Shown here piece after piece: positions 1 through 64,000 of a stretch of DNA of 64,000 bases. The position numbers and the translations under genes were made by a program. Each line of letters starts with the position of its first letter. Position 1 is the first letter of the stretch. This stretch comes from Jiangella asiatica (GTDB taxonomy: Bacteria > Actinomycetota > Actinomycetes > Jiangellales > Jiangellaceae). Below the pieces are notes generated by a model that saw only the letters and a program-made list of their open reading frames with translations, searched no databases and had not been told where the DNA came from. The DNA lies in assembly GCF_004349065.1 (NCBI RefSeq), contig NZ_SMKZ01000033.1:1-64000 (forward strand), read 5' to 3'.

Positions 1-126
1 GCGTCGCTTCGACATGGCGAAGCGTCCAACGCCCAGCGGTCAGCCTCGCGACGCCATGCCGATGCCCCGAGACACCCCTATTCCGATGTCGTGAGACACC
101 CCATTCCGATGTCCTGCGCCAGGACA
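1..126 (-). mobile_element. Terminal region of a probable IS21-like element
   Basis: Read leftward from position 126, the DNA begins TGTCCTGGCGCAGGACATC and then repeats a unit close to CATCGGAATGGGGTGTCTC: copies at 93-113 and 69-90, and a degraded third near 53-66. Multiple short repeats just inside an end that starts with TG are a known feature of IS21-family transposons, where they bind the transposase. The transposase genes would lie left of the window. A 7-bp-arm palindrome (TGTCCTG/CAGGACA, 110-126) marks the presumed outer end, and another hairpin (CGCTTCG/CGAAGCG, 5-24) sits further in. The family name is a judgement from the repeat layout, not from a protein. Confidence 0.35.
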
Positions 127-140
127 CCGTCACCCCGACC
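125..140 (+). repeat. 16-bp direct repeat, left copy (partner at 35778-35793)
   Basis: CACCGTCACCCCGACC is found here and again at 35778-35793, and both copies are followed within 2-4 bases by GTGAG. The right copy abuts a truncated tRNA-Pro 3' half, so the pair could be the direct repeat left by an integrated element. A 16-mer match in 64 kb of GC-rich DNA can also occur by chance. Confidence 0.4.
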
Positions 141-168
141 ACGTGAGGGCTCAGGACCTCCCGGACAG

Positions 169-207
169 CCGGACCTACGAAGTCGTAGGTCCGGTTCTCT
201 GTTTTTT
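169..207 (+). terminator. Strong Rho-independent terminator
   Basis: CCGGACCTACGA (169-180) and TCGTAGGTCCGG (183-194) are perfect 12-bp complementary arms, followed by TTCTCTGTTTTTT (195-207). This is the clearest intrinsic terminator in the window. It would stop rightward transcription entering from the element or gene left of the window. Confidence 0.85.
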
Positions 208-596
208 GGGTTGGGGGCCGGGCGGGCGTCCGGTGAGCTGGTAGTGCCGGTAGCGGGCGATGTTCAGCGTCGCTACCGGCGTGCCGCGCAAGCCGATGGG
301 CGTGTGCGGTGAGTGAGACGAAGCAGCGCACCGGAGCCCGGCGGAGGTCAGCGCGGTGGCGAGGTGAGGGAGAGGCCGGCCGTGTGCGCGACCATGCGGG
401 CGACGATGCCGGACCAGCGGCCGACTCCATGGGGGTCGGCATGCGGGAGGACGGGGGTGGAGCAGGAGATGGCCAGCAGCGTGCCGTCTTCGGCCAGCAA
501 GTGGTCGAGGACGTCGGTAGTCGAGAGATCCCGGTGCCGAGCTCCGAACCTCGACAGTCACATCCGGGTTGCCTGCAATTCAGGCAGTTCGGTGCT
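208..596. other. Gene-free stretch with decayed coding traces
   Basis: I see no gene I can support. On the minus strand from about 512 down to 352 one frame reads like degraded protein (DVLDHLLAEDGTLLAISC, then a stop), but it has no start and I do not recognise a family. A stem-loop with 10-bp arms (GCCGGTAGCG 246-255, CGCTACCGGC 271-280) lies at its left. The stretch looks like debris between the IS end and the first real gene. Confidence 0.4.
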
Positions 597-1154
597 TCAA
601 ACCTTCCCCGTCGCGGCCGGAAGCCGGATCGGCTCACGCGACCCCAGGGCGAGGCTGCCGAGGGCGACGACCAACGCGACGTTGGCGGGGATTGCCACCG
701 CGGCGATGTTGCCGATGTGGGCGATCGGCCAGCAGGCGATCGCGACGAGCAGCAGCACCGCTTGCCAGCGATGATCGAGCTGCCAGAGCGCGACCGCGAT
801 GAGGGCGAAGGAGAGAGGGAAGAAAAGTCCGAGCGGCTTGATCAGGTTGGCCGCGCCGGGCTGGTCGACGAGTTGGGTGTCCCCGAGCGACATGTGGATC
901 GACTCGAAGCCGTAGGCGACGTTGCCGGCCATTCCGATCAGGCCGGTCAGCAGCACGGCGGTGGCAAGGCTCGACTCCGGCGAGAGCCAGGAGACGACCT
1001 TGAGCACAACGAAGCCGTAGCCGATCGCACCGAGCACGTGCAGGACACCGGCGAGCCCGCTGTCCCAGCCCTGGACGGCGTACGTCGAATCGGCGGCGAG
1101 ATAGAGGAGCGGCGCGACCAGCAGCGAACCGGTCAACAGACGGGAGATGGTCAT
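597..1154 (-). CDS. Six-helix membrane protein of unknown function
   Basis: The 185-residue product is almost entirely hydrophobic, with about six predicted membrane segments (near residues 5-22, 35-55, 62-82, 108-126, 130-150 and 152-170) and few charged residues. I recognise no catalytic motif and no family. The start ATG is preceded by GAAAGGA at a proper distance. The gene is transcribed away from a LuxR-type regulator that is itself partly membrane-embedded, and a perfect 12-bp palindrome lies between the two starts, so the regulator probably controls it. A role in stress or signal sensing at the membrane is only a guess. Confidence 0.75.
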   Translation of the reverse strand: MTISRLLTGSLLVAPLLYLAADSTYAVQGWDSGLAGVLHVLGAIGYGFVVLKVVSWLSPESSLATAVLLTGLIGMAGNVAYGFESIHMSLGDTQLVDQPGAANLIKPLGLFFPLSFALIAVALWQLDHRWQAVLLLVAIACWPIAHIGNIAAVAIPANVALVVALGSLALGSREPIRLPAATGKV

Positions 1155-1248
1155 TGGATATGTCCTTTCACTGGGGTGCTCCGACGACCATCACGCTCTC
1201 CGCCGCAGCACCACCGGCGCCACGGGGACAGCCCTGGAGAGCAGAAAT

Positions 1249-1260
1249 AGGGTTAACCCT
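1249..1260. promoter_or_regulatory. Perfect palindrome between divergent genes (candidate operator)
   Basis: AGGGTTAACCCT is self-complementary over 12 bp. It lies 95 bp upstream of the membrane-protein start (1154) and 40 bp upstream of the LuxR-type start (1300). LuxR/PAS-LuxR HTH proteins are known to bind GGG-AT-CCC type palindromes, so autoregulation plus control of the divergent gene is a reasonable inference. Confidence 0.5.
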
Positions 1261-1299
1261 TTCGCTGCCGGGCCCGTGCTCTGCCACGCTGGCGCCGTG

Positions 1300-2658
1300 A
1301 TGACTCGGCTCCGAACCGTCGTGCCGCTCCTGCTGGTCAGCGTTGTCGTCTGCACAGTGTCAGTCGGGCTGGCCCACGGCATCTGGCTCTCGAACCTTCA
1401 CAACGGCCTGCTCGCCCTCGCCTTCGGCTTCGTCGGCGGCTACGTCCTCGTGCAGCGGCCCGGTCACCGGGAGGGGGTCCTGTTCGTGGCCACCGGCCTG
1501 GTGGAGGCGGTGATGTTCACCGGCCGTCAGATCGGGCATTCGCCGACCTCGGATGCGGACCGGTGGTGGGGCTGGCTCGGCGTGTGGCCACTGGCGATCG
1601 CTCTGGCGCTGACCACCCTGTCGGTGCTCTGCTTCCCCAATGGGCGACTACCGTCGCCGGGCTGGCGCTGGGTCGCGGGCGTCGTCGTGGCCATCGCGGT
1701 GGTGTGCTCGGGTCTGTCCGCCCTCTGGCCCGTCGAGTACGACGCCACCGGGATGGTCACCCCACACCCGATCAACCCCGCCGATCACGCCGGAGCTGCG
1801 CGGGTATGGGACGCTATCGCCCACCCCGCCTACGCTGGCTTCCAGGTGCTGTGGCTGGTGGCGGTGGTGGCACGCTGGAGGGCCTCCGGCGGTCAGGTTC
1901 GGCGGCAGTTGACGTGGCTGCTGGGCGCGGCGGGGCTCTCGGTGCTCGCGCTGCTGGTCGGGCTCATCGGGTGGGGCACCCACCTGCCCGGCGTACTCTC
2001 CGCGGCGCTGCTGCCGCTGGCGGCGGGGTGGGCGATCCTGCACGGTCAGCAGCTGGCGGCGTACTCCGCGCTGACGTGGCTCTCCCGCACCGACACCACC
2101 TCTCCCGACCTGCCTGGCGATTTCGCCAAGGCGCTGGCCGAGGCGTTCTCCGCGCCGGGGGCGACGGTGTGGATGGGCGATGGGACGGCTCTCCACGCCG
2201 TCGGGGTGTGGCCGGAGACCTCCGCCGTCATCCCGCAGACGACGGCGGAGAGGCTGGCGGGATCACCGAGCCGTCACGCCCGGCTCGTTGAGCAGGGCGG
2301 CGCGGTGATCGGCGCCATCAGCGTCGACCGGGTCAGCACCGACCGGCTTTCCCTGGCCGAGCACCGGCTCTTCGCCGACCTGGTTGCCCAGGCGGCCCTC
2401 GTCCTGGACCACGTCAACCTGGCCGAGATCGTGGCCCGGCAGCGTCGGGCGGGCCGTCTCGACGGGCTCACGCAGCGTGAGGTCGAGGTGCTCGAACTGA
2501 TGGCCCGCGGTCTCTCCAACCAGGCGATCTGCGAGCAGCTTCATCTCAGCGTCAAGACCGTGGAGCCGGCCGTCGGCAGCATCTACACCAAGCTGGGCCT
2601 GACCGCCGACGCCAACCGCCGCGTCCTCGCCGTACTGGCCTACCTCCGCGAGGGCTGA
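1300..2658 (+). CDS. Membrane-anchored LuxR-family transcriptional regulator
   Basis: The 452-residue protein has two parts. The first 260 residues or so hold about seven hydrophobic helices. After a soluble linker with a GAF-like stretch, the last 65 residues form a LuxR/NarL HTH (LTQREVEVLELMARGLSNQAI, then SVKTVE and YTKLGL). The DNA-recognition helix has VEPAVGSIY where most family members have VEAHV..I. The open frame extends upstream to 1147, but the ATG at 1300 starts immediately before a signal-anchor-like helix and leaves room for a promoter, so I chose it; a GTG at 1297 is possible. Such one-component membrane regulators sense envelope or small-molecule signals. The ligand is unknown. 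Confidence 0.8.
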   Translation: MTRLRTVVPLLLVSVVVCTVSVGLAHGIWLSNLHNGLLALAFGFVGGYVLVQRPGHREGVLFVATGLVEAVMFTGRQIGHSPTSDADRWWGWLGVWPLAIALALTTLSVLCFPNGRLPSPGWRWVAGVVVAIAVVCSGLSALWPVEYDATGMVTPHPINPADHAGAARVWDAIAHPAYAGFQVLWLVAVVARWRASGGQVRRQLTWLLGAAGLSVLALLVGLIGWGTHLPGVLSAALLPLAAGWAILHGQQLAAYSALTWLSRTDTTSPDLPGDFAKALAEAFSAPGATVWMGDGTALHAVGVWPETSAVIPQTTAERLAGSPSRHARLVEQGGAVIGAISVDRVSTDRLSLAEHRLFADLVAQAALVLDHVNLAEIVARQRRAGRLDGLTQREVEVLELMARGLSNQAICEQLHLSVKTVEPAVGSIYTKLGLTADANRRVLAVLAYLREG

Positions 2659-2661
2659 ACC

Positions 2662-2724
2662 AACAGAGCACTCGGCCGACGGCCGCACGAGGTGATGCTG
2701 AGTTCGGCGCCGAGTACTGCTGTT
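2662..2724. terminator. Long imperfect inverted repeat between convergent genes
   Basis: AACAGAGCACTCGGC (2662-2676) pairs with GCCGAGTACTGCTGTT (2709-2724) apart from one bulge and one mismatch. It lies just after the LuxR gene and before the end of the convergent hemerythrin gene. There is no T-tract, so it could be a bidirectional transcript-end hairpin rather than a classical terminator. The rest of 2725-2902 shows nothing recognisable. Confidence 0.4.
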
Positions 2725-2902
2725 CGTGAACGGACCAAGCCATACGTTGGGTAGCTACGGCAGGTCCAGACCGAGCCGTGCTCTGCAAAGGCAGCGGGTA
2801 CCGACTACGCCGGAATCCCGAAACCAAGACCGAGCACCAATGGCAGGGCGGCCGCGACCTTGCTCAGAACTCCGGTGTGCCGCTGAGCGGTGCGGGATTC
2901 CA

Positions 2903-3577
2903 TCATCCGTTCCCTCGGATCGGCTTCATATAGTGGCGGTATGCGCGCCGGCCGACGAGCGGCCACAGAATCCGGGCCGGTAGCGGCAGGGTGTTGAACA
3001 TCATTGCCGCCTCGTCCGGTGTCGCGACCTCGAGCATTTGTCCGAGAGCGATCCAGCGCTGGGACGGGGTGAACTTCTCGAAGCCACGCTTGCCGACCTC
3101 CTCCCACTCCGACTTCGTGAGGTGGCGGTCGATCAGCGGCACCACGTCACGCTCCTCCTCGTCCAGGTGGTTCTCGACGACCTCGAGGAACTCGTCCAGG
3201 CGGCTCGCCAGAGTGGCCGCGGCCGCGGCCGTTGGCGCCGATGACCACGCTCTGGCCGCGCCTCGCATTCGCGTGACCGCGGTGTCGATGGCGCGGTGCT
3301 GCTGCTCCATCCGAGTCGCCATCGGTGCGTCGATCCCCGCGCGCTCCTGGACCAGTGGCCACACGTGGTCGTCTTCAGTGGTGTGGTGGATGTGCAGGCC
3401 GTCCAGCATGAATGCCAGGTGATCGGCGATCGCACCCACCTGGATGGTGTCCGACGGCGACGCGTCCGTCACGAGCTGCCGCAACAGGCGGAATTCGTGC
3501 CGGAAGATGCGGTGGATCAGCGGCATCTCCCGGGCGGCTGCCCCACCGGTGCCTCTCGTGTCGTCTGTTGCGGTCAT
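2903..3577 (-). CDS. Hemerythrin-like (HHE domain) protein
   Basis: The 224-residue soluble protein has the HHE cation-binding four-helix pattern: IHRIFRHEF (about residues 21-29), HIHHTTEDDHVWP (62-74), EQQHRAID (91-98) and NHLDEEERDVVPL (136-148). These supply the His, Glu and Asp ligands for a di-iron centre. Family members bind oxygen or nitric oxide or act in redox and metal stress responses. It is the last gene of a leftward group containing a multicopper oxidase and small membrane proteins, which suggests an oxidative or metal stress setting. The C-terminal 60 residues (SQRWIALGQMLEVATPDEAAMMFNTLP) match the tail seen in many actinobacterial hemerythrin-domain proteins. Confidence 0.85.
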   Translation of the reverse strand: MTATDDTRGTGGAAAREMPLIHRIFRHEFRLLRQLVTDASPSDTIQVGAIADHLAFMLDGLHIHHTTEDDHVWPLVQERAGIDAPMATRMEQQHRAIDTAVTRMRGAARAWSSAPTAAAAATLASRLDEFLEVVENHLDEEERDVVPLIDRHLTKSEWEEVGKRGFEKFTPSQRWIALGQMLEVATPDEAAMMFNTLPLPARILWPLVGRRAYRHYMKPIRGNG

Positions 3578-3621
3578 CTGTATTTCCGTTTCGTCCGTCA
3601 GGTGTGCGTCCGGCGGTGCCG

Positions 3622-3978
3622 TCAGGTGACCTGTTCGGCTCTGTCTCGCCTGAACTCACGGAGCGTCCCAAGCTGGGCGACTGCCATCAACAGGCCGATC
3701 GTGAGGTACCAGACGCCGACTCGAGGCTGGGTGATGAGCGCGACGGAAATGAGGGCGACGACCTCGGCAGTCACCACCCACCATGCCCACAACCGCCGCT
3801 CCCGGTACGGCCCCACTAGCACGATTGTCGCCACGACGCCAAGGAGCGCGATCAGCACGAACAGTTCAGGCCGGATATCGTCGCCTGCGAAAACGAACGC
3901 TCCCACCGCATGGTTGAGCGCCCACAGGGCCGATAGTGCTGTTAGCAGCACCCAAGCGGCCTTGGTGATGCCCGTCAT
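3622..3978 (-). CDS. Small membrane protein (118 aa)
   Basis: The product MTGITKAAWVLL... has four likely membrane helices (residues 5-25, 38-57, 63-82 and 86-104) and a charged C-terminus. The ATG at 3978 overlaps the stop of the upstream gene by four bases (ATGA), a translational-coupling arrangement that fixes the start; the frame is open further upstream but that part overlaps the neighbour. I do not recognise a family. Its position between another membrane protein and a hemerythrin suggests it belongs to the same stress-related operon. Confidence 0.75.
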   Translation of the reverse strand: MTGITKAAWVLLTALSALWALNHAVGAFVFAGDDIRPELFVLIALLGVVATIVLVGPYRERRLWAWWVVTAEVVALISVALITQPRVGVWYLTIGLLMAVAQLGTLREFRRDRAEQVT

Positions 3979-4616
3979 CGGTCTTCCTTCTCGGCGCCCT
4001 GGTCTTGTATCAGCGCTAAGCCGAGTGCCGCGAAGAGCAGCATCCACACCCCGATCGCGAGCCGCGCGACCACGAACGGCGCCATCAGGGCGGGCATCAT
4101 CGGTACCAACACGTACGCCCCGGTGGCAAGCACGATCCACCGCCGCCAACCGCTCCATACCCCTGCTCGGGCGACGGCGACGCCGGCCGCGATGAGACCG
4201 ACCGCGATCAAGGTACTTGAGATGGCGTAGAGGGCGTCGAGCGGCGCGGTGCGCGAGCTGGGGTAGGCCGCGTCGGCGGCGCTGATCCCGTACAGCTCGG
4301 TCGCGGCGAGCACCAGCATCGCGAACACCGCCACCCCCCAGCCCCAACGTCCGGCCCGGCCGACGCCGAGTACGCCTGTGGACCGCAGCGCGAGCAGCCC
4401 GACGGCCAGGCCGAGGTGCTGCGCGAAGAGCACGATCTGGACGACGGCGAACCCGCCGGTCGGCAGCGGGTAGCTGTAGGTGTCCTCGGGCACTTGGCCG
4501 GGATACATGATCAGGAAGATCCCGACGGCGGAGCCAAGCATGCCGGCGGCGAGGCAGATGAGCCCGGCACGCCGCACGGCGACCGCTGGAACGGTCCGAA
4601 TCGCGTTGATGGTCAT
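3975..4616 (-). CDS. Integral membrane protein (213 aa), possible DUF family
   Basis: About six hydrophobic helices are visible, with a short extracytoplasmic loop (MYPGQVPEDTYSYPLPTGGF) after the first. That loop pattern recurs in uncharacterised actinobacterial membrane proteins. The frame continues upstream to 4928, but residues before MTINAIRTV are not protein-like and cross a decayed gene, so I place the start at 4616. A conserved inverted-repeat element lies 30-50 bp upstream, implying its own promoter. It overlaps the next gene by four bases. Function unknown. Confidence 0.75.
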   Translation of the reverse strand: MTINAIRTVPAVAVRRAGLICLAAGMLGSAVGIFLIMYPGQVPEDTYSYPLPTGGFAVVQIVLFAQHLGLAVGLLALRSTGVLGVGRAGRWGWGVAVFAMLVLAATELYGISAADAAYPSSRTAPLDALYAISSTLIAVGLIAAGVAVARAGVWSGWRRWIVLATGAYVLVPMMPALMAPFVVARLAIGVWMLLFAALGLALIQDQGAEKEDR

Positions 4617-4644
4617 ACGTCGCAGGCTAGGAACGAGCGCGCTC

Positions 4645-4669
4645 GGAGGAATCAGGTGATTCCCTATCC
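4645..4669. promoter_or_regulatory. Inverted-repeat element, copy 1
   Basis: GGAATCA-GG-TGATTCC (4648-4663) is a perfect inverted repeat followed by CTATCC. A near copy in the same orientation stands at 7291-7315; about 20 of 24 bases agree over GAGGAATC-GGTG-TTCCCTA. Both copies lie a short distance upstream of a leftward start (4616 and 7236). This points to a shared operator, most simply for the LuxR-family regulator encoded at 7347-10097. Confidence 0.6.
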
Positions 4670-5330
4670 AGTGCGAACCGCCGTCGCCGCGGAGTCGGCG
4701 TTGGCCAGTGGCTTCTCGAGCGTCGGCCGAAGATTTCGCTGCGGCACAGATGCGGCGAGTATGAATGTGGCCAACAAGGCGTCGAACAAGATCGCGGTTC
4801 ACAGTCCGTGGGGAGTAAAGAGTCCCGGACCAGCACTGCGGTGAACAGGAACGGGGAGAACGTGAGCCAGCGCCAGTGGCGACGGCCACCGGTACGCCGC
4901 AGATGCTCCGCCCAGCCGAGCAGCGCACCGATCCCCAAGCCGGGCAGGAGGATGTAGCCGAAGGCGTTGCATGAGACCCCGAAGAGGGCGACCCACGCCC
5001 TCGGCGAAGGTGAGCGGGCGCCGCCCGTCCAGCCGATCGCGGCCACCGCTACGACCCCGGTCAGAGCTACGAGCGCACCCGCCGCGCGGGCGAGAACACC
5101 AGCCACCGCGGGAGGAACGCACCCGATTCCCGCACGTACGCCGCATAGCCGAGCAGCAACCCGATGACGAGGCTGGGCAGCAGCATCAGCGTCATGGTGT
5201 ACCAACCGAACGACGGGTCCGGCGGGCCAGCTGCGCCATCTAGCCGCGGAAGCAGGCCGCCCAGGTCAGCCCGCAGAGGCCACCCACCGCCAGATAACGT
5301 GCGGCGTACTTGCCGGTTGCGCGCGCATCG
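4664..5330 (-). pseudogene. Frame-broken membrane protein gene
   Basis: Read leftward, four protein-like pieces lie in changing frames. They are RATGKYAARYLAVGGLCG (about 5322-5240); FGWYTMTLMLLPSLVIGL and LLGYAAYVRESGAFLPRW (about 5205-5085); VALTGVVAVAAIGW with LLPGLGIGALLGWAEHLRR (about 5075-4810); and AILFDALLATFILAASVP to a TAG at 4664-4666. Two internal blocks (LLLGYAAYVRESG, ALLGWAEHLRRTG) resemble each other, as in duplicated membrane proteins. At least three frame changes are needed to join them, so the gene is dead or the sequence has errors here. It fills the gap between the multicopper oxidase and the next membrane gene. Confidence 0.65.
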
Positions 5331-5336
5331 ATCCCC

Positions 5337-6776
5337 CTACTCCGGAACGTTGCCGTCACCGATCCGGTATGGCACCGCGACGCCGTGGTACATCAGGTGA
5401 GCTACGAGGCCCTCGGCGGCATGGCCGAGGTGGTGGCAGTGGAACATCCACGCACCTGGGTTGTCGGCGACGAACGCCACCTCGTACGTCTCGCCCGGGG
5501 CGACATTGAGTGAGTCGACCCACCACGGGCTGCCCGTGGCCGGTTGCCCGTCACGGGACAGCACCACCATCCGGTGACCGTGCAGGTGCATAGGGTGGAC
5601 GTCGGAGCGGCTGGTGATCGAGACCCGCACCACGTCCTTCTCGGCGACCATGAACATCGGCACGTCCGGGTAGAGGTGCCCGTTGATCGACCACCACAAC
5701 CCGGGTCGACCGCGCACGAACGCGGGCCGGCGACCGATCGCATAGTCGAACCGTCGATCAGGCCGCTCTGGGTCGAAGCCCAACGGCGCCGGCTCGCCAT
5801 AGGTCAGCGGATCCAGGCGCGCCTCCGGTCGCCGCTCGGCCGGGCTGTCCGGACCCAGAACCAGGGACGGGCCACTCAGCTCGACCCGGGCGCCGGACGC
5901 CGGCACGACCAGCTCCAGGTCCGCGCGTCCTCCGGCCGTGACCTGCACGTGGCGGTCGGTCACGGTCTCCGGCCGGTGCACGTCGCTGGCGTCGATGGCT
6001 GCGAGCCGGAACGGAGTACCGCTGACCCACGCCGATATCGGGCCGTTGCCGGTGTTGATCACCCGTACCCGCACCCGGTCGCCGGGTGTCGCGTCGACTG
6101 GAATCTCGCCGGTCGCTCCGTTCACGGTCCGGGTGCCGCCGTAGCTGTGCACGAGCGCCACCAGGTCCGTCGTTTCGGAGTCGAGTCCACCGCGGGGCTC
6201 CACCACCAGCGCGCCGATGAGGCCGCGCGGCACCTGCTCGTGGGACACCTGGTGGGAGTGGTACCAATAGGTGCCCGCCCGTGGCGGCCGGAAGCGGTAG
6301 GTGAACGTACTCCCGACCGGGACGGCGTCCTGCGTGACACCCGCGACACCGTCCATCGCGTTCGGCACCTCGACGCCGTGCCAGTGCAGCGTCGTCCCAT
6401 CCGTGACCGACTCGTTGAACAGTTCGACCTCGACCAGCTGCCCGACTTCGGCCCGGATCACCGGCCCGGGCGAGGTGCCGTTGAGGGTGAGGCCGTGCAT
6501 CTCCTGGCCGGAGTCGAGTCGGATCGTGTCGCTCCGGGCGATCAGCCGCACCCGCACATCGGGTGTGCCGTCGCCGGGTTCGGTGAGGTCGGGCACGGCG
6601 ACACGGTGGTCGGGGTGGGCGTGCGCCGCACCGCCGCCGAGGTCGGGCGTGCCCATCTCGGCAACGGAGTACGAGCGCGGCACCAGGCTGGCCTGCCACA
6701 TCCAGGCGAGCGGCGCGAGCAGCAGCGCGCAGCCGGTGAGGCCAGCGACGATCCGGCGGCGCCTAGACCCCCACAT
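5337..6776 (-). CDS. Multicopper oxidase
   Basis: The 479-residue protein starts with a hydrophobic signal-anchor (residues 9-28) and carries the copper-binding signatures of cupredoxin oxidases: HWHG (131-134), WYHSH (171-175), HPMHLHGH (394-401) and HCHHLGH (446-452). These supply ligands for the trinuclear centre and the type 1 copper. It would oxidise phenolics or metal ions such as Cu(I) or Mn(II) outside the membrane using oxygen. The start overlaps the upstream membrane gene by 14 bases, indicating one transcript. Length and motif spacing match three-domain oxidases. There is no methionine-rich loop as in CueO, so the substrate is open. Confidence 0.93.
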   Translation of the reverse strand: MWGSRRRRIVAGLTGCALLLAPLAWMWQASLVPRSYSVAEMGTPDLGGGAAHAHPDHRVAVPDLTEPGDGTPDVRVRLIARSDTIRLDSGQEMHGLTLNGTSPGPVIRAEVGQLVEVELFNESVTDGTTLHWHGVEVPNAMDGVAGVTQDAVPVGSTFTYRFRPPRAGTYWYHSHQVSHEQVPRGLIGALVVEPRGGLDSETTDLVALVHSYGGTRTVNGATGEIPVDATPGDRVRVRVINTGNGPISAWVSGTPFRLAAIDASDVHRPETVTDRHVQVTAGGRADLELVVPASGARVELSGPSLVLGPDSPAERRPEARLDPLTYGEPAPLGFDPERPDRRFDYAIGRRPAFVRGRPGLWWSINGHLYPDVPMFMVAEKDVVRVSITSRSDVHPMHLHGHRMVVLSRDGQPATGSPWWVDSLNVAPGETYEVAFVADNPGAWMFHCHHLGHAAEGLVAHLMYHGVAVPYRIGDGNVPE

Positions 6777-7236
6777 CGGCGCTCGCGGAGGGCCGCGGCT
6801 CGGTGGCCTCGCTCCGCGCCCGGTTGGCCGCCAGCAGCGCTACGGCGAAGATCAGCAGTGCGTTGGCGCCGTGCACCATGGAACTGATCGGCACTCCGCC
6901 TCTGGCTGTCATCCCGAGGATCACCTGCAGCACGATCAGGCCGAGCAGCGACGCGGCGATGACCACCCCGCGCGGTACCCGCGCGAAGAAGCTGACGATC
7001 AGCAGGATCACTCCCAGAAGCGGAATCAGCACCTGGCCGTTGATGCCGTGCACGATGATGCCGACGAGCTCGGGGAACGGCAGCGGACCGCCCTCCTCCT
7101 CCATGGTGGCCTTGTCGAGCACGCCGCCGTCCTGAATCCATCGACCGAGCCCGGAGAACATCCACGCGAGAGCGGCGGCCTGAACGACGACTTCGGCGGC
7201 GATCACGTAGGCGAGGACGCGGTAGGCGCTGCGCAT
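6763..7236 (-). CDS. DUF6220-like four-helix membrane protein
   Basis: The 157-residue product begins MRSAYRVLAYVIAAEVVVQA and has four membrane helices, with an extracytoplasmic loop (DGGVLDKATMEEEGGPLPFPE) and conserved histidines next to helices (VGIIVHGINGQ, SSMVHGANALL). The two His-Gly positions could bind a metal or haem. The layout resembles DUF6220 proteins; this assignment is from memory. It is the first gene of the multicopper oxidase operon and overlaps it by 14 bases. AGGAGGAA precedes the ATG. Confidence 0.75.
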   Translation of the reverse strand: MRSAYRVLAYVIAAEVVVQAAALAWMFSGLGRWIQDGGVLDKATMEEEGGPLPFPELVGIIVHGINGQVLIPLLGVILLIVSFFARVPRGVVIAASLLGLIVLQVILGMTARGGVPISSMVHGANALLIFAVALLAANRARSEATEPRPSASADVGV

Positions 7237-7290
7237 AAGTTCCTCCTTGCTCGCGGCGGGGCCTGTTCGACGCTATGTGCACACGGGCCT

Positions 7291-7315
7291 CGAGGAATCG
7301 GGTGTTTCCCTACCT
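7291..7315. promoter_or_regulatory. Inverted-repeat element, copy 2
   Basis: GAGGAATCGGGTGTTTCCCTAC matches the element at 4645-4669 in the same orientation. It lies 55 bp upstream of the leftward gene at 7236 and 32-56 bp upstream of the rightward LuxR-family gene at 7347. It is therefore placed to control the operon and the regulator's own gene. Confidence 0.6.
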
Positions 7316-7346
7316 CGGTAACCCGACATTCTGGGACACTGGCGTC

Positions 7347-10097
7347 GTGCTCCCGGAGATCTTGGGCCGTGACTCCCTGCTGTCGGCCATGCAGCAGCTC
7401 CTCGGGCCGAGCGAAGAGCTGTCGGGCCTGCTGGTTCTCATGGGAGACCCGGGAATCGGCAAGACCACGCTGTGGCGGGCGGGACTCGACATCGCAACGG
7501 ATGCGGGGAGCACGGTGCTGCGCTGTGCCCCCAATGCCGCAGAGGCATCGTTGGCCTACGCGGCATTGGCCGACCTCGCCGCGCAGGTCGACCCGGTCCT
7601 CCTGGATGTCCTCCCACCACCCCAGCGCTGGGCGTTCGAACAGGTGTTGCTGCAAGTCGACGAGCCGACGTCGGCCATCGACGCTCGTGCGGTGGGTGCG
7701 GCGCTGTTGTCGCTGCTCGAGGAGCTGGGTGACACCGCCCCCGTGCTACTGGCGGTCGACGACTGGCAGTGGATGGACCCCGCCAGCCAGGACGCCGTGG
7801 GCTTCGCCCTGCGCCGGGTCAGCACGCCGGTGGCACTGCTGGTCACCGTCCGAACCGGGCATCCGGAGATTCTCGCCCTCATCGAGCACGACCGCATCAC
7901 GCGGCTGGAGGTGGGACCGCTGGAGCCGGTCGATCTCCACCACGTGCTCGAGTCGCGGCTCGAACGCACCTTCCCGCGCCCCTCCTTGGAACGGATCGCG
8001 GCTCTTTCCGGGGGCAACCCATGGTTCGCGCTGGAGCTGGCGCGCGCCTTCGACCCCGAGGACCGCGGCGACCCGGCCGGCCCGCTTCCCGACACGCTGG
8101 GACGATTGGTGGGTACACGCCTCGCTGGGGTCGACGAGCCGACCCGGCACGTCCTCCGGGCGGCCGCGGCGCTGGCCGACCCCCGCGTCGATTACATCCG
8201 GCCCGTCGTCGACGGCGACGACGTCGAGCTGCGACGTGGACTCGAGCACGCCGAGCGGGCTGGACTGATCGAGCTGCGCGGCAACCGGATCGGGTTTACC
8301 CATCCACTGCTCGCGGCCGGGATCTTGGACGACGTCCCCGCCCACGAGCGCCGAGAGCTGCACCGTCGGCTGGCCTCGGTAGTGACCGGCGTGGAGGAGC
8401 GGGCGCGCCACCTGGCGCTGGCGTCGATCCGCTCCGAGCCGGACACCCTCGAGGCGCTGGACCGCGCTGCCGTCCACGCGCGAGCCAGGGGCGCACCCGC
8501 GGCGGCGGCAGAGTTCCTCGAGCACGCGCTCCGGCTCGGATCGGCGAGCGAGGAGCGTACCCTCGCTCTGATCGGACACTGGTTCGACGCGGGGGACGTG
8601 GCGCGAGCCCGGTCACTCGCCGAGAAGGCGGTGGCCACCCTGCCGACGGGCCCGCCCCGGGCCTCGGCGTTGCGTTCGCTGGCCACCATCCGGTTGCACG
8701 ATGACAGTTACCAGGAGGCGGCGGAGCACCTCGACGAGGCCCTTCAGGAGCCCGGCATCGACGGCCGCCTGCGCGGCGAGATCCTGGTCGAGTACATCTA
8801 CGTGCTCGCAAACCTGGGCCGCATCCTCGACGCTCGGGCGCGAGCTGCGGAGGCGGTGGCCGAGCTGGAGCCGCTCGAGGCGCCGGGACTGCTGGCCAAG
8901 GCCCTGGCGGCAGCGGTGATGACCCGGTACCTCAGCGGCGATGGTCTCGACGAGTCGGCGCGGCTGCGGGCACTGGACTTGGAGCAGCCAGAGGAGTCGG
9001 TGCCGGTGATGCTGCGCCCGAGCCTCATCAGCGCGCTGCTCCTGGCGTGGTCTGGGCGGCTCGACGAGGGGCGGGCGGCGTTGCGGTCCGTGCGTCAGCG
9101 GTGTCTGGAGCGAGGCGAGGAGAGCGACGTCGTTCACAGCGCCTTCCACCTTGGGATCATCGAGTGCTGGGCGGGTGACCTGAGTGCGGCCCGGCTGGTG
9201 GCCGACGATAGCCTCGAGCGGGCGCGCGAGCTCGGCAGCGACATCGCGCGGGGGACGGCACTCGCGACGCAGGCCGTGGTCGCGGCGTATGCGGGTGACG
9301 TCGACGAGGGTCGGTCCGGCGCGCAGGAGGCGCTGGTGATCTTCAAGCGCGGGAGCTGTTTGGCCGCCATGGTGTGGCCGACCGTCACCCTCGGGCTGGT
9401 CGAGCTCTCGCGAGGTGATCACGCGGCGGCCGCCGAAATCCTGGCACCGATGGTGGCCGGCGCTCGCACCATGGGGTACGGCGAACCCACCGCTGCGCCC
9501 TATGCGGCCGACGCAGCGGAGGCCATGATCGGCGCCGGCCGCTACGACGAGGCGCGGGAGCTGGTCGAGCACCTGGAGGGTCAGGGCAGGCGCCTCGACC
9601 GGGCATGGGCGCTGGCGTTAGGCGCGCGGTGCCGAGCGCTGCTGCTCGCTGCCAACGGCGAGCTGAGTGCCGCGCTCGCCGCGGTCGAGCTCGCGCTCGA
9701 GGAGCACCGACGCCTGCCGATGCCGTTCGAGCGCGCCCGGACCCAGATGGTCTTGGGACAGGTCCAGCGGCGACGCCGCCAGAAGCGCGCCAGCGCCGCG
9801 ACGTTCGAGCAGGCGCTGGCGACGTTCGAGGCCATGGGCGTGCGCCTGTGGGCCGATCGTGCCCGGAGCGAACTTGAGCGAGCCATGCCCGGCCCTGTCT
9901 TGGGCAACGAGCTGTCGCCGTCGGAAAGGCGGGTCGCCGAGCTCGCTGCCACCGGGCTCACCAATCGCGAGGTGGCGCAGACGCTGTGCGTCCATCCGAA
10001 GACAGTGGAAGCGCATCTGTCCCGTGTCTACCGCAAGCTCGGCATCGGCTCCCGGGCCGAGCTCGGTCGCAGTATGGCCGTGCCAGGCGCTCAGTGA
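7347..10097 (+). CDS. LuxR-family regulator with ATPase domain (LAL type)
   Basis: This 916-residue protein has the LAL architecture: an N-terminal AAA/NB-ARC-like ATPase with Walker A GDPGIGKT (33-40) and Walker B VLLAVDDWQWMD (about 155-166), a long alpha-helical TPR-like middle, and a C-terminal LuxR HTH (LSPSERRVAELAATGLTNREVA, KTVEAHLSRVYRKLGI). Such proteins integrate a metabolite signal and ATP binding to activate nearby genes (MalT is the classic case). The frame is open from 7275, but GTG at 7347 (VLPEILGRDS) gives the usual N-terminus and keeps the upstream element free. It is divergent from the multicopper oxidase operon, its probable target. Confidence 0.9.
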   Translation: MLPEILGRDSLLSAMQQLLGPSEELSGLLVLMGDPGIGKTTLWRAGLDIATDAGSTVLRCAPNAAEASLAYAALADLAAQVDPVLLDVLPPPQRWAFEQVLLQVDEPTSAIDARAVGAALLSLLEELGDTAPVLLAVDDWQWMDPASQDAVGFALRRVSTPVALLVTVRTGHPEILALIEHDRITRLEVGPLEPVDLHHVLESRLERTFPRPSLERIAALSGGNPWFALELARAFDPEDRGDPAGPLPDTLGRLVGTRLAGVDEPTRHVLRAAAALADPRVDYIRPVVDGDDVELRRGLEHAERAGLIELRGNRIGFTHPLLAAGILDDVPAHERRELHRRLASVVTGVEERARHLALASIRSEPDTLEALDRAAVHARARGAPAAAAEFLEHALRLGSASEERTLALIGHWFDAGDVARARSLAEKAVATLPTGPPRASALRSLATIRLHDDSYQEAAEHLDEALQEPGIDGRLRGEILVEYIYVLANLGRILDARARAAEAVAELEPLEAPGLLAKALAAAVMTRYLSGDGLDESARLRALDLEQPEESVPVMLRPSLISALLLAWSGRLDEGRAALRSVRQRCLERGEESDVVHSAFHLGIIECWAGDLSAARLVADDSLERARELGSDIARGTALATQAVVAAYAGDVDEGRSGAQEALVIFKRGSCLAAMVWPTVTLGLVELSRGDHAAAAEILAPMVAGARTMGYGEPTAAPYAADAAEAMIGAGRYDEARELVEHLEGQGRRLDRAWALALGARCRALLLAANGELSAALAAVELALEEHRRLPMPFERARTQMVLGQVQRRRRQKRASAATFEQALATFEAMGVRLWADRARSELERAMPGPVLGNELSPSERRVAELAATGLTNREVAQTLCVHPKTVEAHLSRVYRKLGIGSRAELGRSMAVPGAQ

Positions 10098-10169
10098 GCG
10101 GTACGCGGACGTCGCATCCCGGGGTGGGCGGAGAGGTCTGGCGAACAGTTGATCACCGGTACTGGGCAA

Positions 10170-10400
10170 CTAGTACTGCGACGGCGGTCGCTGATGGATC
10201 GCCGGACCAGCAGCCAGTGCCCGCGGCCGGGCCGCCAGGCGACCCGGACCCGGGACTCGTGCCCAGTCGTACTCGCGGGGGCCGGGTGCGCCGACTCCGA
10301 CCGACAGCCGCCGCCACGCCCGCTCGGGCAGCTCGGCGATCAGGTCGTCGGCGCGCTCCATCGACGTAGGTGCTGGCCAGCCTCCGGAGTCGCTCACCAT
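10170..10400 (-). pseudogene. Remnant of a DDE transposase (IS701-like)
   Basis: Leftward translation gives MERADDLIAELPERAWRRLS then VGVGAPGPREYDWARVP, followed after a one-base shift by RPGRGHWLLVRRSISD. This string is characteristic of the central part of IS701/IS4-type transposases, whose members read close to GAKGPRWYDWARV and HWLLVRRS. No start, catalytic triad or terminal repeats remain. It fills most of the 329-bp gap before the LacI gene; the rest of the gap shows nothing. Confidence 0.6.
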
Positions 10401-10426
10401 TTCGGTTCGGGCAGTAAGCTGCGATA

Positions 10427-11431
10427 GTGGCTACATCTCCGAACATGATCGCAGTCGCGCAGCACGCCGGCGTTTCGCTGGGCACGGTGTCCAACGTGCT
10501 CAACCGACCGGACCTCGTCGCTGAGGCCACCAGGGAGCGCGTGAACGCGGCGATCGCCGAGTTGGGGTTCGTCCGCAACGACACCGCCCGGCAGCTGCGG
10601 GTCGGGCGTAGCCGGACGCTGGGACTTGTAGTGCTCGACGTTGCCAACCCGTTCTTCACCGACGTCGCGCGAGGTGTCGAGGACATGGCCAACCAGCACG
10701 GCCTGGCGGTCATCCTGTGCAACTCCGACAAGGATGAGGACAAGGAGGCCGCGCACCTTGATCTGCTGGCCGAGATGCGCGTACGGGGCGTTTTGATCAA
10801 CCCGATCGGCACGTCCGACGGGCGTATCAAGGCGCTGCGCGACCGCGGCACGCCGGTGGTGCTGTTCGACCGGCGCGGCGACTCGTCGGTGGAGTGTTCG
10901 GTCGCCGTCGACGACGTTCTCGGCGGCCGGCTCGCGGCCCAGCACGTCATCGACGCCGGACATCGCCGGATCGCGTTCGTCGGCGGGCCGTCGACGCAGC
11001 GCCAGGTACAAGAGCGCTACAACGGTGCGATGGAGGCGATCGCGGCGAGCGGGACCAACGCGCAGCTGACGGTCATCGCGGCGCCGGCACCGGACGTCGT
11101 CGGCGGGCGGCAGGCCGGCGACCGGATGATCGCCGGCGCCGAGCTGCCGACCGCTGTGCTGTGCGCCAACGACCTGGTCGCTTTGGGTGTGCTGCAGGCG
11201 CTGAGTCGGGCCAGCATCCGGGTGCCCCAAGACGTCGCGATCGTGGGCTACGACGACATCGATTTCGCCGCGGCGGCGGGCGTGCCGCTGACCTCGGTGC
11301 GCCAGCCGCGGCAGCTGCTTGGCCGGACCGCCGCCGAGCTGCTACTGGCCGAGACTGCGCCGGGCAAGCACGAACACCAGCAGGTGGTGTTCGAGCCGGA
11401 GCTAGTGGTGCGCGACTCCAGCGCCACATGA
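10427..11431 (+). CDS. LacI-family transcriptional regulator
   Basis: The 334-residue protein has an N-terminal HTH (IAVAQHAGVSLGTVSNVLNR, residues 7-26), the hinge helix (NDTARQLRVGRSRTLGLV) and a periplasmic-binding-protein-like effector domain ending GYDDIDFAAAAGVPLTSV-RQP. LacI proteins repress catabolic genes until a sugar binds. GTG at 10427 is used; ATG at 10445 would still keep the HTH. It stands at the left edge of the polysaccharide cluster, where LacI-type operator-like sites occur upstream of several units (12311, 20969, 24705, 25172 and 35196). It is the only LacI gene here, so it is the best candidate regulator. Confidence 0.92.
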   Translation: MATSPNMIAVAQHAGVSLGTVSNVLNRPDLVAEATRERVNAAIAELGFVRNDTARQLRVGRSRTLGLVVLDVANPFFTDVARGVEDMANQHGLAVILCNSDKDEDKEAAHLDLLAEMRVRGVLINPIGTSDGRIKALRDRGTPVVLFDRRGDSSVECSVAVDDVLGGRLAAQHVIDAGHRRIAFVGGPSTQRQVQERYNGAMEAIAASGTNAQLTVIAAPAPDVVGGRQAGDRMIAGAELPTAVLCANDLVALGVLQALSRASIRVPQDVAIVGYDDIDFAAAAGVPLTSVRQPRQLLGRTAAELLLAETAPGKHEHQQVVFEPELVVRDSSAT

Positions 11432-11466
11432 CGTCGTCCATGTCGTGAGCGCGGCCAGGTCCAGGT

Positions 11467-12162
11467 TCATGCCGGCTGCACTCGATGCACCTCCAGGTTG
11501 TCGTACTCCGCGAGCAACGGCGCCATCTGCCGGAAGCCGATGCGGCCGCCGCCGAGGCGAGGGCCGTGGCGTTGCCCGTCATCGTGCCAGCTGAAGATCG
11601 GCAGGTCGTTGATGGAAAACGAGATGTATGGCCCGCACTTGACCAAGAGCAGCCGGTACGGCGGATCGGCGTCGTCAACGTCGGGAATGGGATCGGCTCC
11701 GGTCGCCACCAGATCGAAACCGTAGCTCTTGCGCAGGTTGCAGGCGTGGAAGGCGCGTTCTTCGCGGAGCTTGCGCCGGAAGTACGAGACGTGGAAGGCG
11801 TTGATCTGTCCGTGGTGGTATTGGTGGTACTCGCCGGTGCGCTCCTCCAGGCCTGGGTCGAAGATGTCTTCACCATTCCGGCCGGTGGCCGCGAAGAACA
11901 GCATGCACAGGCCGGGCTCACGTAACGGCCACACGTTCCAGGAGACCGCGATGTCCTCCGGGAACTCCTCCGGGCACCAGAAGACGAAGTTGGCCCGCTG
12001 ACCCTCGGCGGGATCGATCACATTGGCCATCCGCATCCTGCCACGAGGGAAGGAAACCTCGGCATGGCCCTCGAGCCGGAAGCCCTCGACGTCGGCGTCC
12101 GATGCCAACGGGTTGCGGTAGATCTGATCGGTGATGCGGTACGAGCCCATGGTTCTGTCCAT
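11467..12162 (-). CDS. DUF1961 (YesU-like) family protein
   Basis: The 231-residue protein begins MDRTMGSYRITDQIYRN and contains RANFVFWCPEEFPEDIAVSW, the GRNGEDIFDP motif and GEYHQYHHGQINAFHVSYFRR. These are typical of the DUF1961 family, a concanavalin-like jelly roll. Bacillus subtilis YesU of the rhamnogalacturonan locus belongs to it. No signal peptide is seen. The frame is open further upstream to 12495, but AGGAGG sits just ahead of the ATG at 12162 and the upstream residues are not protein-like. Family members occur in pectin and uronan loci, probably as lyase, hydrolase or binding accessory proteins; the reaction is not established. Confidence 0.8.
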   Translation of the reverse strand: MDRTMGSYRITDQIYRNPLASDADVEGFRLEGHAEVSFPRGRMRMANVIDPAEGQRANFVFWCPEEFPEDIAVSWNVWPLREPGLCMLFFAATGRNGEDIFDPGLEERTGEYHQYHHGQINAFHVSYFRRKLREERAFHACNLRKSYGFDLVATGADPIPDVDDADPPYRLLLVKCGPYISFSINDLPIFSWHDDGQRHGPRLGGGRIGFRQMAPLLAEYDNLEVHRVQPA

Positions 12163-12266
12163 GTCGCCTCCTGGGTGACCACGACGTGCCTGCGTGCCGG
12201 CTGACGGTGCTAGTGAATCGCTACCTTTTCGCCTCGTCGCAAGTCGTCGCAGTTGAGCGGTAGGTA

Positions 12267-12296
12267 TTGACACGATGGCCAACCCTCTGGTTAGGT
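12267..12296 (+). promoter_or_regulatory. Candidate sigma-70-type promoter for the SDR operon
   Basis: TTGACA (12267-12272) is followed after 18 bases by TTAGGT (12291-12296). It points toward the dehydrogenase-sulfatase operon starting at 12498. An operator-like region lies 14-39 bp downstream, a usual place for repressor binding. Confidence 0.5.
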
Positions 12297-12310
12297 CTCC
12301 GAACCCGGAT

Positions 12311-12335
12311 TTGAACGTTTCATTGCCCCCAATGA
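12311..12335. promoter_or_regulatory. LacI-like site and adjacent inverted repeat
   Basis: TTGAACGTTTCA (12311-12322) resembles the LacI-family consensus TTGAAACGTTTCAA but lacks one A, so it is imperfect. Directly overlapping it is TCATTG-CCCC-CAATGA (12320-12335), an exact 6-bp-arm inverted repeat. Both lie just downstream of the candidate promoter. The remainder of the 320-bp divergent gap (12163-12497) shows nothing else clear. Confidence 0.45.
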
Positions 12336-12497
12336 TAGGCCACCCCAGAGGCGGTCGGCACAACGTCGGTGGGCAGATCGACACAGGAGGTGCCATGTCG
12401 TCGGAGGATCCACGTTGTCCGTCGCCGAGCCGTGATCGGCGAAGTCGTGGGCCTTGCCGCCGTTGGTCGGCGGTGCTGACGCATGGCGAGGACATCG

Positions 12498-13307
12498 ATG
12501 ACTGACCTCGAGGGCCTGAGGTTCGTGATCACTGGTGCGGCGCGGGGCATCGGCGCTGCGACCGCACGGCTGGCGGCGCGGCGCGGCGCGTCGGTCATGG
12601 TGTCGGACGTGGACGACGGCGACGGCCTGCGCACGGTCGAGGCGATCCGCGCCGCCGGCGGCACCGCGGCCTACGAGCACTGCGACGTGTCCGATCCGGC
12701 GCAATTGCAAGGCTTGATGGAGGCGACGGCCGACACGTTCGGCGGCATCGACGTGCTCTACAACAACGCGGGGATCACCGAGCACGCCTTCACCTCAGAC
12801 ACGTCGCTCGAAACGATGAGCGTCGAGACGTTCGACCGGGTCTATGCGATCAACTTGCGCGGACCGTTGCTGGCGACGAAGTACGCGCTACCCCACCTGC
12901 GCCGCAGCGACCGAGCGTCGGTCATCAACTGTGGCTCGACCCGGTCGTTCCTGGGCTACCCGGACAATCTGGCGTACGGCTCGACCAAGGGCGGCGTCGC
13001 GCTGTTGACCAAGAACCTCGCCGTCGACCTGGCGCCGTACGGCATCCGCGTCAACTGCTGCTGCCCCGGCGGCACCATGACCACTTCGATGCGCAACCGG
13101 CTGGAGCACGCGGACGACCGCGAGGAGCTCGAGTGGGACCTGCGCAGCCGTTCGCTCCTGGGACGGGTCGGCGAGGCGCCGGAGATCGCCGAGGTCGTCT
13201 GCTTCCTCGCCAGCGACGCCGCCAGCTTTGTCAACGGGGTCGTCTGGCTGGTCGACGGCGGCGCGCTGTCCTGGCGCGACACGATCGACATCCTCGGCAT
13301 GCGCTGA
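12498..13307 (+). CDS. Short-chain dehydrogenase/reductase
   Basis: A classical SDR of 269 residues: cofactor motif TGAARGIG near the N-terminus, NNAG (about 85-88), the catalytic serine in NCGSTRS and YGSTK as the Tyr-Lys pair. VSDVDDGDG after the second strand, with Asp at the key position, favours NAD(H) over NADP(H). I prefer ATG at 12498 because GAGGAC lies seven bases upstream, whereas the ATG at 12483 has no ribosome site. It overlaps the following oxidoreductase by one base and precedes a sulfatase, so it probably oxidises or reduces a sugar or uronate from the desulfated polymer. Confidence 0.9.
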   Translation: MTDLEGLRFVITGAARGIGAATARLAARRGASVMVSDVDDGDGLRTVEAIRAAGGTAAYEHCDVSDPAQLQGLMEATADTFGGIDVLYNNAGITEHAFTSDTSLETMSVETFDRVYAINLRGPLLATKYALPHLRRSDRASVINCGSTRSFLGYPDNLAYGSTKGGVALLTKNLAVDLAPYGIRVNCCCPGGTMTTSMRNRLEHADDREELEWDLRSRSLLGRVGEAPEIAEVVCFLASDAASFVNGVVWLVDGGALSWRDTIDILGMR

Positions 13308-14308
13308 TGACGCAGGTTCGGCTGGGCCTGGTCGGTGCCGGTGACGTCGCTGCCAAGCATCTGCAGGCGGCGGTCGGCCTCGGCGACGTGACGTTCGCCG
13401 GAGTCTACGACGTCGTGCCCGATCAAGCCGACGCCCTGGCTCGCGCCTACGACGTCCCCGCCTACGCCAGCTTCGACGCCATGGTCGACGGAGCCGGCCT
13501 CGACGCCGTCGTCGTCGCGGTACCCACCCTCGCCCATCCCGACGTGGTCCGGGCAGCCGCCGAGCGGAAGCTGCACGTGCTGGTCGAGAAGCCGATGGCT
13601 GTGTCGGTCGCCGACTGCGACGCGATGCTGGCGGTGTGCCGGGAAGCCGGGGTACTGGTCGGCGTCTGCCATGCCATGCAGCGCCAGCACGCCAGGCTGC
13701 GGGCGGCCAAGCGCGTCATCGACAGCGGCGAGCTCGGCGACGTCGTGCTGATGAGCGCGCGGCGCACCCTGCACTACCCGGCGGATCGACCGGCCTGGAT
13801 GCGCCGCAGGTCGGCTGCCGGCGGCGGGGTCCTGTTCAACACCGGCACGTATGCGATCGAGGAGTTCCAGTGGCTCGCCGGGGCACTCATCCGCCGGGTG
13901 CTGGCGGCGGCGACCGGACCGCGTGACGCCGACGATGTCGAGACCGACGGCCTGGCTGTCGTGGAACTGGCGAACGGCGTTCATGCCAGCGTCGTCGAGC
14001 TCGGGTCGGGCTTCCCGCACACCGAGGAGATGAACGTCGTTCTGGAGAAGGGTGCGCTGCACCTCTCGCATGCGCATGGACTGTGGCGACACTCCGCCGG
14101 CGAGGCAATCCAGCTGGTGCCGCGGTCGGCGCCGCCCCAGGCCGACTACTGGCAGGCGCTGGCGTACCAACTGACCGACTTCGGCCGGGCGGTACGCGAC
14201 CGGCGAACCCCCGAGGTTGATGGAGAGTGGGGACGCTCGGTGGTGGCGGCCGCCGTCGCGATCTACGACTCCGCGCGCTTCGGACGGCCGGTCCGCGTGC
14301 CTACATGA
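13307..14308 (+). CDS. Gfo/Idh/MocA-family oxidoreductase
   Basis: The 333-residue protein has an N-terminal Rossmann fold (VRLGLVGAGDVAAKHL, residues 4-19) and the family's EKPMAVSVADCD segment, where the lysine is catalytic. A GGGVLFNTGTYAIEEFQWLAG stretch leads into the C-terminal sheet domain. Family members oxidise or epimerise sugars and inositols using NAD(P). The start overlaps the SDR stop (TGATG), so the two are translationally coupled. It is followed 38 bases later by a sulfatase. The substrate is probably a sugar or uronic acid from the cluster. Confidence 0.9.
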   Translation: MTQVRLGLVGAGDVAAKHLQAAVGLGDVTFAGVYDVVPDQADALARAYDVPAYASFDAMVDGAGLDAVVVAVPTLAHPDVVRAAAERKLHVLVEKPMAVSVADCDAMLAVCREAGVLVGVCHAMQRQHARLRAAKRVIDSGELGDVVLMSARRTLHYPADRPAWMRRRSAAGGGVLFNTGTYAIEEFQWLAGALIRRVLAAATGPRDADDVETDGLAVVELANGVHASVVELGSGFPHTEEMNVVLEKGALHLSHAHGLWRHSAGEAIQLVPRSAPPQADYWQALAYQLTDFGRAVRDRRTPEVDGEWGRSVVAAAVAIYDSARFGRPVRVPT

Positions 14309-14346
14309 CGCCAGGTGTGAACCCCTGTGGAGTGAGGAGACGGTCG

Positions 14347-15744
14347 ATGAGCCGGGAGCGTCCGAGTGTGCTGTTCTTGTTCGCCGACCAACTGCGCGGA
14401 CGCGACCTGGGCTGCATGGGGAATCCGGTGGTGCGCACTCCGTGGATCGACCAATTGGCGCACGAGGGAGTGCTGGCGCGTCGCTGCTACGCCAACTCAC
14501 CAGTGTGTACGCCTAATCGGGGGACGCTGCTCACGGGCCTGTTCCCGCACGTCCATGGTGCCGTGGCGAACGACGTGCCGATGGCCGCTGATGTGCCGTC
14601 GATCGGCCGGGTCATGCGATCGGCCGGCTACCGTACCGGGTACGTCGGCAAGTGGCATCTGGACGGCGTGCCCCGCACGAAGTTCACCCCGCCGGGCAAC
14701 CGCCGTCACGGCTTCGACTACTGGGCGGCCTACAACTGCGCGCACGACTACTTCCGGCCGACCTACTACCGTGATTCCGCGGAGCCCATTCTCGCCGGAG
14801 GCTACGAACCCGTCGTCCAGACCGACCTGGCCGTCGACTTCCTCGGCTCGGTGGCCGACGACGAGGCGTTCGTTCTGTTTGTGTCGTGGGGTCCGCCACA
14901 CGACCCCTACGACCAGGTGCCCGACGAGTACCGCCAGCGGTACGATCCGCGCGAGCTCACCCTGGCGCCGAACGCGCGGACGGCCATCGACAATCCGCTG
15001 GCCCGCGACCTCGACCCGCACGAGACGCTCCGGTCGTACTACGCAGCCGTGTCGGCCATCGACGACCAAGTGGGCCGGTTGCTCGTCGAGCTGGATCGGC
15101 GCGGACGGCGGCAGGACACGATCGTGGTGTTCACGTCTGACCATGGCGACATGTTGTGGGCGCACGGGATGATGAAGAAGCAGCTGCCGTACGAGGAAGC
15201 GATCCACGTGTCGCTGGTAGTCCGCTGGCCGGAGCAGCTGCCGCCGCACGTACACGAGGCGCCGTGCTCGACCGTCGATCTCGTCCCGACCCTTCTCGAC
15301 ATGACCGGCCTGAGTGCACCGAGCCGGGCGCACGGTACGAGCCTACTGCCGCAGCTGCGCGGCGAGCGCGGTGAGGACCGGCCGGTCCTTATCATGAACC
15401 AGTGCCGCTTCGACGAGGCATTGGTGCAGGGGGTGCCCGAGTGGCGCGGACTGCGGACCGTGCGGTGGACCTACGCCGAGACGCTGGGGCGTGAGCCGTG
15501 GCTACTGTTCGACAACGATTCGGATCCGTGGCAGCTGGAGAACCTGGCCGGCAACCCGGCGTACCGCGACGTCCAGGACGCGCTGGCCAGTGAACTCGGC
15601 ACCCGATTGGACGCCGTGGCCGACCCGTTCGCCGACACCCTGCACATGGTCGAGTACTGCCACGCGACCGAGGCGTGGGACGCTCGCGAGGCGTACATGG
15701 CAGCGAACGAGGAGGAACAGCGCCGGCTGGGAGTCCTGGACTAG
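14347..15744 (+). CDS. Formylglycine-dependent sulfatase
   Basis: The 465-residue protein carries the sulfatase signature with cysteine at the modified position (VCTPNRGTLLTG, CxPxR at 54-58). It also has the metal ligands in LFLFADQ (10-15) and TSDHGD, and GYVGKWHLDG. The DQ rather than DD pair is usual in the choline-sulfatase and phosphonate monoesterase-like part of the family. There is no signal peptide, so it should work in the cytoplasm on imported sulfated oligosaccharides or monosaccharides. The cysteine must be converted by a formylglycine-generating enzyme, which is not in the window. ATG at 14347 follows GAGGAGACGG. Confidence 0.93.
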   Translation: MSRERPSVLFLFADQLRGRDLGCMGNPVVRTPWIDQLAHEGVLARRCYANSPVCTPNRGTLLTGLFPHVHGAVANDVPMAADVPSIGRVMRSAGYRTGYVGKWHLDGVPRTKFTPPGNRRHGFDYWAAYNCAHDYFRPTYYRDSAEPILAGGYEPVVQTDLAVDFLGSVADDEAFVLFVSWGPPHDPYDQVPDEYRQRYDPRELTLAPNARTAIDNPLARDLDPHETLRSYYAAVSAIDDQVGRLLVELDRRGRRQDTIVVFTSDHGDMLWAHGMMKKQLPYEEAIHVSLVVRWPEQLPPHVHEAPCSTVDLVPTLLDMTGLSAPSRAHGTSLLPQLRGERGEDRPVLIMNQCRFDEALVQGVPEWRGLRTVRWTYAETLGREPWLLFDNDSDPWQLENLAGNPAYRDVQDALASELGTRLDAVADPFADTLHMVEYCHATEAWDAREAYMAANEEEQRRLGVLD

Positions 15745-15828
15745 TGACCCCGCGCGACCACGCACCCGTGCGCTCGTGTGGCGGCGTCATGGTGGCGACG
15801 ATCGACCCGTCCGGTCCCGCCGACAGGG

Positions 15829-16869
15829 CTAGAGCAGGCCGGTTCGCTGGCGGGCGCGTTCGATGATGTCGATCTGGCGGCGGACGCTCTTTGGGGTGAC
15901 GAACAGGTCTTCGCCGTCGCGCAACGTTCGGGCGAGGTGCTGGTAGTAGAGGAGGGTCCGTAGCCCGCTGCCCGGCGGCGTCTGAATGGTTTCTTCCTGC
16001 CAGGTGATCGTCTCCGGGCTCGGATATGCCCGCTCGGGTGCGGCACCCTCCACCAGCCGTGGCTCGTCGACAGTTGCCGGGTCATACCACGTGATGTGCA
16101 GACCACCGGCGACGCTCGCCAGGGTGCCGGTGGTGCCGGCGATGAACCAGGTGTTCTGTGGGGTGGCGATCGTGCAACTGGACTCAAGATCCACCAGCGG
16201 GCCGGTCTTCGGTTTGAGGACGAGTTTGACGTGGTCTTCGGCGTCACCGGCGGAAACCGTGTGGCGCAGGTCGGCCAGCAGCTCGATGGGGCCGTCGTCC
16301 AGAAGCAGGAGCAGTTGGTCGAGGAAGTGTGATGCCGTGTTCGACAGCTCGCCGCCGCCGAACGCGCGGAGTACTTGCCAGTCCGCGCGGCGGATGTAGC
16401 GGTGGATCGAGCGGCGGATGAGGACCAGCTCACCGAGCCGGCCGGAGTCGATGACTTTGCGGACGGCCATGAAAATGGGTTCGAACCGGTTGTTCTGGAA
16501 GCAGGTGACGATCCGGTCGGCCTTGTCGGCGGCCGCCATCAGCGTGTCGACGTCGGCCGTGGTCTGGGCCATCGGCTTCTCGACGACGACGTGCTTGCGG
16601 GCGTCGAGCGCGGCGAGGCCGAGCGGAACGTGCGTATGCGATGGCGTCGCCACGACGACAAGCTCGACCTGGGGGTCGCCCAGGAGGGCTTCGGGTTCTG
16701 AATACGTGGCGCAGGTGAACCTGCTCCTGGCTTCCGCGCGGCGCTCGGGATCCGGGTCGGCGACCGCGACAATCGTGTACTGGTCGAGCTCGGCCAACCC
16801 GGCGGCGTGGAGGTCCCACCCGCTGCGGCCGAGGCCGATCAGGCCGACCCGGATTGGTGTGTTGATCAT
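15829..16869 (-). CDS. Gfo/Idh/MocA-family oxidoreductase
   Basis: The 346-residue protein starts MINTPIRVGLIGLGRSGWDL, a Rossmann GxGxxG-type motif, followed by VADPDPERR, TPSHTHVPLGLAAL, VEKPMAQTTADVD and GGGELSNTASHFLDQLLLLL. These are standard for NAD(P)-dependent sugar dehydrogenases of this family. The open frame continues upstream to 17124, but the ATG at 16869 is the natural N-terminus. It lies 52 bp downstream of another family member in the same direction, as a pair. The pair faces the sulfatase gene that ends at 15744. The substrate is unassigned. Confidence 0.9.
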   Translation of the reverse strand: MINTPIRVGLIGLGRSGWDLHAAGLAELDQYTIVAVADPDPERRAEARSRFTCATYSEPEALLGDPQVELVVVATPSHTHVPLGLAALDARKHVVVEKPMAQTTADVDTLMAAADKADRIVTCFQNNRFEPIFMAVRKVIDSGRLGELVLIRRSIHRYIRRADWQVLRAFGGGELSNTASHFLDQLLLLLDDGPIELLADLRHTVSAGDAEDHVKLVLKPKTGPLVDLESSCTIATPQNTWFIAGTTGTLASVAGGLHITWYDPATVDEPRLVEGAAPERAYPSPETITWQEETIQTPPGSGLRTLLYYQHLARTLRDGEDLFVTPKSVRRQIDIIERARQRTGLL

Positions 16870-16921
16870 GCGCGCCAGCGCTCCTTCTGTCGGTGGCGGA
16901 GGAGAGTTCGGTGGGGGTGGC

Positions 16922-17764
16922 TCAGATGGCCTCGGCGACCGCCTCCAGCAGCCGCACCGGTGGGATGAGCTGCTCGTACGGCATCGGTGGCTGTTCGCTC
17001 TCGACGGCGTGGAGGAAGTGGTCGATTCCGCGGGCGTTGTAGTCGAGCCCGAGAGTGATGTCCGTCGCGACGATGCCGTGTCGACCGGCCGCCGCGATGT
17101 GCCAGGGGATCCGGCCGTCGTCATCGGGCCGGACGAATGTCAGCACCAGCTGTGTTCCCGCGGCCTGGGTGGTGACGACGACAGTGTGTTCGATGGTGTC
17201 GACGTGGATGTCGCCAACCTCGGGATTGCCCAGCAGCTCCAGAGCGGGCTCGACGACATGCGGGCCGTAGAAGAACAGCCCGGCATGGGGGTCATCGGGA
17301 TCCGCCGGACCGGTCATCGTCACGACCTGCAGGGCGCCGAGGCGCCCGGCCGCGTGTTTCACCTCGGTGATCTCACGGGCCAGGCGCACGGCTGACCAGG
17401 ATGCGAGCACGCCCCCGCCCTTGGTGGCGGCGGTGATGATCGCTTCGGTGTCGGCGACGGTGGTGGCCGTGGGCTTGTCGACGAAGACGTGCTTGCCGGC
17501 CTCCAGCAAGGGCACCGCATTTTGTCGATGTAGGCCACCATGTCGATCGGCGACGACCGCGGCATCGACCAGGTCGATGAGGTCCTCGGCGGACTCGACA
17601 ATGTGGTCGATCTGCCCCATGGCAGCCAACGTGCGGTTCTTTTCGGTGTCGCCGCCCGCCAGCGCAACGACGCGGCATCCTTCCCGGCCGTTGTCGACGT
17701 TGAGGTGACGGACGAAATAGTCGGTATGCGAGTTCTCGGTGCCGATCAGTCCGATGCGGAGCAC
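16922..17764 (-). CDS. Gfo/Idh/MocA-like oxidoreductase, divergent
   Basis: The 280-residue protein begins MLRIGLIGTENSHTDYFVRH and has VVADRHGGLHRQNAVPLLEAGKHVF-VDKPTATTVADTEA. The EKP motif is replaced by DKP, which keeps the lysine. It is shorter than most relatives. The ENSH(T/A) N-terminus is typical of a subgroup found beside lyases and sulfatases. It precedes the other family member (15829-16869) and follows a sulfatase in the same direction, so a role in sugar oxidation or epimerisation within the cluster is likely. Confidence 0.85.
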   Translation of the reverse strand: MLRIGLIGTENSHTDYFVRHLNVDNGREGCRVVALAGGDTEKNRTLAAMGQIDHIVESAEDLIDLVDAAVVADRHGGLHRQNAVPLLEAGKHVFVDKPTATTVADTEAIITAATKGGGVLASWSAVRLAREITEVKHAAGRLGALQVVTMTGPADPDDPHAGLFFYGPHVVEPALELLGNPEVGDIHVDTIEHTVVVTTQAAGTQLVLTFVRPDDDGRIPWHIAAAGRHGIVATDITLGLDYNARGIDHFLHAVESEQPPMPYEQLIPPVRLLEAVAEAI

Positions 17765-17909
17765 GTCTTCCCTCCCGGGATGATGAAGCAGCGACCGTCA
17801 ACCGGCCGCTGGAGGGAAGTCTCGTCGGAGCGAGCCGGTGGCCTTCGCTCGGCCTACCGGGCGCATTCTGCTGCCGCCACTCCGGACGGTCCGGCGTCGG
17901 GGCCGCCAC

Positions 17910-19349
17910 TCACCATGCTGCCTCTCGTTCCTGACTGCGGTCCTCGGTTGCGACCAGGACGTCGAGCAGCTTCTCCTGCAGGCCGGCCCTGGTCGCGTGA
18001 TGCTCTGGTTCGTCCCAAAGATTGGTCAGCTCGTTCGGGTCGTTCGCCAGGTCGTATAGTTCGCCTGTTCTCGGCCGAGCCGTCGCTGGATCTCCGTGGT
18101 GGACGACGATCTTCCACCGGTCGTGCCGAAGCATGGTCGTGTACACGCCCTGCTCGTAGGGTGCTCCACTGTTGCGGTACTCGCTCAATGCCCAGTCGCG
18201 CACCCACGGTGCCGTGCGTGTGACGAGGCCGAGCAAGCTGGCGCCTTGGTGCGTGGACCTGACCGCTACGCCGGCTGCCTCGAGGAGTGTCGGCGCGAGA
18301 TCCACCCACTGGACGAGCTCAGGCCGTCGTTGACCGGGCGGGATGACGCCCGGCCAGCGAAGCAGCAACGGCACGCGGACAGCGACGTCGTACATCATCG
18401 GGCCCTTGAGCATGAGCTGGTGGTCGCCCAACATCTCGCCGTGATCACTGGTGAAGATCACGACGGTGTTGTCCGCGAGCCCTTCGTCGTCCAGAGCATT
18501 GAGAATGCGCCCGACTTCGTCGTCGACGAGCGTGACCATGGCGTAGTAGGCGGCCTTGGTCTCCTGCAGCTCGTCATCGGTGTAGTCCACGTAGCCCTTG
18601 GAGTCCGGGTACGACTCCTTGGACGCCTCGGTGTAGATCGGCGGCTTGGTCTCGAGCTCGTCGGTCGTGGTGACCGGACGCGACAGCGTAGCCGGATCGT
18701 ACTGGTCCATGTACTCCTTGGGAGCACCGAACCCGGGGTGGGGATCGAAGAAGTTGGCGATGAAACAGAACGGCTTGTCCTTGTCCCGGCTGGACGTCAG
18801 ATAGTCGATGGTCTCGTTGCCGACCCACCGGCTGTAGTGGGCTTCGGTCGGCATGGTGTCGAAGTCGACGTCGGAATCGGGGTCGAGCGCGGCCTCGTAG
18901 AGGTCCGGGCGGCTGGCCTTGAGCCAGCGGTGGTAGGCGTTTTCGGACGATCCTCTGTACGGGTCGTGTGCCCACCGGAACACGCGGAAGCCATCGTCGA
19001 GGCGTTGCTCTGTACGTCCGTGCTGACAGGCAGCCAGGTGTAGTTTGCCGACCAGGCCGCAGTCGTACCCCGCCTCGGCAAGGTCTTTCGTGAACAGCCG
19101 AGCATGGGCGGGAAGGGCAACTCCATTGGCCCACTCGCCATGCGCGTGGACGTACTGGCCGGTCATCAGGCTGGCGCGAGACGGGCCGCAGACGGGGTTC
19201 TGCACGTAGCAGTTCTCGAACAACACACCTTCGCCGGCGAGTCGGTCGAGGTTCGGAGTATTGATCTCAGGGTTGTCGTATGCCCGCAGCGCACTGAAGC
19301 GTTGTTGGTCGGTGCAGATCAGCAGGATGTTCGGTGGTGGTGTCTTCAT
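17910..19349 (-). CDS. Formylglycine-dependent sulfatase
   Basis: The 479-residue protein has NILLICTDQQRF (8-19), the modified-cysteine motif VCGPSRASLMTG (CGPSR 54-58), GLVGKLHL, and TSDHGEMLGDHQLMLKGPMM. No signal peptide is present, implying cytoplasmic desulfation. The upstream open frame reaches 19493, but ATG at 19349 starts exactly at the conserved N-terminal strand. It lies downstream of the tandem alginate-lyase genes and upstream of two dehydrogenases, all leftward. It is clearly different in sequence from the sulfatases at 14347 and 27148, suggesting distinct sulfate positions. Confidence 0.93.
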   Translation of the reverse strand: MKTPPPNILLICTDQQRFSALRAYDNPEINTPNLDRLAGEGVLFENCYVQNPVCGPSRASLMTGQYVHAHGEWANGVALPAHARLFTKDLAEAGYDCGLVGKLHLAACQHGRTEQRLDDGFRVFRWAHDPYRGSSENAYHRWLKASRPDLYEAALDPDSDVDFDTMPTEAHYSRWVGNETIDYLTSSRDKDKPFCFIANFFDPHPGFGAPKEYMDQYDPATLSRPVTTTDELETKPPIYTEASKESYPDSKGYVDYTDDELQETKAAYYAMVTLVDDEVGRILNALDDEGLADNTVVIFTSDHGEMLGDHQLMLKGPMMYDVAVRVPLLLRWPGVIPPGQRRPELVQWVDLAPTLLEAAGVAVRSTHQGASLLGLVTRTAPWVRDWALSEYRNSGAPYEQGVYTTMLRHDRWKIVVHHGDPATARPRTGELYDLANDPNELTNLWDEPEHHATRAGLQEKLLDVLVATEDRSQEREAAW

Positions 19350-19493
19350 TGCGTTATCGCTCCCGCGCGGTCGGTCACAATCAAGTTGGAGGACGCTGAA
19401 CACGAAACAGTCAAGGCGGTGGCGGGCGGGGCCCCTGTGGGTGAGCCGGCAGGTGCTGAACCTGTCCGCCGAACAGCACGACGTCGCCGACAA

Positions 19494-20903
19494 TCATTGG
19501 TCGTCGAGGTCCGGCCCATGGGTCAGGACCGCGGACCAGCCCCATGTTTCAGCATCGAAAATCACCCGGTCCCATGCCTGGAGTGCTTCCCTGATCTTGC
19601 CGTTCTCGGGATAGTGCCGGCCAGCCAGTTCCCACGAGCTCAGCTCGTGATTGTTGATGGCGTTGGCGATGCGATCGAAGCCAGGATTCTCCTGCTCATG
19701 GTCGTAGTACGGCGAGTTCACGGCCGAAGCTTGGCCGGTGATCCACCAGGGCGAATAGACGTCGAACGATATTTCGAGGTTCTCGCCGTTCGGGCCGACG
19801 TAACCGTAGTAGTCGACGTGGTTGCTTATAGTGCTGCGGGAATTCTTGTTGTTGTGCGTCATCTCAGCCATGAGCATCAACAGGCGAAGGTTGAGCAGGG
19901 TGTAGAGCATTCCGCGGTTGCCGTTGGTGCGGTACCTGTCCCAGATCTCACCGGGCAGCGGCGGCGGCATACCCGCGGTGAGGGTCGGGTCTTCCCAGCT
20001 GAGGTCGCTCGGCAAGCCGGTGCCGAGGTCGTCGGGCATGAGGATGCAGCCGTCGATGAGCGCCCGCAGGTTGAGCGCATGGTCGCGGCTGTCGATCGCG
20101 TACTCGACGAGGTCCTTGTTCCGCAGGGTGTAGCCGATCGCGGCGAGCCCGAGAGTCTGGGAAGTCAGGTGATTGTTGAAGTACTGCTCGCCGAAGAACG
20201 GGGCCGGGTTGTTGTAGTCGAACTCGGCCCACAGGCGCCGACACTCGAGAGTGGGTGCGATCATCAGCCGCATCCATTCGTCGACGTCCGCTCGCTCGTC
20301 CTGCCTCATCTCGTCCCAAACCATGGCGTAAGCGTCGGCGAACTTCGGCATGATCCGGCCTATCCGGAGCCCGGTTCCGTGCGGAAGGTTACTTCCCGGC
20401 CACACCTCGGCGGTCGGTGGCGCGACGTACGGACCTCGGTTTCCGGGCAACGTCAGGCGCGGCGGGTCGGGATACGGGTGATCGATCGCGTCGCGAGCCC
20501 AGCTGTGCAACAGTTCCTTGAGCTTGTCCAGAAAACGTTGCGCACCGGTGATCCGGTAACTGATCGCCAGGTCGCGGGCGTACCGACTGTGTGCACGGCC
20601 ACGGGTGGAATAGGTATTCTCATTGGGCCCGTGGTAGCCCGCGAGCGACATGCTGAGCACCGCCTCAGCCTCGCCGAGTATGTTCAACCACGCGCTGTGG
20701 AACGGTTCGGTCTTTCGTGCGATCCGGTCTTTTGCGCGGTCCAGCATGTCATCTGTCGTCCAGATGACAGGTCCTGGGTCAGAACTGCTGTTGTTGTTCG
20801 ACGCCTGCGCCGGAACAGGCACAGACGGTGCGGCCAAAAGGCCGGCAAGGCCGCCCATGACGGCGCGGCGAGATAGGTGGTGCGAGCTGGCATCGTACGA
20901 CAT
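19494..20903 (-). CDS. Secreted alginate-lyase-family protein (tandem copy 1)
   Basis: The 469-residue protein has a Tat signal (SRRAVMGGLAGLLAA, cleavage likely after PAQA-S) and an all-helical alginate-lyase-superfamily domain: YARDLAISYRITGAQRFLDK, PHGTGLRIGRIMPKFADAYAM, YFNNHLTSQTLGLAAIGYTL. The NNH motif is the expected substrate-binding Asn-His of such (alpha/alpha) barrel lyases. They cleave uronic-acid polymers by beta-elimination. It is about 80% identical by eye to the next gene upstream (21054-22490). A LacI-like site lies 66 bp before its start. The exact polymer need not be alginate. Confidence 0.85.
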   Translation of the reverse strand: MSYDASSHHLSRRAVMGGLAGLLAAPSVPVPAQASNNNSSSDPGPVIWTTDDMLDRAKDRIARKTEPFHSAWLNILGEAEAVLSMSLAGYHGPNENTYSTRGRAHSRYARDLAISYRITGAQRFLDKLKELLHSWARDAIDHPYPDPPRLTLPGNRGPYVAPPTAEVWPGSNLPHGTGLRIGRIMPKFADAYAMVWDEMRQDERADVDEWMRLMIAPTLECRRLWAEFDYNNPAPFFGEQYFNNHLTSQTLGLAAIGYTLRNKDLVEYAIDSRDHALNLRALIDGCILMPDDLGTGLPSDLSWEDPTLTAGMPPPLPGEIWDRYRTNGNRGMLYTLLNLRLLMLMAEMTHNNKNSRSTISNHVDYYGYVGPNGENLEISFDVYSPWWITGQASAVNSPYYDHEQENPGFDRIANAINNHELSSWELAGRHYPENGKIREALQAWDRVIFDAETWGWSAVLTHGPDLDDQ

Positions 20904-20968
20904 CAGCGCCTCCAGTCATCTCCGGCGCAGCACCCTGTGCTCCGCCCGTGAACCGGTAAAGGCCCGCA

Positions 20969-20980
20969 TGGAACCTTTCA
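20969..20980. promoter_or_regulatory. LacI-type operator-like site
   Basis: TGGAACCTTTCA fits the pattern TGGAANNTTTCA shared with the sites at 24705 and 25172. It lies between the tandem lyase genes, upstream of the one starting at 20903. Confidence 0.45.
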
Positions 20981-21053
20981 GATGCGGCTCGGCCTCAGCC
21001 CGATACCCCGGCGTTGGCCGAGCTGAGTAGGTAATCTGCTGTGCGTTCGGGGG

Positions 21054-22490
21054 CTAGTCGCCCAAGTCCGAGCCATGGGTCAGGACGGCGGTCCAGCCCC
21101 AGGTGTCCATATCGAACAGCACTCGGTCCCACGATTGGAGTGCTTGCTTGATCTTGCTGTTCCCGGGATACTGCCGAGCGGCGAACTCCCACGAGCTGAG
21201 CTCATGAGTGACGCGGTCATTGGCGATACGGTCGAACCCGGGGTCTTCCTGCTCGTGATCGTAGTATGGCGAGTTGACCGACGATGCTTGGCGAGTGATC
21301 CACCAGGGTGAATACACTTCGAACGAGATCTCGAGGTTCTCGCCGTTCGGGCCGACGTAGTCGTAATAGTCGCGATATCCCTTGACCGAGCTGTGGGAAT
21401 GCTTGTTGTTGTGCGTCATCTCTGCCATGAGCATCAAGAAGCGAAGGTTGAGCGTGGTGTAAAGCATTCCGCGGTTGCCGTTGGTGCGGTATCTGTCCCA
21501 GATCTCGCCGGGCAGCGGCGGCGGCATACCCGCGATGAGGGTCGGGTCTTCCTTGCTGAGGTCGCTAGGTTCGCCCGTACCGAGGTCGTCGGGCATGAGG
21601 ATGCATCCATCGATGAGCGCCTGCAGGTTGCGCGGATGCTCTGCGCTGTTGATCGCATACTCGACGAGGTCCTTGTTCCGCAAGGTGTAGCCGATCGCGG
21701 CAAGAGCGAGGGTATGAGCAGTGAGATGATTGTTGAAGTACTGCTCGCCGAAGTATGGCGGTAGATTGATAACGCCGTCAGTGTGATGATATTCGAACTC
21801 GGCCCACAGGCGCCGGGACTCCAGAGTAGGTGCGATCATCAGCCGCATCCACTCGTCGACGTCAGCCCGCTCGTCCTGGCTCATCTCGTCCCAGACCATG
21901 GCGTAGGCGTCGGCGAACTTCGGCATGATCCGGCCGATTCTCAGGCCCGTGCCATGCGGGAGATTGCTGCCCGGGAACACCTCCACAGCCAGCGGGGCGA
22001 TGTATGGGCCCTGCCCGCCAGGCAACGAAAGGCGCGGTGGCTCGGGGTACGGGTGATCGATCGCGTCGCGTGCCCAGTTGTGCAGCAGTTCCTTGAGCTT
22101 GTCGAGAAAGCGCCGCTCACCGGTGATCCGGTAGCAGATCGCCAGGTCGCGCGCGTACATGCTGTGTTCACGACCGCGGACGTAATAGGTGTTCTCATTG
22201 GGCCCGTGGTAGCCCGGAAGCGACATGCCGAGCACGTTTTCAGCCTGGCTGAGCGTCTTCAACCACGCGCCGTAGAACGGTTCGGTCTTGCGGGCGACCC
22301 GGTCTTTCGCGCGGTCCAGCAGATCGTTGGTCGTCCAGATCACTGGCCCAGGGCCTGGCGTGCTCGTCGTGCTGGTGGTACGGGTCGCGTGCGCGGCGCC
22401 GGAAAGGGCTGGAACAGCAAGGGCTGCAGTCAACCCTGCCACCACGGTACGACGAGAAACCTGGTTGTACGTGTTCGCGTCGGGCGGCAT
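21054..22490 (-). CDS. Secreted alginate-lyase-family protein (tandem copy 2)
   Basis: The 478-residue paralogue has a Tat signal (SRRTVVAGLTAALAVPALSGAAHA) and the same helical lyase domain, with YFNNHLTAHTLALAAIGYTL and PHGTGLRIGRIMPKFADAY. Against copy 1 it has a few extra residues near the active-site cleft (EYHHTDGVINLPPYFGEQ versus DYNNPAPFFGEQ), which may change specificity. Most other differences are scattered substitutions, so the duplication is not recent. It begins with a good ribosome site (GGAGGCACGC). The 188 bp upstream (22491-22678) show no clear operator. Confidence 0.85.
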   Translation of the reverse strand: MPPDANTYNQVSRRTVVAGLTAALAVPALSGAAHATRTTSTTSTPGPGPVIWTTNDLLDRAKDRVARKTEPFYGAWLKTLSQAENVLGMSLPGYHGPNENTYYVRGREHSMYARDLAICYRITGERRFLDKLKELLHNWARDAIDHPYPEPPRLSLPGGQGPYIAPLAVEVFPGSNLPHGTGLRIGRIMPKFADAYAMVWDEMSQDERADVDEWMRLMIAPTLESRRLWAEFEYHHTDGVINLPPYFGEQYFNNHLTAHTLALAAIGYTLRNKDLVEYAINSAEHPRNLQALIDGCILMPDDLGTGEPSDLSKEDPTLIAGMPPPLPGEIWDRYRTNGNRGMLYTTLNLRFLMLMAEMTHNNKHSHSSVKGYRDYYDYVGPNGENLEISFEVYSPWWITRQASSVNSPYYDHEQEDPGFDRIANDRVTHELSSWEFAARQYPGNSKIKQALQSWDRVLFDMDTWGWTAVLTHGSDLGD

Positions 22491-22678
22491 GCGTGCCTCC
22501 TAAAACATCTCTGTGGCGAAATGTCGTTGGCTCGTGTATTACCGATCAGGTGGAAAGAGGTCGATGTCCTGATGCGAGAACAAGCCCGATCTGAATAGTT
22601 CTGCCGAGGCTTCCGTCGAGCCGTGAGCCCCGTATCGACGCCCCCAACCGGGGCCACATGGATGACGATGTGCCGACC

Positions 22679-24664
22679 TCAGCTATCGGCAATGTAGTAT
22701 TGCTCGGGTCGGGTGGGACCAGGGGTGGCGTAACGATCCGCGCTGGGCATCGACTCCGGCACATTGTGGAAGCTGTTGGCCACTATGCCGTAACCCTCGG
22801 CCGGTACGGCCGTGCCGATCACATAGAACTGTTCCTTCGCGATGGCGATGATCTCTTTGAAGAGTTCCGCGCGCTGGTCGGCGTCGACCTCCGATTGCAG
22901 CTGGTCGTAGAGTTCCAGCTGCCGCTTTGCGTGCTCGGGGGGCTCTTCGCCGTCTCGTCCATTCGAGACGTACCACAGCGACCAGAGCATCGCCCACCGC
23001 GAGCCCTTCTGATGGAACGGAAGGTAGTAGAAGCCGCTCGAGAGCTCGTCGCCCAGACCCCCGGCGCCGTTCCACACGCACGCGTCGTGGTCGTTGGCTT
23101 CTACTTGGGCTGTCCAGATCGTACGGTCTTGGCTGCTGACGTTGATGCGGACGCCGACCTCGGCCCAGTAAGCCTTGACCAGCTCCATGGCGGCCGGCCA
23201 CGTGGGATTGACCGCGTTGAGCGCCACTTCGACATTGAACAACAGCGGTTGTCCGTCCGGACGCAGTCGGACGCCGCTCCCGTCACGGCCGGTGAGCCCG
23301 GCCTGGTCGAGATGCTGGTTGGCCAGGGCGACGTCGTACTCCAGATACTGCGTGCCGAACTCTTCGTCGTAATAGTCCGAGCCCGCCTTCGGCGCGCCCT
23401 GCCACGGCTCCCCTTGCTGCTGCCACACGGCCGCGATCATCTCGTCGCGGTTGATGGCGTGGGACAGTCCGATACGGAAGTCCTTGTTCTGGAAGAGTGC
23501 CCGCAGGGCGGGGTCCTTGTGGTTGAGATTGAGCATGATGATCATCTCGTTCATGGTCGAGACGACCAGCTCGTAGAAGTCGTAATCGCCCGTCTCTCGG
23601 CTCTGGGCCAGCACGGGCCGGTTGGTGGCGACGTTGAAATGACGTCCGTGGAAGTTGAGATCGCCGTTCGCGGCCTGGAGCATCATGACCTCGGTGTCTT
23701 CGACGACGTTGAAGACGACCTGGTCGATGTACGGTAGCTGGCTGCCCTCTGGATCGGTCTTCCAGTAGTAGGGGTTTCGAGTGGCGACGACGCGCGACCC
23801 GCTGGACAACGGCGTCGTGGCCTGCCAGGCGAAGACGACCGGCAGCTCCGGGCTGTCCCAGGGGTTGCGCTTGCGCTCCATCAGATCGAACCACGACCCC
23901 AGGCCCTCTTGGGCGACCAGCTGCTCGACATCGGGGTTGTACTTCGGATGGAACTGCTCGAGATAGTGCCGAGGGCAGGCGGTGATGTGGTAGCCCTCGG
24001 GGTCGGCCAGCTCGTCGAGGAAGACACCCTTCGGCTCGGCGAACGTGAACCGCACCGTGTGGTCGTCGACCTTCTCCAAGGTGGCGGGATTGCCCGCGGG
24101 GTCGAGGTACGGCTTGAGGCCGGGCACCGACGAGGGGATCTCCTGGTTCGAGAGGATGTCCTCGTAGGCGAAGACCAGGTCGTCAGCGGTGAACGGCTCG
24201 CCGTCAGACCACTTCATGCCGGCCCGCAGGACGAACGTGTATACCGTGCCGGTCTCGTCCATCTCGAAGGACTCGGCGATGTTCGGTATCACGCTGTCCC
24301 ATGGCTGGTCCCAGCGCATCAGGCCGTCGTACCCCACGGTGTTGCGCATCCAGGCGATGTCGCCCGGGCCGGTGATGGCCGATGCCCAGGTTCCGCCGTA
24401 CACCCCGAGCTCGCTGGTCGGCTCGATCACGAGCGGATTGTCAGGTAGCCGCTCTTCCAGCGGAGGGAGCTCACCAGCTTCGACCCGTTGGGCCAGATCC
24501 GGCGCCTCTTTGCCGCCCGGTGCGTCAGTGCCGCCCCGGTCGTCGGAACCCGCGGGGTCGGTGGACAGGTCACACCCGGTGAGCCATGCGGCGGCAAGCC
24601 CAGCGCCACCGGCCAACACGCTGCGCCGAGTGAGTTCGAAATTGCCCTTCCTCGTGGTGCCCAT
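22679..24664 (-). CDS. Extracellular solute-binding lipoprotein, family 5 (Dpp/Opp type)
   Basis: The 661-residue protein has a Tat motif followed by a lipobox (LTRRSVLAGGAGLAAAWLTGC, Cys at about 31), then a SBP_bac_5 fold (LRAGMKWSDGEPFTADDLVFAYEDIL, KDFRIGLSHAINRDEMI). Family 5 proteins bind peptides, nickel or oligosaccharides. It is longer than typical DppA (about 530), with extra C-terminal helices as in the sugar-binding relatives. GGAGG precedes the ATG at 24664. The matching permease and ATPase genes are at 28667-33051 on the other strand. The divergent gap carries two matching operator-like sites, so both halves should be co-regulated. Confidence 0.93.
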   Translation of the reverse strand: MGTTRKGNFELTRRSVLAGGAGLAAAWLTGCDLSTDPAGSDDRGGTDAPGGKEAPDLAQRVEAGELPPLEERLPDNPLVIEPTSELGVYGGTWASAITGPGDIAWMRNTVGYDGLMRWDQPWDSVIPNIAESFEMDETGTVYTFVLRAGMKWSDGEPFTADDLVFAYEDILSNQEIPSSVPGLKPYLDPAGNPATLEKVDDHTVRFTFAEPKGVFLDELADPEGYHITACPRHYLEQFHPKYNPDVEQLVAQEGLGSWFDLMERKRNPWDSPELPVVFAWQATTPLSSGSRVVATRNPYYWKTDPEGSQLPYIDQVVFNVVEDTEVMMLQAANGDLNFHGRHFNVATNRPVLAQSRETGDYDFYELVVSTMNEMIIMLNLNHKDPALRALFQNKDFRIGLSHAINRDEMIAAVWQQQGEPWQGAPKAGSDYYDEEFGTQYLEYDVALANQHLDQAGLTGRDGSGVRLRPDGQPLLFNVEVALNAVNPTWPAAMELVKAYWAEVGVRINVSSQDRTIWTAQVEANDHDACVWNGAGGLGDELSSGFYYLPFHQKGSRWAMLWSLWYVSNGRDGEEPPEHAKRQLELYDQLQSEVDADQRAELFKEIIAIAKEQFYVIGTAVPAEGYGIVANSFHNVPESMPSADRYATPGPTRPEQYYIADS

Positions 24665-24704
24665 GCCAACCTCCGTACTAGTTCGAGTCCAGTGCCGACA
24701 GTCG

Positions 24705-24718
24705 CTGGAAGGTTTCAA
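24705..24718. promoter_or_regulatory. LacI-type operator-like site
   Basis: CTGGAAGGTTTCAA is almost the reverse complement of the site at 25172-25185 (TTGAAACCTTCCAA) and lies 41 bp upstream of the binding-protein start. Ten of fourteen positions are self-complementary, a normal degree for LacI-family operators. Confidence 0.6.
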
Positions 24719-24928
24719 TTTGGGCGGAGGCTGCGAGCCTGTCTCACGCTCCAGGGCTTGTCAAGACTCCACGGGATATCGGTACGGACCGTTAATCAAT
24801 GGAGCATGGGCGGCCGTGGGGAGTTCGGGCGGGAAGCGGCGGGCGCCGCCGAGAACCGCCATCGGGGCGACACGGAGCGGCAATATGCCGGCCGGTGCGG
24901 ATGCCTTGAGGGGCTGAGTCCTGTATCA

Positions 24929-25091
24929 GATGCTGCGCGGATAGGTCGGCCGGTGGCCGAGGCGACGCTGACGGACTGCACGCCCCGGAACGCGACCTGC
25001 GCGAGTGGATCACAGCCCGGGAAGGGCTAACCCCCGAGGCCTCACCTGGACCCAGAGTGCCGACGAGATCCTCGAGCGCCTCGCCACCTAA
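24929..25091 (+). pseudogene. Internally deleted IS630-family transposase relic
   Basis: SDAARIGRPVAEATLTD (from 24929) matches the N-terminus of IS630-type transposases. It is joined directly to pieces of the C-terminus: LREWITAREG and, in another frame, TWTQSADEILERLAT with a TAA at about 25089-25091 (family: FVWTKTADEILERLARY). The catalytic core is gone. The relic occupies the middle of the 567-bp divergent gap between the binding-protein and lyase genes; the remaining bases hold the two operators and nothing else I recognise. Confidence 0.55.
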
Positions 25092-25171
25092 CGTCAACGA
25101 ATTCCTGGCGCAGTCTGTCCTAGGCGGGTTGACCGACTGTGGGCCTACCCGCATACTGCCGGGAAGCGCGG

Positions 25172-25185
25172 TTGAAACCTTCCAA
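25172..25185. promoter_or_regulatory. LacI-type operator-like site
   Basis: TTGAAACCTTCCAA has ten self-complementary positions out of fourteen and mirrors the site at 24705. It lies 46 bp before the GTG start of the heparinase-like gene, where a repressor would block the promoter of the lyase-sulfatase-transporter operon. Confidence 0.6.
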
Positions 25186-25231
25186 TGATGTCTGGACTCC
25201 GGCTTACCCCGGGGATGGAGACGGAATTGAC

Positions 25232-27145
25232 GTGACGAACACCGACGGAGCGTTGGCGTCCCACCCGCGGTTGTGCTTGGGCCAAGGCCACCCGGCCGGT
25301 GGTTCACCGCTCCCGACGTGGTCGCGATCCGCGGCCGAGGTGGCTCGGCGGGCCGAGGCATACCTGGCGGACTCGTCGTACGACGAGCTGCACGCAACCC
25401 ACAACGCTCACCTGGGCCGGGCCCGGAGGATGCAGGGTCGGATGCTGACCCTCGTCGCGCAGTGGCAGCGGACTAGGGACGCGCGGTTCCGGGATGCCGC
25501 CGTGGCCTGCCTGGATGCGATCGATCAGTGGGAGTACTGGTCGTGGATCACCTGGCGCATGAACGACCCCCGCACTGACGCGATCTTCGACCTCAGCTAC
25601 GGCGAGAACAGCGCGACGCTCGCCTTCGCCTACGATCTGCTTTACCACGACCTGAGCCCCGCCGAGCGAGAGCGTGTGGCTGACATCGCGCAGCGGCGGG
25701 CGCTCGGCCCACTCATCCGGATATTCGGGCGCGAGGCGCCATGGTGGTTCGGCAAGCCGGACACCAACTGGAACCCGGTCTGCGCCGGCGGCGCCGGCCT
25801 GCTCGCACTCGCGTTCCGCGACGAGTTGCCGGAGGCGAAGCGGGTCCTCGAGCTCACCGAGGAATCGCTCGATCCCTTCTTCAGGGCGCTCGGTGAGACC
25901 AACGGCGGCTGCCCGGAGGGCCTCGGATACTGGAACTACGGGATGCGGTACGCGTTCCTGTACCTGATCAGTTCCGAGCGCGCCACCGGTGGCAAACACC
26001 GACTGCTGCGGACCGACACGGTTCGGGCGTCGCTCAGCTTTCCGCTGGACTTCTGCCCGCACGGGACAGCGTGCAGCTTCGGCGACGGGAATCACTGGGT
26101 GCCGCTTCCCGCGCACCGGGCCGCGGCGGAGCACCTCGGCGCGTGGGAGGTGGCCCGCGTCCTCGACGACCTCTCGGCGGATATCGACCTGACGGTCGAC
26201 TACCAGAACTGGGCGACGGCCGCGGAGACGGTGTTGTGGGCACCTCAACCGGTGCCGGCCGACGCGAAGCCGGATCACGGGAACCCGCCGCACGCCGAGC
26301 CCCTGGTCACGGTCTATGAGGGTTTGGGCTGGGCGCGGGTGGCCGACCGCTGGCCCAGTCCCGACTTCTACCTGTCCATCCGCGGCGGCACCACGGAGGT
26401 TCCGCACGGCCACCTGGACCTGCTGAGCTTCCACGCTGTGGTCGGGGATGAACGGCTGATCGAGAACGTGACCCCAGCCGAATACCTGGACACGACATTC
26501 GGCCCGCGGCGCTACGAACTGTTCGAGATGCTGCCACAGAGCAAGAACGTGCCACTCGTGAACGGTGTAGGCATTGCCAGGCCGGCCCGCGTCGATCCCG
26601 TTCCGGTCCACTGGGCATCAGCGGCCGGCGTGCGCCTTGACGCCACCTCCGCCTTCGGTGGTGGCCGCGACGACGAGCCCCTGCTGGCCTACGGCGGTCG
26701 CCTGTTCTTGATGCTCGGTTCGGCCGGGGCGCTGGTCGTCGACCGGCTGGAACTGGCGAACGAGGGCCGGGTGGAGTCTCGGCTGCACACCCGCGCCCGG
26801 GTGGAGCGGACCGCCACCGGGGCCCGGCTGGTCGGGGAACGCCACCGGCTCACCGTGGCGCTGGCGGCAAGTCACCCGTTCGGCCTCACCGTCGCCGCCA
26901 CCGTTCCCACGACGCCGGGCGACGACGCGACCGTCCTGCGCTGGTGCGGTCCGCAGGAGCTCGGCGTGGACTACTGGTCGGCCGCGCTGCTGGTCCCGGG
27001 GGACGCCGACACCGCCGTCGAGCTCGAACCCGGTGCGGGTGGCGCGCGGGTGAGCGTCCGGATCGGCGGGCAACGTACGCGCGTCCTGCTGGGTCCCGGC
27101 CTCGAGGTCGCCGATGTGTCACCCGTACCCGCCGAGGAGGGCTAG
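25232..27145 (+). CDS. Heparinase II/III-like polysaccharide lyase, cytoplasmic
   Basis: The 637-residue protein has an N-terminal helical toroid (TNWNPVCAGGAGLLALAF, ETNGGCPEGLGYWNYGMRYAFLYL) and a heparinase II/III beta-sandwich (FYLSIRGGTTEVPHGHLDLLSFHAVVGDERLIE). The conserved Asn, Tyr and two His in these motifs match the catalytic set of oligo-uronate lyases. No signal peptide is present. I use GTG at 25232 because GGAG lies close upstream and the earlier residues are not protein-like. It would finish imported oligosaccharides to unsaturated monosaccharides. It heads an operon with a sulfatase and the ABC importer. Confidence 0.85.
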   Translation: MTNTDGALASHPRLCLGQGHPAGGSPLPTWSRSAAEVARRAEAYLADSSYDELHATHNAHLGRARRMQGRMLTLVAQWQRTRDARFRDAAVACLDAIDQWEYWSWITWRMNDPRTDAIFDLSYGENSATLAFAYDLLYHDLSPAERERVADIAQRRALGPLIRIFGREAPWWFGKPDTNWNPVCAGGAGLLALAFRDELPEAKRVLELTEESLDPFFRALGETNGGCPEGLGYWNYGMRYAFLYLISSERATGGKHRLLRTDTVRASLSFPLDFCPHGTACSFGDGNHWVPLPAHRAAAEHLGAWEVARVLDDLSADIDLTVDYQNWATAAETVLWAPQPVPADAKPDHGNPPHAEPLVTVYEGLGWARVADRWPSPDFYLSIRGGTTEVPHGHLDLLSFHAVVGDERLIENVTPAEYLDTTFGPRRYELFEMLPQSKNVPLVNGVGIARPARVDPVPVHWASAAGVRLDATSAFGGGRDDEPLLAYGGRLFLMLGSAGALVVDRLELANEGRVESRLHTRARVERTATGARLVGERHRLTVALAASHPFGLTVAATVPTTPGDDATVLRWCGPQELGVDYWSAALLVPGDADTAVELEPGAGGARVSVRIGGQRTRVLLGPGLEVADVSPVPAEEG

Positions 27146-27147
27146 CG

Positions 27148-28605
27148 ATGCCACGTCAGAACAGGCCGAACATCCTGCTGATCACTACCGACCAGCACCG
27201 CGGCGACTGCCTCGGCATCGAGGGGCACCCGGTGGCGCAGACGCCGAACCTCGACTGGCTGGCCCGGACCGGTACGCGGTTCAGGCGCGGCTACTCGGAG
27301 TGTCCCAGCTGCATTCCGGCGCGGCGGGTGCTGATGAGCGGCCAGGCGCCGGCCGTGAACGGCATGGTGGGGATGACCGCCGTGGAATGGGACCCGCCGT
27401 ACACCCTGGCCGGCGAGCTGTCGCGGGCGGGGTACCAGACGCAGCTCATCGGCAAGTTGCATTTCATGCCGTACCGCAAGCGGTACGGTTTCGACCACAT
27501 GGAACTGGCCGATGGCAGCCGCAAGGCGAGCGGGCCGGTGCCGCAGCCGAACGACTACGTCGACTGGCTGGTGGCCAACACGGGAATGGCGACGGTCGAC
27601 CCCGCTATCGCGCATGGCGTGTCGGCGAACGGCTGGGTGGGTCGGCCCAGCCACCTCCCGGAACACCTGACTCACACGTCCTGGTGCGCGTCCAAGGCGC
27701 TGGAGTTCCTTCAGCGGCGCGATCCGGAGGCTCCGTTCTTCCTCAACCTCTCTTTCATCGACCCGCATCCGCCGCTGACCCCGCCGCCGGTCTACTACGA
27801 GCGCTACATCAATCAAGACCTGCCCGGCCCGGTCGTGGGCGACTGGGCCCCCGCGTTCGACGGGCCGGAGAAGGGCATCGACATCGACGACTGGCGGATC
27901 AGCCTGGACGAGGTGTCGATGAAACAGGCCCGAGCCGGCTACTACGGCCTGATCAACCACGTCGACGATCAGGTGGGCAGGGTCGTGGATGCGCTGCGGC
28001 GCCGAGGCCTTCTCGACGACACCGTGATCCTCTTCACCGCCGATCACGGCGAGATGCTCGGCGACCACAACATGTACCGTAAGACGTTCCCCTACGAGGG
28101 ATCGGCGCGGGTGCCGTTCTTCGTGCGTCCGGCCGCCGGCATGGACTGTCCGGCCGAGGTGGTCAGCCAGGCGCCGGTGGGACTCCAGGACGTGCTGCCG
28201 ACGCTTCTGGATGCCGCCGGCATCGAGATTCCGCATCAGGTGACCGGCCGCAGCCTCGTGCCGCTGATGCGTGGCGACCCCGACGTTCCCTGGCGTGACG
28301 TGCTGCACGGTGAGCACACCGCCCAGTACCGGGCCGCGGAAGGCATGCACTTCCTGACCGACGGCCACTCGAAGTACGTGTGGTACAGCCAGACCGGGCG
28401 GGAGCATCTGTTCAACCTGGACGAGGATCCGTACGAGCTGCACGACCTGAGCCTCGACGGCGACGGAAGCCTGATCGAGCCGTGGCGCGAGCGCCTGGCC
28501 GGCGAGCTCAAGGACCGCCCCGAAGGCTTCGTCCAAGATGGGCGCCTGGTGGTGGGGCGGCCGCACGACAAGCTGCTGCCGCACTACCGCACGGGTGCCG
28601 TGTAG
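27148..28605 (+). CDS. Formylglycine-dependent sulfatase
   Basis: The 485-residue protein shows NILLITTDQHRGDC (8-21), the modified-cysteine motif SCIPARRVLMSG (CIPAR 55-59), LIGKLHFMP and TADHGEMLGDHNMYRK. These are metal and sulfate-binding elements of the arylsulfatase family; the TDQHR form is common in heparan- and choline-sulfatase-like enzymes. No signal peptide. It follows the lyase gene by three bases, with GAGGAGG as ribosome site, so the two are made together. The modifying enzyme for the cysteine is not in the window. Confidence 0.94.
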   Translation: MPRQNRPNILLITTDQHRGDCLGIEGHPVAQTPNLDWLARTGTRFRRGYSECPSCIPARRVLMSGQAPAVNGMVGMTAVEWDPPYTLAGELSRAGYQTQLIGKLHFMPYRKRYGFDHMELADGSRKASGPVPQPNDYVDWLVANTGMATVDPAIAHGVSANGWVGRPSHLPEHLTHTSWCASKALEFLQRRDPEAPFFLNLSFIDPHPPLTPPPVYYERYINQDLPGPVVGDWAPAFDGPEKGIDIDDWRISLDEVSMKQARAGYYGLINHVDDQVGRVVDALRRRGLLDDTVILFTADHGEMLGDHNMYRKTFPYEGSARVPFFVRPAAGMDCPAEVVSQAPVGLQDVLPTLLDAAGIEIPHQVTGRSLVPLMRGDPDVPWRDVLHGEHTAQYRAAEGMHFLTDGHSKYVWYSQTGREHLFNLDEDPYELHDLSLDGDGSLIEPWRERLAGELKDRPEGFVQDGRLVVGRPHDKLLPHYRTGAV

Positions 28606-28640
28606 CTCAGCGGCAGGGCCGACGAAAGGAGTGTTCGCCG

Positions 28641-28673
28641 ATGACGTGGCGCTGGATGAGTGACCGATGCTGA
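28641..28673 (+). other. Ten-codon mini-ORF overlapping the permease start
   Basis: An ATG at 28641 with AAGGAG upstream reads MTWRWMSDRC and stops at 28671-28673, overlapping the permease ATG (28667). The permease itself lacks a clear ribosome site, so this short frame may deliver ribosomes by translational coupling. Whether the peptide matters is unknown. Confidence 0.3.
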
Positions 28674-29659
28674 GCTTCATCGCTCGCCGCTTGCTGTACA
28701 TGGTGCCGACGCTGGTGCTGATCTCGATCGTGGCCTTCGCGATCATTCAGCTGCCGCCGGGCGACTTCCTGACCACGTTCATCGCGAGGATGTCGGCCCA
28801 GGGCGAGGCGATCGACCAAGCGCAGATCGATTCGCTGCGGGAACGGTATGGGCTGGACGAACCCATCTACGTTCAGTACTTCAAATGGATCGGCGGGATC
28901 GTCACCGACCTCGACTTCGGCCAGTCCTTCGAATGGAAACGGTCGGTAGCCGACCTGGTGTGGGACCGTCTTCCGCTGACGGTTCTGCTCGCCGGAGCGA
29001 CGCTCACGCTGACCTGGATCCTGGCGTTCCCGATCGGCATCTACTCGGCCGTGAAGCAGTACTCGATCGGTGACTATCTGGCGACGACCATCGGCTACCT
29101 CGGCCTGGCCATCCCGAATTTCATGATCGCACTGATCCTGCTGTATATAGGCTTCCGGTACTTCGGGCAGAGCGTGGGCGGGCTGTTCTCACCCGAGTAC
29201 CAGGACGCGGCATGGAATCTCGGCAAGGTCCTCGACCTGCTGAGCCACATCTGGATTCCGTTGATCGTGCTCGGCACCGCCGGCACGGCCGGGCTCATCC
29301 GGATTCTGCGTGCGAACCTCTTGGACGAGCTGCGCAAACCCTATGTCGTGGCAGCACGGGCGCGCGGCGTACCGGAGCGCAGGCTGCTGGTCAGGTATCC
29401 GCTGCGAGTGGCGATGAACCCGTTCATCTCCACCATCGGCTGGGTGCTGCCGGCGTTGGTGGGCGGCGAGGTGATCGTGGCGAAGGTCCTGTCGCTTCCG
29501 ACCACGGGCCCGCTGATGCTCAGCGCGTTGACCAGTCAGGACATGTACCTTGCGGGGTCGATCATCATGATCATCAGCGTCCTGACCGTGGTGGGAACGC
29601 TGATCTCGGACATCGCACTCGCTTGGCTCGACCCGCGCGTCCGGCTGCGGCGGCACTGA
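28667..29659 (+). CDS. ABC transporter permease, DppB/OppB type
   Basis: The 330-residue protein starts MLSFIARRLLYMVPTLVLIS, typical of DppB-like permeases, and has about six membrane helices. It carries the characteristic LRERYGLDEPIYVQYFKWIGGIVTDLDFGQSF loop, and the EAA loop near the C-terminus (VVAARARGVPERRLLVRYPLRVAMNPFIS) contacts the ATPase. It is the first transporter gene after the lyase and sulfatase, followed by the second permease and two ATPases. In this context the system should import sulfated oligosaccharides rather than peptides. Confidence 0.93.
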   Translation: MLSFIARRLLYMVPTLVLISIVAFAIIQLPPGDFLTTFIARMSAQGEAIDQAQIDSLRERYGLDEPIYVQYFKWIGGIVTDLDFGQSFEWKRSVADLVWDRLPLTVLLAGATLTLTWILAFPIGIYSAVKQYSIGDYLATTIGYLGLAIPNFMIALILLYIGFRYFGQSVGGLFSPEYQDAAWNLGKVLDLLSHIWIPLIVLGTAGTAGLIRILRANLLDELRKPYVVAARARGVPERRLLVRYPLRVAMNPFISTIGWVLPALVGGEVIVAKVLSLPTTGPLMLSALTSQDMYLAGSIIMIISVLTVVGTLISDIALAWLDPRVRLRRH

Positions 29660-29676
29660 TGGGCAGGGGATGAGTG

Positions 29677-30846
29677 ATGCAGGCTAGTATCCCACCGCCG
29701 GTACGGGACGTGCCGGAGAGCGCGGCCGACACCGCAGGCCCTGGCGGCGCCGCGGCGACGACGTACACCGCGAAGCAGTCGACGCTGGTATGGCGTGCGT
29801 TCAAGAAGCACCGGCTGGCGATGGCCGGAGTGGCGGTCACGATCGCGTTCTACGTGGTAGCGCTCTTCGCGGAGTTCCTGGCGCCCTATTCGGCGAGCCG
29901 GTTCGACGCCGAGTCGACGTTCGCTCCGCCGCAGCTGCCGCAGATCGTGGACATCAGCGACGATGGCTGGGACTGGGGACTGCACGTCAACGGCTACACG
30001 TCGTCGATGGACCAGGAGACCTACGCCCAGACGTACGAGATCGACGAGTCCACCAAGATCCCGTTGAGGTTCTTCGCCAAGGGCGAGTCCTACGAGTTCT
30101 GGGGTCTGTTCGAGACCAACATCCACCTGATCGGGCCGGCTGATCCGGACCAGCCGATGTACCTGCTGGGAACCGATGGCAACGGGCGCGACCTGCTCTC
30201 CCGGATCATCCATGCCACCCGGGTGTCGATGTCGATCGGCCTGGTCGGAGTCACAATGACCTTCGTGCTCGGCGTCGTCCTGGGCGGTATCTCCGGATAC
30301 GTCGGCGGAAAGACCGACTTGGTGATCCAGCGCCTGGTCGAGTTCTTCATGTCCATTCCCACGCTGCCGCTGTGGCTTGGATTGGCCGCCGCACTTCCGG
30401 ACCAGTGGGGTCCGCTGCGGCGGTACTTCGCGATCACCGTGATCCTGGCCATCATCGGATGGACCAGCCTTGCTCGCGAGACGAGGGGCAAGTTCATGTC
30501 GTTGCGGGAGGAGGAGTTCGTCACCTCCGCCCATCTGGACGGCAACAGCCAGCCGCGGGTGATCTTCCGGCATATCCTGCCGTCGTTCACGAGCCACCTC
30601 ATCGCGTCGTTGAGCCTGTCCATTCCGGCCATGATCCTGGCCGAGACGGCGCTGTCGTTCCTCGGCATGGGGCTCCAAGCGCCGGTGGTGAGCTGGGGAG
30701 TGCTGCTGCAGGACGCACAGGACATCCGCACGGTTGCCACGGCCGCCTGGCTGCTGCTGCCCGGCCTGGCCGTGGTCGCCGCCGTGCTGGCACTCAACTT
30801 CGTCGGCGACGGACTGCGCGACGCCGCGGATCCGTACAAGCGGTAG
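29677..30846 (+). CDS. ABC transporter permease, DppC/OppC type
   Basis: The 389-residue protein has a cytoplasmic N-terminus and an OppC_N-like first helix (FKKHRLAMAGVAVTIAFYVVALFAEFLAPY). A large extracytoplasmic loop follows, then the conserved LLGTDGNGRDLLSRIIHATRVSMSIGLVGV and EAA loop (EEFVTSAHLDGNSQPRVIFRHILPS). The loop of about 90 residues between the first two helices is longer than in peptide permeases and resembles sugar-type Opp permeases. ATG at 29677 is used; a GTG at 29674 is equally possible. Confidence 0.92.
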   Translation: MQASIPPPVRDVPESAADTAGPGGAAATTYTAKQSTLVWRAFKKHRLAMAGVAVTIAFYVVALFAEFLAPYSASRFDAESTFAPPQLPQIVDISDDGWDWGLHVNGYTSSMDQETYAQTYEIDESTKIPLRFFAKGESYEFWGLFETNIHLIGPADPDQPMYLLGTDGNGRDLLSRIIHATRVSMSIGLVGVTMTFVLGVVLGGISGYVGGKTDLVIQRLVEFFMSIPTLPLWLGLAAALPDQWGPLRRYFAITVILAIIGWTSLARETRGKFMSLREEEFVTSAHLDGNSQPRVIFRHILPSFTSHLIASLSLSIPAMILAETALSFLGMGLQAPVVSWGVLLQDAQDIRTVATAAWLLLPGLAVVAAVLALNFVGDGLRDAADPYKR

Positions 30847-30855
30847 GAGCCGACC

Positions 30856-30876
30856 ATGACAGCAGAGAGAAGGTGA
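30856..30876 (+). other. Six-codon mini-ORF before the first ATPase gene
   Basis: ATG at 30856 (after TAGGAGC) reads MTAERR and stops eight bases before the ATPase start at 30884. Its codons include GAGAAGG, which also serves as ribosome site for the next gene. Like the mini-ORF at 28641 it may couple translation; chance is the alternative. Confidence 0.2.
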
Positions 30877-30883
30877 GACGACG

Positions 30884-31969
30884 ATGCCGCAGCCTGACGT
30901 ACTGCTCGAGGTCAAGGGCCTGAAAACACACTTCTTCCTCGATGAGGGTGTGGTGCGAGCCGTCGACGGGGTGAACCTGACCCTGCCGCGCGGCAAGACG
31001 GTATGCGTGGTGGGCGAGTCCGGATGCGGCAAGAGCATGACGGCGCGCTCGGTGCTGGGTCTCATCGAACCGCCGGGCAAGGTGGTGGACGGAAACATCT
31101 GGTGGAGCCCGTCGGTCGACCGGGCGCCGGCTGCTATGACGGGCAACGGTGCGCCCATCGACCTCGCTGCCCTGGACCGCCGCAGTGAGCGGCTGCGCCA
31201 GATCCGCGGCAAGGACATCGCCATGATCTTCCAGGAGCCCATGGCGTCGCTGTCCCCGATGTACACCGTGGGGGACCAGCTGACCGAGACCATCCGCCTG
31301 CACCTGCCGATGAACAAGCGCGAAGCCCGGGATCATGGTGTGTCGCTGCTCCGCCGGGTCGGCATCCCGCGCCCTGAGCAGCGCATGGACGCCTACCCCT
31401 GGCAGCTGTCGGGCGGGATGTGCCAGCGAGTCATGATCGCCATCGCGTTGTCGTGCGGGCCGAGTCTGCTCATCGCCGACGAGCCGACCACCGCTCTCGA
31501 CGTCACCACCCAGGCGCGCATCATCGACCTGCTCGCCCAGCTACAGGCTGACACGGGCATGTCGATGATGTTCATCACGCACGATCTGGGCGTGGTGGCG
31601 GAGATCGCCGACGAGGTCATCGTCATGTACCTGGGAACCGTTGTCGAGCAGGGCAGCGTGGACCAGATCTTCCACAACCCGAAGCATCCCTACACGCGCG
31701 CACTGCTCGCGTCCATCCCGACGATGGGACGTGGAGCCCGCAAGCGCCTGCCCACCATCCGCGGCCAGGTGCCGCCGCCGCTGAACCGCCCGCCCGGTTG
31801 CCCGTACCACCCGCGATGCGACCTGGCCGTCGCCGGCCTCTGCGACACGGCGGACCCGCCCACGGTCGAGTTCAGTGATGGCCACCGTACGCGCTGCGTC
31901 TTGCACGATCCGCAGACGCTGCGCGAACACGAAGAACGCATGGTGCGGACCGCGCAGGAGGACACGTGA
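30884..31969 (+). CDS. ABC transporter ATP-binding protein, DppD/OppD type
   Basis: The 361-residue ATPase has Walker A GESGCGKS (44-51), the Q-loop [11 protein letters not shown], signature LSGGMCQR, Walker [13 protein letters not shown] and switch THDLGV. It also has the C-terminal oligopeptide-type extension with the cysteine cluster ([17 protein letters not shown]) that often binds an iron-sulfur cluster in Dpp/Opp ATPases. The signature has Cys where Arg is usual (GGMCQR), a mild deviation. It overlaps the next ATPase gene by four bases (GTGA). Confidence 0.94.
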
Positions 31970-33051
31970 CCGAGCAGACAACCGTCACCGACGATCCGGC
32001 CAGGCTCGATCAGGACACGCTGCTGCGCGTCGAGAACGTGAGCATGGACTTCCCGATCCGGAGCCGCGGCTTGTTCTCCCGCACCACGGGGCATGTCCAC
32101 GCGGTCAATGATGTCAGCCTGGAGATCCGATCGGGCGAGGTGCTGGGCCTGGTGGGTGAGTCCGGCTGCGGCAAGACCACCCTGGGCCGCTGCATCGTGG
32201 GGACGAACGCGCCCACCGGTGGGAGCATCCTCTACCGCAAGGACACCGGCGACGTGGTCGATCTCGCCGCGATGAGCAAGAAGGACCGCAGCGCCTACCA
32301 GAGCGAGATCCGGGTGGTCTTCCAGGACCCGTTCACCTCGCTCAATCCCCGCATGACCATCCTGCAGATCGTGGGCGACCCGCTGAAGAACTTCGCTTCT
32401 CTAGGGCGGTCGGAAATCGAGGACAGGGTTGCCCATATGCTGCAGCGGGTGGGCCTGTCGCCGACCCACATGCATCGTTATCCACACGCGTTCTCCGGCG
32501 GCGAGCGGCAGCGGGTCAACATCGCCCGGGCGCTGGTCGCCGAACCCCGGCTGGTCATCGCTGACGAGGCGGTGTCCGCACTTGACGTGTCGGTACGGGC
32601 CCAGATCCTCAACCTGCTGCGCGACCTGCAGGACGAGTTCAACCTGACCTACCTGTTCATCTCTCACGACCTCTCCGTCGTGGAGAACATCTGTGACCGG
32701 GTGGCCGTCATGTATCTCGGCAAGATCGTCGAGATCGCGGAGACCGACGACCTCTACTCCGCTCCGCGCCATCCCTACACTGAAGCGCTGCTGGCCGCCG
32801 TGCCCAAGGCCGACCCGCGGCTGCGCGGGACGGGACGGCGCGTCCGGTTGTCCGACGAGTTCCCGGACCCGTCGAACCCGCCGTCGGGATGCTTCTTCCA
32901 CACTCGCTGCTCCTACGCCGACGATGACCGCTGCGCCCATGAGCGCCCGCTCCTGCGAACCGTCGCCGGTGTGCAGCAGGCCGCGTGCCACTACGCCGAC
33001 GAGCTCGACCTGGCCGGCGTCGGCACCGAGGCCGGCCAGGTCGAGCCCTGA
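31966..33051 (+). CDS. ABC transporter ATP-binding protein, DppF/OppF type
   Basis: The 361-residue partner ATPase carries Walker A GESGCGKTT (64-72), VFQDPFTSLNPRMT, signature FSGGERQR and Walker B LVIADEAVSALDVS. The C-terminal cysteine region (GCFFHTRCSYADDDRC) is also present. In Walker B the usual DEP is DEA, as in many OppF proteins, with the catalytic Glu kept. It starts with GTG inside the preceding stop and is the last gene of the operon. Only two bases separate its end from the convergent lyase gene. Confidence 0.94.
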   Translation: MTEQTTVTDDPARLDQDTLLRVENVSMDFPIRSRGLFSRTTGHVHAVNDVSLEIRSGEVLGLVGESGCGKTTLGRCIVGTNAPTGGSILYRKDTGDVVDLAAMSKKDRSAYQSEIRVVFQDPFTSLNPRMTILQIVGDPLKNFASLGRSEIEDRVAHMLQRVGLSPTHMHRYPHAFSGGERQRVNIARALVAEPRLVIADEAVSALDVSVRAQILNLLRDLQDEFNLTYLFISHDLSVVENICDRVAVMYLGKIVEIAETDDLYSAPRHPYTEALLAAVPKADPRLRGTGRRVRLSDEFPDPSNPPSGCFFHTRCSYADDDRCAHERPLLRTVAGVQQAACHYADELDLAGVGTEAGQVEP

Positions 33052-33053
33052 GG

Positions 33054-35153
33054 TCAGCGGTAACGGATGACGGCGAGCTCGTCGGCGGCACCGCCGCTGA
33101 CGTTGCCGGCGAGAGCGCCGTCGAGGATGGTGCCGTGCGTGACGGGGGACGCCACCGGGTCGGCGGCGGAGTTCCCGGACTTTATGGACCAGCTGAGGTC
33201 GTTGCCGACCTCGCGGACGCCGGCCAGCGAGTCGATGCCGTCGCCGTTCCAGTCCCCGGCGACGAAGCGGTCCCCGGTCCGGCCGAACGTGAATGACGGC
33301 AGGTAGGTCGGATCGGTGTTGTTGTTGGTGCGCAGGAACATCTCTGTGCCGCGGATGAGACCGGGCGCGTCGATGCCGTTGCCGTTCCAGTCCCCGATGA
33401 CGAGGCGGTCACTGGCGCGGCCACCGGTGTAGACGACGTCGGCGGGACCGGTGTTGTCGTTGGACAGCAGGAAGGTCTTGCCCATGCGGATGCCGATGGT
33501 GTCGTCGCCGTCGCCGTCCCAGTCGCCGACGATCGCTTCGCTGCACGCCCGGCCGTAGTCGTAGCTCTGGGGGTTGGCTCCGGATGCCGAGTTGCTGAGA
33601 TAGAACGTAAGGCCTCTCCGCCAGCCGGGTGTGTCGTCGCCGTCACCGTCCCAATCGCCGAGGAAATGCGAGTCCGCATTGGCGGCCAGCGCGACCGGTG
33701 CGGTCGGCGTCGAGCCGGTACTGGCCTGGTACGTCACGGTCGGCCCGCCGGGCGGGTCGAGCAGCTCGCCGTTCAACAGCGGAGAGGTGGCACCGAAAGT
33801 CTCGGTGTCGTTGTAGCTGCGGACTGGTTCGCTGCGGATCACCTCCCTGATCGCGGGGTCGTACGGGTACTCCCGGAATGCCACCTCGGTCGCAGCAAGC
33901 CAGTTGGCCTTGATGTTCTGGGTGAACGCGCTGTTCTCGTAGTAGCGGCCTCGGCACGCGACGGCGTCGGTCAGATCACGCTCCGGGTTGACCGGAGCGG
34001 AGATGAACGGCGCATAGGTGGCGAAGCTGTCGCGCAGGCTCTCGCCGGAGTCGGGGATGTGCCGCCAGTAGTTGGTAGGTGCGTTGTTGTTCCTGGCCAG
34101 CTCCGCCGCGACGGCGACGAACTTCTGGCCGAGCGAGGAGTAGATCAAACCCCGGTCGGGCCCGTCCGGGGCGGTCCGGCTGGTCGCCCGGTATCGGTCG
34201 TAGGTCTCCGAGCGGAGCGGATCGGGCCAGCGGTCGTCGTCGGCATTGAGGCTGGGGTCGCGTTCTTGCAGCTGTTGGCCTGGCATGACCAGCACGCCGC
34301 CGAACACCTCGTGCAGGTCACGCGGGTTGTCGGGGTCGCTGAGCGCGTAGGAGACGAGATTGGCGTTCCCGGTGGCATACCCGATGGCGAGCTGGCCGAC
34401 GACGTGCGCGGTGAGGTGGTTGTTGTAGTACTGCCGGTTCAGCCACGGTGGTGTCACCGGCGTCGGCTCCGCCGTCGGCGAGGTCTTGACCTCGGTCGCG
34501 GTCTCCCAGAGGTGGGTGCTGTGCTGGATGGGCGAACGCATGCTGGCGAACCAGCGCTCGATCTCGGTGCGCTCCGCGGTTGTCAGGTATGGCTGCAGGA
34601 TCGCGTAGGCGTCGGCGAACACCACGAGCCTCCGCCCGATGTGCAGGCCGGCCGCATGCGCCATGGCCTTCCCGGGGTAGTGAAAGTCTTGCCAACTCGG
34701 CGTCGGATCGTCGGGTGGGAGGTCGGCATTGCAGAAGACGGCCCATTCCATCAGGGCGTCGCGGGCCTTGGTCAGGTAGGCGGTGTTCCCGTTCACGCGG
34801 TAGGCGACCGCGAGCGCGTGGATCAGGCGTGCCTCGAGACCGGCGTCCTCGGTCCAGATGCGGATGTCGTCGGACTCGTGCGGCATGAAGTCGCGGGCGA
34901 GCCCCTGGTTCGCCTGGTTCTGGACCAGGACCCATGACGCGTAGAACGGCGAGCTGGCGTCGGTGCTGCGGGCTTGGGCTCGCACGATCTCCGCCTCGGT
35001 CGTGAGCAGGACCGGGCGCTGGGTGGTGTCGACGGCCGCGGTCATGCCGGCCTCGTTCTTCTGGCTGGTGTGTCCCATCGCTGGGTGGGTGGCGGCTAGG
35101 CATGCTGCGACCACCAGTCCGGCGACGACGGAGCGCTTCTTCCCGAACAGCAT
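33054..35153 (-). CDS. Secreted alginate-lyase-family protein with C-terminal calcium-type repeats
   Basis: The 699-residue protein has a Sec signal (KKRSVVAGLVVAACLAATHPAMG-H) and a helical alginate-lyase-like domain (residues about 60-500, with YYNNHLTAHVVGQLAIGYAT). A C-terminal region follows with four repeats carrying D-x-D-x-D loops: GDWDGDGDDTPGW, GDWDGDGDDTIGI, GDWNGNGIDAPG and GDWNGDGIDSLAG. Such FG-GAP/VCBS-like repeats bind calcium and fold as a propeller-type module, probably holding the enzyme to the polymer or cell surface. ATG at 35153 follows AAGGAG. A LacI-type site lies 43 bp upstream. The lyase domain differs greatly from the tandem pair. Confidence 0.85.
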   Translation of the reverse strand: MLFGKKRSVVAGLVVAACLAATHPAMGHTSQKNEAGMTAAVDTTQRPVLLTTEAEIVRAQARSTDASSPFYASWVLVQNQANQGLARDFMPHESDDIRIWTEDAGLEARLIHALAVAYRVNGNTAYLTKARDALMEWAVFCNADLPPDDPTPSWQDFHYPGKAMAHAAGLHIGRRLVVFADAYAILQPYLTTAERTEIERWFASMRSPIQHSTHLWETATEVKTSPTAEPTPVTPPWLNRQYYNNHLTAHVVGQLAIGYATGNANLVSYALSDPDNPRDLHEVFGGVLVMPGQQLQERDPSLNADDDRWPDPLRSETYDRYRATSRTAPDGPDRGLIYSSLGQKFVAVAAELARNNNAPTNYWRHIPDSGESLRDSFATYAPFISAPVNPERDLTDAVACRGRYYENSAFTQNIKANWLAATEVAFREYPYDPAIREVIRSEPVRSYNDTETFGATSPLLNGELLDPPGGPTVTYQASTGSTPTAPVALAANADSHFLGDWDGDGDDTPGWRRGLTFYLSNSASGANPQSYDYGRACSEAIVGDWDGDGDDTIGIRMGKTFLLSNDNTGPADVVYTGGRASDRLVIGDWNGNGIDAPGLIRGTEMFLRTNNNTDPTYLPSFTFGRTGDRFVAGDWNGDGIDSLAGVREVGNDLSWSIKSGNSAADPVASPVTHGTILDGALAGNVSGGAADELAVIRYR

Positions 35154-35195
35154 CGGCCGACTCCTTCGCGCTGGTTGACAGGTGGGCCGATTGTA

Positions 35196-35209
35196 CTGAA
35201 ACGTTACAA
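35196..35209. promoter_or_regulatory. LacI-type operator-like site
   Basis: CTGAAACGTTACAA has the central CG and ten self-complementary positions of fourteen that define typical LacI-family operators (TGAAACGTTTCA). It lies 43 bp upstream of the secreted lyase start. Confidence 0.6.
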
Positions 35210-35734
35210 TTGGCGCTAGTGCCGAATTTGAGGCATATCCGTAATGCGATTGAGAGCCCACCGCCATGCGGACTCGGAACGCCTCTGGACGGAGGCCATG
35301 ACCTGCGCCGCGTTCGTCCTGGCCCGCGGCTTCGGCGATTCGAGCCGCCGATCGTGAGGGCGGGGCTGGGTGTTGGCCGTCGTCGTTTATCACGGTGAGG
35401 GCGTCATCATGGGCGACGACGAACGGTAGCCGATGCGGCACGGCCGGTCCGGTGATCGGCGACGCCACCGTGACGACGCAGTCGGTGGCTCGGGTGCCGC
35501 ACGGTCTGCACGTCGGCCCCGGCAGGGAAGTGCCACCGCGACGACCACGCTCGGTCAGGGCGCAGCAAGAGCATGGAAGATCTATGGGCCGATCTTGGCT
35601 GGACGATGTCGCCTGCATCTCGTCCGCGGCCCTGAGGGGCAAACGTGTCAGTTGGAGGCCGGCACCACCGAACACATCAACGGCGCCTACACCTTCTCCG
35701 AGATGTCCGCGGGTGGCGGTCTCGTGGTTGCGTT
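35210..35734. other. Gene-free stretch
   Basis: No gene is supportable. Minus-strand frames here include a protein-like string near 35500-35390 (VVTVASPITGPAVPHRLPF), without start or recognisable family, perhaps another decayed fragment. The stretch leads into the truncated tRNA. Confidence 0.4.
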
Positions 35735-35776
35735 GTTCGGGACGAAGAGGTCGCAGGTTCAATCCTGTCACCCCGA
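35735..35776 (+). pseudogene. Truncated tRNA-Pro(CGG) 3' half, probable integration scar
   Basis: From GTTCGGGACGAAG the sequence follows an actinobacterial tRNA-Pro(CGG): anticodon loop TTCGGGA with 3' stem CGAAG, variable region AGGTC, T-arm GCAGG-TTCAAT-CCTGT and acceptor CACCCCGA. The T-loop lacks one A and the 5' half of the tRNA is absent. Site-specific elements such as pSAM2 integrate in tRNA-Pro over a segment running from the anticodon loop to the 3' end, exactly the part kept here. No integrase gene is visible nearby. Confidence 0.65.
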
Positions 35777-35777
35777 T

Positions 35778-35793
35778 CACCGTCACCCCGACC
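35778..35793 (+). repeat. 16-bp direct repeat, right copy (partner at 125-140)
   Basis: CACCGTCACCCCGACC directly follows the tRNA-Pro fragment and repeats its last bases (GTCACCCCGA). The identical string at 125-140 also precedes GTGAG. Together they bracket about 35.6 kb, including the whole polysaccharide cluster. Confidence 0.4.
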
Positions 35794-36288
35794 GAGGTGA
35801 GACGATATGTAGATCTTCTGGCGGATCGTAGGCATCGGGATGCTTCGGCCGGTGGTGCGGGCTCGCGGGATCGCGGTGCTCAGGGAGCTGAAGTAAGAGC
35901 TCGCAGAGGATCGGGACAGGCGAGGTCGGGTGCATGGCGCGCCGCGCCGTGAGTGCGGCGTGCCACCGCTCGTGAGGCCGGCCATGAGCACTTGTCGCAT
36001 GGTTCTCGTGACGTGGGAATAGCGGCCGCCAGCGGGACGGAACGGCGTTCCTCGGAGGCTCGCTTCTTCGGAAGCCACCTCGAGGCCGCCGTTCGAACAG
36101 CCAGTCGTCGAACGGACTGCGGCGCCAGTGCGCGCTGCCGTTTCGGCCGGAAAGACATACCGGTTGCCGTGGCACGGCCGGTCCAGTACTGGACGGTCAC
36201 GGCAACGAACTCGTCATCTCGACCGGCGAGCAGGGCGGCTCGTTCGGCGATCAGCGTGGCGCCGAGCGGGTCTGTCGTGATCTTCTCC
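35794..36288. other. Gene-free stretch with fragmentary coding traces
   Basis: Nothing intact. A minus-strand string (DPLGATLIAERAALLAGRDD and EFVAVTVQYWTGRAT, about 36290-36170) looks like part of a real protein but I cannot name it; no start or end is visible. The stretch is bounded by the tRNA fragment on the left and the permease-gene copy on the right, so it is part of a rearranged junction. Confidence 0.4.
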
Positions 36289-36336
36289 GGGGAGCTGTCC
36301 ACGCCATGGCCGGAAGTCATGGCCGCGGCGTTGGTC
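36289..36336 (+). repeat. 48-bp inverted repeat, copy of permease gene segment
   Basis: These 48 bases are identical to the reverse complement of 37516-37563 inside the CUT1 permease gene, and a further 10 of 11 bases match on the left. They encode GELSTPWPEVMAAALV in the same sense. It is a stray piece of a permease gene placed opposite to the intact one. Confidence 0.85.
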
Positions 36337-36339
36337 CTT

Positions 36340-36541
36340 GCTGCGCGTCGGCGGACCCGGCCAGCCGGCCCAGCCCGTGTAGCCAGCCGCGCATGCCGGC
36401 GTCGCCGTACCGGTCGAACGCCTCGGCCAAGCGGGCGTCGGCGCCGAACACTTCGTACCCGGTGAGCGGCGGCAGCTGGTTGGTGACCTCGTGCGTGGCT
36501 GCCACCTGATCACGGTACGTCTTCAGTCGGAACCCCGCCAC
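36340..36541 (-). pseudogene. Truncated AidB-like acyl-CoA dehydrogenase
   Basis: Leftward from the ATG at 36541 the product begins MAGFRLKTYRDQVAATHEVT, then NQLPPLTGYEVFGADARLAE and LGRLAGSADA. This matches the N-terminus of actinobacterial AidB-like acyl-CoA dehydrogenases (THEVTNQPPPL-GYDVF form; E. coli AidB has THTVFNQPIPL). After about 65 residues homology ends where the permease-like repeat begins, and the frame stops at 36317. The whole flavin-binding part is missing. It overlaps the end of the GntR gene by 19 bases. Confidence 0.6.
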
Positions 36542-37344
36542 GACGGTGTCTCGTCGTGCGTGGCCATGAGCTCGGCGTGCCGGCGGGCGACCTCGTCCAG
36601 GATGGCGTCGAGGGACACCGTCGGACCCATCTGTCGTTCCAGCTCACGCTGCGCCACGACGTCGACCCGTCGCTCGAAGTCCGCGCCGTACATGTGCCGG
36701 GCGAGCTCGATGTGCTCGGACATGGCTGCGGCGGCCTTGTCGGGTTCGTGGTCGCGGATGGCGCGCCAGATCCTGTCATGTAAGGGGGCCCCGATCTGCC
36801 GCACCTTGCGGTCGGAGAGGCTACGCAGCATGAGCTCGAAGATGAGGTTGCTGATGGACGCGTAGGTAATCTCGATGACGGTGTTGTGGCTGGCCCGCAC
36901 GACCAGCGCATGGAAGGCGAGGTCGAGCTGGGCCTCCTCGAGGACGTGCTTCGCGGCATCGAACTCGTCGAGGCACCAACGCAGGGCCCGCACCTCGAGG
37001 TCGGTGGCGTTGAGGGCCGCGAGCCGGGCCGCGTATGTCTCGACCATGAGCCGGGCCTCGGTCAGCTCCCGGACGGTGGCGTTGCGGCGTCGGTAGAGGG
37101 CGTCCAGGCTCTTCGCGCCATCCATGGTGTCCGCAGCGCGTACGTAGGTTCCGCGCGACGACTGGATGTCGATGAGACCTTGGTCGGCCAGCCCGCGCAG
37201 CACCTCGCGCACCATGGGCCGAGACAGGCCGAACCGTTCGGCCAGGGTGCGCTCGGACGGCAGCTTCGTGCCCGGCGAAAGGCGCCCCGAGACGATCTCG
37301 TCGCGCAGATGGGCGGACAGGCCTTCTCGCGTGGGTATGGACAT
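36523..37344 (-). CDS. GntR-family regulator, FadR/FCD subfamily
   Basis: The 273-residue protein has an N-terminal winged HTH (LRDEIVSGRLSPGTKLPSER, LAERFGLSRPMVREVLRGLA, QGLIDIQSSRGTYV). Its helical FCD effector domain has metal-site residues in the D-x3-H (FDAAKHVLEEAQLDLAFHALVV) and H (HDRIW, EHIELARH) segments. Such regulators answer to sugar acids or related carboxylates. ATG at 37344 is chosen because earlier residues are not conserved. It lies directly downstream of the CUT1 importer and enolase-superfamily dehydratase genes. Two FadR-like operators (41791 and 41869) sit in front of those genes. Confidence 0.92.
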   Translation of the reverse strand: MSIPTREGLSAHLRDEIVSGRLSPGTKLPSERTLAERFGLSRPMVREVLRGLADQGLIDIQSSRGTYVRAADTMDGAKSLDALYRRRNATVRELTEARLMVETYAARLAALNATDLEVRALRWCLDEFDAAKHVLEEAQLDLAFHALVVRASHNTVIEITYASISNLIFELMLRSLSDRKVRQIGAPLHDRIWRAIRDHEPDKAAAAMSEHIELARHMYGADFERRVDVVAQRELERQMGPTVSLDAILDEVARRHAELMATHDETPSWRGSD

Positions 37345-37437
37345 CGGTCTCCCATCACCGTCCAGTCCGCGGGATCTCGACACCCGATCGACCTGCAAGT
37401 CTATAAGTATGACGATCAACGGCCCCAGGACGGACGT

Positions 37438-38322
37438 TCACTTGGAGGCCCCGGCAAGCCCGGCGACGAAGTACTTCTGGAATGCCAGGAAGAGCACCAC
37501 GGGCGGCGCGGCGAAGACCAACGCCGCGGCCATGACTTCCGGCCATGGCGTGGACAGCTCCCCGAAGAAGCTCGCGATGCCCATGCTGCCCACCCAGTCG
37601 GTCGACCGCGTGATGATGAGACGCGCGAACATGTACTCGTTCCAACTCGCGATGAACGCGAAGACGCCCGTTGCGACGACGCCCGGCAACGCCAGCGGGA
37701 GGGTGATGCGGAAGAGCACGCCGAGTCGGTTGCAGCCGTCCACACGGGCCGCCTCCTCGATCTCCTCGGGGATCGTGTCGAAGATGGACTTGAGCATCCA
37801 GGTGGCGACTGGCACCGCAAAGATGAAGTTTGCAACGACCAGGCCGTGTAGTCCGCCGACGAGACCGAGGTCGATGAACGCCTTGAAGATCGGGATCATG
37901 AGCACGATGCCGGGCATCATCTGCGTCGCCAGCGTCAGGAAGCCGGCCACACCGACGCCTCGCGTGTGCCAGCGCGACATGGCGTACGCCCCCCACGCGG
38001 CGAACACCAGGGTGAGTGCCGCCGAGCAGACAGCGACGACCAGCGTGTTGCGCAACCAGACGACGATCTCGGTGCTCTCCCATATCGCGCTGAACGCGGC
38101 GAAAGTGGGCTCCGTGGGCAGCAGCTGGGGCGGGAAGAGGTACCGCTCACCCCGCGGCTGCAGTGACTGGACGACCATCCAGTACAGCGGCCAGAGCGCG
38201 AAGAGCGTGATCAGCATGACGAGCAGCCAGGTCTGACCGGCCCGGCCGGCCCGGCGCACCAGGACGGCTCGTCGCCCTGGCGCCGCGGCACGGCGGCGCG
38301 CGTGATCGATGTCAAGCATCAT
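37438..38322 (-). CDS. ABC sugar transporter permease (MalG/CUT1 type)
   Basis: The 294-residue protein has six membrane helices and the MalG-like EAA loop EEIEEAARVDGCNRLGVLFRITLPLALPG, which docks to the ATPase. It pairs with the MalF-type permease upstream, whose stop it overlaps by 11 bases. The end of the gene includes a 48-bp segment (37516-37563) repeated in inverted orientation at 36289-36336. The C-terminus (FQKYFVAGLAGASK) is normal, so this is the functional copy. Confidence 0.93.
   Translation of the reverse strand: MMLDIDHARRRAAAPGRRAVLVRRAGRAGQTWLLVMLITLFALWPLYWMVVQSLQPRGERYLFPPQLLPTEPTFAAFSAIWESTEIVVWLRNTLVVAVCSAALTLVFAAWGAYAMSRWHTRGVGVAGFLTLATQMMPGIVLMIPIFKAFIDLGLVGGLHGLVVANFIFAVPVATWMLKSIFDTIPEEIEEAARVDGCNRLGVLFRITLPLALPGVVATGVFAFIASWNEYMFARLIITRSTDWVGSMGIASFFGELSTPWPEVMAAALVFAAPPVVLFLAFQKYFVAGLAGASK
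37516..37563 (-). repeat. 48-bp inverted repeat inside permease gene
   Basis: Exact inverted partner of 36289-36336. It belongs to the coding sequence of the permease, about 25 codons before its stop. The 1.2 kb between the copies carries the AidB-like fragment and the GntR gene. Confidence 0.85.
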
Positions 38323-39241
38323 GAGCCCTCCTGGTCCGCAGGTAGACGAGCGCAGGGACAGTGGCGAGCACGAGCACGACGGCGCCGAGCGTGGCTGCCC
38401 GGCCGAAGTCGTAGCGGTCGAACGCCTCGATGTAGGCAGCGAGCGAGAGCACGCGGGTCTCGCCGGCCGGACCACCACGGGTGGCCAGGAAGATGACCGT
38501 CACGTCCGCGCCGAGCGCCCACACGGTCTTCAGCAGGGCGAGGACGGCGATGACCGGTCGCAGGCCGGGAAGCGTCACGTAGCGGAACTGGGCGAAGGCA
38601 CCCGCGCCGTCGATGGCGGCGGCCTCGTAGAGCTCCTTTCGCACGTTCTGCAGCCCGGCGAGGAACAGGACGGCGGCGAACGGGAAGCTCCGCCAGATCT
38701 GGATCACGATGACGACGGGCAGCGCCCATACCGGTGAGTTCAGCCACGCGATGTTGGCATCTATCAGTCCTGCGGTACGCAGAAGGTGGTTGATGACGCC
38801 GTACTGGTTGTCCAGCGCCCATCGCCATACGAGGACGGCCGGCACGATCGGCAGCGCCCACGGCACGATGATCAGCATCCGGACCACGCCCCTGCCCCGG
38901 AATGCCCGATTGAGCACCAGCGCCGTCCCGAGCCCGAGCGCGAGTCCGCCGATCACGCTGCCAGCAGTGAACAGCAGTGTGACCCACACCGTCGTCCAGA
39001 ACGCACCGTCGGAGAACAGGTCCGAATAGTTCTGCACACCGACGAACCGACCGTCGACGGCGATGCTGCCCTCGTAGAAGCTTCGGCGCAGCACCTCCAG
39101 AATCGGTAGCAGGAAGCCGGCCGCGAGCACCGCGGCCGTCGGGGCCAGGAAGGCGTAGGGCACCCACGCGCGCCGGGGCCGGCGACGGGCCGCTGCACCG
39201 GCCATGGCGCTGCGTGGGGTCTGTGTCAGGGAAGCGGTCAT
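38312..39241 (-). CDS. ABC sugar transporter permease (MalF/CUT1 type)
   Basis: The 309-residue protein has six helices, an N-terminal RRAWVPYAFLAPTAAVLAAGFLLP typical of MalF/UgpA-like permeases, and the EAA loop KELYEAAAIDGAGAFAQFRYVTLPGLRP. It forms the channel with the downstream permease. Its ATG overlaps the binding-protein stop by four bases. No ATPase gene accompanies the system, as is usual for actinomycete CUT1 importers that share one MsiK-like ATPase. Confidence 0.93.
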   Translation of the reverse strand: MTASLTQTPRSAMAGAAARRRPRRAWVPYAFLAPTAAVLAAGFLLPILEVLRRSFYEGSIAVDGRFVGVQNYSDLFSDGAFWTTVWVTLLFTAGSVIGGLALGLGTALVLNRAFRGRGVVRMLIIVPWALPIVPAVLVWRWALDNQYGVINHLLRTAGLIDANIAWLNSPVWALPVVIVIQIWRSFPFAAVLFLAGLQNVRKELYEAAAIDGAGAFAQFRYVTLPGLRPVIAVLALLKTVWALGADVTVIFLATRGGPAGETRVLSLAAYIEAFDRYDFGRAATLGAVVLVLATVPALVYLRTRRAHDA

Positions 39242-40515
39242 GAGCCGAGCAGCGTCGTCAGCTCGTTCTGGATGGACTCGGCCGTCTCCTCGGCCGACAG
39301 GTCGTTCGTGAGCATGGCCTGGAAGCCGTCGCCGACAATGTTCATGACGTCGGTCGCCTGCTCGCCCACGCCGCCGGGAGCGTAGGAGACGGCGGTGGTC
39401 GCGGCATCCACGACCTCTTGGAGGTAGGGGTGCTCCGCCAGCAGGTCGGCCGGCACGTCGACGGGCATGCCCGGCGGCACGAACTTCTCGCGGATGGTGA
39501 GGTCCAAGATCTGGGGGTCGACGGTGTTGAGGATGAAATCTGCGGCCAGGTCCTTGTGTTGCGCGTCGCGCGGCATGGCCATGAAGAGATTGACCGAGAC
39601 GCTCGGGTTCGGCAGCGGCGCCTGGGCGAGCGACACGTGCTGGGCCACCTCCGGGTTCGCCTCCTGTGTGGCCACCGCGAGGAAGGGCCCGGTGACGACG
39701 GATGCGATCTTGCCGGACTGGAAGGCGTCGACGATGTCGGCGCTGCTCGTCCCCGCGGGCACGAGGCCGTCGTTGTAGAGCCCCTTGACGAAGTCGAGCG
39801 CCTCGACGACCTCGTCGGAGGTCGCGGTTGGCTCACCGTCGGTCACGAACGCACCGCCGAAGCCGGCGACGATGGGCATGAGGTACTGGTAGATGTCCGC
39901 TGGGCTGGCACCGCCGGTGACGAAGGCCGCCCCGAAGACCTCGTTGTCGGTGTCGCGAATGGCCTCGATGGCCGCACGCCAGTCCTCCGGCGTGGTCGGG
40001 ATTTCGACGCCGGCCTGTTCGAACAGCTGCCGGTTGAACACGAGCAGGCGCGGGTTGGAATGGGCGAGAAGCCCGTAGACCTCCCCGTCGACGACGGCGA
40101 CCTGTTCAGCCTCGATCATCGCCTCGACGTCGACGCCGGCCTCCTCCAGCCATGGGTTCAGCGGCTCCAGGAGATCCTGCTGGACCCACTGGGTCATCTG
40201 CGGGTCGTAGGGAATGACGACGTCGGGCGCCTGCCCGGACACCATCTGGGTGTAGGCCTGCTGGTGGTAGTCGGCGAACGGGATCACCGGTTTGTCGATG
40301 GAGGCGCCCGGGTTGTCAGCGACGGTCAGTTCCTCCATCAGCGCCATGTACTCGGCGTCCGCACCGCCTTCCCACAGGTGGCTGGGCACGCTGAGCACCT
40401 GGTCCCCGGGGTCGCCGGTCGACGGCTCGTCCGAGCCGCACGAGGCGGCCACCAGAGTTGCGGCGGCGACGATCGCGGACAGTCGCAACAGCCGGGACGT
40501 TCGCGAGATACTCAT
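39238..40515 (-). CDS. Extracellular solute-binding lipoprotein (CUT1 type)
   Basis: The 425-residue protein has a lipoprotein signal (LRLSAIVAAATLVAASCGSD, Cys at about 26) and a family 1 binding fold (DYHQQAYTQMVSGQAPDVVIPYDPQ, DNEVFGAAFVTGG, FQSGKIASVVTGPF). It would capture a sugar or sugar acid for the two permeases that follow with overlapping codons. It starts 48 bp downstream of an enolase-superfamily dehydratase in the same direction, linking the imported ligand with that enzyme's substrate. The ligand cannot be read from sequence. Confidence 0.92.
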   Translation of the reverse strand: MSISRTSRLLRLSAIVAAATLVAASCGSDEPSTGDPGDQVLSVPSHLWEGGADAEYMALMEELTVADNPGASIDKPVIPFADYHQQAYTQMVSGQAPDVVIPYDPQMTQWVQQDLLEPLNPWLEEAGVDVEAMIEAEQVAVVDGEVYGLLAHSNPRLLVFNRQLFEQAGVEIPTTPEDWRAAIEAIRDTDNEVFGAAFVTGGASPADIYQYLMPIVAGFGGAFVTDGEPTATSDEVVEALDFVKGLYNDGLVPAGTSSADIVDAFQSGKIASVVTGPFLAVATQEANPEVAQHVSLAQAPLPNPSVSVNLFMAMPRDAQHKDLAADFILNTVDPQILDLTIREKFVPPGMPVDVPADLLAEHPYLQEVVDAATTAVSYAPGGVGEQATDVMNIVGDGFQAMLTNDLSAEETAESIQNELTTLLGS

Positions 40516-40562
40516 GTTCCCTCCTGATCGACATCGTTGTGGCGGGAGCGGATGGTGAAGCG

Positions 40563-41756
40563 TCAGAGCCGGGTGACCCGACGGGCGACGTCCGGCGCAT
40601 TCATCCGGTCGGCGAGGTCGACGCCGAGCCCGGGGCGCCGGCTGAGGCGGACTGTGCCGTCGGCGACCTCGGGCAGACCGTCGACGAGCTCGCCGTACCA
40701 GGTGTGCAGAAAGGCGCGGACGGTCTCCTGGATCAGTCCGTTGGGCTGGCTGAGGACGAGGTGGCAGCACGCCGCGAAGGACACCGGCCCGGTACAGTCG
40801 TGGGGCGCCAACGGCACGCCGAACGTCTCCGCCAGAGCCGCGACCTTGCGAGCGTGGGTGATTCCGCCGGTCCACTGCGTGTCAACGGTGACGACGTCGA
40901 TCGCGCCGGTGCGCAGCAGTGGGAGGAAGCCCCGAGTGCCCACGCACGTCTCGCCCGTAGCAACCGGCACGTCGACGTCGGCGGCGAGTCGGGCGAACGC
41001 GTCGACCGCGTCGCCCCGCAGCGGATCCTCGACCCAGTAGGGCTCGTACGGTGCCAATGCCTGGCAGATGCGGGTTGCGGCGGGACGGCTCCACAGGCCA
41101 TGCAGTTCCACCATGATCGCCATGTCCGCGGGGCCGGCCACGGAGCGGATCTGTTCGATGACGCGGAGCCCGTCGGCGAGGTCGATCGGGGTGATCTCGG
41201 TACCGCGCGACGCCTCTGCGTAGCTGTCGAACGGCCACACCTTCATGCCGGTGACACCCTGGGCCAGTAGATCCTCGGTCAATTCGGCTGGCCGCGTCAG
41301 GAAGGCCCTAAGGTCCTCGTAGCGTCCGGTCGTGCCGAGGCCCCAGTTGCTGCTGTGCTGGCGGGCTGTCTGGCTGACGTAGCCCGGCCCCGCGCAGGTG
41401 TTGTAGATGCGAATGTCGTCACGGACAGGTCCGCCCAGCAGTTCGGCCACTGGTAGCTCGGCGCGCTTGCCCAGCAGGTCCCACAGCGCGATGTCGATGG
41501 CACCGAGCGCGCGCTTCTCGATCCCTCCGCCCTGGTAGCCGACGTACGGCTCGAGCAGCCCCGCCAGGCGTTCCGGGCCGAGGTCGTCCTGTCCCAGCAC
41601 CAGCGGGGCCGCGGAGTCGTGCAGGTAGGCCTCCACCGCGGTGGGGGAGAAGTACGCCTCGCCCAGGCCCGTGAGGCCCTCGTCCGTGTGCAGCAGGACC
41701 ATGCACACGTTGGGCTGGAACGCGGGGCGCAGGGTCTCGAGCGCCACGAGCTTCAT
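40563..41756 (-). CDS. Enolase-superfamily sugar-acid dehydratase (mandelate racemase group)
   Basis: The 397-residue protein has the capping domain and a TIM barrel with the three metal ligands (VELHG, WVEDPL, ATGET) and a His base near the end (LAPHDCTGPVSFAACCHL). MKVWPFD at the second strand is typical of the mandelate racemase and galactarate or gluconate dehydratase group. It most likely removes water from an aldonate or uronate-derived acid to give a 2-keto-3-deoxy acid. It leads the operon that includes the CUT1 importer, behind two GntR-type operators. The exact acid is not predictable here. Confidence 0.88.
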   Translation of the reverse strand: MKLVALETLRPAFQPNVCMVLLHTDEGLTGLGEAYFSPTAVEAYLHDSAAPLVLGQDDLGPERLAGLLEPYVGYQGGGIEKRALGAIDIALWDLLGKRAELPVAELLGGPVRDDIRIYNTCAGPGYVSQTARQHSSNWGLGTTGRYEDLRAFLTRPAELTEDLLAQGVTGMKVWPFDSYAEASRGTEITPIDLADGLRVIEQIRSVAGPADMAIMVELHGLWSRPAATRICQALAPYEPYWVEDPLRGDAVDAFARLAADVDVPVATGETCVGTRGFLPLLRTGAIDVVTVDTQWTGGITHARKVAALAETFGVPLAPHDCTGPVSFAACCHLVLSQPNGLIQETVRAFLHTWYGELVDGLPEVADGTVRLSRRPGLGVDLADRMNAPDVARRVTRL

Positions 41757-41790
41757 CAGGCTCCCCTCCGAGTCGCAGGCAGCTGGACAG

Positions 41791-41806
41791 ACCGGTAAGA
41801 CCAGTT
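41791..41806. promoter_or_regulatory. FadR-type GntR operator, site 1
   Basis: ACCGGTAAGACCAGTT; its reverse complement AACTGGTCTTACCGGT matches the FadR-subfamily form ACTGGTCNNACCAGT. It lies 35-50 bp upstream of the leftward dehydratase start. A second copy is at 41869. Confidence 0.6.
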
Positions 41807-41868
41807 GCTGAACTATGGAGCATGCAAGGTGTGCACGTCAACCGGCATCGCGGTGCACCTTTCCCTTT

Positions 41869-41883
41869 ACTGGTCTTGCCAGT
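41869..41883. promoter_or_regulatory. FadR-type GntR operator, site 2
   Basis: ACTGG-TCTTG-CCAGT has exact 5-bp arms and differs from site 1 in two positions. The sites are about 78 bp apart centre to centre, in the 201-bp gap between divergent operons. A near-palindromic AAGGTG...CACCTTT pair (41826-41862) lies between them. Confidence 0.6.
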
Positions 41884-41957
41884 TTGACCGCGCCTCCTCT
41901 ACAGTCGCGCACCAAGCCCTGGACCGTCGGGGCACGCGACGAAGCGAGGAGTGAGCC

Positions 41958-42965
41958 GTGACAGAGCCATCCCCACGTGTGGCAGTGCTGTTGACCGACC
42001 GCGCCCGTGCGATGGTCATGAGCGACCGGGCCGCGGAGCGGCTGGACGCGCTCACCGAGGTCACCTGGGCGAGCGGAAACGCCGACGACTGGGACCTCGA
42101 CAGCCTGCTCGAGGGGGCGGTCGCGGCCGTCACTGGCTGGTTCACCCCCTGGATCGGTGCCGACCTGCTCGAAAGACACCCGCGGCTGCGATTCCTCGCG
42201 CACACCGCCGGGTCCGTCCGCGGCCTTCTGCCGCTCGAGCTCGTGGGTGCTCGGCTGCGGGTGAGCCACGCGACACCGCTGTTCGCGCCGGCGGTCTCCG
42301 AGTTCACGATCATGCAGATGCTCAGCTGCCTGCGACACCTGCCAGCGCTGGACAAGGGGATGAAGGCCGGAGCCGCCTGGGACTCCTTCGACGGCCGCTA
42401 CCGCGCGGGCCTGCTGGGCTCGCGAACGGTCGGCGTGATCGGCGCTAGCCGGAGCGGCCGTGCCGTCATCACGCTGCTGCGGGCGTTCGGCGCGACCGTG
42501 CTGGTGGTCGACCCGACGGTGTCCGAGGAAGACGTCGCGGCCCTTGGCGCCGAGCGGGTCGAGCTGGACGAACTGCTGCGCCGCTCGGACATCGTGACGC
42601 TCCATGCGCCGCTGCTGCCGGAGACGGAGGGCATGCTGGGCGCCCGCGAGCTCTCCCTGATCCGGGACGGCGCCATCCTCGTCAACAGTGCACGCGGCGG
42701 GCTGATCGACAGCGCTGCCCTTTATGCGGAGTTCAGCAGTGGCCGGCTGAGCGGCGCTCTGGACGTCTTCCCCGAGGAGCCGCTGCCCGACCAGAGCGCC
42801 TGGCGCGAGCTCGACAACGTCATCGTCTCGCCGCACCGCGCCGGATACACCGTCGAGTCGCATCTGCGCAACGGCGACGCGATGGTCGATGAGATCGGGC
42901 GCTGGCTGCGCGGCGAGCTTCTGCAGTTCGAGATCCCGCCGCAGCGGGTTGCGGTGGTCGCATGA
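41958..42965 (+). CDS. D-2-hydroxyacid dehydrogenase family protein
   Basis: The 335-residue protein has the NAD-binding motif VGVIGASRSGR (about residues 158-168) and the catalytic Arg in NSARGGLID, Glu in DVFPEEPL and His in SPHRAGYT. All three are present, so it should be active in oxidising a 2-hydroxy acid or reducing a 2-keto acid. GTG start with GAGGAGTGAGCC upstream. It is the first gene of a five-gene rightward operon divergent from the dehydratase. Relatives occur beside sugar-acid dehydratases. Confidence 0.9.
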   Translation: MTEPSPRVAVLLTDRARAMVMSDRAAERLDALTEVTWASGNADDWDLDSLLEGAVAAVTGWFTPWIGADLLERHPRLRFLAHTAGSVRGLLPLELVGARLRVSHATPLFAPAVSEFTIMQMLSCLRHLPALDKGMKAGAAWDSFDGRYRAGLLGSRTVGVIGASRSGRAVITLLRAFGATVLVVDPTVSEEDVAALGAERVELDELLRRSDIVTLHAPLLPETEGMLGARELSLIRDGAILVNSARGGLIDSAALYAEFSSGRLSGALDVFPEEPLPDQSAWRELDNVIVSPHRAGYTVESHLRNGDAMVDEIGRWLRGELLQFEIPPQRVAVVA

Positions 42966-43714
42966 GCCGCGACCTCGCCGGACGGTCTGCACTGGTCACG
43001 GGTGGCGGCACCGGCATAGGGCGCGGTATCGCCCTGGCATTGGCCGCTGCCGGCGCCGACGTCGCCCTGACCTACCACAACCACGACGGCGAGCAGGTGG
43101 CTGCGGAGATCCGGTCGGCCGGCCAGCGATCCCGGGCGTTCGCCCTCGACGCCCTGGACAGCCGTGATGTGGACCGTGTCGTCGACGCCGCGGCGGCGGA
43201 GCTGGGTCGCCTGGACATCCTCGTGAACAACGTCGGCGGGCTGGTGGCCCGGCAGGACGGTGCCACGATGTCCGATGAGCACTGGCACCGGGTCATCGAC
43301 ATCAACCTGTCCAGCGTCATGTACGCCACCCGCGCCGTGCTGCGCCACCTGCCCGACGGCGGCCGTGTCGTGACCATCTCATCCCTGGCCGCTCACCACG
43401 GCGGGGGCGCGGGCGCCGCCGCTTACGCAGCCGCCAAAGCCGGGGTGCACGGTCTGTCGCGCAGCCTGGCCAAGGAGCTGGGTCCGCGCGGGATCACGGT
43501 GAACGTCGTGGCCCCTGGACTGATTCTGCAAACCCCCTTCCATGAGACCTTCACGCCCGTCGAGGCCCAGCAAGCCGCGGTCGCGGCAACACCGCTGGCC
43601 CGTGCTGGCGTGCCGGCTGATGTGGCCGGCGCGGTGGTGTATCTCGCGTCGGATCGCGCGTCCTTCGTGACCGGCGCCGTCCTGGACGTGAACGGCGGCA
43701 CGTACTTCGTCTGA
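42962..43714 (+). CDS. Short-chain dehydrogenase/reductase
   Basis: A 250-residue classical SDR: TGGGTGIGRG (12-21), NNVGG, the serine in TISSLAAH and YAAAKAGVHGL for the catalytic Tyr-Lys. TYHNHD after the second strand lacks the acidic residue, so NADP is as likely as NAD. The ATG overlaps the preceding stop by four bases. The C-terminus (VLDVNGGTYFV) is the usual substrate-loop end. It most likely reduces or oxidises a sugar acid or keto intermediate in the GntR-controlled pathway. Confidence 0.92.
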   Translation: MSRDLAGRSALVTGGGTGIGRGIALALAAAGADVALTYHNHDGEQVAAEIRSAGQRSRAFALDALDSRDVDRVVDAAAAELGRLDILVNNVGGLVARQDGATMSDEHWHRVIDINLSSVMYATRAVLRHLPDGGRVVTISSLAAHHGGGAGAAAYAAAKAGVHGLSRSLAKELGPRGITVNVVAPGLILQTPFHETFTPVEAQQAAVAATPLARAGVPADVAGAVVYLASDRASFVTGAVLDVNGGTYFV

Positions 43715-43749
43715 TCTCCCAAGCGATCCGATCCGAAACGAGGACCCGT

Positions 43750-44514
43750 ATGACCGCGTTGACCGTGACCGTCTGGAACGAGTTCGTCCACGAACGCGAG
43801 GAGCCCGAGGTCCAAGCGATCTACCCGAAGGGCATCCACTCCGTCATCGCCGACGCCCTCCAGGCTCGTCTGGGTGGCGCCGTCCACCTGCGGTCCGCGA
43901 CGCTCGACCAGCCGGAGCACGGCCTGAGCGAGGAGGTGCTCGAGACCACCGATGTGCTGATCTGGTGGTCGCACATCGCCCAGGAGCAGGTGGCCGACGA
44001 AGTCGTCGAGCGCGTTCACGACCGGGTTCTGCGCGGCATGGGCATGATCGCGCTACACTCCGCGACCAAGTCGAAGATCTTCCGCAAGCTCATGGGGACG
44101 TCCTGCTGTGTGCGCTGGCGTCGCGAGAAGGACCGAGAGTTCGTGTGGACGATCAAGCCCGACCACCCCATCGCCGCCGGGCTGCCCGAGGTCTTCTCCA
44201 TCCCCCAGCAGGAGATGTTCTGCGAGTTCTTCGACGTCCCGGACCCCGACGAGCTGGTCTTCATCAGCTCCTTCCCAGGTGGCGAGGTGTTGCGCAGCGG
44301 TCTGTGTTATCGCCGCGGCTATGGCCGCGTCTTCTATTTCAGCCCCGGCGACCAGGACTTCCCCGTCTATCACCACCCGCTGGTCCAGCAGGTGCTCGCA
44401 AACGCCGTGCAATGGGCTCGGCCGGCAGCCGGCGTGCGCACCGACCCCTACCTGAGTCGCAACAGCCCCACCGGGTGGCTGGACGCCGTGCCGCACGGCG
44501 TAGCCGGGAAGTGA
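43750..44514 (+). CDS. ThuA-like domain protein
   Basis: The 254-residue protein shows the ThuA (trehalose-utilisation) pattern, a class I glutamine-amidotransferase-like fold: VWNEFVHEREEPEVQAIYP at the N-terminus, TTDVLIWWSHIAQ, GMGMIALHSATKSKIFRKLMG and GYGRVFYFSPGDQDFPVYHHP. ThuA proteins occur with ABC sugar importers and Gfo/Idh/MocA dehydrogenases and help convert keto-sugars, though the reaction is still debated. GAGGA precedes its ATG. It stands between an SDR and a TIM-barrel isomerase. Confidence 0.88.
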   Translation: MTALTVTVWNEFVHEREEPEVQAIYPKGIHSVIADALQARLGGAVHLRSATLDQPEHGLSEEVLETTDVLIWWSHIAQEQVADEVVERVHDRVLRGMGMIALHSATKSKIFRKLMGTSCCVRWRREKDREFVWTIKPDHPIAAGLPEVFSIPQQEMFCEFFDVPDPDELVFISSFPGGEVLRSGLCYRRGYGRVFYFSPGDQDFPVYHHPLVQQVLANAVQWARPAAGVRTDPYLSRNSPTGWLDAVPHGVAGK

Positions 44515-44519
44515 CGCAC

Positions 44520-45362
44520 ATGCCGGTCACTGTGCTGTTCACCAAGCTTTTCGGGTCGCTTCCCCTTGAGTCGGTGGGCGAGGCCGCCGCTGATCTGGGG
44601 TTCGACGGCATCGACCTGTTGATCCGCCCGGGGTCCAGCGTCGTGCCGGACGAGCCGGCTGGCATCCCTGCAGCAGTCCTCGCCATAGCGAGGGCCGGCC
44701 TCCGCGTACCGACCGCGACCACCGACCTCACCAGCGTCGACGTGAGCGGGCTCAAGGAAGGTAGGGGAGCGGCCGAGGCGGTGCTGGGCGCCTGCGCAGA
44801 GGCCGGGATCGGCCTGGTGCGGCTGGGGTACTGGTACTACGACGGCACGCGGCCGTACCGGAAGCTGTTCGACGATGCGCGGCGCGACCTCGACGGTTTG
44901 GAACGTCTGGCCAGCAGGTTCGGACTCGTTCTAACTGTCCAGCTGCACGGGGGCACGATCCACTCGTCCGGCGCGCTGACCGCCCGCTTGCTCGAGGGAC
45001 ACGACCCAGCGCTTCTCGGCGCCTATATCGATCCGGGTAACCAAGCGGTACAGGATGGCCGAGAGGACTGGCGTCTGACGTTCGACCTGCTGGCGCCTTG
45101 GCTGCGTTGTGTCGGAGTGAAGAACGGGGGATGGGCGGCCGCGGGCACGGACCCGTCGGGGCAGCGGCTGTGGAGCTCGGACTGGCTCGGAGTGCCGGAC
45201 GGCTGCGTGCCGTGGCACGACATCCTCGCCTACCTGACTCGGAGCGCGTACGAGGGGCCGCTGTCCTTCCACGGCCACTACGAGCTGCCGTTCGAGCATG
45301 TCCTCGACCAGACCCGTACCGACCTGCGATACGTGCGGCGGCTATTGGAGGCCGACCGGTGA
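44520..45362 (+). CDS. Sugar phosphate isomerase/epimerase family (xylose isomerase-like barrel)
   Basis: The 280-residue protein begins VTVLFTKLFGSLPLESVGEA and carries ADLGFDGIDLLIRPG, LTVQLHGG, GAYIDPGN, CVGVKNGGW and LSFHGHYELPF. These are elements of the AP endonuclease 2 / xylose isomerase-like barrel, with His, Asp and Glu positioned for a divalent metal. ATG at 44520 follows the ThuA stop by five bases and the next gene overlaps its end, so this is one operon. It probably interconverts keto sugars; the substrate is unknown. Confidence 0.88.
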   Translation: MPVTVLFTKLFGSLPLESVGEAAADLGFDGIDLLIRPGSSVVPDEPAGIPAAVLAIARAGLRVPTATTDLTSVDVSGLKEGRGAAEAVLGACAEAGIGLVRLGYWYYDGTRPYRKLFDDARRDLDGLERLASRFGLVLTVQLHGGTIHSSGALTARLLEGHDPALLGAYIDPGNQAVQDGREDWRLTFDLLAPWLRCVGVKNGGWAAAGTDPSGQRLWSSDWLGVPDGCVPWHDILAYLTRSAYEGPLSFHGHYELPFEHVLDQTRTDLRYVRRLLEADR

Positions 45363-46102
45363 GCGCTTCGTGGGAGTGCCACCGGCTCGCCGGCCAGGTC
45401 GTCCTGATCGCCGGGGCCAGCAGCGGCATGGGACGGGCCACCGCCCTCGCCGCCGCCGGCGAGGGCGCCGCGGTGGGCGTGCTGGCCCGTCGGGGCGATG
45501 TGGTGGACAGTGTCGTCGGTGAGATCACCGCCGCCGGGGGTGAGGCGGCACCGTGCGTTGCCGATGCTACGTCGGAGACGGAGACCGCAGCGGCGGTGAA
45601 GATGCTGACGGAACGGTTCGGGCGGCTGGACGCCCTGGTGAACTGCGTCGGTACGAACATCGCCGAGCGGTCGTTGCGGCTGATCGACGCGGACCACTGG
45701 CGGGCTGTGCTCGCGGCCAACCTGGATGCCGGATTCGTCCTGACCCGGTCCGTCCTGCCGACCTTCCGCGCACAGGGCGACGGACTGATCGTGCACGTGT
45801 CTTCGTCCGCGGCGAAGCGCGCGGATCTCGCGGGCGTCGCGTACCACGCCGCCAAGGCGGGGATCGCCGGTCTGGCGCACGCGACCATGGAGGAGGAACG
45901 TCCCAGTGGCGTCCGGGTGAGCGTGATCTTCCCCGGGTTGACCGATACCCCGCTGGTGGCGAAGCGGCCAGAACCGGTGCCGCCGGAGGTCATGGCGCTG
46001 GCCATGCAGCCCGAGGACGTCGCCGCGATGTGTGTCGCCCTGCTGGCGCTGCCGGCGCGGGCGTACGTGCCGGAGTTGCTGCTCTACCCGAGCCGACTGT
46101 AG
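45359..46102 (+). CDS. Short-chain dehydrogenase/reductase
   Basis: A 247-residue SDR starting at GTG 45359 (GTGA overlap with the isomerase stop): IAGASSGMGRATAL (14-27), NCVGTNIAE, the Ser in HVSSSAAK and YHAAKAGIAGL. PGLTDTPLV marks the substrate loop. ARRGD after strand two suggests NADP use. It is the last gene of the operon; the IS256 relic begins just beyond. Confidence 0.9.
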   Translation: MSASWECHRLAGQVVLIAGASSGMGRATALAAAGEGAAVGVLARRGDVVDSVVGEITAAGGEAAPCVADATSETETAAAVKMLTERFGRLDALVNCVGTNIAERSLRLIDADHWRAVLAANLDAGFVLTRSVLPTFRAQGDGLIVHVSSSAAKRADLAGVAYHAAKAGIAGLAHATMEEERPSGVRVSVIFPGLTDTPLVAKRPEPVPPEVMALAMQPEDVAAMCVALLALPARAYVPELLLYPSRL

Positions 46103-46117
46103 ACGGAACAACGGCGG

Positions 46118-46690
46118 CGCGTCGGAAATGACCAGCTTTGACGCCGGCCAGGCCGCGAGCGACCAGGCCGGCGAAGTACACGTTTCGGTCTCGCTGGTGG
46201 CGGCCTCGTCGCCGAGGACCTCGCGGTGCCCGTCGGCGTTGACGCCGGTCACCACGAGTACGACAGTGTTGATTACGCGGCCGCGGCCGCGGACCTTCAT
46301 GGTCAGCGTGTCGGTCGCGACGAACGTGAACGGCTCGGCATCACCAAGCGGTCGGGTGCGGAATGCCGCGACCTCCTCGTCCGGGTCCGCCGCCATCCGC
46401 GAGACCTGCGACCTCGACAACGACGTGATGCCGAGGGTCTGCACGAGCTTGTCCATCCGCCGGGTGGAGCCACCAAGCAGGTAGCAGGCCGCGACCACGC
46501 TGATCAGCGCCGCCTCGGCCCGCTTGCGCCGCTCCAGCAGTCACCCCGGGACGTACGTCCCCTGGCGCAGCTTGGGAATCGCCACATCGATCGTGCCCAC
46601 GCGGGTGTCCAGCTCGCGGTGCCGGTAGCCGTTGCGGAAGTTCACCCGCTCCTGATCAAGGTGGACGAGGCGAGGGCAGGTGGGGGAGGC
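46118..46690 (-). pseudogene. Broken IS256-family transposase
   Basis: Leftward pieces read NFRNGYRHRELDTRVGTIDV, AIPKLRQGTYVPG, then a TGA (46541-46543) where relatives have Trp, then LLERRKRAEAALISVVAACY, MDKLVQTLGITSLSRSQVSR, MKVRGRGRVINTVVLVVTGV and NADGHREVLG. After that a frame shift leads to FAGLVARGLAGVKA. This is the central part of IS256-type (Mutator-like) transposases. Both ends are missing. It fills most of the 749-bp gap after the SDR; the remainder (46691-46851) shows nothing. Confidence 0.8.
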
Positions 46691-46851
46691 GGTCGAGGCC
46701 AGGGGCGATGTGAAGCCAGCGTGCCGTGGCCCTGCACGACAGCCCAAGAGTCATCGAGCATCGCTGAGGTCCCCGTCGCATCAGCACTGGACGGGAAGCA
46801 CCGTCCTGCTACCGCTCGTGAGAGCTCTCGGTCAGCGAACGCCATCTAGTG

Positions 46852-47685
46852 TCAGCGCAGCGTCCAGACCGGCTTCCGCTTCTCGGTGAAAGCGCGCGCT
46901 CCTTCGGCGCCGTCGTCGGTCTCGGCGATCTGCTGGTCGAGGTGGCGGGCGTAGCTCTTGAGCGCGGCCGGGAACTCGGCCGTCAGGCGGTAGAGGCGGA
47001 TCGCGCCCTGCACGGCCAGCGGCGAGCTGCGGCAGATCATCTCGGCCAGCCTCTCGGCCGCGCCGACCACCTCGTCCTTGGGGACCACCTCGTTGACGAT
47101 GCCCTGGCGCAGGCAGTCCGCGGCGCTGAGGCGGCCGTTGCACAGGGTCAGGTACGCCGCCGCGGTGCGCGGCAGCGCCAGGTACATCTCGTGTGGTGCG
47201 CCGAGCCGGCCGACGTTGGTGTGCTGGTCGCCGATCCAGGCGTCGTCGGCCATGACCCGTAGCTGGCACTGCAGCGCGAGGTTGAGGCCGACGCCGACGG
47301 CGAAGCCGTTCAGGGCGCAGATGAGGGGCTTCTCCAGCTCGACGTCCTGGGGTTGCCCACCGCCGCCCCAGTGGAAGAGCGGGCTGTTCGGGTCCTCGTG
47401 CGGGGTGCGCTCGCCGCGGGCCTGGTACTCGGCCAGGAACTTGACGTCGCGGCCGGCGCAGAACGCGTCGCCGGTGCCGGTGACGATGCCGACGTAGACG
47501 TCCGGGTCCAGGGCGATGTCGCGCCAGCACGAGCGTAATTCCTGGTAGGCGTAGGTGTGCAGGGCGTTGCGGACGTGCGGTCGGTTGATCGTGACGTAGG
47601 CGACGTGGTCCTTCTTCTCGTAGATGACGTGCTCGAGGTCGCGGGGTGTGGACGACGGATCGTAGGGCGATTCGTACCTGGGCAA
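46852..47685 (-). CDS. Enoyl-CoA hydratase/isomerase family protein
   Basis: The 277-residue crotonase-fold protein has VTINRPHVRNALH, the oxyanion-hole region GTGDAFCAGRDVKFL and ICALNGFAVGVGLNLALQC, and RLGAPHEMYLALP in the active-site region. The usual catalytic Glu positions are not clearly kept (VGRLGAPHE), so it may be an isomerase or hydrolase rather than a hydratase. It lies 15 bases downstream of a second crotonase in the same direction, under the IclR-controlled promoter. Confidence 0.88.
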   Translation of the reverse strand: MPRYESPYDPSSTPRDLEHVIYEKKDHVAYVTINRPHVRNALHTYAYQELRSCWRDIALDPDVYVGIVTGTGDAFCAGRDVKFLAEYQARGERTPHEDPNSPLFHWGGGGQPQDVELEKPLICALNGFAVGVGLNLALQCQLRVMADDAWIGDQHTNVGRLGAPHEMYLALPRTAAAYLTLCNGRLSAADCLRQGIVNEVVPKDEVVGAAERLAEMICRSSPLAVQGAIRLYRLTAEFPAALKSYARHLDQQIAETDDGAEGARAFTEKRKPVWTLR

Positions 47686-47700
47686 TCCGGGCTCCCTTGG

Positions 47701-48492
47701 TTACCTGGACGGTGGTTGCGACGGGCCGAAGACGGCCGCTCGTTTCTCGACGAAGGCCCGCCTCGCCTCGGCGGCGTCGGCGCCGCGGCTGACGTCGGCG
47801 GTGATGGTTTGTTCCAGCCGGAACCCGTCGCGCAGCGACAGAGCGTCGACCGTCGTGAACGACGTCCTGATGGCGCGGACGGCGGACGGGCTCTTGGCCG
47901 CCAGGACAGCCGCGAGCTGGCCGGCCGCGAGGAGCAGCTCGTTCCGCGGCACGCACTGGGCGACGGCGCCGAGCCGGTACATCTCGGCCGCGGGCACGCG
48001 CTCTCCGGTCAGCACCATGCGCCGCACCGTGGCCGGTGGCAGCATCCGATGCAGGAAGCTGGCTCCTCCGGCTTGGCCGACGTCGATCTCGGGCATGCCG
48101 AAGAACGCGGTCTCAGCCGCGACGACGACGTCGCAGCAGGCCGTGAGCACCGCGCCGGCACCGAGGGCGGCGCCGTTCACGGCGGCGACCACTGGCTTGG
48201 CGCTGTCGAGGACGGCGAAGAAGGTCTCGCGGGTCAGCCGCTCGGCCCGCCGCTGCTCGCCGGCGGCGGCGGCCTGGGCCTGCTTCTCCTTGATGTCCGC
48301 GCCGGCGCAGAAGACCGGGCCGTTGGCCGCCAGCACCACCGCGCGCACGTCGTCGCGCTCCTGCAGGGAGTCGAACGCGGTGGTCAGTTGCTCGCGCAGG
48401 TGCCCGTTCAGCGCGTTGACCGGCGGTCTGGCCAGCGTCACCGTGGCGACGAATCGATCGTCGACGTCGACGTGCACGCTGCCGGACTGCAT
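47701..48492 (-). CDS. Enoyl-CoA hydratase/isomerase family protein
   Basis: The 263-residue crotonase has VTLARPPVNALN, NGPVFCAGADIKEKQ and VVAAVNGAALGAGAVLTACCDVVVA (oxyanion hole), then FGMPEIDVGQAGGASFLHRML. The Glu in MPEIDVG and the Gly-rich loop fit hydratases. ATG at 48492 is chosen; 12 earlier codons are open but not protein-like. An IclR-like composite operator lies 29-62 bp upstream, and the IclR gene follows 105 bp further on, in the same leftward direction. Confidence 0.9.
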   Translation of the reverse strand: MQSGSVHVDVDDRFVATVTLARPPVNALNGHLREQLTTAFDSLQERDDVRAVVLAANGPVFCAGADIKEKQAQAAAAGEQRRAERLTRETFFAVLDSAKPVVAAVNGAALGAGAVLTACCDVVVAAETAFFGMPEIDVGQAGGASFLHRMLPPATVRRMVLTGERVPAAEMYRLGAVAQCVPRNELLLAAGQLAAVLAAKSPSAVRAIRTSFTTVDALSLRDGFRLEQTITADVSRGADAAEARRAFVEKRAAVFGPSQPPSR

Positions 48493-48520
48493 GCGCAATG
48501 TCCTCCAGAGGCCACTGGAT

Positions 48521-48554
48521 GTTCGCAAAGCGAACGCTCGTACAATAAGCGAAC
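48521..48554. promoter_or_regulatory. IclR-type composite operator, site 1
   Basis: GTTCGC-AAA-GCGAAC (48521-48535) is a perfect palindrome, with an extra GCGAAC at 48549-48554 after 13 bases. Read on the other strand this is GTTCGC-N13-GTTCGC-N3-GCGAAC, the same arrangement as at 49525-49558. It lies upstream of the crotonase operon. Confidence 0.7.
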
Positions 48555-48596
48555 AGGCGCGAAGCTATCTGGTCGTCTCGGGGGATGTCAACGGTG

Positions 48597-49376
48597 CTAC
48601 GTGCCGACCGCGAGTAGGTCGGCCTCCACGCGCAGGGCGCATTCCTGCAGGTGGCTGAGGAAGCGCCCGGTCAGTTCGGTCATCTCGCTGCTGTGTGCCG
48701 GAACGGAGACGTTCATCGCGGCGATGGTGATGCCCCGGGAGTCGTGGATGGGCACGGCCAGCGCGCGCAGCCCTTGCTCGAGCTCCTGGTCGACGGCGGC
48801 CCAGCCCTGTTCGCGCACCACCTCCAGCTGGTCGCGCAGCTCGTCGGGGTCGACGATGGTCTGCTGGGTGTGCTGGACGAAGCCCGTGCGCTTCAGTACG
48901 TCGTTGAGCTCGTCGTCGGGCAGCCCGGCCAGCAGCACGCGGCCCATGGACGTGGAGACGGCTGGGAAGCGGGTGCCGACACTGATGTTCACCGACATGA
49001 TCCGCTTGGTGGGCACCCGGGCGACGTAGACGATCTCGTCGTCGTCGAGCACGGACACCGACGACGACTCGTGGACCTGCGCGACCAGACGCTCCATGTG
49101 CGGCAATGCGACCTCGGGCAGGTTGAGCGAGGACAGGTAGGCATAGCCCAGGTCGAGGATCTTCGGGCGCAGCGCGAACAGGCGCCCGCCGGTGCGCACG
49201 TAGCCCAGCTCCTCGAGGGTGAGCAGGAAGCGGCGGGCCGCCGCCCGGGTCAGGCCGGTGCGCCGCGCCACGTCGCTGAGCGTTAGCTCGGGGTGCTCCG
49301 CGTCGAACGCGCGGATCACCGCCAGGCCGCGTGCCAGCGACTGGACGAAATCAGCGCCCTTGTCGTCAGCGGTCAT
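48597..49376 (-). CDS. IclR-family transcriptional regulator (PcaR/PobR type)
   Basis: The 259-residue protein has the N-terminal winged HTH (SLARGLAVIRAFDAEHPELT, LSDVARRTGLTRAAARRFLL, ELGYVRTGGRLFALRPKIL) and the IclR effector domain (SSSVSVLDDDEIVYVARVP, SVGTRFPAVSTSMGRVLLAG). The wording is close to PcaR/PobR regulators of aromatic-acid catabolism. GGGAGGTGACG precedes ATG 49376; the frame is open far upstream but not protein-like. It lies between two promoters that both carry the GTTCGC/GCGAAC operator, so it probably controls the whole acyl-CoA cluster. Confidence 0.94.
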   Translation of the reverse strand: MTADDKGADFVQSLARGLAVIRAFDAEHPELTLSDVARRTGLTRAAARRFLLTLEELGYVRTGGRLFALRPKILDLGYAYLSSLNLPEVALPHMERLVAQVHESSSVSVLDDDEIVYVARVPTKRIMSVNISVGTRFPAVSTSMGRVLLAGLPDDELNDVLKRTGFVQHTQQTIVDPDELRDQLEVVREQGWAAVDQELEQGLRALAVPIHDSRGITIAAMNVSVPAHSSEMTELTGRFLSHLQECALRVEADLLAVGT

Positions 49377-49524
49377 CGTCACCTCCCGGTCGGGTTGGCC
49401 GGGCGTCCGCCCTGATGCCTGAGTCTGCCAGGTCACCGACGCCGGTGGCAGGCATGCGTTCGGCGGGTCCGCGTCGCCCGACTTCGTCGTTGACAGCCAG
49501 GTTTCACCATGGTTACATCTTCGC

Positions 49525-49558
49525 GTTCGCTTGATGTACGGCCGTTCGCATGGCGAAC
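49525..49558. promoter_or_regulatory. IclR-type composite operator, site 2
   Basis: GTTCGC (49525-49530), 13 bases, then GTTCGC-ATG-GCGAAC (49544-49558). It mirrors site 1 exactly in spacing and lies 90-123 bp upstream of the acyl-CoA synthetase start, 149 bp or more from the IclR start. Confidence 0.7.
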
Positions 49559-49647
49559 AACTGCCGGCCGCGTTTCCCGGCCGGCCGCGTCGAGGCCGTC
49601 TCGCGCCGCCGCACGGCAGGTCACCTCCTGCGAAAGGACGCCGCACT

Positions 49648-51828
49648 GTGAAAGCCCGACCGCACGCCGGATCGGTCTCCGGCTGCGCCGACTTCGCCGA
49701 CCTGACGGGCCTCCTGCGGCCCCGCAGCGTCGCCGTCGTCGGCGCCTCCGACCGGCCTGGCAACGTGGGCGGCGCCGCGGTGCGCCGGCTGCGCCGCTTC
49801 GGCTTCCCCGGCGCGATCGTCCCGGTGAACCCGCGGCGCGCGGACGTCGACGGCATTCCCTGCGTCCCGAGCGTCGCCGCTTCGCCGGAGCCTCCCGACC
49901 TGGCGATCCTCGCGGTGCCCGCGGGCGCAACCCCCGACCTGGTCCGCGAGTGCGCCGCGGCGGGCACCCGGCACGGCATCATCTGGTCGGGCGGGTTCGA
50001 CGAGGTCGGCCCGGCGGGCGCGGACCTGCAGGAGGCTCTGCGCCGCGCCTGCGCCGAGACCGGGTTCTTCGTGCTCGGCCCGAACTGCATCGGTCTCATC
50101 GACAGCCACCGGCCGCTGACCGCGACCTTCGCGTCGTTCCTCAGCCACGTCGACCGGCTGATCCCCGGCGACATCTCGATGGTCAGCCAGAGCGGCGGAC
50201 TGGCGACGACGGCGCAGGCGCTGGCGCAGCGGGCCGGCTTCGGCTTCCGCTACACCATCAGCAGCGGCAACGAGGCGGTGCTCACCGCCGCGGACCTGCT
50301 GCACGCGTTGGTGCACGACGACCAGACCCGCGTGATGCTGGCATACCTGGAGGGGGTTCGCGACGGCGACCGGCTCGCGGCCGCGCTCACCGAGGCCCGC
50401 ACGTGCGGCAAGCCGGTGATCGTGCTCAAGGGCGGCGCCACCGAAGCCAGTGCGGGTGCCGCGGCCGCGCACACCGGGGCCTTCGCCGGCGCCGACCGCA
50501 CCTGGACCGCCGTGCTGGAGGAGCTCGGCGTGATCCAGGTCGAGTCGTTCGAGGAGATGCTCGACGTCGCCCTGTTCGTCAGCGGCACCGACCCGGAGCA
50601 GCTGCCGGCCGGCGACGGCGTGGCCGTGCTCACGTTCGGCGGCGGCATGGGTGTGCTCTCGGCCGACCAGGCCGTCCGCCGTGGGCTGCGCGTCCCCGAG
50701 CTCGCGCCGGCCACGCGCGCGACCCTCGCACCGCTGGTGCCGTCGATCGCGTCGACCCGCAACCCGATCGACCTCACGCCCGAGGCATTCAACAAGCACG
50801 CTGCGCTGGAGCGCTTCCCCGCCACGCTCGACGCCATCGCCGCCGACCCAGGCGTCGACATCGTCCTGGCCCAGCTCGGCGCGATGGACAGCGGCGGGCC
50901 GGACGTGGCCGAACACCTGGCGGCGTTCCGGCGACGCACCGACGTGACGGTGTCGGTCGCCTGGCCACTCGCGCCGGACGGAGTCGTCGACCGCCTTCGC
51001 GACGAGGGGCTCCATGTCTTCGACGAGCACTCGCGCGCCGTGACGGTGGCCGCGCGGCTGGCCGGCCGGCGCCCGGTGGTGCCGCCGGCCGCCGCGTGGT
51101 CCCCGGCGGGACCGTCGACGCCGCCGCTGGACTGGTCCGCCGCCGTACCCCGGCCGGGCCCGGGCACCGTCGTGACCGAACCGCGCTGCCACGAGATCCT
51201 GGCCACCGCCGGGCTGCCGACCGCTGCCGGCCGGCTGGCCGGCAGCGAGGACGACGCCGTCGCCGCCGCGGGCGCCGTGGGCTTCCCCGTCGTGCTGAAG
51301 GGCAGCTCGGCCGCCGTCCTGCACCGCGCCGCCGCCGGGCTGGTCGCTCTGCGGCTGCGGACGGAGGAACAGGTGCGCTCGGCGTACCGGCGGCTGACGG
51401 AGCGGGCCGGTTCCCTCGGCGTCGCGCTCGACGGCGTGTACGTGCAGCACCAGCTCGACGGCGGCCGCGAGCTGCTGGTCTCGGCGTTTCGCGATCCCAC
51501 GTTCGGCGTCATGGTTTCGTGTGGCGCGGGCGGGACCCAGACCGAGCTGATCGACGACGTCCGGCTGCACCGTGCGCCGTTCGGCTCCGCGGCCGCCGCC
51601 CGGCTGCTGCGCCGGCTGCGCGTCGTCCCACGCGCCGTCCCGAACGGATGGGACCACCAGGACGGAGACCCCGACGACCTGCACCACATCGCGTCGTTCG
51701 TCTCGACGTTCTCGCGGCTCGCCGCGGCCGCACCGTGGAGCGCCTTCACGCTCGAGCTCAACCCCGTGCGATGGGACGCGGGGTTCGCGTGCGCCGTCGA
51801 CGGCCTGCTGATCGTCGAGGAGCCCTGA
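49648..51828 (+). CDS. Fused NDP-forming acyl-CoA synthetase
   Basis: The 726-residue protein combines a CoA-binding domain (LLRPRSVAVVGASDRPGNVG, residues 22-41), two succinyl-CoA-ligase-like domains (GPNCIGLID, VSQSGGLATTAQA) and a C-terminal ATP-grasp domain (FPVVLKGSSAAVLHRAAAG, QLDGGRELLVSAFRDPTFG). The phosphorylated His of the ligase domain fits AAAHTGAFAG. It activates a carboxylic acid to its CoA thioester. GTG 49648 follows GAAAGGAC. It is followed by an SDR and a carboxylate-type ABC importer, so it probably activates the imported acid. Confidence 0.9.
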   Translation: MKARPHAGSVSGCADFADLTGLLRPRSVAVVGASDRPGNVGGAAVRRLRRFGFPGAIVPVNPRRADVDGIPCVPSVAASPEPPDLAILAVPAGATPDLVRECAAAGTRHGIIWSGGFDEVGPAGADLQEALRRACAETGFFVLGPNCIGLIDSHRPLTATFASFLSHVDRLIPGDISMVSQSGGLATTAQALAQRAGFGFRYTISSGNEAVLTAADLLHALVHDDQTRVMLAYLEGVRDGDRLAAALTEARTCGKPVIVLKGGATEASAGAAAAHTGAFAGADRTWTAVLEELGVIQVESFEEMLDVALFVSGTDPEQLPAGDGVAVLTFGGGMGVLSADQAVRRGLRVPELAPATRATLAPLVPSIASTRNPIDLTPEAFNKHAALERFPATLDAIAADPGVDIVLAQLGAMDSGGPDVAEHLAAFRRRTDVTVSVAWPLAPDGVVDRLRDEGLHVFDEHSRAVTVAARLAGRRPVVPPAAAWSPAGPSTPPLDWSAAVPRPGPGTVVTEPRCHEILATAGLPTAAGRLAGSEDDAVAAAGAVGFPVVLKGSSAAVLHRAAAGLVALRLRTEEQVRSAYRRLTERAGSLGVALDGVYVQHQLDGGRELLVSAFRDPTFGVMVSCGAGGTQTELIDDVRLHRAPFGSAAAARLLRRLRVVPRAVPNGWDHQDGDPDDLHHIASFVSTFSRLAAAAPWSAFTLELNPVRWDAGFACAVDGLLIVEEP

Positions 51829-51884
51829 GCAGCAGCCACTGAGAACACCTGATCACACCCCGTTCCAGCGAGGAGGAGACGCAC

Positions 51885-52604
51885 ATGAACGACATGGCAG
51901 GCCGGGTGGTCGCGATCACCGGAGCGAGCTCGGGTATCGGTGCCGCCGCGGCGCGGACGCTGGTGGGCGCCGGTGCCAAGGTCGTGCTGGGCGCCCGCCG
52001 CACCGAGCGGATCGCAGACTTGGCCGGCGAGCTCGGTGACAGCGCCCGCGCCGTCACGACGGATGTGCGCGACCCGGCTGACGCGCAACGGCTGGTCGAC
52101 ACCGCCGTCGAGGCGTTCGGCCGGCTGGACGCGCTGATCGCCAACGCCGGCATCGGCATGTACGGCGGCATCATGGACCGCACCGACGACGAGCTGAAGG
52201 AGATGCTCGACACCAACGTCGCCGGCACGGTCTGGCCGGTCCGCGCCGCGGTGCCGCGACTGCGCGAGAACGGTGGCGGCGACATCGTGATCGTCAGCTC
52301 GGTCGCCGGCCTGCGCGGCAGGGGCGTCGAGGCCGTGTACGCCGCCACGAAGCACGCCCAGATGGGCCTGGCCGGTGGCCTCGACCGCGAGCTGCACCGG
52401 GAGGGCATCCGCGTCACCGCACTGTGCCCGGGAGGCGTGGTCACCGAGTTCGCCATGGGCAGGGGGCGCACCGACGAGAGTCCGGAGCTAGCCGACATGA
52501 TGACCGCCGACGACGTCGCCGAGGCAATCCGCTGGGTGCTCGGCCAGCCGTCCAAGGTGCGGACCCTCGTGTACTCCCTGCGCGGGACGACCGAGGAGGA
52601 CTGA
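51885..52604 (+). CDS. Short-chain dehydrogenase/reductase
   Basis: A 239-residue classical SDR: ITGASSGIGAAAARTL (11-26), NAGIGMYGG, VSSVAGLRG, YAATKHAQMGL. GARRTERI after strand two favours NADP. The C-terminal end is short and acidic (TTEED). GGAGGAGACGCAC precedes the ATG. In an acyl-CoA cluster it may act on a hydroxy- or keto-acyl substrate. It precedes an ABC importer by three bases. Confidence 0.92.
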   Translation: MNDMAGRVVAITGASSGIGAAAARTLVGAGAKVVLGARRTERIADLAGELGDSARAVTTDVRDPADAQRLVDTAVEAFGRLDALIANAGIGMYGGIMDRTDDELKEMLDTNVAGTVWPVRAAVPRLRENGGGDIVIVSSVAGLRGRGVEAVYAATKHAQMGLAGGLDRELHREGIRVTALCPGGVVTEFAMGRGRTDESPELADMMTADDVAEAIRWVLGQPSKVRTLVYSLRGTTEED

Positions 52605-52607
52605 GCG

Positions 52608-53642
52608 ATGAGAGCACGGACAGGGCTGGCCGCCGCGGCGGTGGTGCTCGGCGTCGTCGCCGGTTGCGGTCAGCCGCCGGAGGAGGCCACGGACGACGTA
52701 GCCGACGAGGGCCTGGATGCGCTGGTCGAGGCCGCCCAGGAGGAGGGCCGGCTGGTCCACTACTCCGTCGAGACCGATGAGGTCAACGCGGCGCTGGCGA
52801 CAGCATTCGAGGCCGAGTACGGCATCGAGGTCGAGACGCTGCGACTGACGACCGGACCGATGCTGGAGCGCTTCGCCGGCGAGCAGCGGGCCGGCGTGAC
52901 CAACGCCGACGCCATCCAGGTGGTGGACCAGAATGTCTGGGAGGAATACCCGGAGTGGTTCGTCGAGCTATCCGACGACGAGGTGCCCGGCTGGTCCGAC
53001 TACCCCGAGCAGGCCCGGCACGGCACCTGCGCGGACATGATGTACAGCATCGGCGGCATCACCTACAACTCGAAGGCCGTTCCGCCTGACAAGGTGCCGG
53101 ACTCCTACGAGGACCTGCTCGACCCGTACTGGCGCGGCAAGCTGCTGCTGACCGATCCGCGGTCGACACCGGCCTACATGGGCTGGGCCTCACTGATGGA
53201 GCAGACCTACGGCATCGAGTTCCTCCAGCAGTTGGCCGGGCAGGACCTCTCCCTGGTCGAGAGCGCGTCGCCGGGTGCCCAGCAGGTCGCGGCCGGCGCG
53301 TTCCAGGCCAACGTGATGGCCCACTTGAGCAACTCGACGGAGCTGCGCAGCCAGGGGGCGCCGCTGGAGTTCGCGATCGTCGACGACCCGCCGGCGGGCC
53401 TGGGCACCTGTGCGGGCATCCCCGCAAACGCGCCGCACCCCAACGCCGCCCGGCTCTTCATGCACTGGCGCCTCACCCCGGAGGCGCACAACGCCGCGTG
53501 CGCCGTTGTCGAGATCGGTTCTCCGCTGGCGGAGGCGGACCAGTGCGCGCGGCTGCCGGAGAACTGGGAACCGACGCCGTTGGACGCCGTCGGTGACCCG
53601 GAGGCCGAGCGCCGCCTCCTCCAGGCCCTGGGCATCGAATGA
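52608..53642 (+). CDS. Extracellular solute-binding lipoprotein (Fe3+/carboxylate type)
   Basis: The 344-residue protein has a lipobox (VVLGVVAGCGQ, Cys 20) and a type II binding fold of the AfuA/FbpA/PotD-like class (EGRLVHYSVETDEVNAALATAFEAEYGIEVETLR, GGITYNSKAVPPDKVPDSYEDLLDPYWRGKL). Family members bind iron(III), but also thiamine, phosphonates or carboxylates. The usual twin tyrosines of ferric-binding proteins are not clear (SIGGITYNSK), so an organic ligand is likelier here. It overlaps the ATPase gene by four bases. Confidence 0.9.
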   Translation: MRARTGLAAAAVVLGVVAGCGQPPEEATDDVADEGLDALVEAAQEEGRLVHYSVETDEVNAALATAFEAEYGIEVETLRLTTGPMLERFAGEQRAGVTNADAIQVVDQNVWEEYPEWFVELSDDEVPGWSDYPEQARHGTCADMMYSIGGITYNSKAVPPDKVPDSYEDLLDPYWRGKLLLTDPRSTPAYMGWASLMEQTYGIEFLQQLAGQDLSLVESASPGAQQVAAGAFQANVMAHLSNSTELRSQGAPLEFAIVDDPPAGLGTCAGIPANAPHPNAARLFMHWRLTPEAHNAACAVVEIGSPLAEADQCARLPENWEPTPLDAVGDPEAERRLLQALGIE

Positions 53643-54826
53643 CCGGCCCCGAACCCGACGCCGCCCCGGTTCGGGTCATCGGCCTCACCAAGCACTTCAA
53701 GCGCCAGCGCGGCGAGCAGGTGGTCGCAGTCGACGACGTGTCGCTGGAGGTGGGGCGGGGCGAGATGGTGGTGATCCTGGGCCCGAGCGGCTGTGGCAAG
53801 ACCACGCTGCTGCGATGCGTCGCCGGGCTCGAGACGCCCACTGGCGGCGAGATCCACAGCAACGGGCGGGTGGTCTCGTCGGCGCGGCAGGGTGTGCAGG
53901 TCCCGCCGGAGCGGCGCGGCTTCGGGATGATGTTCCAGTCCTACGCGGTGTGGCCGCACATGTCGGTGCGGCGCAACGTGTCGTACCCACTGGCCGTGCG
54001 GCGGGTGCCGAAGGCCGAGCTCACCGAGCGGGTCGAGCGCATCCTGCGGATCGTCGGCATCGCCGGGCTGGCCGAGGAGTACCCCGCCCAGCTCAGCGGC
54101 GGGCAACAGCAGCGGGTCGCGCTGGCACGGTGCCTGGTGGCCGACCCGGACGTGATCCTCTTCGACGAGCCGTTGTCCAACGTCGATGCCAAGGTGCGTG
54201 AGGAGCTGCGGGTCGAGCTGCTCACCATGCAGCAGCGGATCGGGTTCGCGGGCATCTTCGTCACGCACGACCAGGAGGAGGCCACCGCGATCGCCGACCG
54301 CGTCGTGGTGATGTGCGACGGGGCGGTCGAGCAGGTGGGTCCACCTCGCGAGGTGTACCGGGCGCCGCGCACCCGCTTCGTCGCCGGGTTCCTCGGCGTC
54401 GTCAACGAGTGGGTCGGCACGGTCCAGGACACGTCTGGGCCGCAGCCGCTCGTGCGGACCCCAATGGGAGAGATCGCCGTCGCGGCGGAGAACGTCCCGT
54501 CCGACGTCGGCGCCGGCGACCAGGTTGCCGTCATCGCCAGGCCCGAGGTGGTCGCCGTGTCCTCTGACCGGCCCGACGGCGCCGGGCCCAACGTGTGGCC
54601 GGCAACGCTGACGACGGAGACGTTCCGTGGTCCGTACGTCGAGCAGTTCCTGGAGGTGAACGGGCAGCGGGTTCGCGCCCGCGGCGCCGGACGGGAGCAC
54701 CTGAGCGACGGCCAGCGCGTCTTCGCGGCCGCCGCACCGAGGGACCTGAGGGTGCTGGCCGCCGGCGATGCCGCCGATGATCACGCTCGTGACGCCAGCG
54801 GAGCCGCTGCCGGGGCCACGCCGTGA
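53639..54826 (+). CDS. ABC transporter ATP-binding protein (FbpC/PotA type)
   Basis: The 395-residue ATPase has Walker A GPSGCGKTT (about 48-56), Q-loop MFQSYAVWPHM, signature LSGGQQQR, Walker B VILFDEPLSNVDAK, switch THDQEEA and a C-terminal TOBE-like domain (VRTPMGEIAV, VIARPEVVAV). It drives the fused permease encoded next, which starts inside its stop. The C-terminus adds an acidic-alanine tail (AADDHARDASGAAAGATP) that is unusual but without motif. Confidence 0.93.
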   Translation: MTGPEPDAAPVRVIGLTKHFKRQRGEQVVAVDDVSLEVGRGEMVVILGPSGCGKTTLLRCVAGLETPTGGEIHSNGRVVSSARQGVQVPPERRGFGMMFQSYAVWPHMSVRRNVSYPLAVRRVPKAELTERVERILRIVGIAGLAEEYPAQLSGGQQQRVALARCLVADPDVILFDEPLSNVDAKVREELRVELLTMQQRIGFAGIFVTHDQEEATAIADRVVVMCDGAVEQVGPPREVYRAPRTRFVAGFLGVVNEWVGTVQDTSGPQPLVRTPMGEIAVAAENVPSDVGAGDQVAVIARPEVVAVSSDRPDGAGPNVWPATLTTETFRGPYVEQFLEVNGQRVRARGAGREHLSDGQRVFAAAAPRDLRVLAAGDAADDHARDASGAAAGATP

Positions 54827-56535
54827 TCGCGGCGGCGCGGGCGCGGATCGACACGTTCGGGACCGTCGGCCTGGTCCTGACGCTCTCGGTCATCGGCATC
54901 ATCGCCTACCCGCTGTCCGCGACGGTGGTCAACGCGTTCGTGCCCGGCTCGGCGGTCGACCTGACCCCGATGCGGCTGGTGCTGACCGACGCCGCACTGC
55001 ACCGGGCCGCCCGCAACACCGGGGTCGTGCTGGTGACCGCCGGGCCGCTGGCACTGCTGATCGGGTCCGCGTTCGCCTGGCTGAACGAGCGCACCGACGC
55101 GAGGCTGCGCTGGCTGGCCGATCTCCTGCCGGTGGTGCCGTTGCTGCTGCCGCCGATCGCGTTGAGCATCGGCTGGGTGTTCCTGGCCGACGAGCGGGCG
55201 GGCTACGTGAACAGCGCGATCCGGTCGGCGGCGGGCGCGGTCGGGTTCGACGGGTTCGGGGAACAGGGTCCGCTGGACATCGCGTCGTGGCCCGGGCTGA
55301 TCTTCGTCTACACCATCTCGCTCGTGCCGTACGTCTACCTGATCGTCGCGTCCGCGCTCAAGAACGCGGACCCGTCGCTGGAAGAGGCCTCGCGGATGTC
55401 CGCCGCCGGCGTGGTCACGACGCTGGTCCGGGTGTCCCTGCCCGCCGTGCTGCCGGCGCTGGCGGCGGCAGCGCTGCTGGTCGTGATCGTCGGGTCGTCG
55501 CTGTTCTCGATTCCGCGGACCATCGGCACGGCGGCCCGGGTGGACACCATCTCGGTCTACATCGTCCGGCTCACGCAGAGCTTCCCGTCCCGCCTGGACG
55601 AGGCCGTGGCGGTCAGCCTCCTCGTGCTGGTGGTCATGGGTGGCGTCTGGCTGCTGCAACGACGGATCGCCGCCCGCGGCCGGCACTCCACCATCTCCGG
55701 CAAGGCGGCCACCGCGGCGGTCGTCCGGCTCGGCCCGTGGCGGCGCCCGGCCCGGCTGCTGATGGTCGGGTACCTGCTGTGTGTCTCGGCGCTGCCGTTC
55801 CTCGCGCTGGCCCTGGTGGCGCTGCAGCCGTTCTGGTCGGCGACGGTGGACGTGTCGGCGCTGACTCTGGACAACGTCCGCGGCTTCTTCACTGACGGCG
55901 GCCGCTCGCTGGACGCGCTGCGCACGAGCCTGACCCTGGGGGTGGTGGGCGCGACGACCGGGATCGCGGTGGTCGCGGTGATCGTCACCTACGGGCGCGA
56001 CCGCGGCGGGGTGGCGGCCCGGTTCGTCGAGGGCGCCACCAAGACGCCGGGCGCGATCTCGCACATCGTGTTCGGCGTCGCGTTGCTCGTGGCGTTCGCG
56101 GGCGCGCCCTTCTACCTCAGCGGCACGCTGCAGATCCTGCTCATGGCCTACGTGATCATCTACCTGCCACAGGCGTCCACCGCTGTCGAGGTCGCCCACG
56201 GACAGGTCGGCCGGGAGCTGCTCGAGGCGTCGCGGATGTCCGGGGCGTCCAAGGGCCGGACGTTCCGCAGTGTTCTGTTCCCGCTGATGCGGCCGGGGCT
56301 GACGGCGGGCTGGGCGCTGCTGTTCGTGGTCATGGTCGGTGACCTGACGGCGTCGGCGATCCTGGCCGGCACCACGAACCCGGTGGTCGGTTTCGTGTTT
56401 CTCGACATCTGGGACCACGGCACGTTCTCGGAACTGGCGGCGCTCGGCACGATCGTCAGCCTGGTGACGAGCGTGGTGGTGCTGCTTGCTCTCACCGTCG
56501 GCAGCCGTTCCCGGTACCGACGGGCGGGACGTTGA
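54823..56535 (+). CDS. Fused ABC transporter permease (FbpB type)
   Basis: The 570-residue protein carries two complete permease domains in one chain, twelve helices in all. It has two EAA loops: NADPSLEEASRMSAAGVVTTLVRVSLPAVLPA (about residues 180-210) and REELLEASRM-like GRELLEASRMSGASKGRTFRSVLFPLMRPG (about 465-495). This is the usual form in Fe3+-type importers. GTG 54823 lies in the ATPase stop (GTGA). With the binding protein and ATPase it forms a complete importer. Confidence 0.93.
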   Translation: MIAAARARIDTFGTVGLVLTLSVIGIIAYPLSATVVNAFVPGSAVDLTPMRLVLTDAALHRAARNTGVVLVTAGPLALLIGSAFAWLNERTDARLRWLADLLPVVPLLLPPIALSIGWVFLADERAGYVNSAIRSAAGAVGFDGFGEQGPLDIASWPGLIFVYTISLVPYVYLIVASALKNADPSLEEASRMSAAGVVTTLVRVSLPAVLPALAAAALLVVIVGSSLFSIPRTIGTAARVDTISVYIVRLTQSFPSRLDEAVAVSLLVLVVMGGVWLLQRRIAARGRHSTISGKAATAAVVRLGPWRRPARLLMVGYLLCVSALPFLALALVALQPFWSATVDVSALTLDNVRGFFTDGGRSLDALRTSLTLGVVGATTGIAVVAVIVTYGRDRGGVAARFVEGATKTPGAISHIVFGVALLVAFAGAPFYLSGTLQILLMAYVIIYLPQASTAVEVAHGQVGRELLEASRMSGASKGRTFRSVLFPLMRPGLTAGWALLFVVMVGDLTASAILAGTTNPVVGFVFLDIWDHGTFSELAALGTIVSLVTSVVVLLALTVGSRSRYRRAGR

Positions 56536-56583
56536 CCGAGCTCAGCACGGGCGAGTACGGTCGTGTCCGTATAAAGAACTAGT

Positions 56584-56598
56584 GTTCGCTATGAGAAC
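56584..56598. promoter_or_regulatory. IclR-type operator, site 3
   Basis: GTTCGC-TAT-GAGAAC differs from a perfect copy by one base (GAGAAC for GCGAAC). The extra half-site expected 13 bases upstream is weak (GTCCGT, 56565-56570). It lies 20-34 bp before the thiolase start, in or near the promoter. Confidence 0.5.
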
Positions 56599-56617
56599 TG
56601 GTGGGAGAGGCGTTGCC

Positions 56618-57796
56618 GTGACGGAGACCTTCGTACTGGACGCGGTCCGGACCCCGATCGGGCGCTACGGCGGCGCGCTGGCCGGCGTGCGTCCCGACGA
56701 CCTGGCCGCCACCGTCCTCGGCGCGCTGGTCGAGCGCACCAGCGGGCTCGACCCCGCCCGGATCGACGACGTGATCCTGGGCAACGCGAACGGCGCCGGT
56801 GAGGAGAACCGCAACGTCGCTCGGATGGCCGTGCTCCTGGCCGGGCTGCCCACGAGCATCCCCGGCACGACGGTCAACCGGCTGTGCGGCTCCGGGCTGG
56901 AGGCGGTGATCCAGGCCAGCCGGGCGGTCGCCGTCGGCGACGCCTCGCTGGTGGTGGCCGGCGGCGTGGAGTCCATGAGCCGGGCACCGTGGGTCGTGCC
57001 CAAGCCCGAGCGGGCACTCCCGCGCGGCGACGAGATGATGTACTCCACCACGCTCGGCTGGCGCATGGTCAACCCGCGGATGCCGCGGCCCTGGACGATC
57101 TCGCTGGGCGAGAGCGCGGAGCTCCTGGCCGCGCGGTACGACATCAGCCGTGCGGCGCAGGACGAGTTCGCCCTGGCCAGCCACCAGAACGCCGCGGCCG
57201 CGTGGGACCGGGGCGCCTTCGACGCCGAGGTGGTCACCGTCCCGGGCAGCGACTTGGCCACCGACGAGTCGATCCGGCGCGACACCGACGCGCAGGCGCT
57301 GGCCAGGCTCAAGCCGGCGTTCGCCGCCGACGGCACCGTCACCGCCGGCAACTCCTCTCCGCTCAACGACGGCGCTTCCGCGGTCCTGCTGGGCACCGAC
57401 GAGGCGGCGGCGTCCCTGGGCGTGCGGCCGCTGGCCCGGATCGCCGGGCGTGGCGCCGCCGGCGTCGACCCCGACGTCTTCGGCATCGGGCCGGTGCGGG
57501 CCGCCGAGATCGCGCTGCGCCGGGCCGGCATCGACTGGCCGGACCTGTCGGCCGTGGAGGTCAACGAGGCGTTCGCCGCGCAGACCCTGGCGTGCCTTGC
57601 CGAGTGGCCGAAGCTGGACCCGTCGCTGGTGAACCGGAGCGGTGGCGCGATCGCGCTGGGCCATCCGCTGGGCAGCTCGGGGTCGCGCATCCTCACCACG
57701 CTCGCGCACTCGCTGCGCCGCCGCGGCGGTGGTTGGGGCCTGGCCGCCATCTGCATCGGGGTAGGCCAGGGCCTCGCCGTCGTCCTCGAGGCCTGA
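56618..57796 (+). CDS. Thiolase (acetyl-CoA acyltransferase)
   Basis: The 392-residue protein has the nucleophilic cysteine in NRLCGSGLEAV (Cys 90), NEAFA, the catalytic His in GGAIALGHPLGSSGSR and the second Cys in AICIGVGQG. It has the normal length and motifs of degradative or biosynthetic thiolases. It would cleave 3-ketoacyl-CoA or condense two acyl-CoA units. GTG 56618 with GGGAGAGG upstream is preferred; ATG 56591 is possible but overlaps the operator. It ends the rightward part of the acyl-CoA cluster. Confidence 0.95.
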   Translation: MTETFVLDAVRTPIGRYGGALAGVRPDDLAATVLGALVERTSGLDPARIDDVILGNANGAGEENRNVARMAVLLAGLPTSIPGTTVNRLCGSGLEAVIQASRAVAVGDASLVVAGGVESMSRAPWVVPKPERALPRGDEMMYSTTLGWRMVNPRMPRPWTISLGESAELLAARYDISRAAQDEFALASHQNAAAAWDRGAFDAEVVTVPGSDLATDESIRRDTDAQALARLKPAFAADGTVTAGNSSPLNDGASAVLLGTDEAAASLGVRPLARIAGRGAAGVDPDVFGIGPVRAAEIALRRAGIDWPDLSAVEVNEAFAAQTLACLAEWPKLDPSLVNRSGGAIALGHPLGSSGSRILTTLAHSLRRRGGGWGLAAICIGVGQGLAVVLEA

Positions 57797-57802
57797 CGGC
57801 GC

Positions 57803-58342
57803 TCACAACCCCCAGGAATACAGGAACGGGATGATCGAGCCGGGCAGGGTGATGCCGAGCCCGTACTCGAACGCGAGGTACACGCCGAAGCTGAGCACCA
57901 CCGCGACGACGACCTTGACGACGGCGTGGTCGCGCCCGCCGATGGTGAACGACAGGAGTAGGAAGAACAGCAGCACCGACAGGTTGTAGCCCAGCGGCTC
58001 GAACGTCGCCGCGAGCAGAGCCATCGCGCCCAGCAGGGCCAGCACCCGCGGCGGCCCGTGCGGGTCGAGCCGCGGCGGCGCAGCGTCGGCGGGCCGGCGC
58101 AGCTCCGCGATCAGCCAGCCGAGGCTGAGCACGGCCAGCAGGGCACCGACCCACACCGGGAACAGGCCCGGGCCGGGCTCGTTCTCCGTGCTGTACCCGA
58201 CGTCCTGGCCCTCGCGGACCAGGTAGAGGCCGAGCAGGATCATCAGGACGGCCATCACCCGGCGGGCGTGACGGACGGGCCGGCCGACGGCGACCGGCGC
58301 GTCCTCATCGGCGGCAAGTGTCGTGGTCTCCTGCTCAGTCAT
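57803..58342 (-). CDS. tctB: Tripartite tricarboxylate transporter, small membrane subunit TctB
   Basis: The 179-residue protein has four helices with a first segment ARRVMAVLMILLGLYLVREGQD, then ENEPGPGLFPVWVGALLAVLSLGWLIAELRR. The GPGLFP motif and helix pattern are typical of TctB. It works with a large TctA channel and a TctC binding protein to import carboxylates. A TctC is encoded at the other end of the same leftward operon; TctA is not in the window. It overlaps the upstream DhaL-like gene by eight bases and ends the operon. Confidence 0.85.
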   Translation of the reverse strand: MTEQETTTLAADEDAPVAVGRPVRHARRVMAVLMILLGLYLVREGQDVGYSTENEPGPGLFPVWVGALLAVLSLGWLIAELRRPADAAPPRLDPHGPPRVLALLGAMALLAATFEPLGYNLSVLLFFLLLSFTIGGRDHAVVKVVVAVVLSFGVYLAFEYGLGITLPGSIIPFLYSWGL

Positions 58343-58997
58343 CGTGACTCCCTGGTGCACCGGCGGCGTCGGCCAGCGCTCTCATGATGACGGCCCAGGC
58401 GGCGGCGCCGGCGTCGACGTGCCCGCGGGCCCGGTCCGGTATCCACCCGGCCCGTCCGACCTGCGGCTCCATCGCCGCGGTCGCCCGGGCGCCCTCGTCC
58501 GCCGCCCGCGCCGCCGCGGCCAGCACACCGGTCAGGTCGTGTCCGGAGTCGGCTGCGGAGCGGGCGGCCGCGGCCGACGGCAGCAACGCGTCGAGGACGG
58601 TGCGCTGCCCCGCGCCGACCCCGCCCCGCTGTTCGACCGCCGCGGAGCCGGTTTCGAGCAGCGCCGCCACGCCGGCGCCGTCGAGCACGGCCGACGACGT
58701 CACCGCACCGGCCGCGCGCAGGAACACCGTCCCGAGCAACGTACCCATGGTCGATGGCGCCTTGGTCGCCAGCGCCCGTCCGACCGCGGTCAGCACCGCG
58801 GCCGGGTCCGGCGAGGTCAGGTCGTCGGCCGCGGCCGACGCCGCCGCGAACCCCGTCGTCAGCGACGTGCCGAGGTCGCCGTCGCCGGCCTGCGCGTCCA
58901 GCCGGCCCAGCTCGCCGGCCGCGTCGGTCACCCGCGAGGCGGCGATGGCGACGGCCGTCGCCAGATCGGTGCCGGACCACCCCGCCGTGGCGGTCAC
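58335..58997 (-). CDS. DhaL-like kinase domain protein
   Basis: The 220-residue protein is a single DhaL (DAK2) domain: LDAQAGDGDLGTSLTTGF (33-50) holds the Asp cluster for nucleotide and magnesium, and KAPSTMGTLLGTVFLRAAGA, GAGQRTVLDALLPSA and DAGAAAWAVIMRAL follow the family. It transfers phosphate to the sugar bound by DhaK. GTG 58997 lies in the DhaK stop. No DhaM-like PTS subunit is nearby, so ATP is probably the phosphate donor. Confidence 0.88.
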   Translation of the reverse strand: MTATAGWSGTDLATAVAIAASRVTDAAGELGRLDAQAGDGDLGTSLTTGFAAASAAADDLTSPDPAAVLTAVGRALATKAPSTMGTLLGTVFLRAAGAVTSSAVLDGAGVAALLETGSAAVEQRGGVGAGQRTVLDALLPSAAAARSAADSGHDLTGVLAAAARAADEGARATAAMEPQVGRAGWIPDRARGHVDAGAAAWAVIMRALADAAGAPGSHDD

Positions 58998-59995
58998 GGA
59001 ACCAGCACCAGCGGCGACGACGCCGGCGCGGTGACCAGGCCCGCCAGCTCGTCGTCGAGGAACAGCAGCGAGATGGAGGCGCCGGCCATCTCGAGCGACG
59101 TGGCGTACTCGCCGACCGAGCGGTGCGCGACGTCCAGCCCGGCGGCCGCCAGTCGCTCGTGGACCCGCCGGTAGACGATGTACAGCTCCTCCAGGCAGGT
59201 CGCGCCCAGCCCGTTGACCAGCACCGCGACCTGGTCGCCGGCGTCCGCCGGCGCGTCGGCCAGGAGCCGGTCCACCAGGTCGTCGACGACGGCGTCGGCG
59301 TCGCGCAGCTCCTCCCGGCCGACCCCGGGCTCGCCGTGGATGCCCATGCCGACCTCGATCGTGCCGGCCGGGATGTCGAAGTTCGCGTGCCCGACCGCCG
59401 GCAGCACGCACGGCGCCAGCGCGACCCCCATGCTGCGTGTCCGCGCGATGGCGGAGCGGGCCGCCGCTGCCACCCTCGGCAGGTCCGCGCCGGTCGCCGC
59501 GGCCGCGCCGGCCACCCGGTAGGCGAAGTAGATGCCCGCGATGCCGCGGCGGCTCTGGGCTCGGTCGGCGGGCGCGGACGCGACGTCGTCGGCGGCGACC
59601 GCCGTCTCGACCTCGATGCCCTCGGCGCGAGCCAGGTCGGCCGCGAGCTCGAAGTTCATCCGGTCGCCGCTGTAGTTGCCGTACACGTACAGGACTCCGC
59701 GGCCGCCGTGGATCGCTCTGGTGACGGCGAGCATCTGGTCGGTGCTCGGTGATGCGAACACCTGCCCGACGGCGCATCCGTCGGCCAGACCAGGACCGAC
59801 GTAGCCGAGGAACAGCGGCAGGTGCCCGGAGCCCCCGCCGGTCGCGATCGTGACGCGGCCGGCGAAGTCGGCGTCGGCCCGAACGATGGCACCGGCCTCG
59901 TCGCCCGGCCGGCGCAGGCGGCCCGGGTGCGCCAGCTCGATGCCGGTCAGCATCTGGTCCACGAAGTCCGCCGGGTCGTTGATGAGCTTCCTCAT
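58994..59995 (-). CDS. DhaK-like dihydroxyacetone kinase subunit
   Basis: The 333-residue protein has RVTIATGGGSGHLPLFLGYVG (47-67), YVYGNYSGDRMNFELA (104-119), and the substrate-binding His in GMGIHGEPGVG (His 220), which forms a hemiaminal with a keto-sugar. These are all DhaK features. With the adjacent DhaL-like protein it would phosphorylate dihydroxyacetone or a longer ketose such as erythrulose. Its location between CoA-transferase and TctB genes is unusual and suggests the operon makes or uses a keto-triose or tetrose. Confidence 0.9.
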   Translation of the reverse strand: MRKLINDPADFVDQMLTGIELAHPGRLRRPGDEAGAIVRADADFAGRVTIATGGGSGHLPLFLGYVGPGLADGCAVGQVFASPSTDQMLAVTRAIHGGRGVLYVYGNYSGDRMNFELAADLARAEGIEVETAVAADDVASAPADRAQSRRGIAGIYFAYRVAGAAAATGADLPRVAAAARSAIARTRSMGVALAPCVLPAVGHANFDIPAGTIEVGMGIHGEPGVGREELRDADAVVDDLVDRLLADAPADAGDQVAVLVNGLGATCLEELYIVYRRVHERLAAAGLDVAHRSVGEYATSLEMAGASISLLFLDDELAGLVTAPASSPLVLVP

Positions 59996-60022
59996 GCGTG
60001 CGCTCCTGGAGGGTTGTGGGCG

Positions 60023-61222
60023 TCAGGCCACGGAACCGGCCGCGCGCATCCGCTCGATGTCGGCCGTGGAGAAGCCGGCGGCGCTCAGCACGTCGTCGGT
60101 GTGCTCACCGAGCCGTGGCGGGGGAATGCGAGCGGACACCGGCGTCGTCGAGAAGGCCAGCGGCGTCTGCACCAGCCGGACGACCCGGTCGCCCTCCACC
60201 GTCATGTCCACGGTGGCGTCCAGCGCGTCGAGCAGCGGGTCCGTGGCGATCCGGTCGATCGTGTTCACCGGACAGCACGGCACGCCGCCCTCCTCCAGCG
60301 CCGTCAGGCACTCCTCGGTCGTCATCGTCGAGGTCGCCTCGACCAGCAGCGACACCAGCTCGTCGCGGTGTGCGTAGCGGTCGCGCAGGGTCAGGAACCG
60401 GGGGTCGTCGGCCAGCTCGCCGACCCCGAGCGCGGTGGCGCAGCGTCGCCACATCGCCTCGTTGGCCGACGTGATGCAGACCCAGCCGTCCTTCGTCGGG
60501 AACGCCTCGTTCGGCAGCCCCAGGGCGTTGGCGGTGCCCATCTTCTCCGGGACCCGGCCATGCATCCAGTAGTCGGTCAGGAAGTGGTTGAGCATGGTCA
60601 GCTGGCCCTCGAGCATCGACGTGCTCACCTCCTGGCCGACACCGTGCTCGGCGCGGTGGTGCAGTGCCGCCTGGATGCCGATGACGGCGTACATGCCGGC
60701 GGTGAGGTCGCAGACCGAGGTAGGCACGCGCGCCGGCGGACCGCCGGGCTGTCCGGTGATGCTCAGCAGCCCGCTGTAGGCCTGGATGGACAGGTCGTTC
60801 GCGGCCCGCGTTCGCATCGGCCCGCGGGCACCGAACCCGGAGATCGAGCAGTACACGAGGCGGGGGTTGAGCGGAGCGAGCGTCGCGTAGTCCAGCCCGA
60901 GCCGCTCCATGACCCCAGGCCGGTAGTTGTGGACGAGCACGTCGGCGCTCTCCACCAACCGGCGCACGACAGCGACGCCGTCGCTGGTCTTCAGGTCGAT
61001 CGCGATGCTCTTCTTGTTGCGGTTGTGCGACAGGAACGGCGCACCGGGCCGGGGCATGGAGTCGCTGAGGCCGTAGTCGCGCGACTCGTCGCCGCCGGCG
61101 ACCCGCTCGATCTTCACCACGTCGGCGCCGAGGTCGCCGAGCATCTGGGTGGCGAACGGGCCGGCGAACACCCGGGTGAAGTCGAGCACTGTGACGCCGT
61201 GCAGCGGTCCTGGCACTGTCAC
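60023..61222 (-). CDS. Type III CoA-transferase (CaiB/BaiF family)
   Basis: The 399-residue protein begins LHGVTVLDFTRVFAGPFATQMLGDLGADVVKIER, the family hallmark, with NRNKKSIAIDLK, VHNYRPGVMERLGLDY, GFGARGPMRTRAANDLSIQA and the catalytic Asp in SVCDLTAGMYAVIG. It moves CoA between carboxylic acids. GTG 61222 overlaps the MaoC stop. It lies between a hot-dog dehydratase pair and DhaK. With the CoA-transferase A/B pair upstream it gives the operon two separate CoA-transfer systems. Confidence 0.94.
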   Translation of the reverse strand: MTVPGPLHGVTVLDFTRVFAGPFATQMLGDLGADVVKIERVAGGDESRDYGLSDSMPRPGAPFLSHNRNKKSIAIDLKTSDGVAVVRRLVESADVLVHNYRPGVMERLGLDYATLAPLNPRLVYCSISGFGARGPMRTRAANDLSIQAYSGLLSITGQPGGPPARVPTSVCDLTAGMYAVIGIQAALHHRAEHGVGQEVSTSMLEGQLTMLNHFLTDYWMHGRVPEKMGTANALGLPNEAFPTKDGWVCITSANEAMWRRCATALGVGELADDPRFLTLRDRYAHRDELVSLLVEATSTMTTEECLTALEEGGVPCCPVNTIDRIATDPLLDALDATVDMTVEGDRVVRLVQTPLAFSTTPVSARIPPPRLGEHTDDVLSAAGFSTADIERMRAAGSVA

Positions 61223-61683
61223 GCGTCACCATCCGTGGAGACGGTGACGGCGGCGTCGCCGACGGTGAGCTTGGCGCCGTCGGCGTCCTCGCACCACACG
61301 TCGAGCCGGTAGGTGACGCCGTCGGGCCCGTCCTCGCGTGCGGTGACGACGGCGCGCGGCGTCAGCCGGGTGCCCACCAGAACGGGCCTGATGTACTTGG
61401 TGCGCAGCTCGCCGCTGGTCAGGTAGTGGGCGCCGAAGTTCTGCGCGAGCATCGCCGACATCCAGTTCGTGGAGTGCATGCCGTCGGCGATCGCCTCGGG
61501 CAGGCCCTGCGAGCGGGCGTACTCGTGATCGGTGTGGATGTTGTGCTGCACGTCCTGCCGCTCACCGCTGGCGGCCGACAGCATGCCGATGCTGTACCAC
61601 TCCACCCGCTCCATGGTCAGCGGGCGGGTCGGGCCGGACAGCTCGGCACCGACGGCCAGGTCGGGCCGGATCTGGTCAGGCAT
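61219..61683 (-). CDS. MaoC-like hot-dog dehydratase
   Basis: The 154-residue protein has YSIGMLSAASGERQDVQHNI-HTDHEYARSQGLPEAIADGMHSTNW, close to MaoC (R)-enoyl-CoA hydratases, and RPVLVGTRLTPRAVV. The usual DxNPxHxD is DVQHNIHTDHEYA here, so the Asp-His pair is kept. It overlaps the partner dehydratase by eight bases. Two-gene hot-dog pairs commonly form a heteromeric enoyl-CoA or mesaconyl-CoA-type hydratase. Confidence 0.85.
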   Translation of the reverse strand: MPDQIRPDLAVGAELSGPTRPLTMERVEWYSIGMLSAASGERQDVQHNIHTDHEYARSQGLPEAIADGMHSTNWMSAMLAQNFGAHYLTSGELRTKYIRPVLVGTRLTPRAVVTAREDGPDGVTYRLDVWCEDADGAKLTVGDAAVTVSTDGDA

Positions 61684-62146
61684 TCGCGCTCTCCTCGGTC
61701 TTCTTGAAGCGCAGCAGGGTGCGGTCCTCGTAGGTGGTCACCAGCCGACCGTCGGCCGTCTCGACCCGCAGCTCGTAATGCAGGTACTCCCGGCCGCGCT
61801 TGAGGTACTTGTCCACGATCCGGCCGCTGACCACCAGTTCCTCACCGACGAAGGCGGGACTGTGGTGCCGCGCGTGGTACTCGTAGTGGATCCGCGCGTC
61901 GTCGGTGCGGACGCCGGCGATCCGCCGTTCTTCGTCGCAGTTGGCCTCGAGCAGCCGCATCTTGTCCGCGTGGATCATCGTCGGCGGACGCACCTGGCGG
62001 CCGAACAGGCTGGCGTCGGAGTAGTAGCACTCCGTCGGGTCCTCCATCGCGTGGGCGTACTCGGTGCACATGAAGGACGTCAGCGTGTAGCGGATGGGCG
62101 TGAAGACGTCACCGGGCTCCAGGTCGCCGATCGTCTTTCCGAGCAT
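61676..62146 (-). CDS. FAS1-like/MaoC N-terminal hot-dog dehydratase subunit
   Basis: The 156-residue protein MLGKTIGDLEPGDVFTPIRY has TEYAHAMEDPTECYYSDASLFG, RQVRPPTMIHADKMRL, HHSPAFVGEELVVSG and VTTYEDRTLLRFKK. These are typical of the non-catalytic FAS1-like subunit that pairs with a MaoC protein. It is encoded directly before that partner. Together they probably hydrate or dehydrate an acyl-CoA; mesaconyl-CoA-type acids are one possibility. Confidence 0.85.
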   Translation of the reverse strand: MLGKTIGDLEPGDVFTPIRYTLTSFMCTEYAHAMEDPTECYYSDASLFGRQVRPPTMIHADKMRLLEANCDEERRIAGVRTDDARIHYEYHARHHSPAFVGEELVVSGRIVDKYLKRGREYLHYELRVETADGRLVTTYEDRTLLRFKKTEESANA

Positions 62147-62176
62147 CGTCGCTCCTCTCCAGAGTGCTGTCGCGGG

Positions 62177-62830
62177 TCACGGGGTCGCCGATGGCGCCAG
62201 GAGCGGCGCATCGGTGGCGTTCTGCAGGTCGTCGAAGGTGATGTCCGGCGCGAGCTGGCGGACGGCGAGGCCGTCCGCCGTCACCTCGATGACCGCCAGT
62301 TCGGTGACGACGAGCCCGACACAGCGCCGCGCGGTCAGCGGGTAGCTGCACCGCTGGACGATCTTGGGTGCGCCGTCGCGGGCACGGTGCCGCATCATGA
62401 CGATGACCTGCTTGGCGCCGAGTGCCAGGTCCATCGCGCCGCCCACCCCGGACAGTCGTGCCGCCGGCGTGGTCCAGTTGGCCAGGTCGCCGTCGGCGGA
62501 CACCTGGTACGCGCCGAGGACGGTGGCGTCCAGCCGGCCGCCGCGCGCGATCGCGAAGGACAGGTCGTGCCCGACGACGGCCGCGCCGGGGATGAGCGCC
62601 ACCTGGCGACTGCCGGCGTCGATGACGTCCGGGTCGGGGTCGTCGCCGCCGACCATGCCGCGGTACCCGATGAGGCCGTTCTCGCAGTGAAAGACGACGT
62701 GCTGGTCCGGGTCGATCTGGTCGGCGACCGCCGCCGGGAGCCCGATGCCGAGGTTGACGTATCCGCCCCGAGGCAGCCGGCGGGCCACCTGCCGAGCCTG
62801 CTGCGGCACGTCCCAGCCCGGCCGGCTCAC
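62177..62830 (-). CDS. CoA-transferase subunit B
   Basis: The 217-residue protein has GGYVNLGIGLPAAVADQI and the catalytic Glu in HCENGLIGYRG (Glu 50), then GGAMDLALGAKQVIVMM. These are class I CoA-transferase beta features (SCOT, PcaJ-like). GTG 62830 overlaps the subunit A stop. Class I transferases activate 3-keto acids or short dicarboxylates using succinyl- or acetyl-CoA. It is likely the first activating enzyme of the TctC-TctB operon. Confidence 0.93.
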   Translation of the reverse strand: MSRPGWDVPQQARQVARRLPRGGYVNLGIGLPAAVADQIDPDQHVVFHCENGLIGYRGMVGGDDPDPDVIDAGSRQVALIPGAAVVGHDLSFAIARGGRLDATVLGAYQVSADGDLANWTTPAARLSGVGGAMDLALGAKQVIVMMRHRARDGAPKIVQRCSYPLTARRCVGLVVTELAVIEVTADGLAVRQLAPDITFDDLQNATDAPLLAPSATP

Positions 62831-63531
62831 GGCACACCGCCGGACACCAGGATGCGGTCGACGAAGATGCCCGGCAGGTGGACGTCGTCGGGATGGATCC
62901 GGCCGGCCGGTACCAGCTCGTCGACCTGGACCACGGTGGTGCGCGCCGCCATCGCCATCACCGGGTTCAGCCCGCGGGCGGCATAGCGGAAGCGCAGGTT
63001 GCCCAGCTCGTCGGACCGCTCGGCCCGGATCAGTGCGAAGTCGCCGCGCAGCGGCGGTTCGAGCACGTGCTCCAGGCCGTCGATCACCCGGGTCTCGCGA
63101 CGTTCGGTGAGCAGAGTTCCGGCGCCGGTCGGCGTGAAGAACCCGCCCAGCCCGGCGCCGGCCGCCCGCAGCCGCTCGGCGAGCGTGCCCTGGGGGATCA
63201 GCTCCAGCTCGACCTCGCCGCTCTCGAACCGGGCGAGGAAGTCCGTGGCGGCCGGATGCACCGGGTAGGTCGCGATGACCCGGCCCACCTGACCGTTGCG
63301 GAACAACAGACCCACGTCTGCGGGGCGGCCCATGCCGCAGTTGTTGGTGGCGACGACGAGTCCGGAGGCGCCGAGGCGAGCGACGGCGTCGATGAGGACG
63401 TCGGGCACACCGACCCCGCCCCACCCGCCGACCAGCACCACGGAGCCGTCGCGGATCCCGGCGACAGCGTCGGACGGGTCCTGCACGAGCTTGTTCAGCG
63501 CCACCCTTGCACTCTCTGTTCGCTGTGTCAT
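62827..63531 (-). CDS. CoA-transferase subunit A
   Basis: The 234-residue protein starts MTQRTESARVALNKLVQDPS and has GSVVLVGGWGGVGVPDVLID, TNNCGMGRPADVGLLFRNGQVGRVIATYPVHP, GTLAERLRAAGAGLGGFFTPTGAGT and ALIRAERSDELGNLRF. This is the alpha subunit of class I CoA-transferases. It overlaps TctC by four bases and subunit B by four bases. A GTTCGC half-site (63518-63523) covers its first codons but has no partner, so I do not call it an operator. Confidence 0.93.
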   Translation of the reverse strand: MTQRTESARVALNKLVQDPSDAVAGIRDGSVVLVGGWGGVGVPDVLIDAVARLGASGLVVATNNCGMGRPADVGLLFRNGQVGRVIATYPVHPAATDFLARFESGEVELELIPQGTLAERLRAAGAGLGGFFTPTGAGTLLTERRETRVIDGLEHVLEPPLRGDFALIRAERSDELGNLRFRYAARGLNPVMAMAARTTVVQVDELVPAGRIHPDDVHLPGIFVDRILVSGGVP

Positions 63532-64000
63532 TCGCCGATGCCCGCGCCCATCGCCTCGATGATCGGCGTGTAGCTGTCGTAGGCCTGCTGGGCGTACTCC
63601 TGGGCGTCCGCGCCGCTGCGGAATCCCACCAGCTCGAAGGTGCCGCGCATCCGCTCGGCGACCTCCTCGTCCTCGAGCGCGTCGCGGATCGCGTCCTCGA
63701 GCACCTGCCGGATCTCATCAGGCAGGTCGGGCGGTGCCAGGACCGCCGACGGGTTGATGATCGTGTAGCCGTACAGCTCCTGCGAGGTGGGGACGCCCAG
63801 CTCCGCCAGCTCCGGCCAGGACGGGCTCTCGATGAGCAGCGGCCGCAGCTCGCCGCTCTCCACGTACGGCAGCGCCGCGGTGGCGGAGTTCTGGTTCATG
63901 TCGGCGTCACCGGCCAGGATCCGCACTACCGCCTCGGCTCCGCCGTCGGTGGCCAGCGGCCGGTAGTTGAGGCCGCCGACCGCCTCGGACAGCGACGCCG
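63528..64000 (-). CDS. TctC-like tripartite transporter binding protein (partial)
   Basis: Only the C-terminal 157 residues are inside the window; the gene continues past 64000. The visible part has GGLNYRPLATDGGAEAVVRI, LAGDADMNQNSATAALPYVE and SGELRPLLIESPSWPELAEL. This is the conserved C-terminal half of TctC/Bug-type periplasmic binding proteins, where the GG-EA-LAGD segment lies at the ligand cleft. It would capture a carboxylate for TctA and TctB. The gene lies upstream of the CoA-transferase genes, so the imported acid is probably the CoA-transferase substrate. Confidence 0.9.
   Translation of the reverse strand, partial: ASLSEAVGGLNYRPLATDGGAEAVVRILAGDADMNQNSATAALPYVESGELRPLLIESPSWPELAELGVPTSQELYGYTIINPSAVLAPPDLPDEIRQVLEDAIRDALEDEEVAERMRGTFELVGFRSGADAQEYAQQAYDSYTPIIEAMGAGIGE

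Follow-up and report, generated by a model that had tools for sequence, protein, structure and literature searches.

The integrative element pSAM2 has a tRNA-Pro gene as its target, from the anticodon loop to the 3' end. For AICEs more broadly, passages of one account describe integration into tRNA 3' ends, tandem arrangements, and tRNA remnants that serve as sites (PMC3218068). CIMEs and the tandem accretion of integrative elements are treated in sections of a review (PMC5704250), and at a tRNA-Arg site of Streptomyces, the relevant part of another report records one to three elements together with an ancient remnant (PMC9513070). Our search of the open literature found nothing on integrative elements of Jiangella.

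Here we describe a locus in a 64,000-nucleotide stretch of the Jiangella asiatica genome (hereafter the window), which is positions 1 to 64,000 of contig C61 (70,262 bp) in an assembly (G000) of 7.03 Mb and 134 contigs. The window holds the 3' half of a tRNA-Pro(CGG) gene, which we call the scar. It is likely the inner junction of a decayed tandem that consists of a tRNA gene, a CIME-like island, a relic junction site and the relic of a second element. Like the CIME and accretion systems of PMC5704250 and PMC9513070, this arrangement would combine elements at one tRNA 3' target with directly repeated sites, an inner attachment site and a decayed member devoid of integration and transfer genes. 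Unlike them, its second member is ruined too, its distal attachment site was not found in our searches, and the mobility of its island is putative. Accretion at tRNA sites is already a known kind of event; the new part is the Jiangella tRNA-Pro example, and a less expected by-product is a set of IS481-type insertions at several tRNA 3' ends.

A half-tRNA with the boundary of an attachment core

The scar is 45 nt long. The genome has an intact tRNA-Pro(CGG) gene (C2:127-203, minus strand), and in an alignment with the 46 nt of this gene that run from the anticodon loop to CCA, the scar is identical at 44 of 46 positions (96%); one A of the T-loop is missing and one C of the CCA end has become T. 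The match has an E value of 5.9e-13 in a whole-genome search, which excludes chance. The 31 nt upstream of the scar agree with the tRNA 5' half at 10 positions, and 20,000 random 31-mers of the window agree at a mean of 9.06 of 31. Because this identity is at the random level, the 5' half is truly absent and the copy breaks off sharply. No tRNA of the window is recognised by ARAGORN. The initial annotation had noticed a tRNA-Pro(CGG) 3' half that lacks its 5' half and one T-loop base, and this half-tRNA is real. Its right end, however, had been set at 35793, which is 14 nt too far, as the bases there are not tRNA body but repeat part of the tRNA 3' end once more (Table 1).

This second copy has the same length as the target duplication of the IS at the tRNA end (see below), and it may be the footprint of an IS insertion at the scar. 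Positions 35778-35801 match positions 125-147 of the window over 24 columns (92%). Across the genome, the only core matches are the scar, C2 and a tRNA-Pro(GGG) gene; no distal core was found in the whole genome, and none lies in the left 40 kb of contig C65. Given its two differences from the tRNA, the scar core may no longer recombine. A search for tRNA-like matches in 93 plasmid records added nothing.

Table 1. Features of the window, with strand and basis.
Feature	Position	Strand	Basis
Far end of an insertion of the IS481 family; identity with G000:C57:1166-1292 spans exactly 127 bp	1-127	+	contig comparison
Target duplication (as read) of tRNA-Pro(CGG) 3' end, CGTCACCCCGACCA; 13/14 with TGTCACCCCGACCA	128-141	+	comparison
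Decayed start of older IS481-type IS	142-273	+	DNA matches
Polysaccharide-degradation island, 35,593 bp, between tRNA-Pro(CGG) and scar if the contig join holds	142-35734		gene prediction, Pfam, placement
Attachment-core relic (anticodon loop to CCA of tRNA-Pro(CGG))	35735-35779	+	alignment to own intact gene
Second partial copy of tRNA 3' end, CGTCACCCCGACCG, 14 nt	35781-35794	+	sequence comparison
Tyrosine-recombinase (integrase) pseudogene	35837-36299	-	tblastn; Pfam of intact homologues
AidB_N fragment, 74-aa ORF, first 48 of 156 model positions; piece of an acyl-CoA-dehydrogenase-like gene	36317-36541	-	Pfam

Bare copies of the same core occur elsewhere in the genus. Among the 11 relatives searched (G001 to G011), at least four carry at least five bare cores identical at 46 of 46 positions (G002, G008, G010 and, twice, G009). 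In all five copies seen, the 5' boundary equals that of the scar within one base. Each has only random-level identity to the tRNA 5' half (8-10 of 31), and the core match extends past the boundary by no more than one base. The core match and this common boundary support the earlier reading of the scar as a relic attachment site of tRNA-integrating elements. A possible further core-like match lies at G006:C58:142726-142788.

Integrase fragments beside the scar

The initial annotation had described the site as being without integrase, yet pieces of a ruined integrase gene adjoin the scar. They start 57 bp behind the core and face it. By tblastn, three parts of a 478-aa protein can be recognised there in several frames (about residues 172-212, 278-329 and 386-456). 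The GGRYSH motif is kept; the N-terminal part and the HGLRH box were not found in the pseudogene. In J. muralis (G009), the gene of an intact homologue points at tRNA-Pro and runs into the 3' end of the tRNA; the window relic has this orientation too. Integrases of J. muralis DSM 45357 are 100 and 66% identical to the G009 integrase on contig C49 that served as query. Matches of the homologues to Pfam recombinase families are modest: one of four families scores above the curated cut-off at locus L054, none of three at L053 and two of two at L056.

The neighbourhoods of this integrase family indicate what kind of element it came from. In G008 and G009, a member adjoins tRNA-Pro(CGG) or lies about 3 kb from it. 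In G008 and on C49 of G009, a member lies 1-3 kb from a coupling-protein gene. The products of these coupling-protein genes match T4SS-DNA_transf and TraG-D_C above the Pfam cut-off, and NCBIfam models score below cut-off for the one on C49; the one in G008 is short (249 aa). Around the integrase copy on C49 (L097), a search for tRNAs found none. Farther inside the tRNA-Pro region of G009 is a protein with VirB4 matches below cut-off. J. ureilytica and J. aurantiaca, for which the comparison covered this locus alone, have a homologue of the integrase beside tRNA-Val(CAC).

The element that ends beside the scar probably belonged to the coupling-protein kind and was not a pSAM2-type AICE, because members of the relic family have coupling-protein neighbours in G008 and G009, whereas the integrases of elements at the same tRNA in G010 and G002 are just 26-34% identical to it, over partial matches. 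Like the coupling-protein (VirD4/TraG-type) elements of G008 and G009, the window has an integrase homologous to theirs that faces the tRNA core. Unlike them, it has this integrase in pieces, and no transfer genes were found in C61.

The AidB_N fragment lies behind the integrase pieces. Positions 36340-36517 are 77-86% identical to a stretch in all 11 relatives and 77% identical to the genome's own contig C36. A 72-bp inverted repeat (36275-36346 and 37506-37577, 92% identical) has one copy inside an ABC permease gene (37438-38259) and the other across the border between the integrase pieces and the AidB fragment.

The intact tRNA and the probable C2-C61 join

The intact tRNA-Pro(CGG) gene, which the initial annotation had proposed to look for, sits at one end of contig C2. 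This contig ends 126 bp behind the tRNA, inside an IS, and C61 begins in the far end of such an IS. From the base after their 127-bp identity, C61 and C57 diverge, and C121 and C57 overlap by the same length. The abrupt end of this identity is why we read it as an assembly overlap with a k-mer of 127. A 36-nt pattern of the IS far end occurs at two places in the genome, C57 and C61, when up to three mismatches are allowed. Behind it, C57 continues with TGCCCCCGCTACCA, the 14-nt 3' end of tRNA-Met (C127). C61 continues with CGTCACCCCGACCA, which has 13 of 14 bases in common with the end of tRNA-Pro(CGG) and 11 of 14 with that of tRNA-Pro(GGG). As read from these duplications, C127 pairs with C57 and C2 with C61, so C61 most likely lies behind the intact tRNA-Pro.

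With this join, the distance between tRNA-Pro and the scar would be 36,984 bp, and the two would be in direct orientation. An earlier question was whether the polysaccharide cluster lies between the two; judging from the contig ends, it most likely does. The IS itself is 1377 bp long, measured through C121-C57, and C121 overlaps C57 by 127 bp although the C57 duplication belongs to tRNA-Met. Three near-identical IS starts (C2, C121 and C127) stand against two far ends (C57 and C61), which means that the assembly lacks one of the exits. Behind the duplication in C61 is the start of an older IS. Positions 129-273 are 84% identical to G008 and 129-245 are 89% identical to G010, where the IS start also follows an attachment core.

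The island and the rest of C61

A simple codon model predicts 26 genes in the island, all of which were scanned with Pfam. They include three sulfatases, three proteins with alginate-lyase domains and three Gfo/Idh/MocA oxidoreductases, as well as a short-chain dehydrogenase, a DUF1961 protein, a multicopper oxidase and a hemerythrin. An oligopeptide-type ABC transporter with its binding protein, a LacI regulator and two LuxR-type regulators are also present, and four of the 26 genes have no family match. No recombinase, relaxase, replication or transfer family was found among the 26.

To the right of the scar are 30 genes in the window and six further ones on C61, with metabolic, transport and regulatory functions. 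The exceptions are one transposase fragment and four genes that have no informative match or have domains of unknown function. A 34-aa ORF at 46541-46645 matches the Mutator-family transposase (PF00872) as a fragment. The scan of the gene at 63528 covered its whole length (L066:3529-4533). The FtsK-like TraSA/TraB family is absent from the 62 predicted genes of C61 (26 left of the scar, 30 right of it in the window and six beyond; Pfam). When ten proteins of relatives (integrases and Xis-like, RepSA, TraG-like, VirB4-like and EccE-like proteins) were searched with tblastn against C61, the integrase pieces alone were matched; the same ten had no match in the left 40 kb of C65.

Island genes have relatives in many places. 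Among the matches listed, none lies beside tRNA-Pro in relatives except the IS piece at 129-273, and a search for an orthologous place of the island through its own genes found none in the relatives searched. The LacI gene (10445-11431) has a DNA match of 76-78% in six of six relatives searched. In its neighbourhoods in G003, G008 and G010, other window genes were matched only at 27-34%. The transporter and sulfatase genes have many matches, mostly of 65-77% and at scattered places including the own genome, among the matches listed. Left of the scar, short patches (35369-35484 and 35647-35709) resemble DNA behind tRNA-Pro in G006 (77%, inverted) and the genome's own contig C63 (81%). For the surroundings of the scar (35153-41756), the matches listed for the 11 relatives are short patches, with no syntenic counterpart among them.

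At the right end of C61 (66.4-70.1 kb), genes are 70-80% identical to a region of G001, G004, G008 and G010 that is far from tRNA-Pro. The three genes of this end are grouped elsewhere in the four relatives, which is not decisive because the own-genome counterparts of the region are scattered (C60, C44, C61, C76 and others). The block that usually follows the hotspot described below is also split in this genome between C68 and C65, the C65 part being preceded by 38.9 kb of other DNA. The relocated relatives of the right end and the split block indicate that rearrangement has occurred as well.

A probable integration hotspot in Jiangella

A comparison of the locus in related strains had also been suggested, and it shows variable or element DNA behind the same tRNA-Pro gene. 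We compared downstream DNA in nine of the 11 relatives (all except G007 and G011) and took matches of at least 400 bp as shared chromosome. In all nine, the shared chromosome begins about 4-64 kb behind tRNA-Pro or, for G009, behind a bare core that lies on another contig. The intervening DNA amounts to about 4.4 kb in G001, 9 kb in G006, 11 kb in G004, 15 kb in G005, 18 kb in G002, 36 kb in G003, 54 kb in G010 and 64 kb in G008; in G009, it is about 11 kb, counted from the core of contig C16. For G003 and G005, these values run to a first shared piece from farther along the block, and some genome pairs have several kb more in common before it. Given this varied DNA, tRNA-Pro(CGG) is taken as an integration hotspot of the genus Jiangella.

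The bare cores lie behind tRNA-Pro at 13.1 kb in G010, 9.5 kb in G002, about 55 kb in G008 and about 58 kb on the same contig of G009, whose second copy is on another contig. The G010 element encodes an integrase, an HTH_17 protein and RepSA (Pfam), the replication initiator of the pSAM2 type. The G002 element is 90% identical to it over about the first 4.4 kb and 87% over the last 1.9 kb.

The tRNA-Pro(CGG) loci differ at the tRNA end. After CACCCCGAC, those of G000, G002, G003, G009 and G010 read CA, as in an encoded CCA end, and those of G001, G004-G008 and G011 read ACA, AAA or GCA. Most loci of the latter set have a common 3' flank. These tails are perhaps supplied by elements.

A proposed decayed tandem and its alternatives

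We favor a decayed tandem as the explanation of this locus. Its directly observed parts are the identity and boundary of the core, the integrase pieces, the variable DNA in relatives and the content of the island. Tyrosine integrases would recombine the 46-nt core, so that one side regains a complete tRNA and the other keeps a bare core. In the order of events that we infer, an element of which the integrase pieces are now the sole remnant would first have entered tRNA-Pro. Another integration would next have put the island between the tRNA and this element, with the core copy as the inner junction. The integrase would then have decayed, leaving no working one beside the scar. IS481-type insertions may have hit the tRNA end at least twice, as suggested by the decayed IS start that follows the target duplication. 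The resulting order would be the intact tRNA-Pro on C2, an IS481-family IS, a 35.6-kb island, the bare core and the left end of the second element.

The scar had been described earlier as the tRNA-distal attachment site of an element. It is an attachment site, but its place in the tandem would be an inner junction, since the integrase relic marks the end of an element behind the core. Several points weigh against the tandem: the tRNA end of the island lacks an integrase, no sequencing read spans the C2-IS-C61 join, which we infer, one IS exit is absent from the assembly, C121 overlaps C57 despite the tRNA-Met duplication of the latter, the searches for a distal core found none, genes of the right end of C61 have their relatives in another region, the usual downstream block is split, and the core differs from the tRNA at two positions. 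With attachment sites on both flanks (if the join holds) and no mobility genes, the island most likely has the anatomy of a CIME. We advance more tentatively the idea that IS duplications manufacture extra tRNA-end fragments beside cores and that the island is a CIME which a visiting ICE could still excise between the tRNA and the scar.

In the tandem, site-specific recombination would have brought the island. Alternatively, there was a single decayed element. The scar and the integrase relic would then be its attachment end, or a circular-form junction, moved off the tRNA, and the left 35 kb would be unrelated chromosome that arrived by rearrangement, for example between IS copies. The lack of mobility genes in the left 35 kb, the scattered relatives of C61 genes, the several IS copies in the genome and the displacement of part of the usual downstream block are all consistent with this scenario. 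However, the IS shared by C2 and C61 has matching duplications (13 of 14), which recombination between different IS copies would separate, and the older IS relic at the same tRNA end indicates that the neighbourhood is old. We consider the single element unlikely.

The reading of the initial annotation, in which the scar is the distal attachment site of a pSAM2-type AICE with the polysaccharide cluster as its body, is very improbable. The same tRNA segment, from the anticodon loop to the 3' end, does bound the RepSA element of G010 and the similar element of G002, and the island most likely lies between the tRNA and the scar. Yet neither the RepSA nor the integrase of G010 has a match in C61 at E 1e-3, and the Pfam-scanned genes of C61, unlike a pSAM2-type AICE, include no replication or transfer family. 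The adjoining integrase relic is of another family, and what follows the core is the end of an element and not plain chromosome. That family sits by coupling-protein genes in G008 and G009, not by RepSA, and the elements at this tRNA that bear RepSA (G010, and G002 by DNA similarity) have a different integrase. An ordinary decaying duplicate of tRNA-Pro, unlinked to integration, would suit a copy with one base lost, one changed and no ARAGORN call, but it is scarcely credible beside integrase pieces, and we rejected it because the break point is the core boundary of five other bare copies.

The preferred tandem suggests a route by which a polysaccharide-degradation cluster came beside a Jiangella tRNA gene. 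It also illustrates how a tandem of elements that has decayed can be recognised from integrase pieces and the half of a tRNA beside them.

IS481-type insertions at tRNA ends

In this genome, IS copies start 0-2 nt behind tRNA-Pro(CGG) on C2, tRNA-Pro(GGG) on C121, tRNA-Met on C127 and tRNA-Thr on C91. The likeness to the IS481 family lies in the transposase of the G008 copy, which scores 233 bits against a model cut-off of 224 bits. The copies here differ in lying 0-3 nt behind tRNA ends or cores, with 14-bp duplications where both ends are seen. Our search of the open literature, including the available part of PMC9569102, found no report of IS481-type elements that target tRNA ends. Such insertions may be of wider interest. 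They break assemblies at hotspot boundaries and thereby hide islands.

The loci with an IS at a tRNA are C2, C121, C127, C91 and C57:1293-1320 of G000, L026, L031, L032, L057, L058 and window positions 128-273, a count that is biased because the query included tRNA letters and the loci from other genera were chosen for tRNA-Pro. Across them, the distance from a tRNA 3' end (Pro CGG, Pro GGG, Met and Thr) or a bare attachment core to the IS481-type start behind it (TGTGATGTCTC) is 0-3 nt. Where both IS ends are seen, the 14-bp duplications agree at 14 of 14 positions for tRNA-Met and 13 of 14 for tRNA-Pro(CGG).
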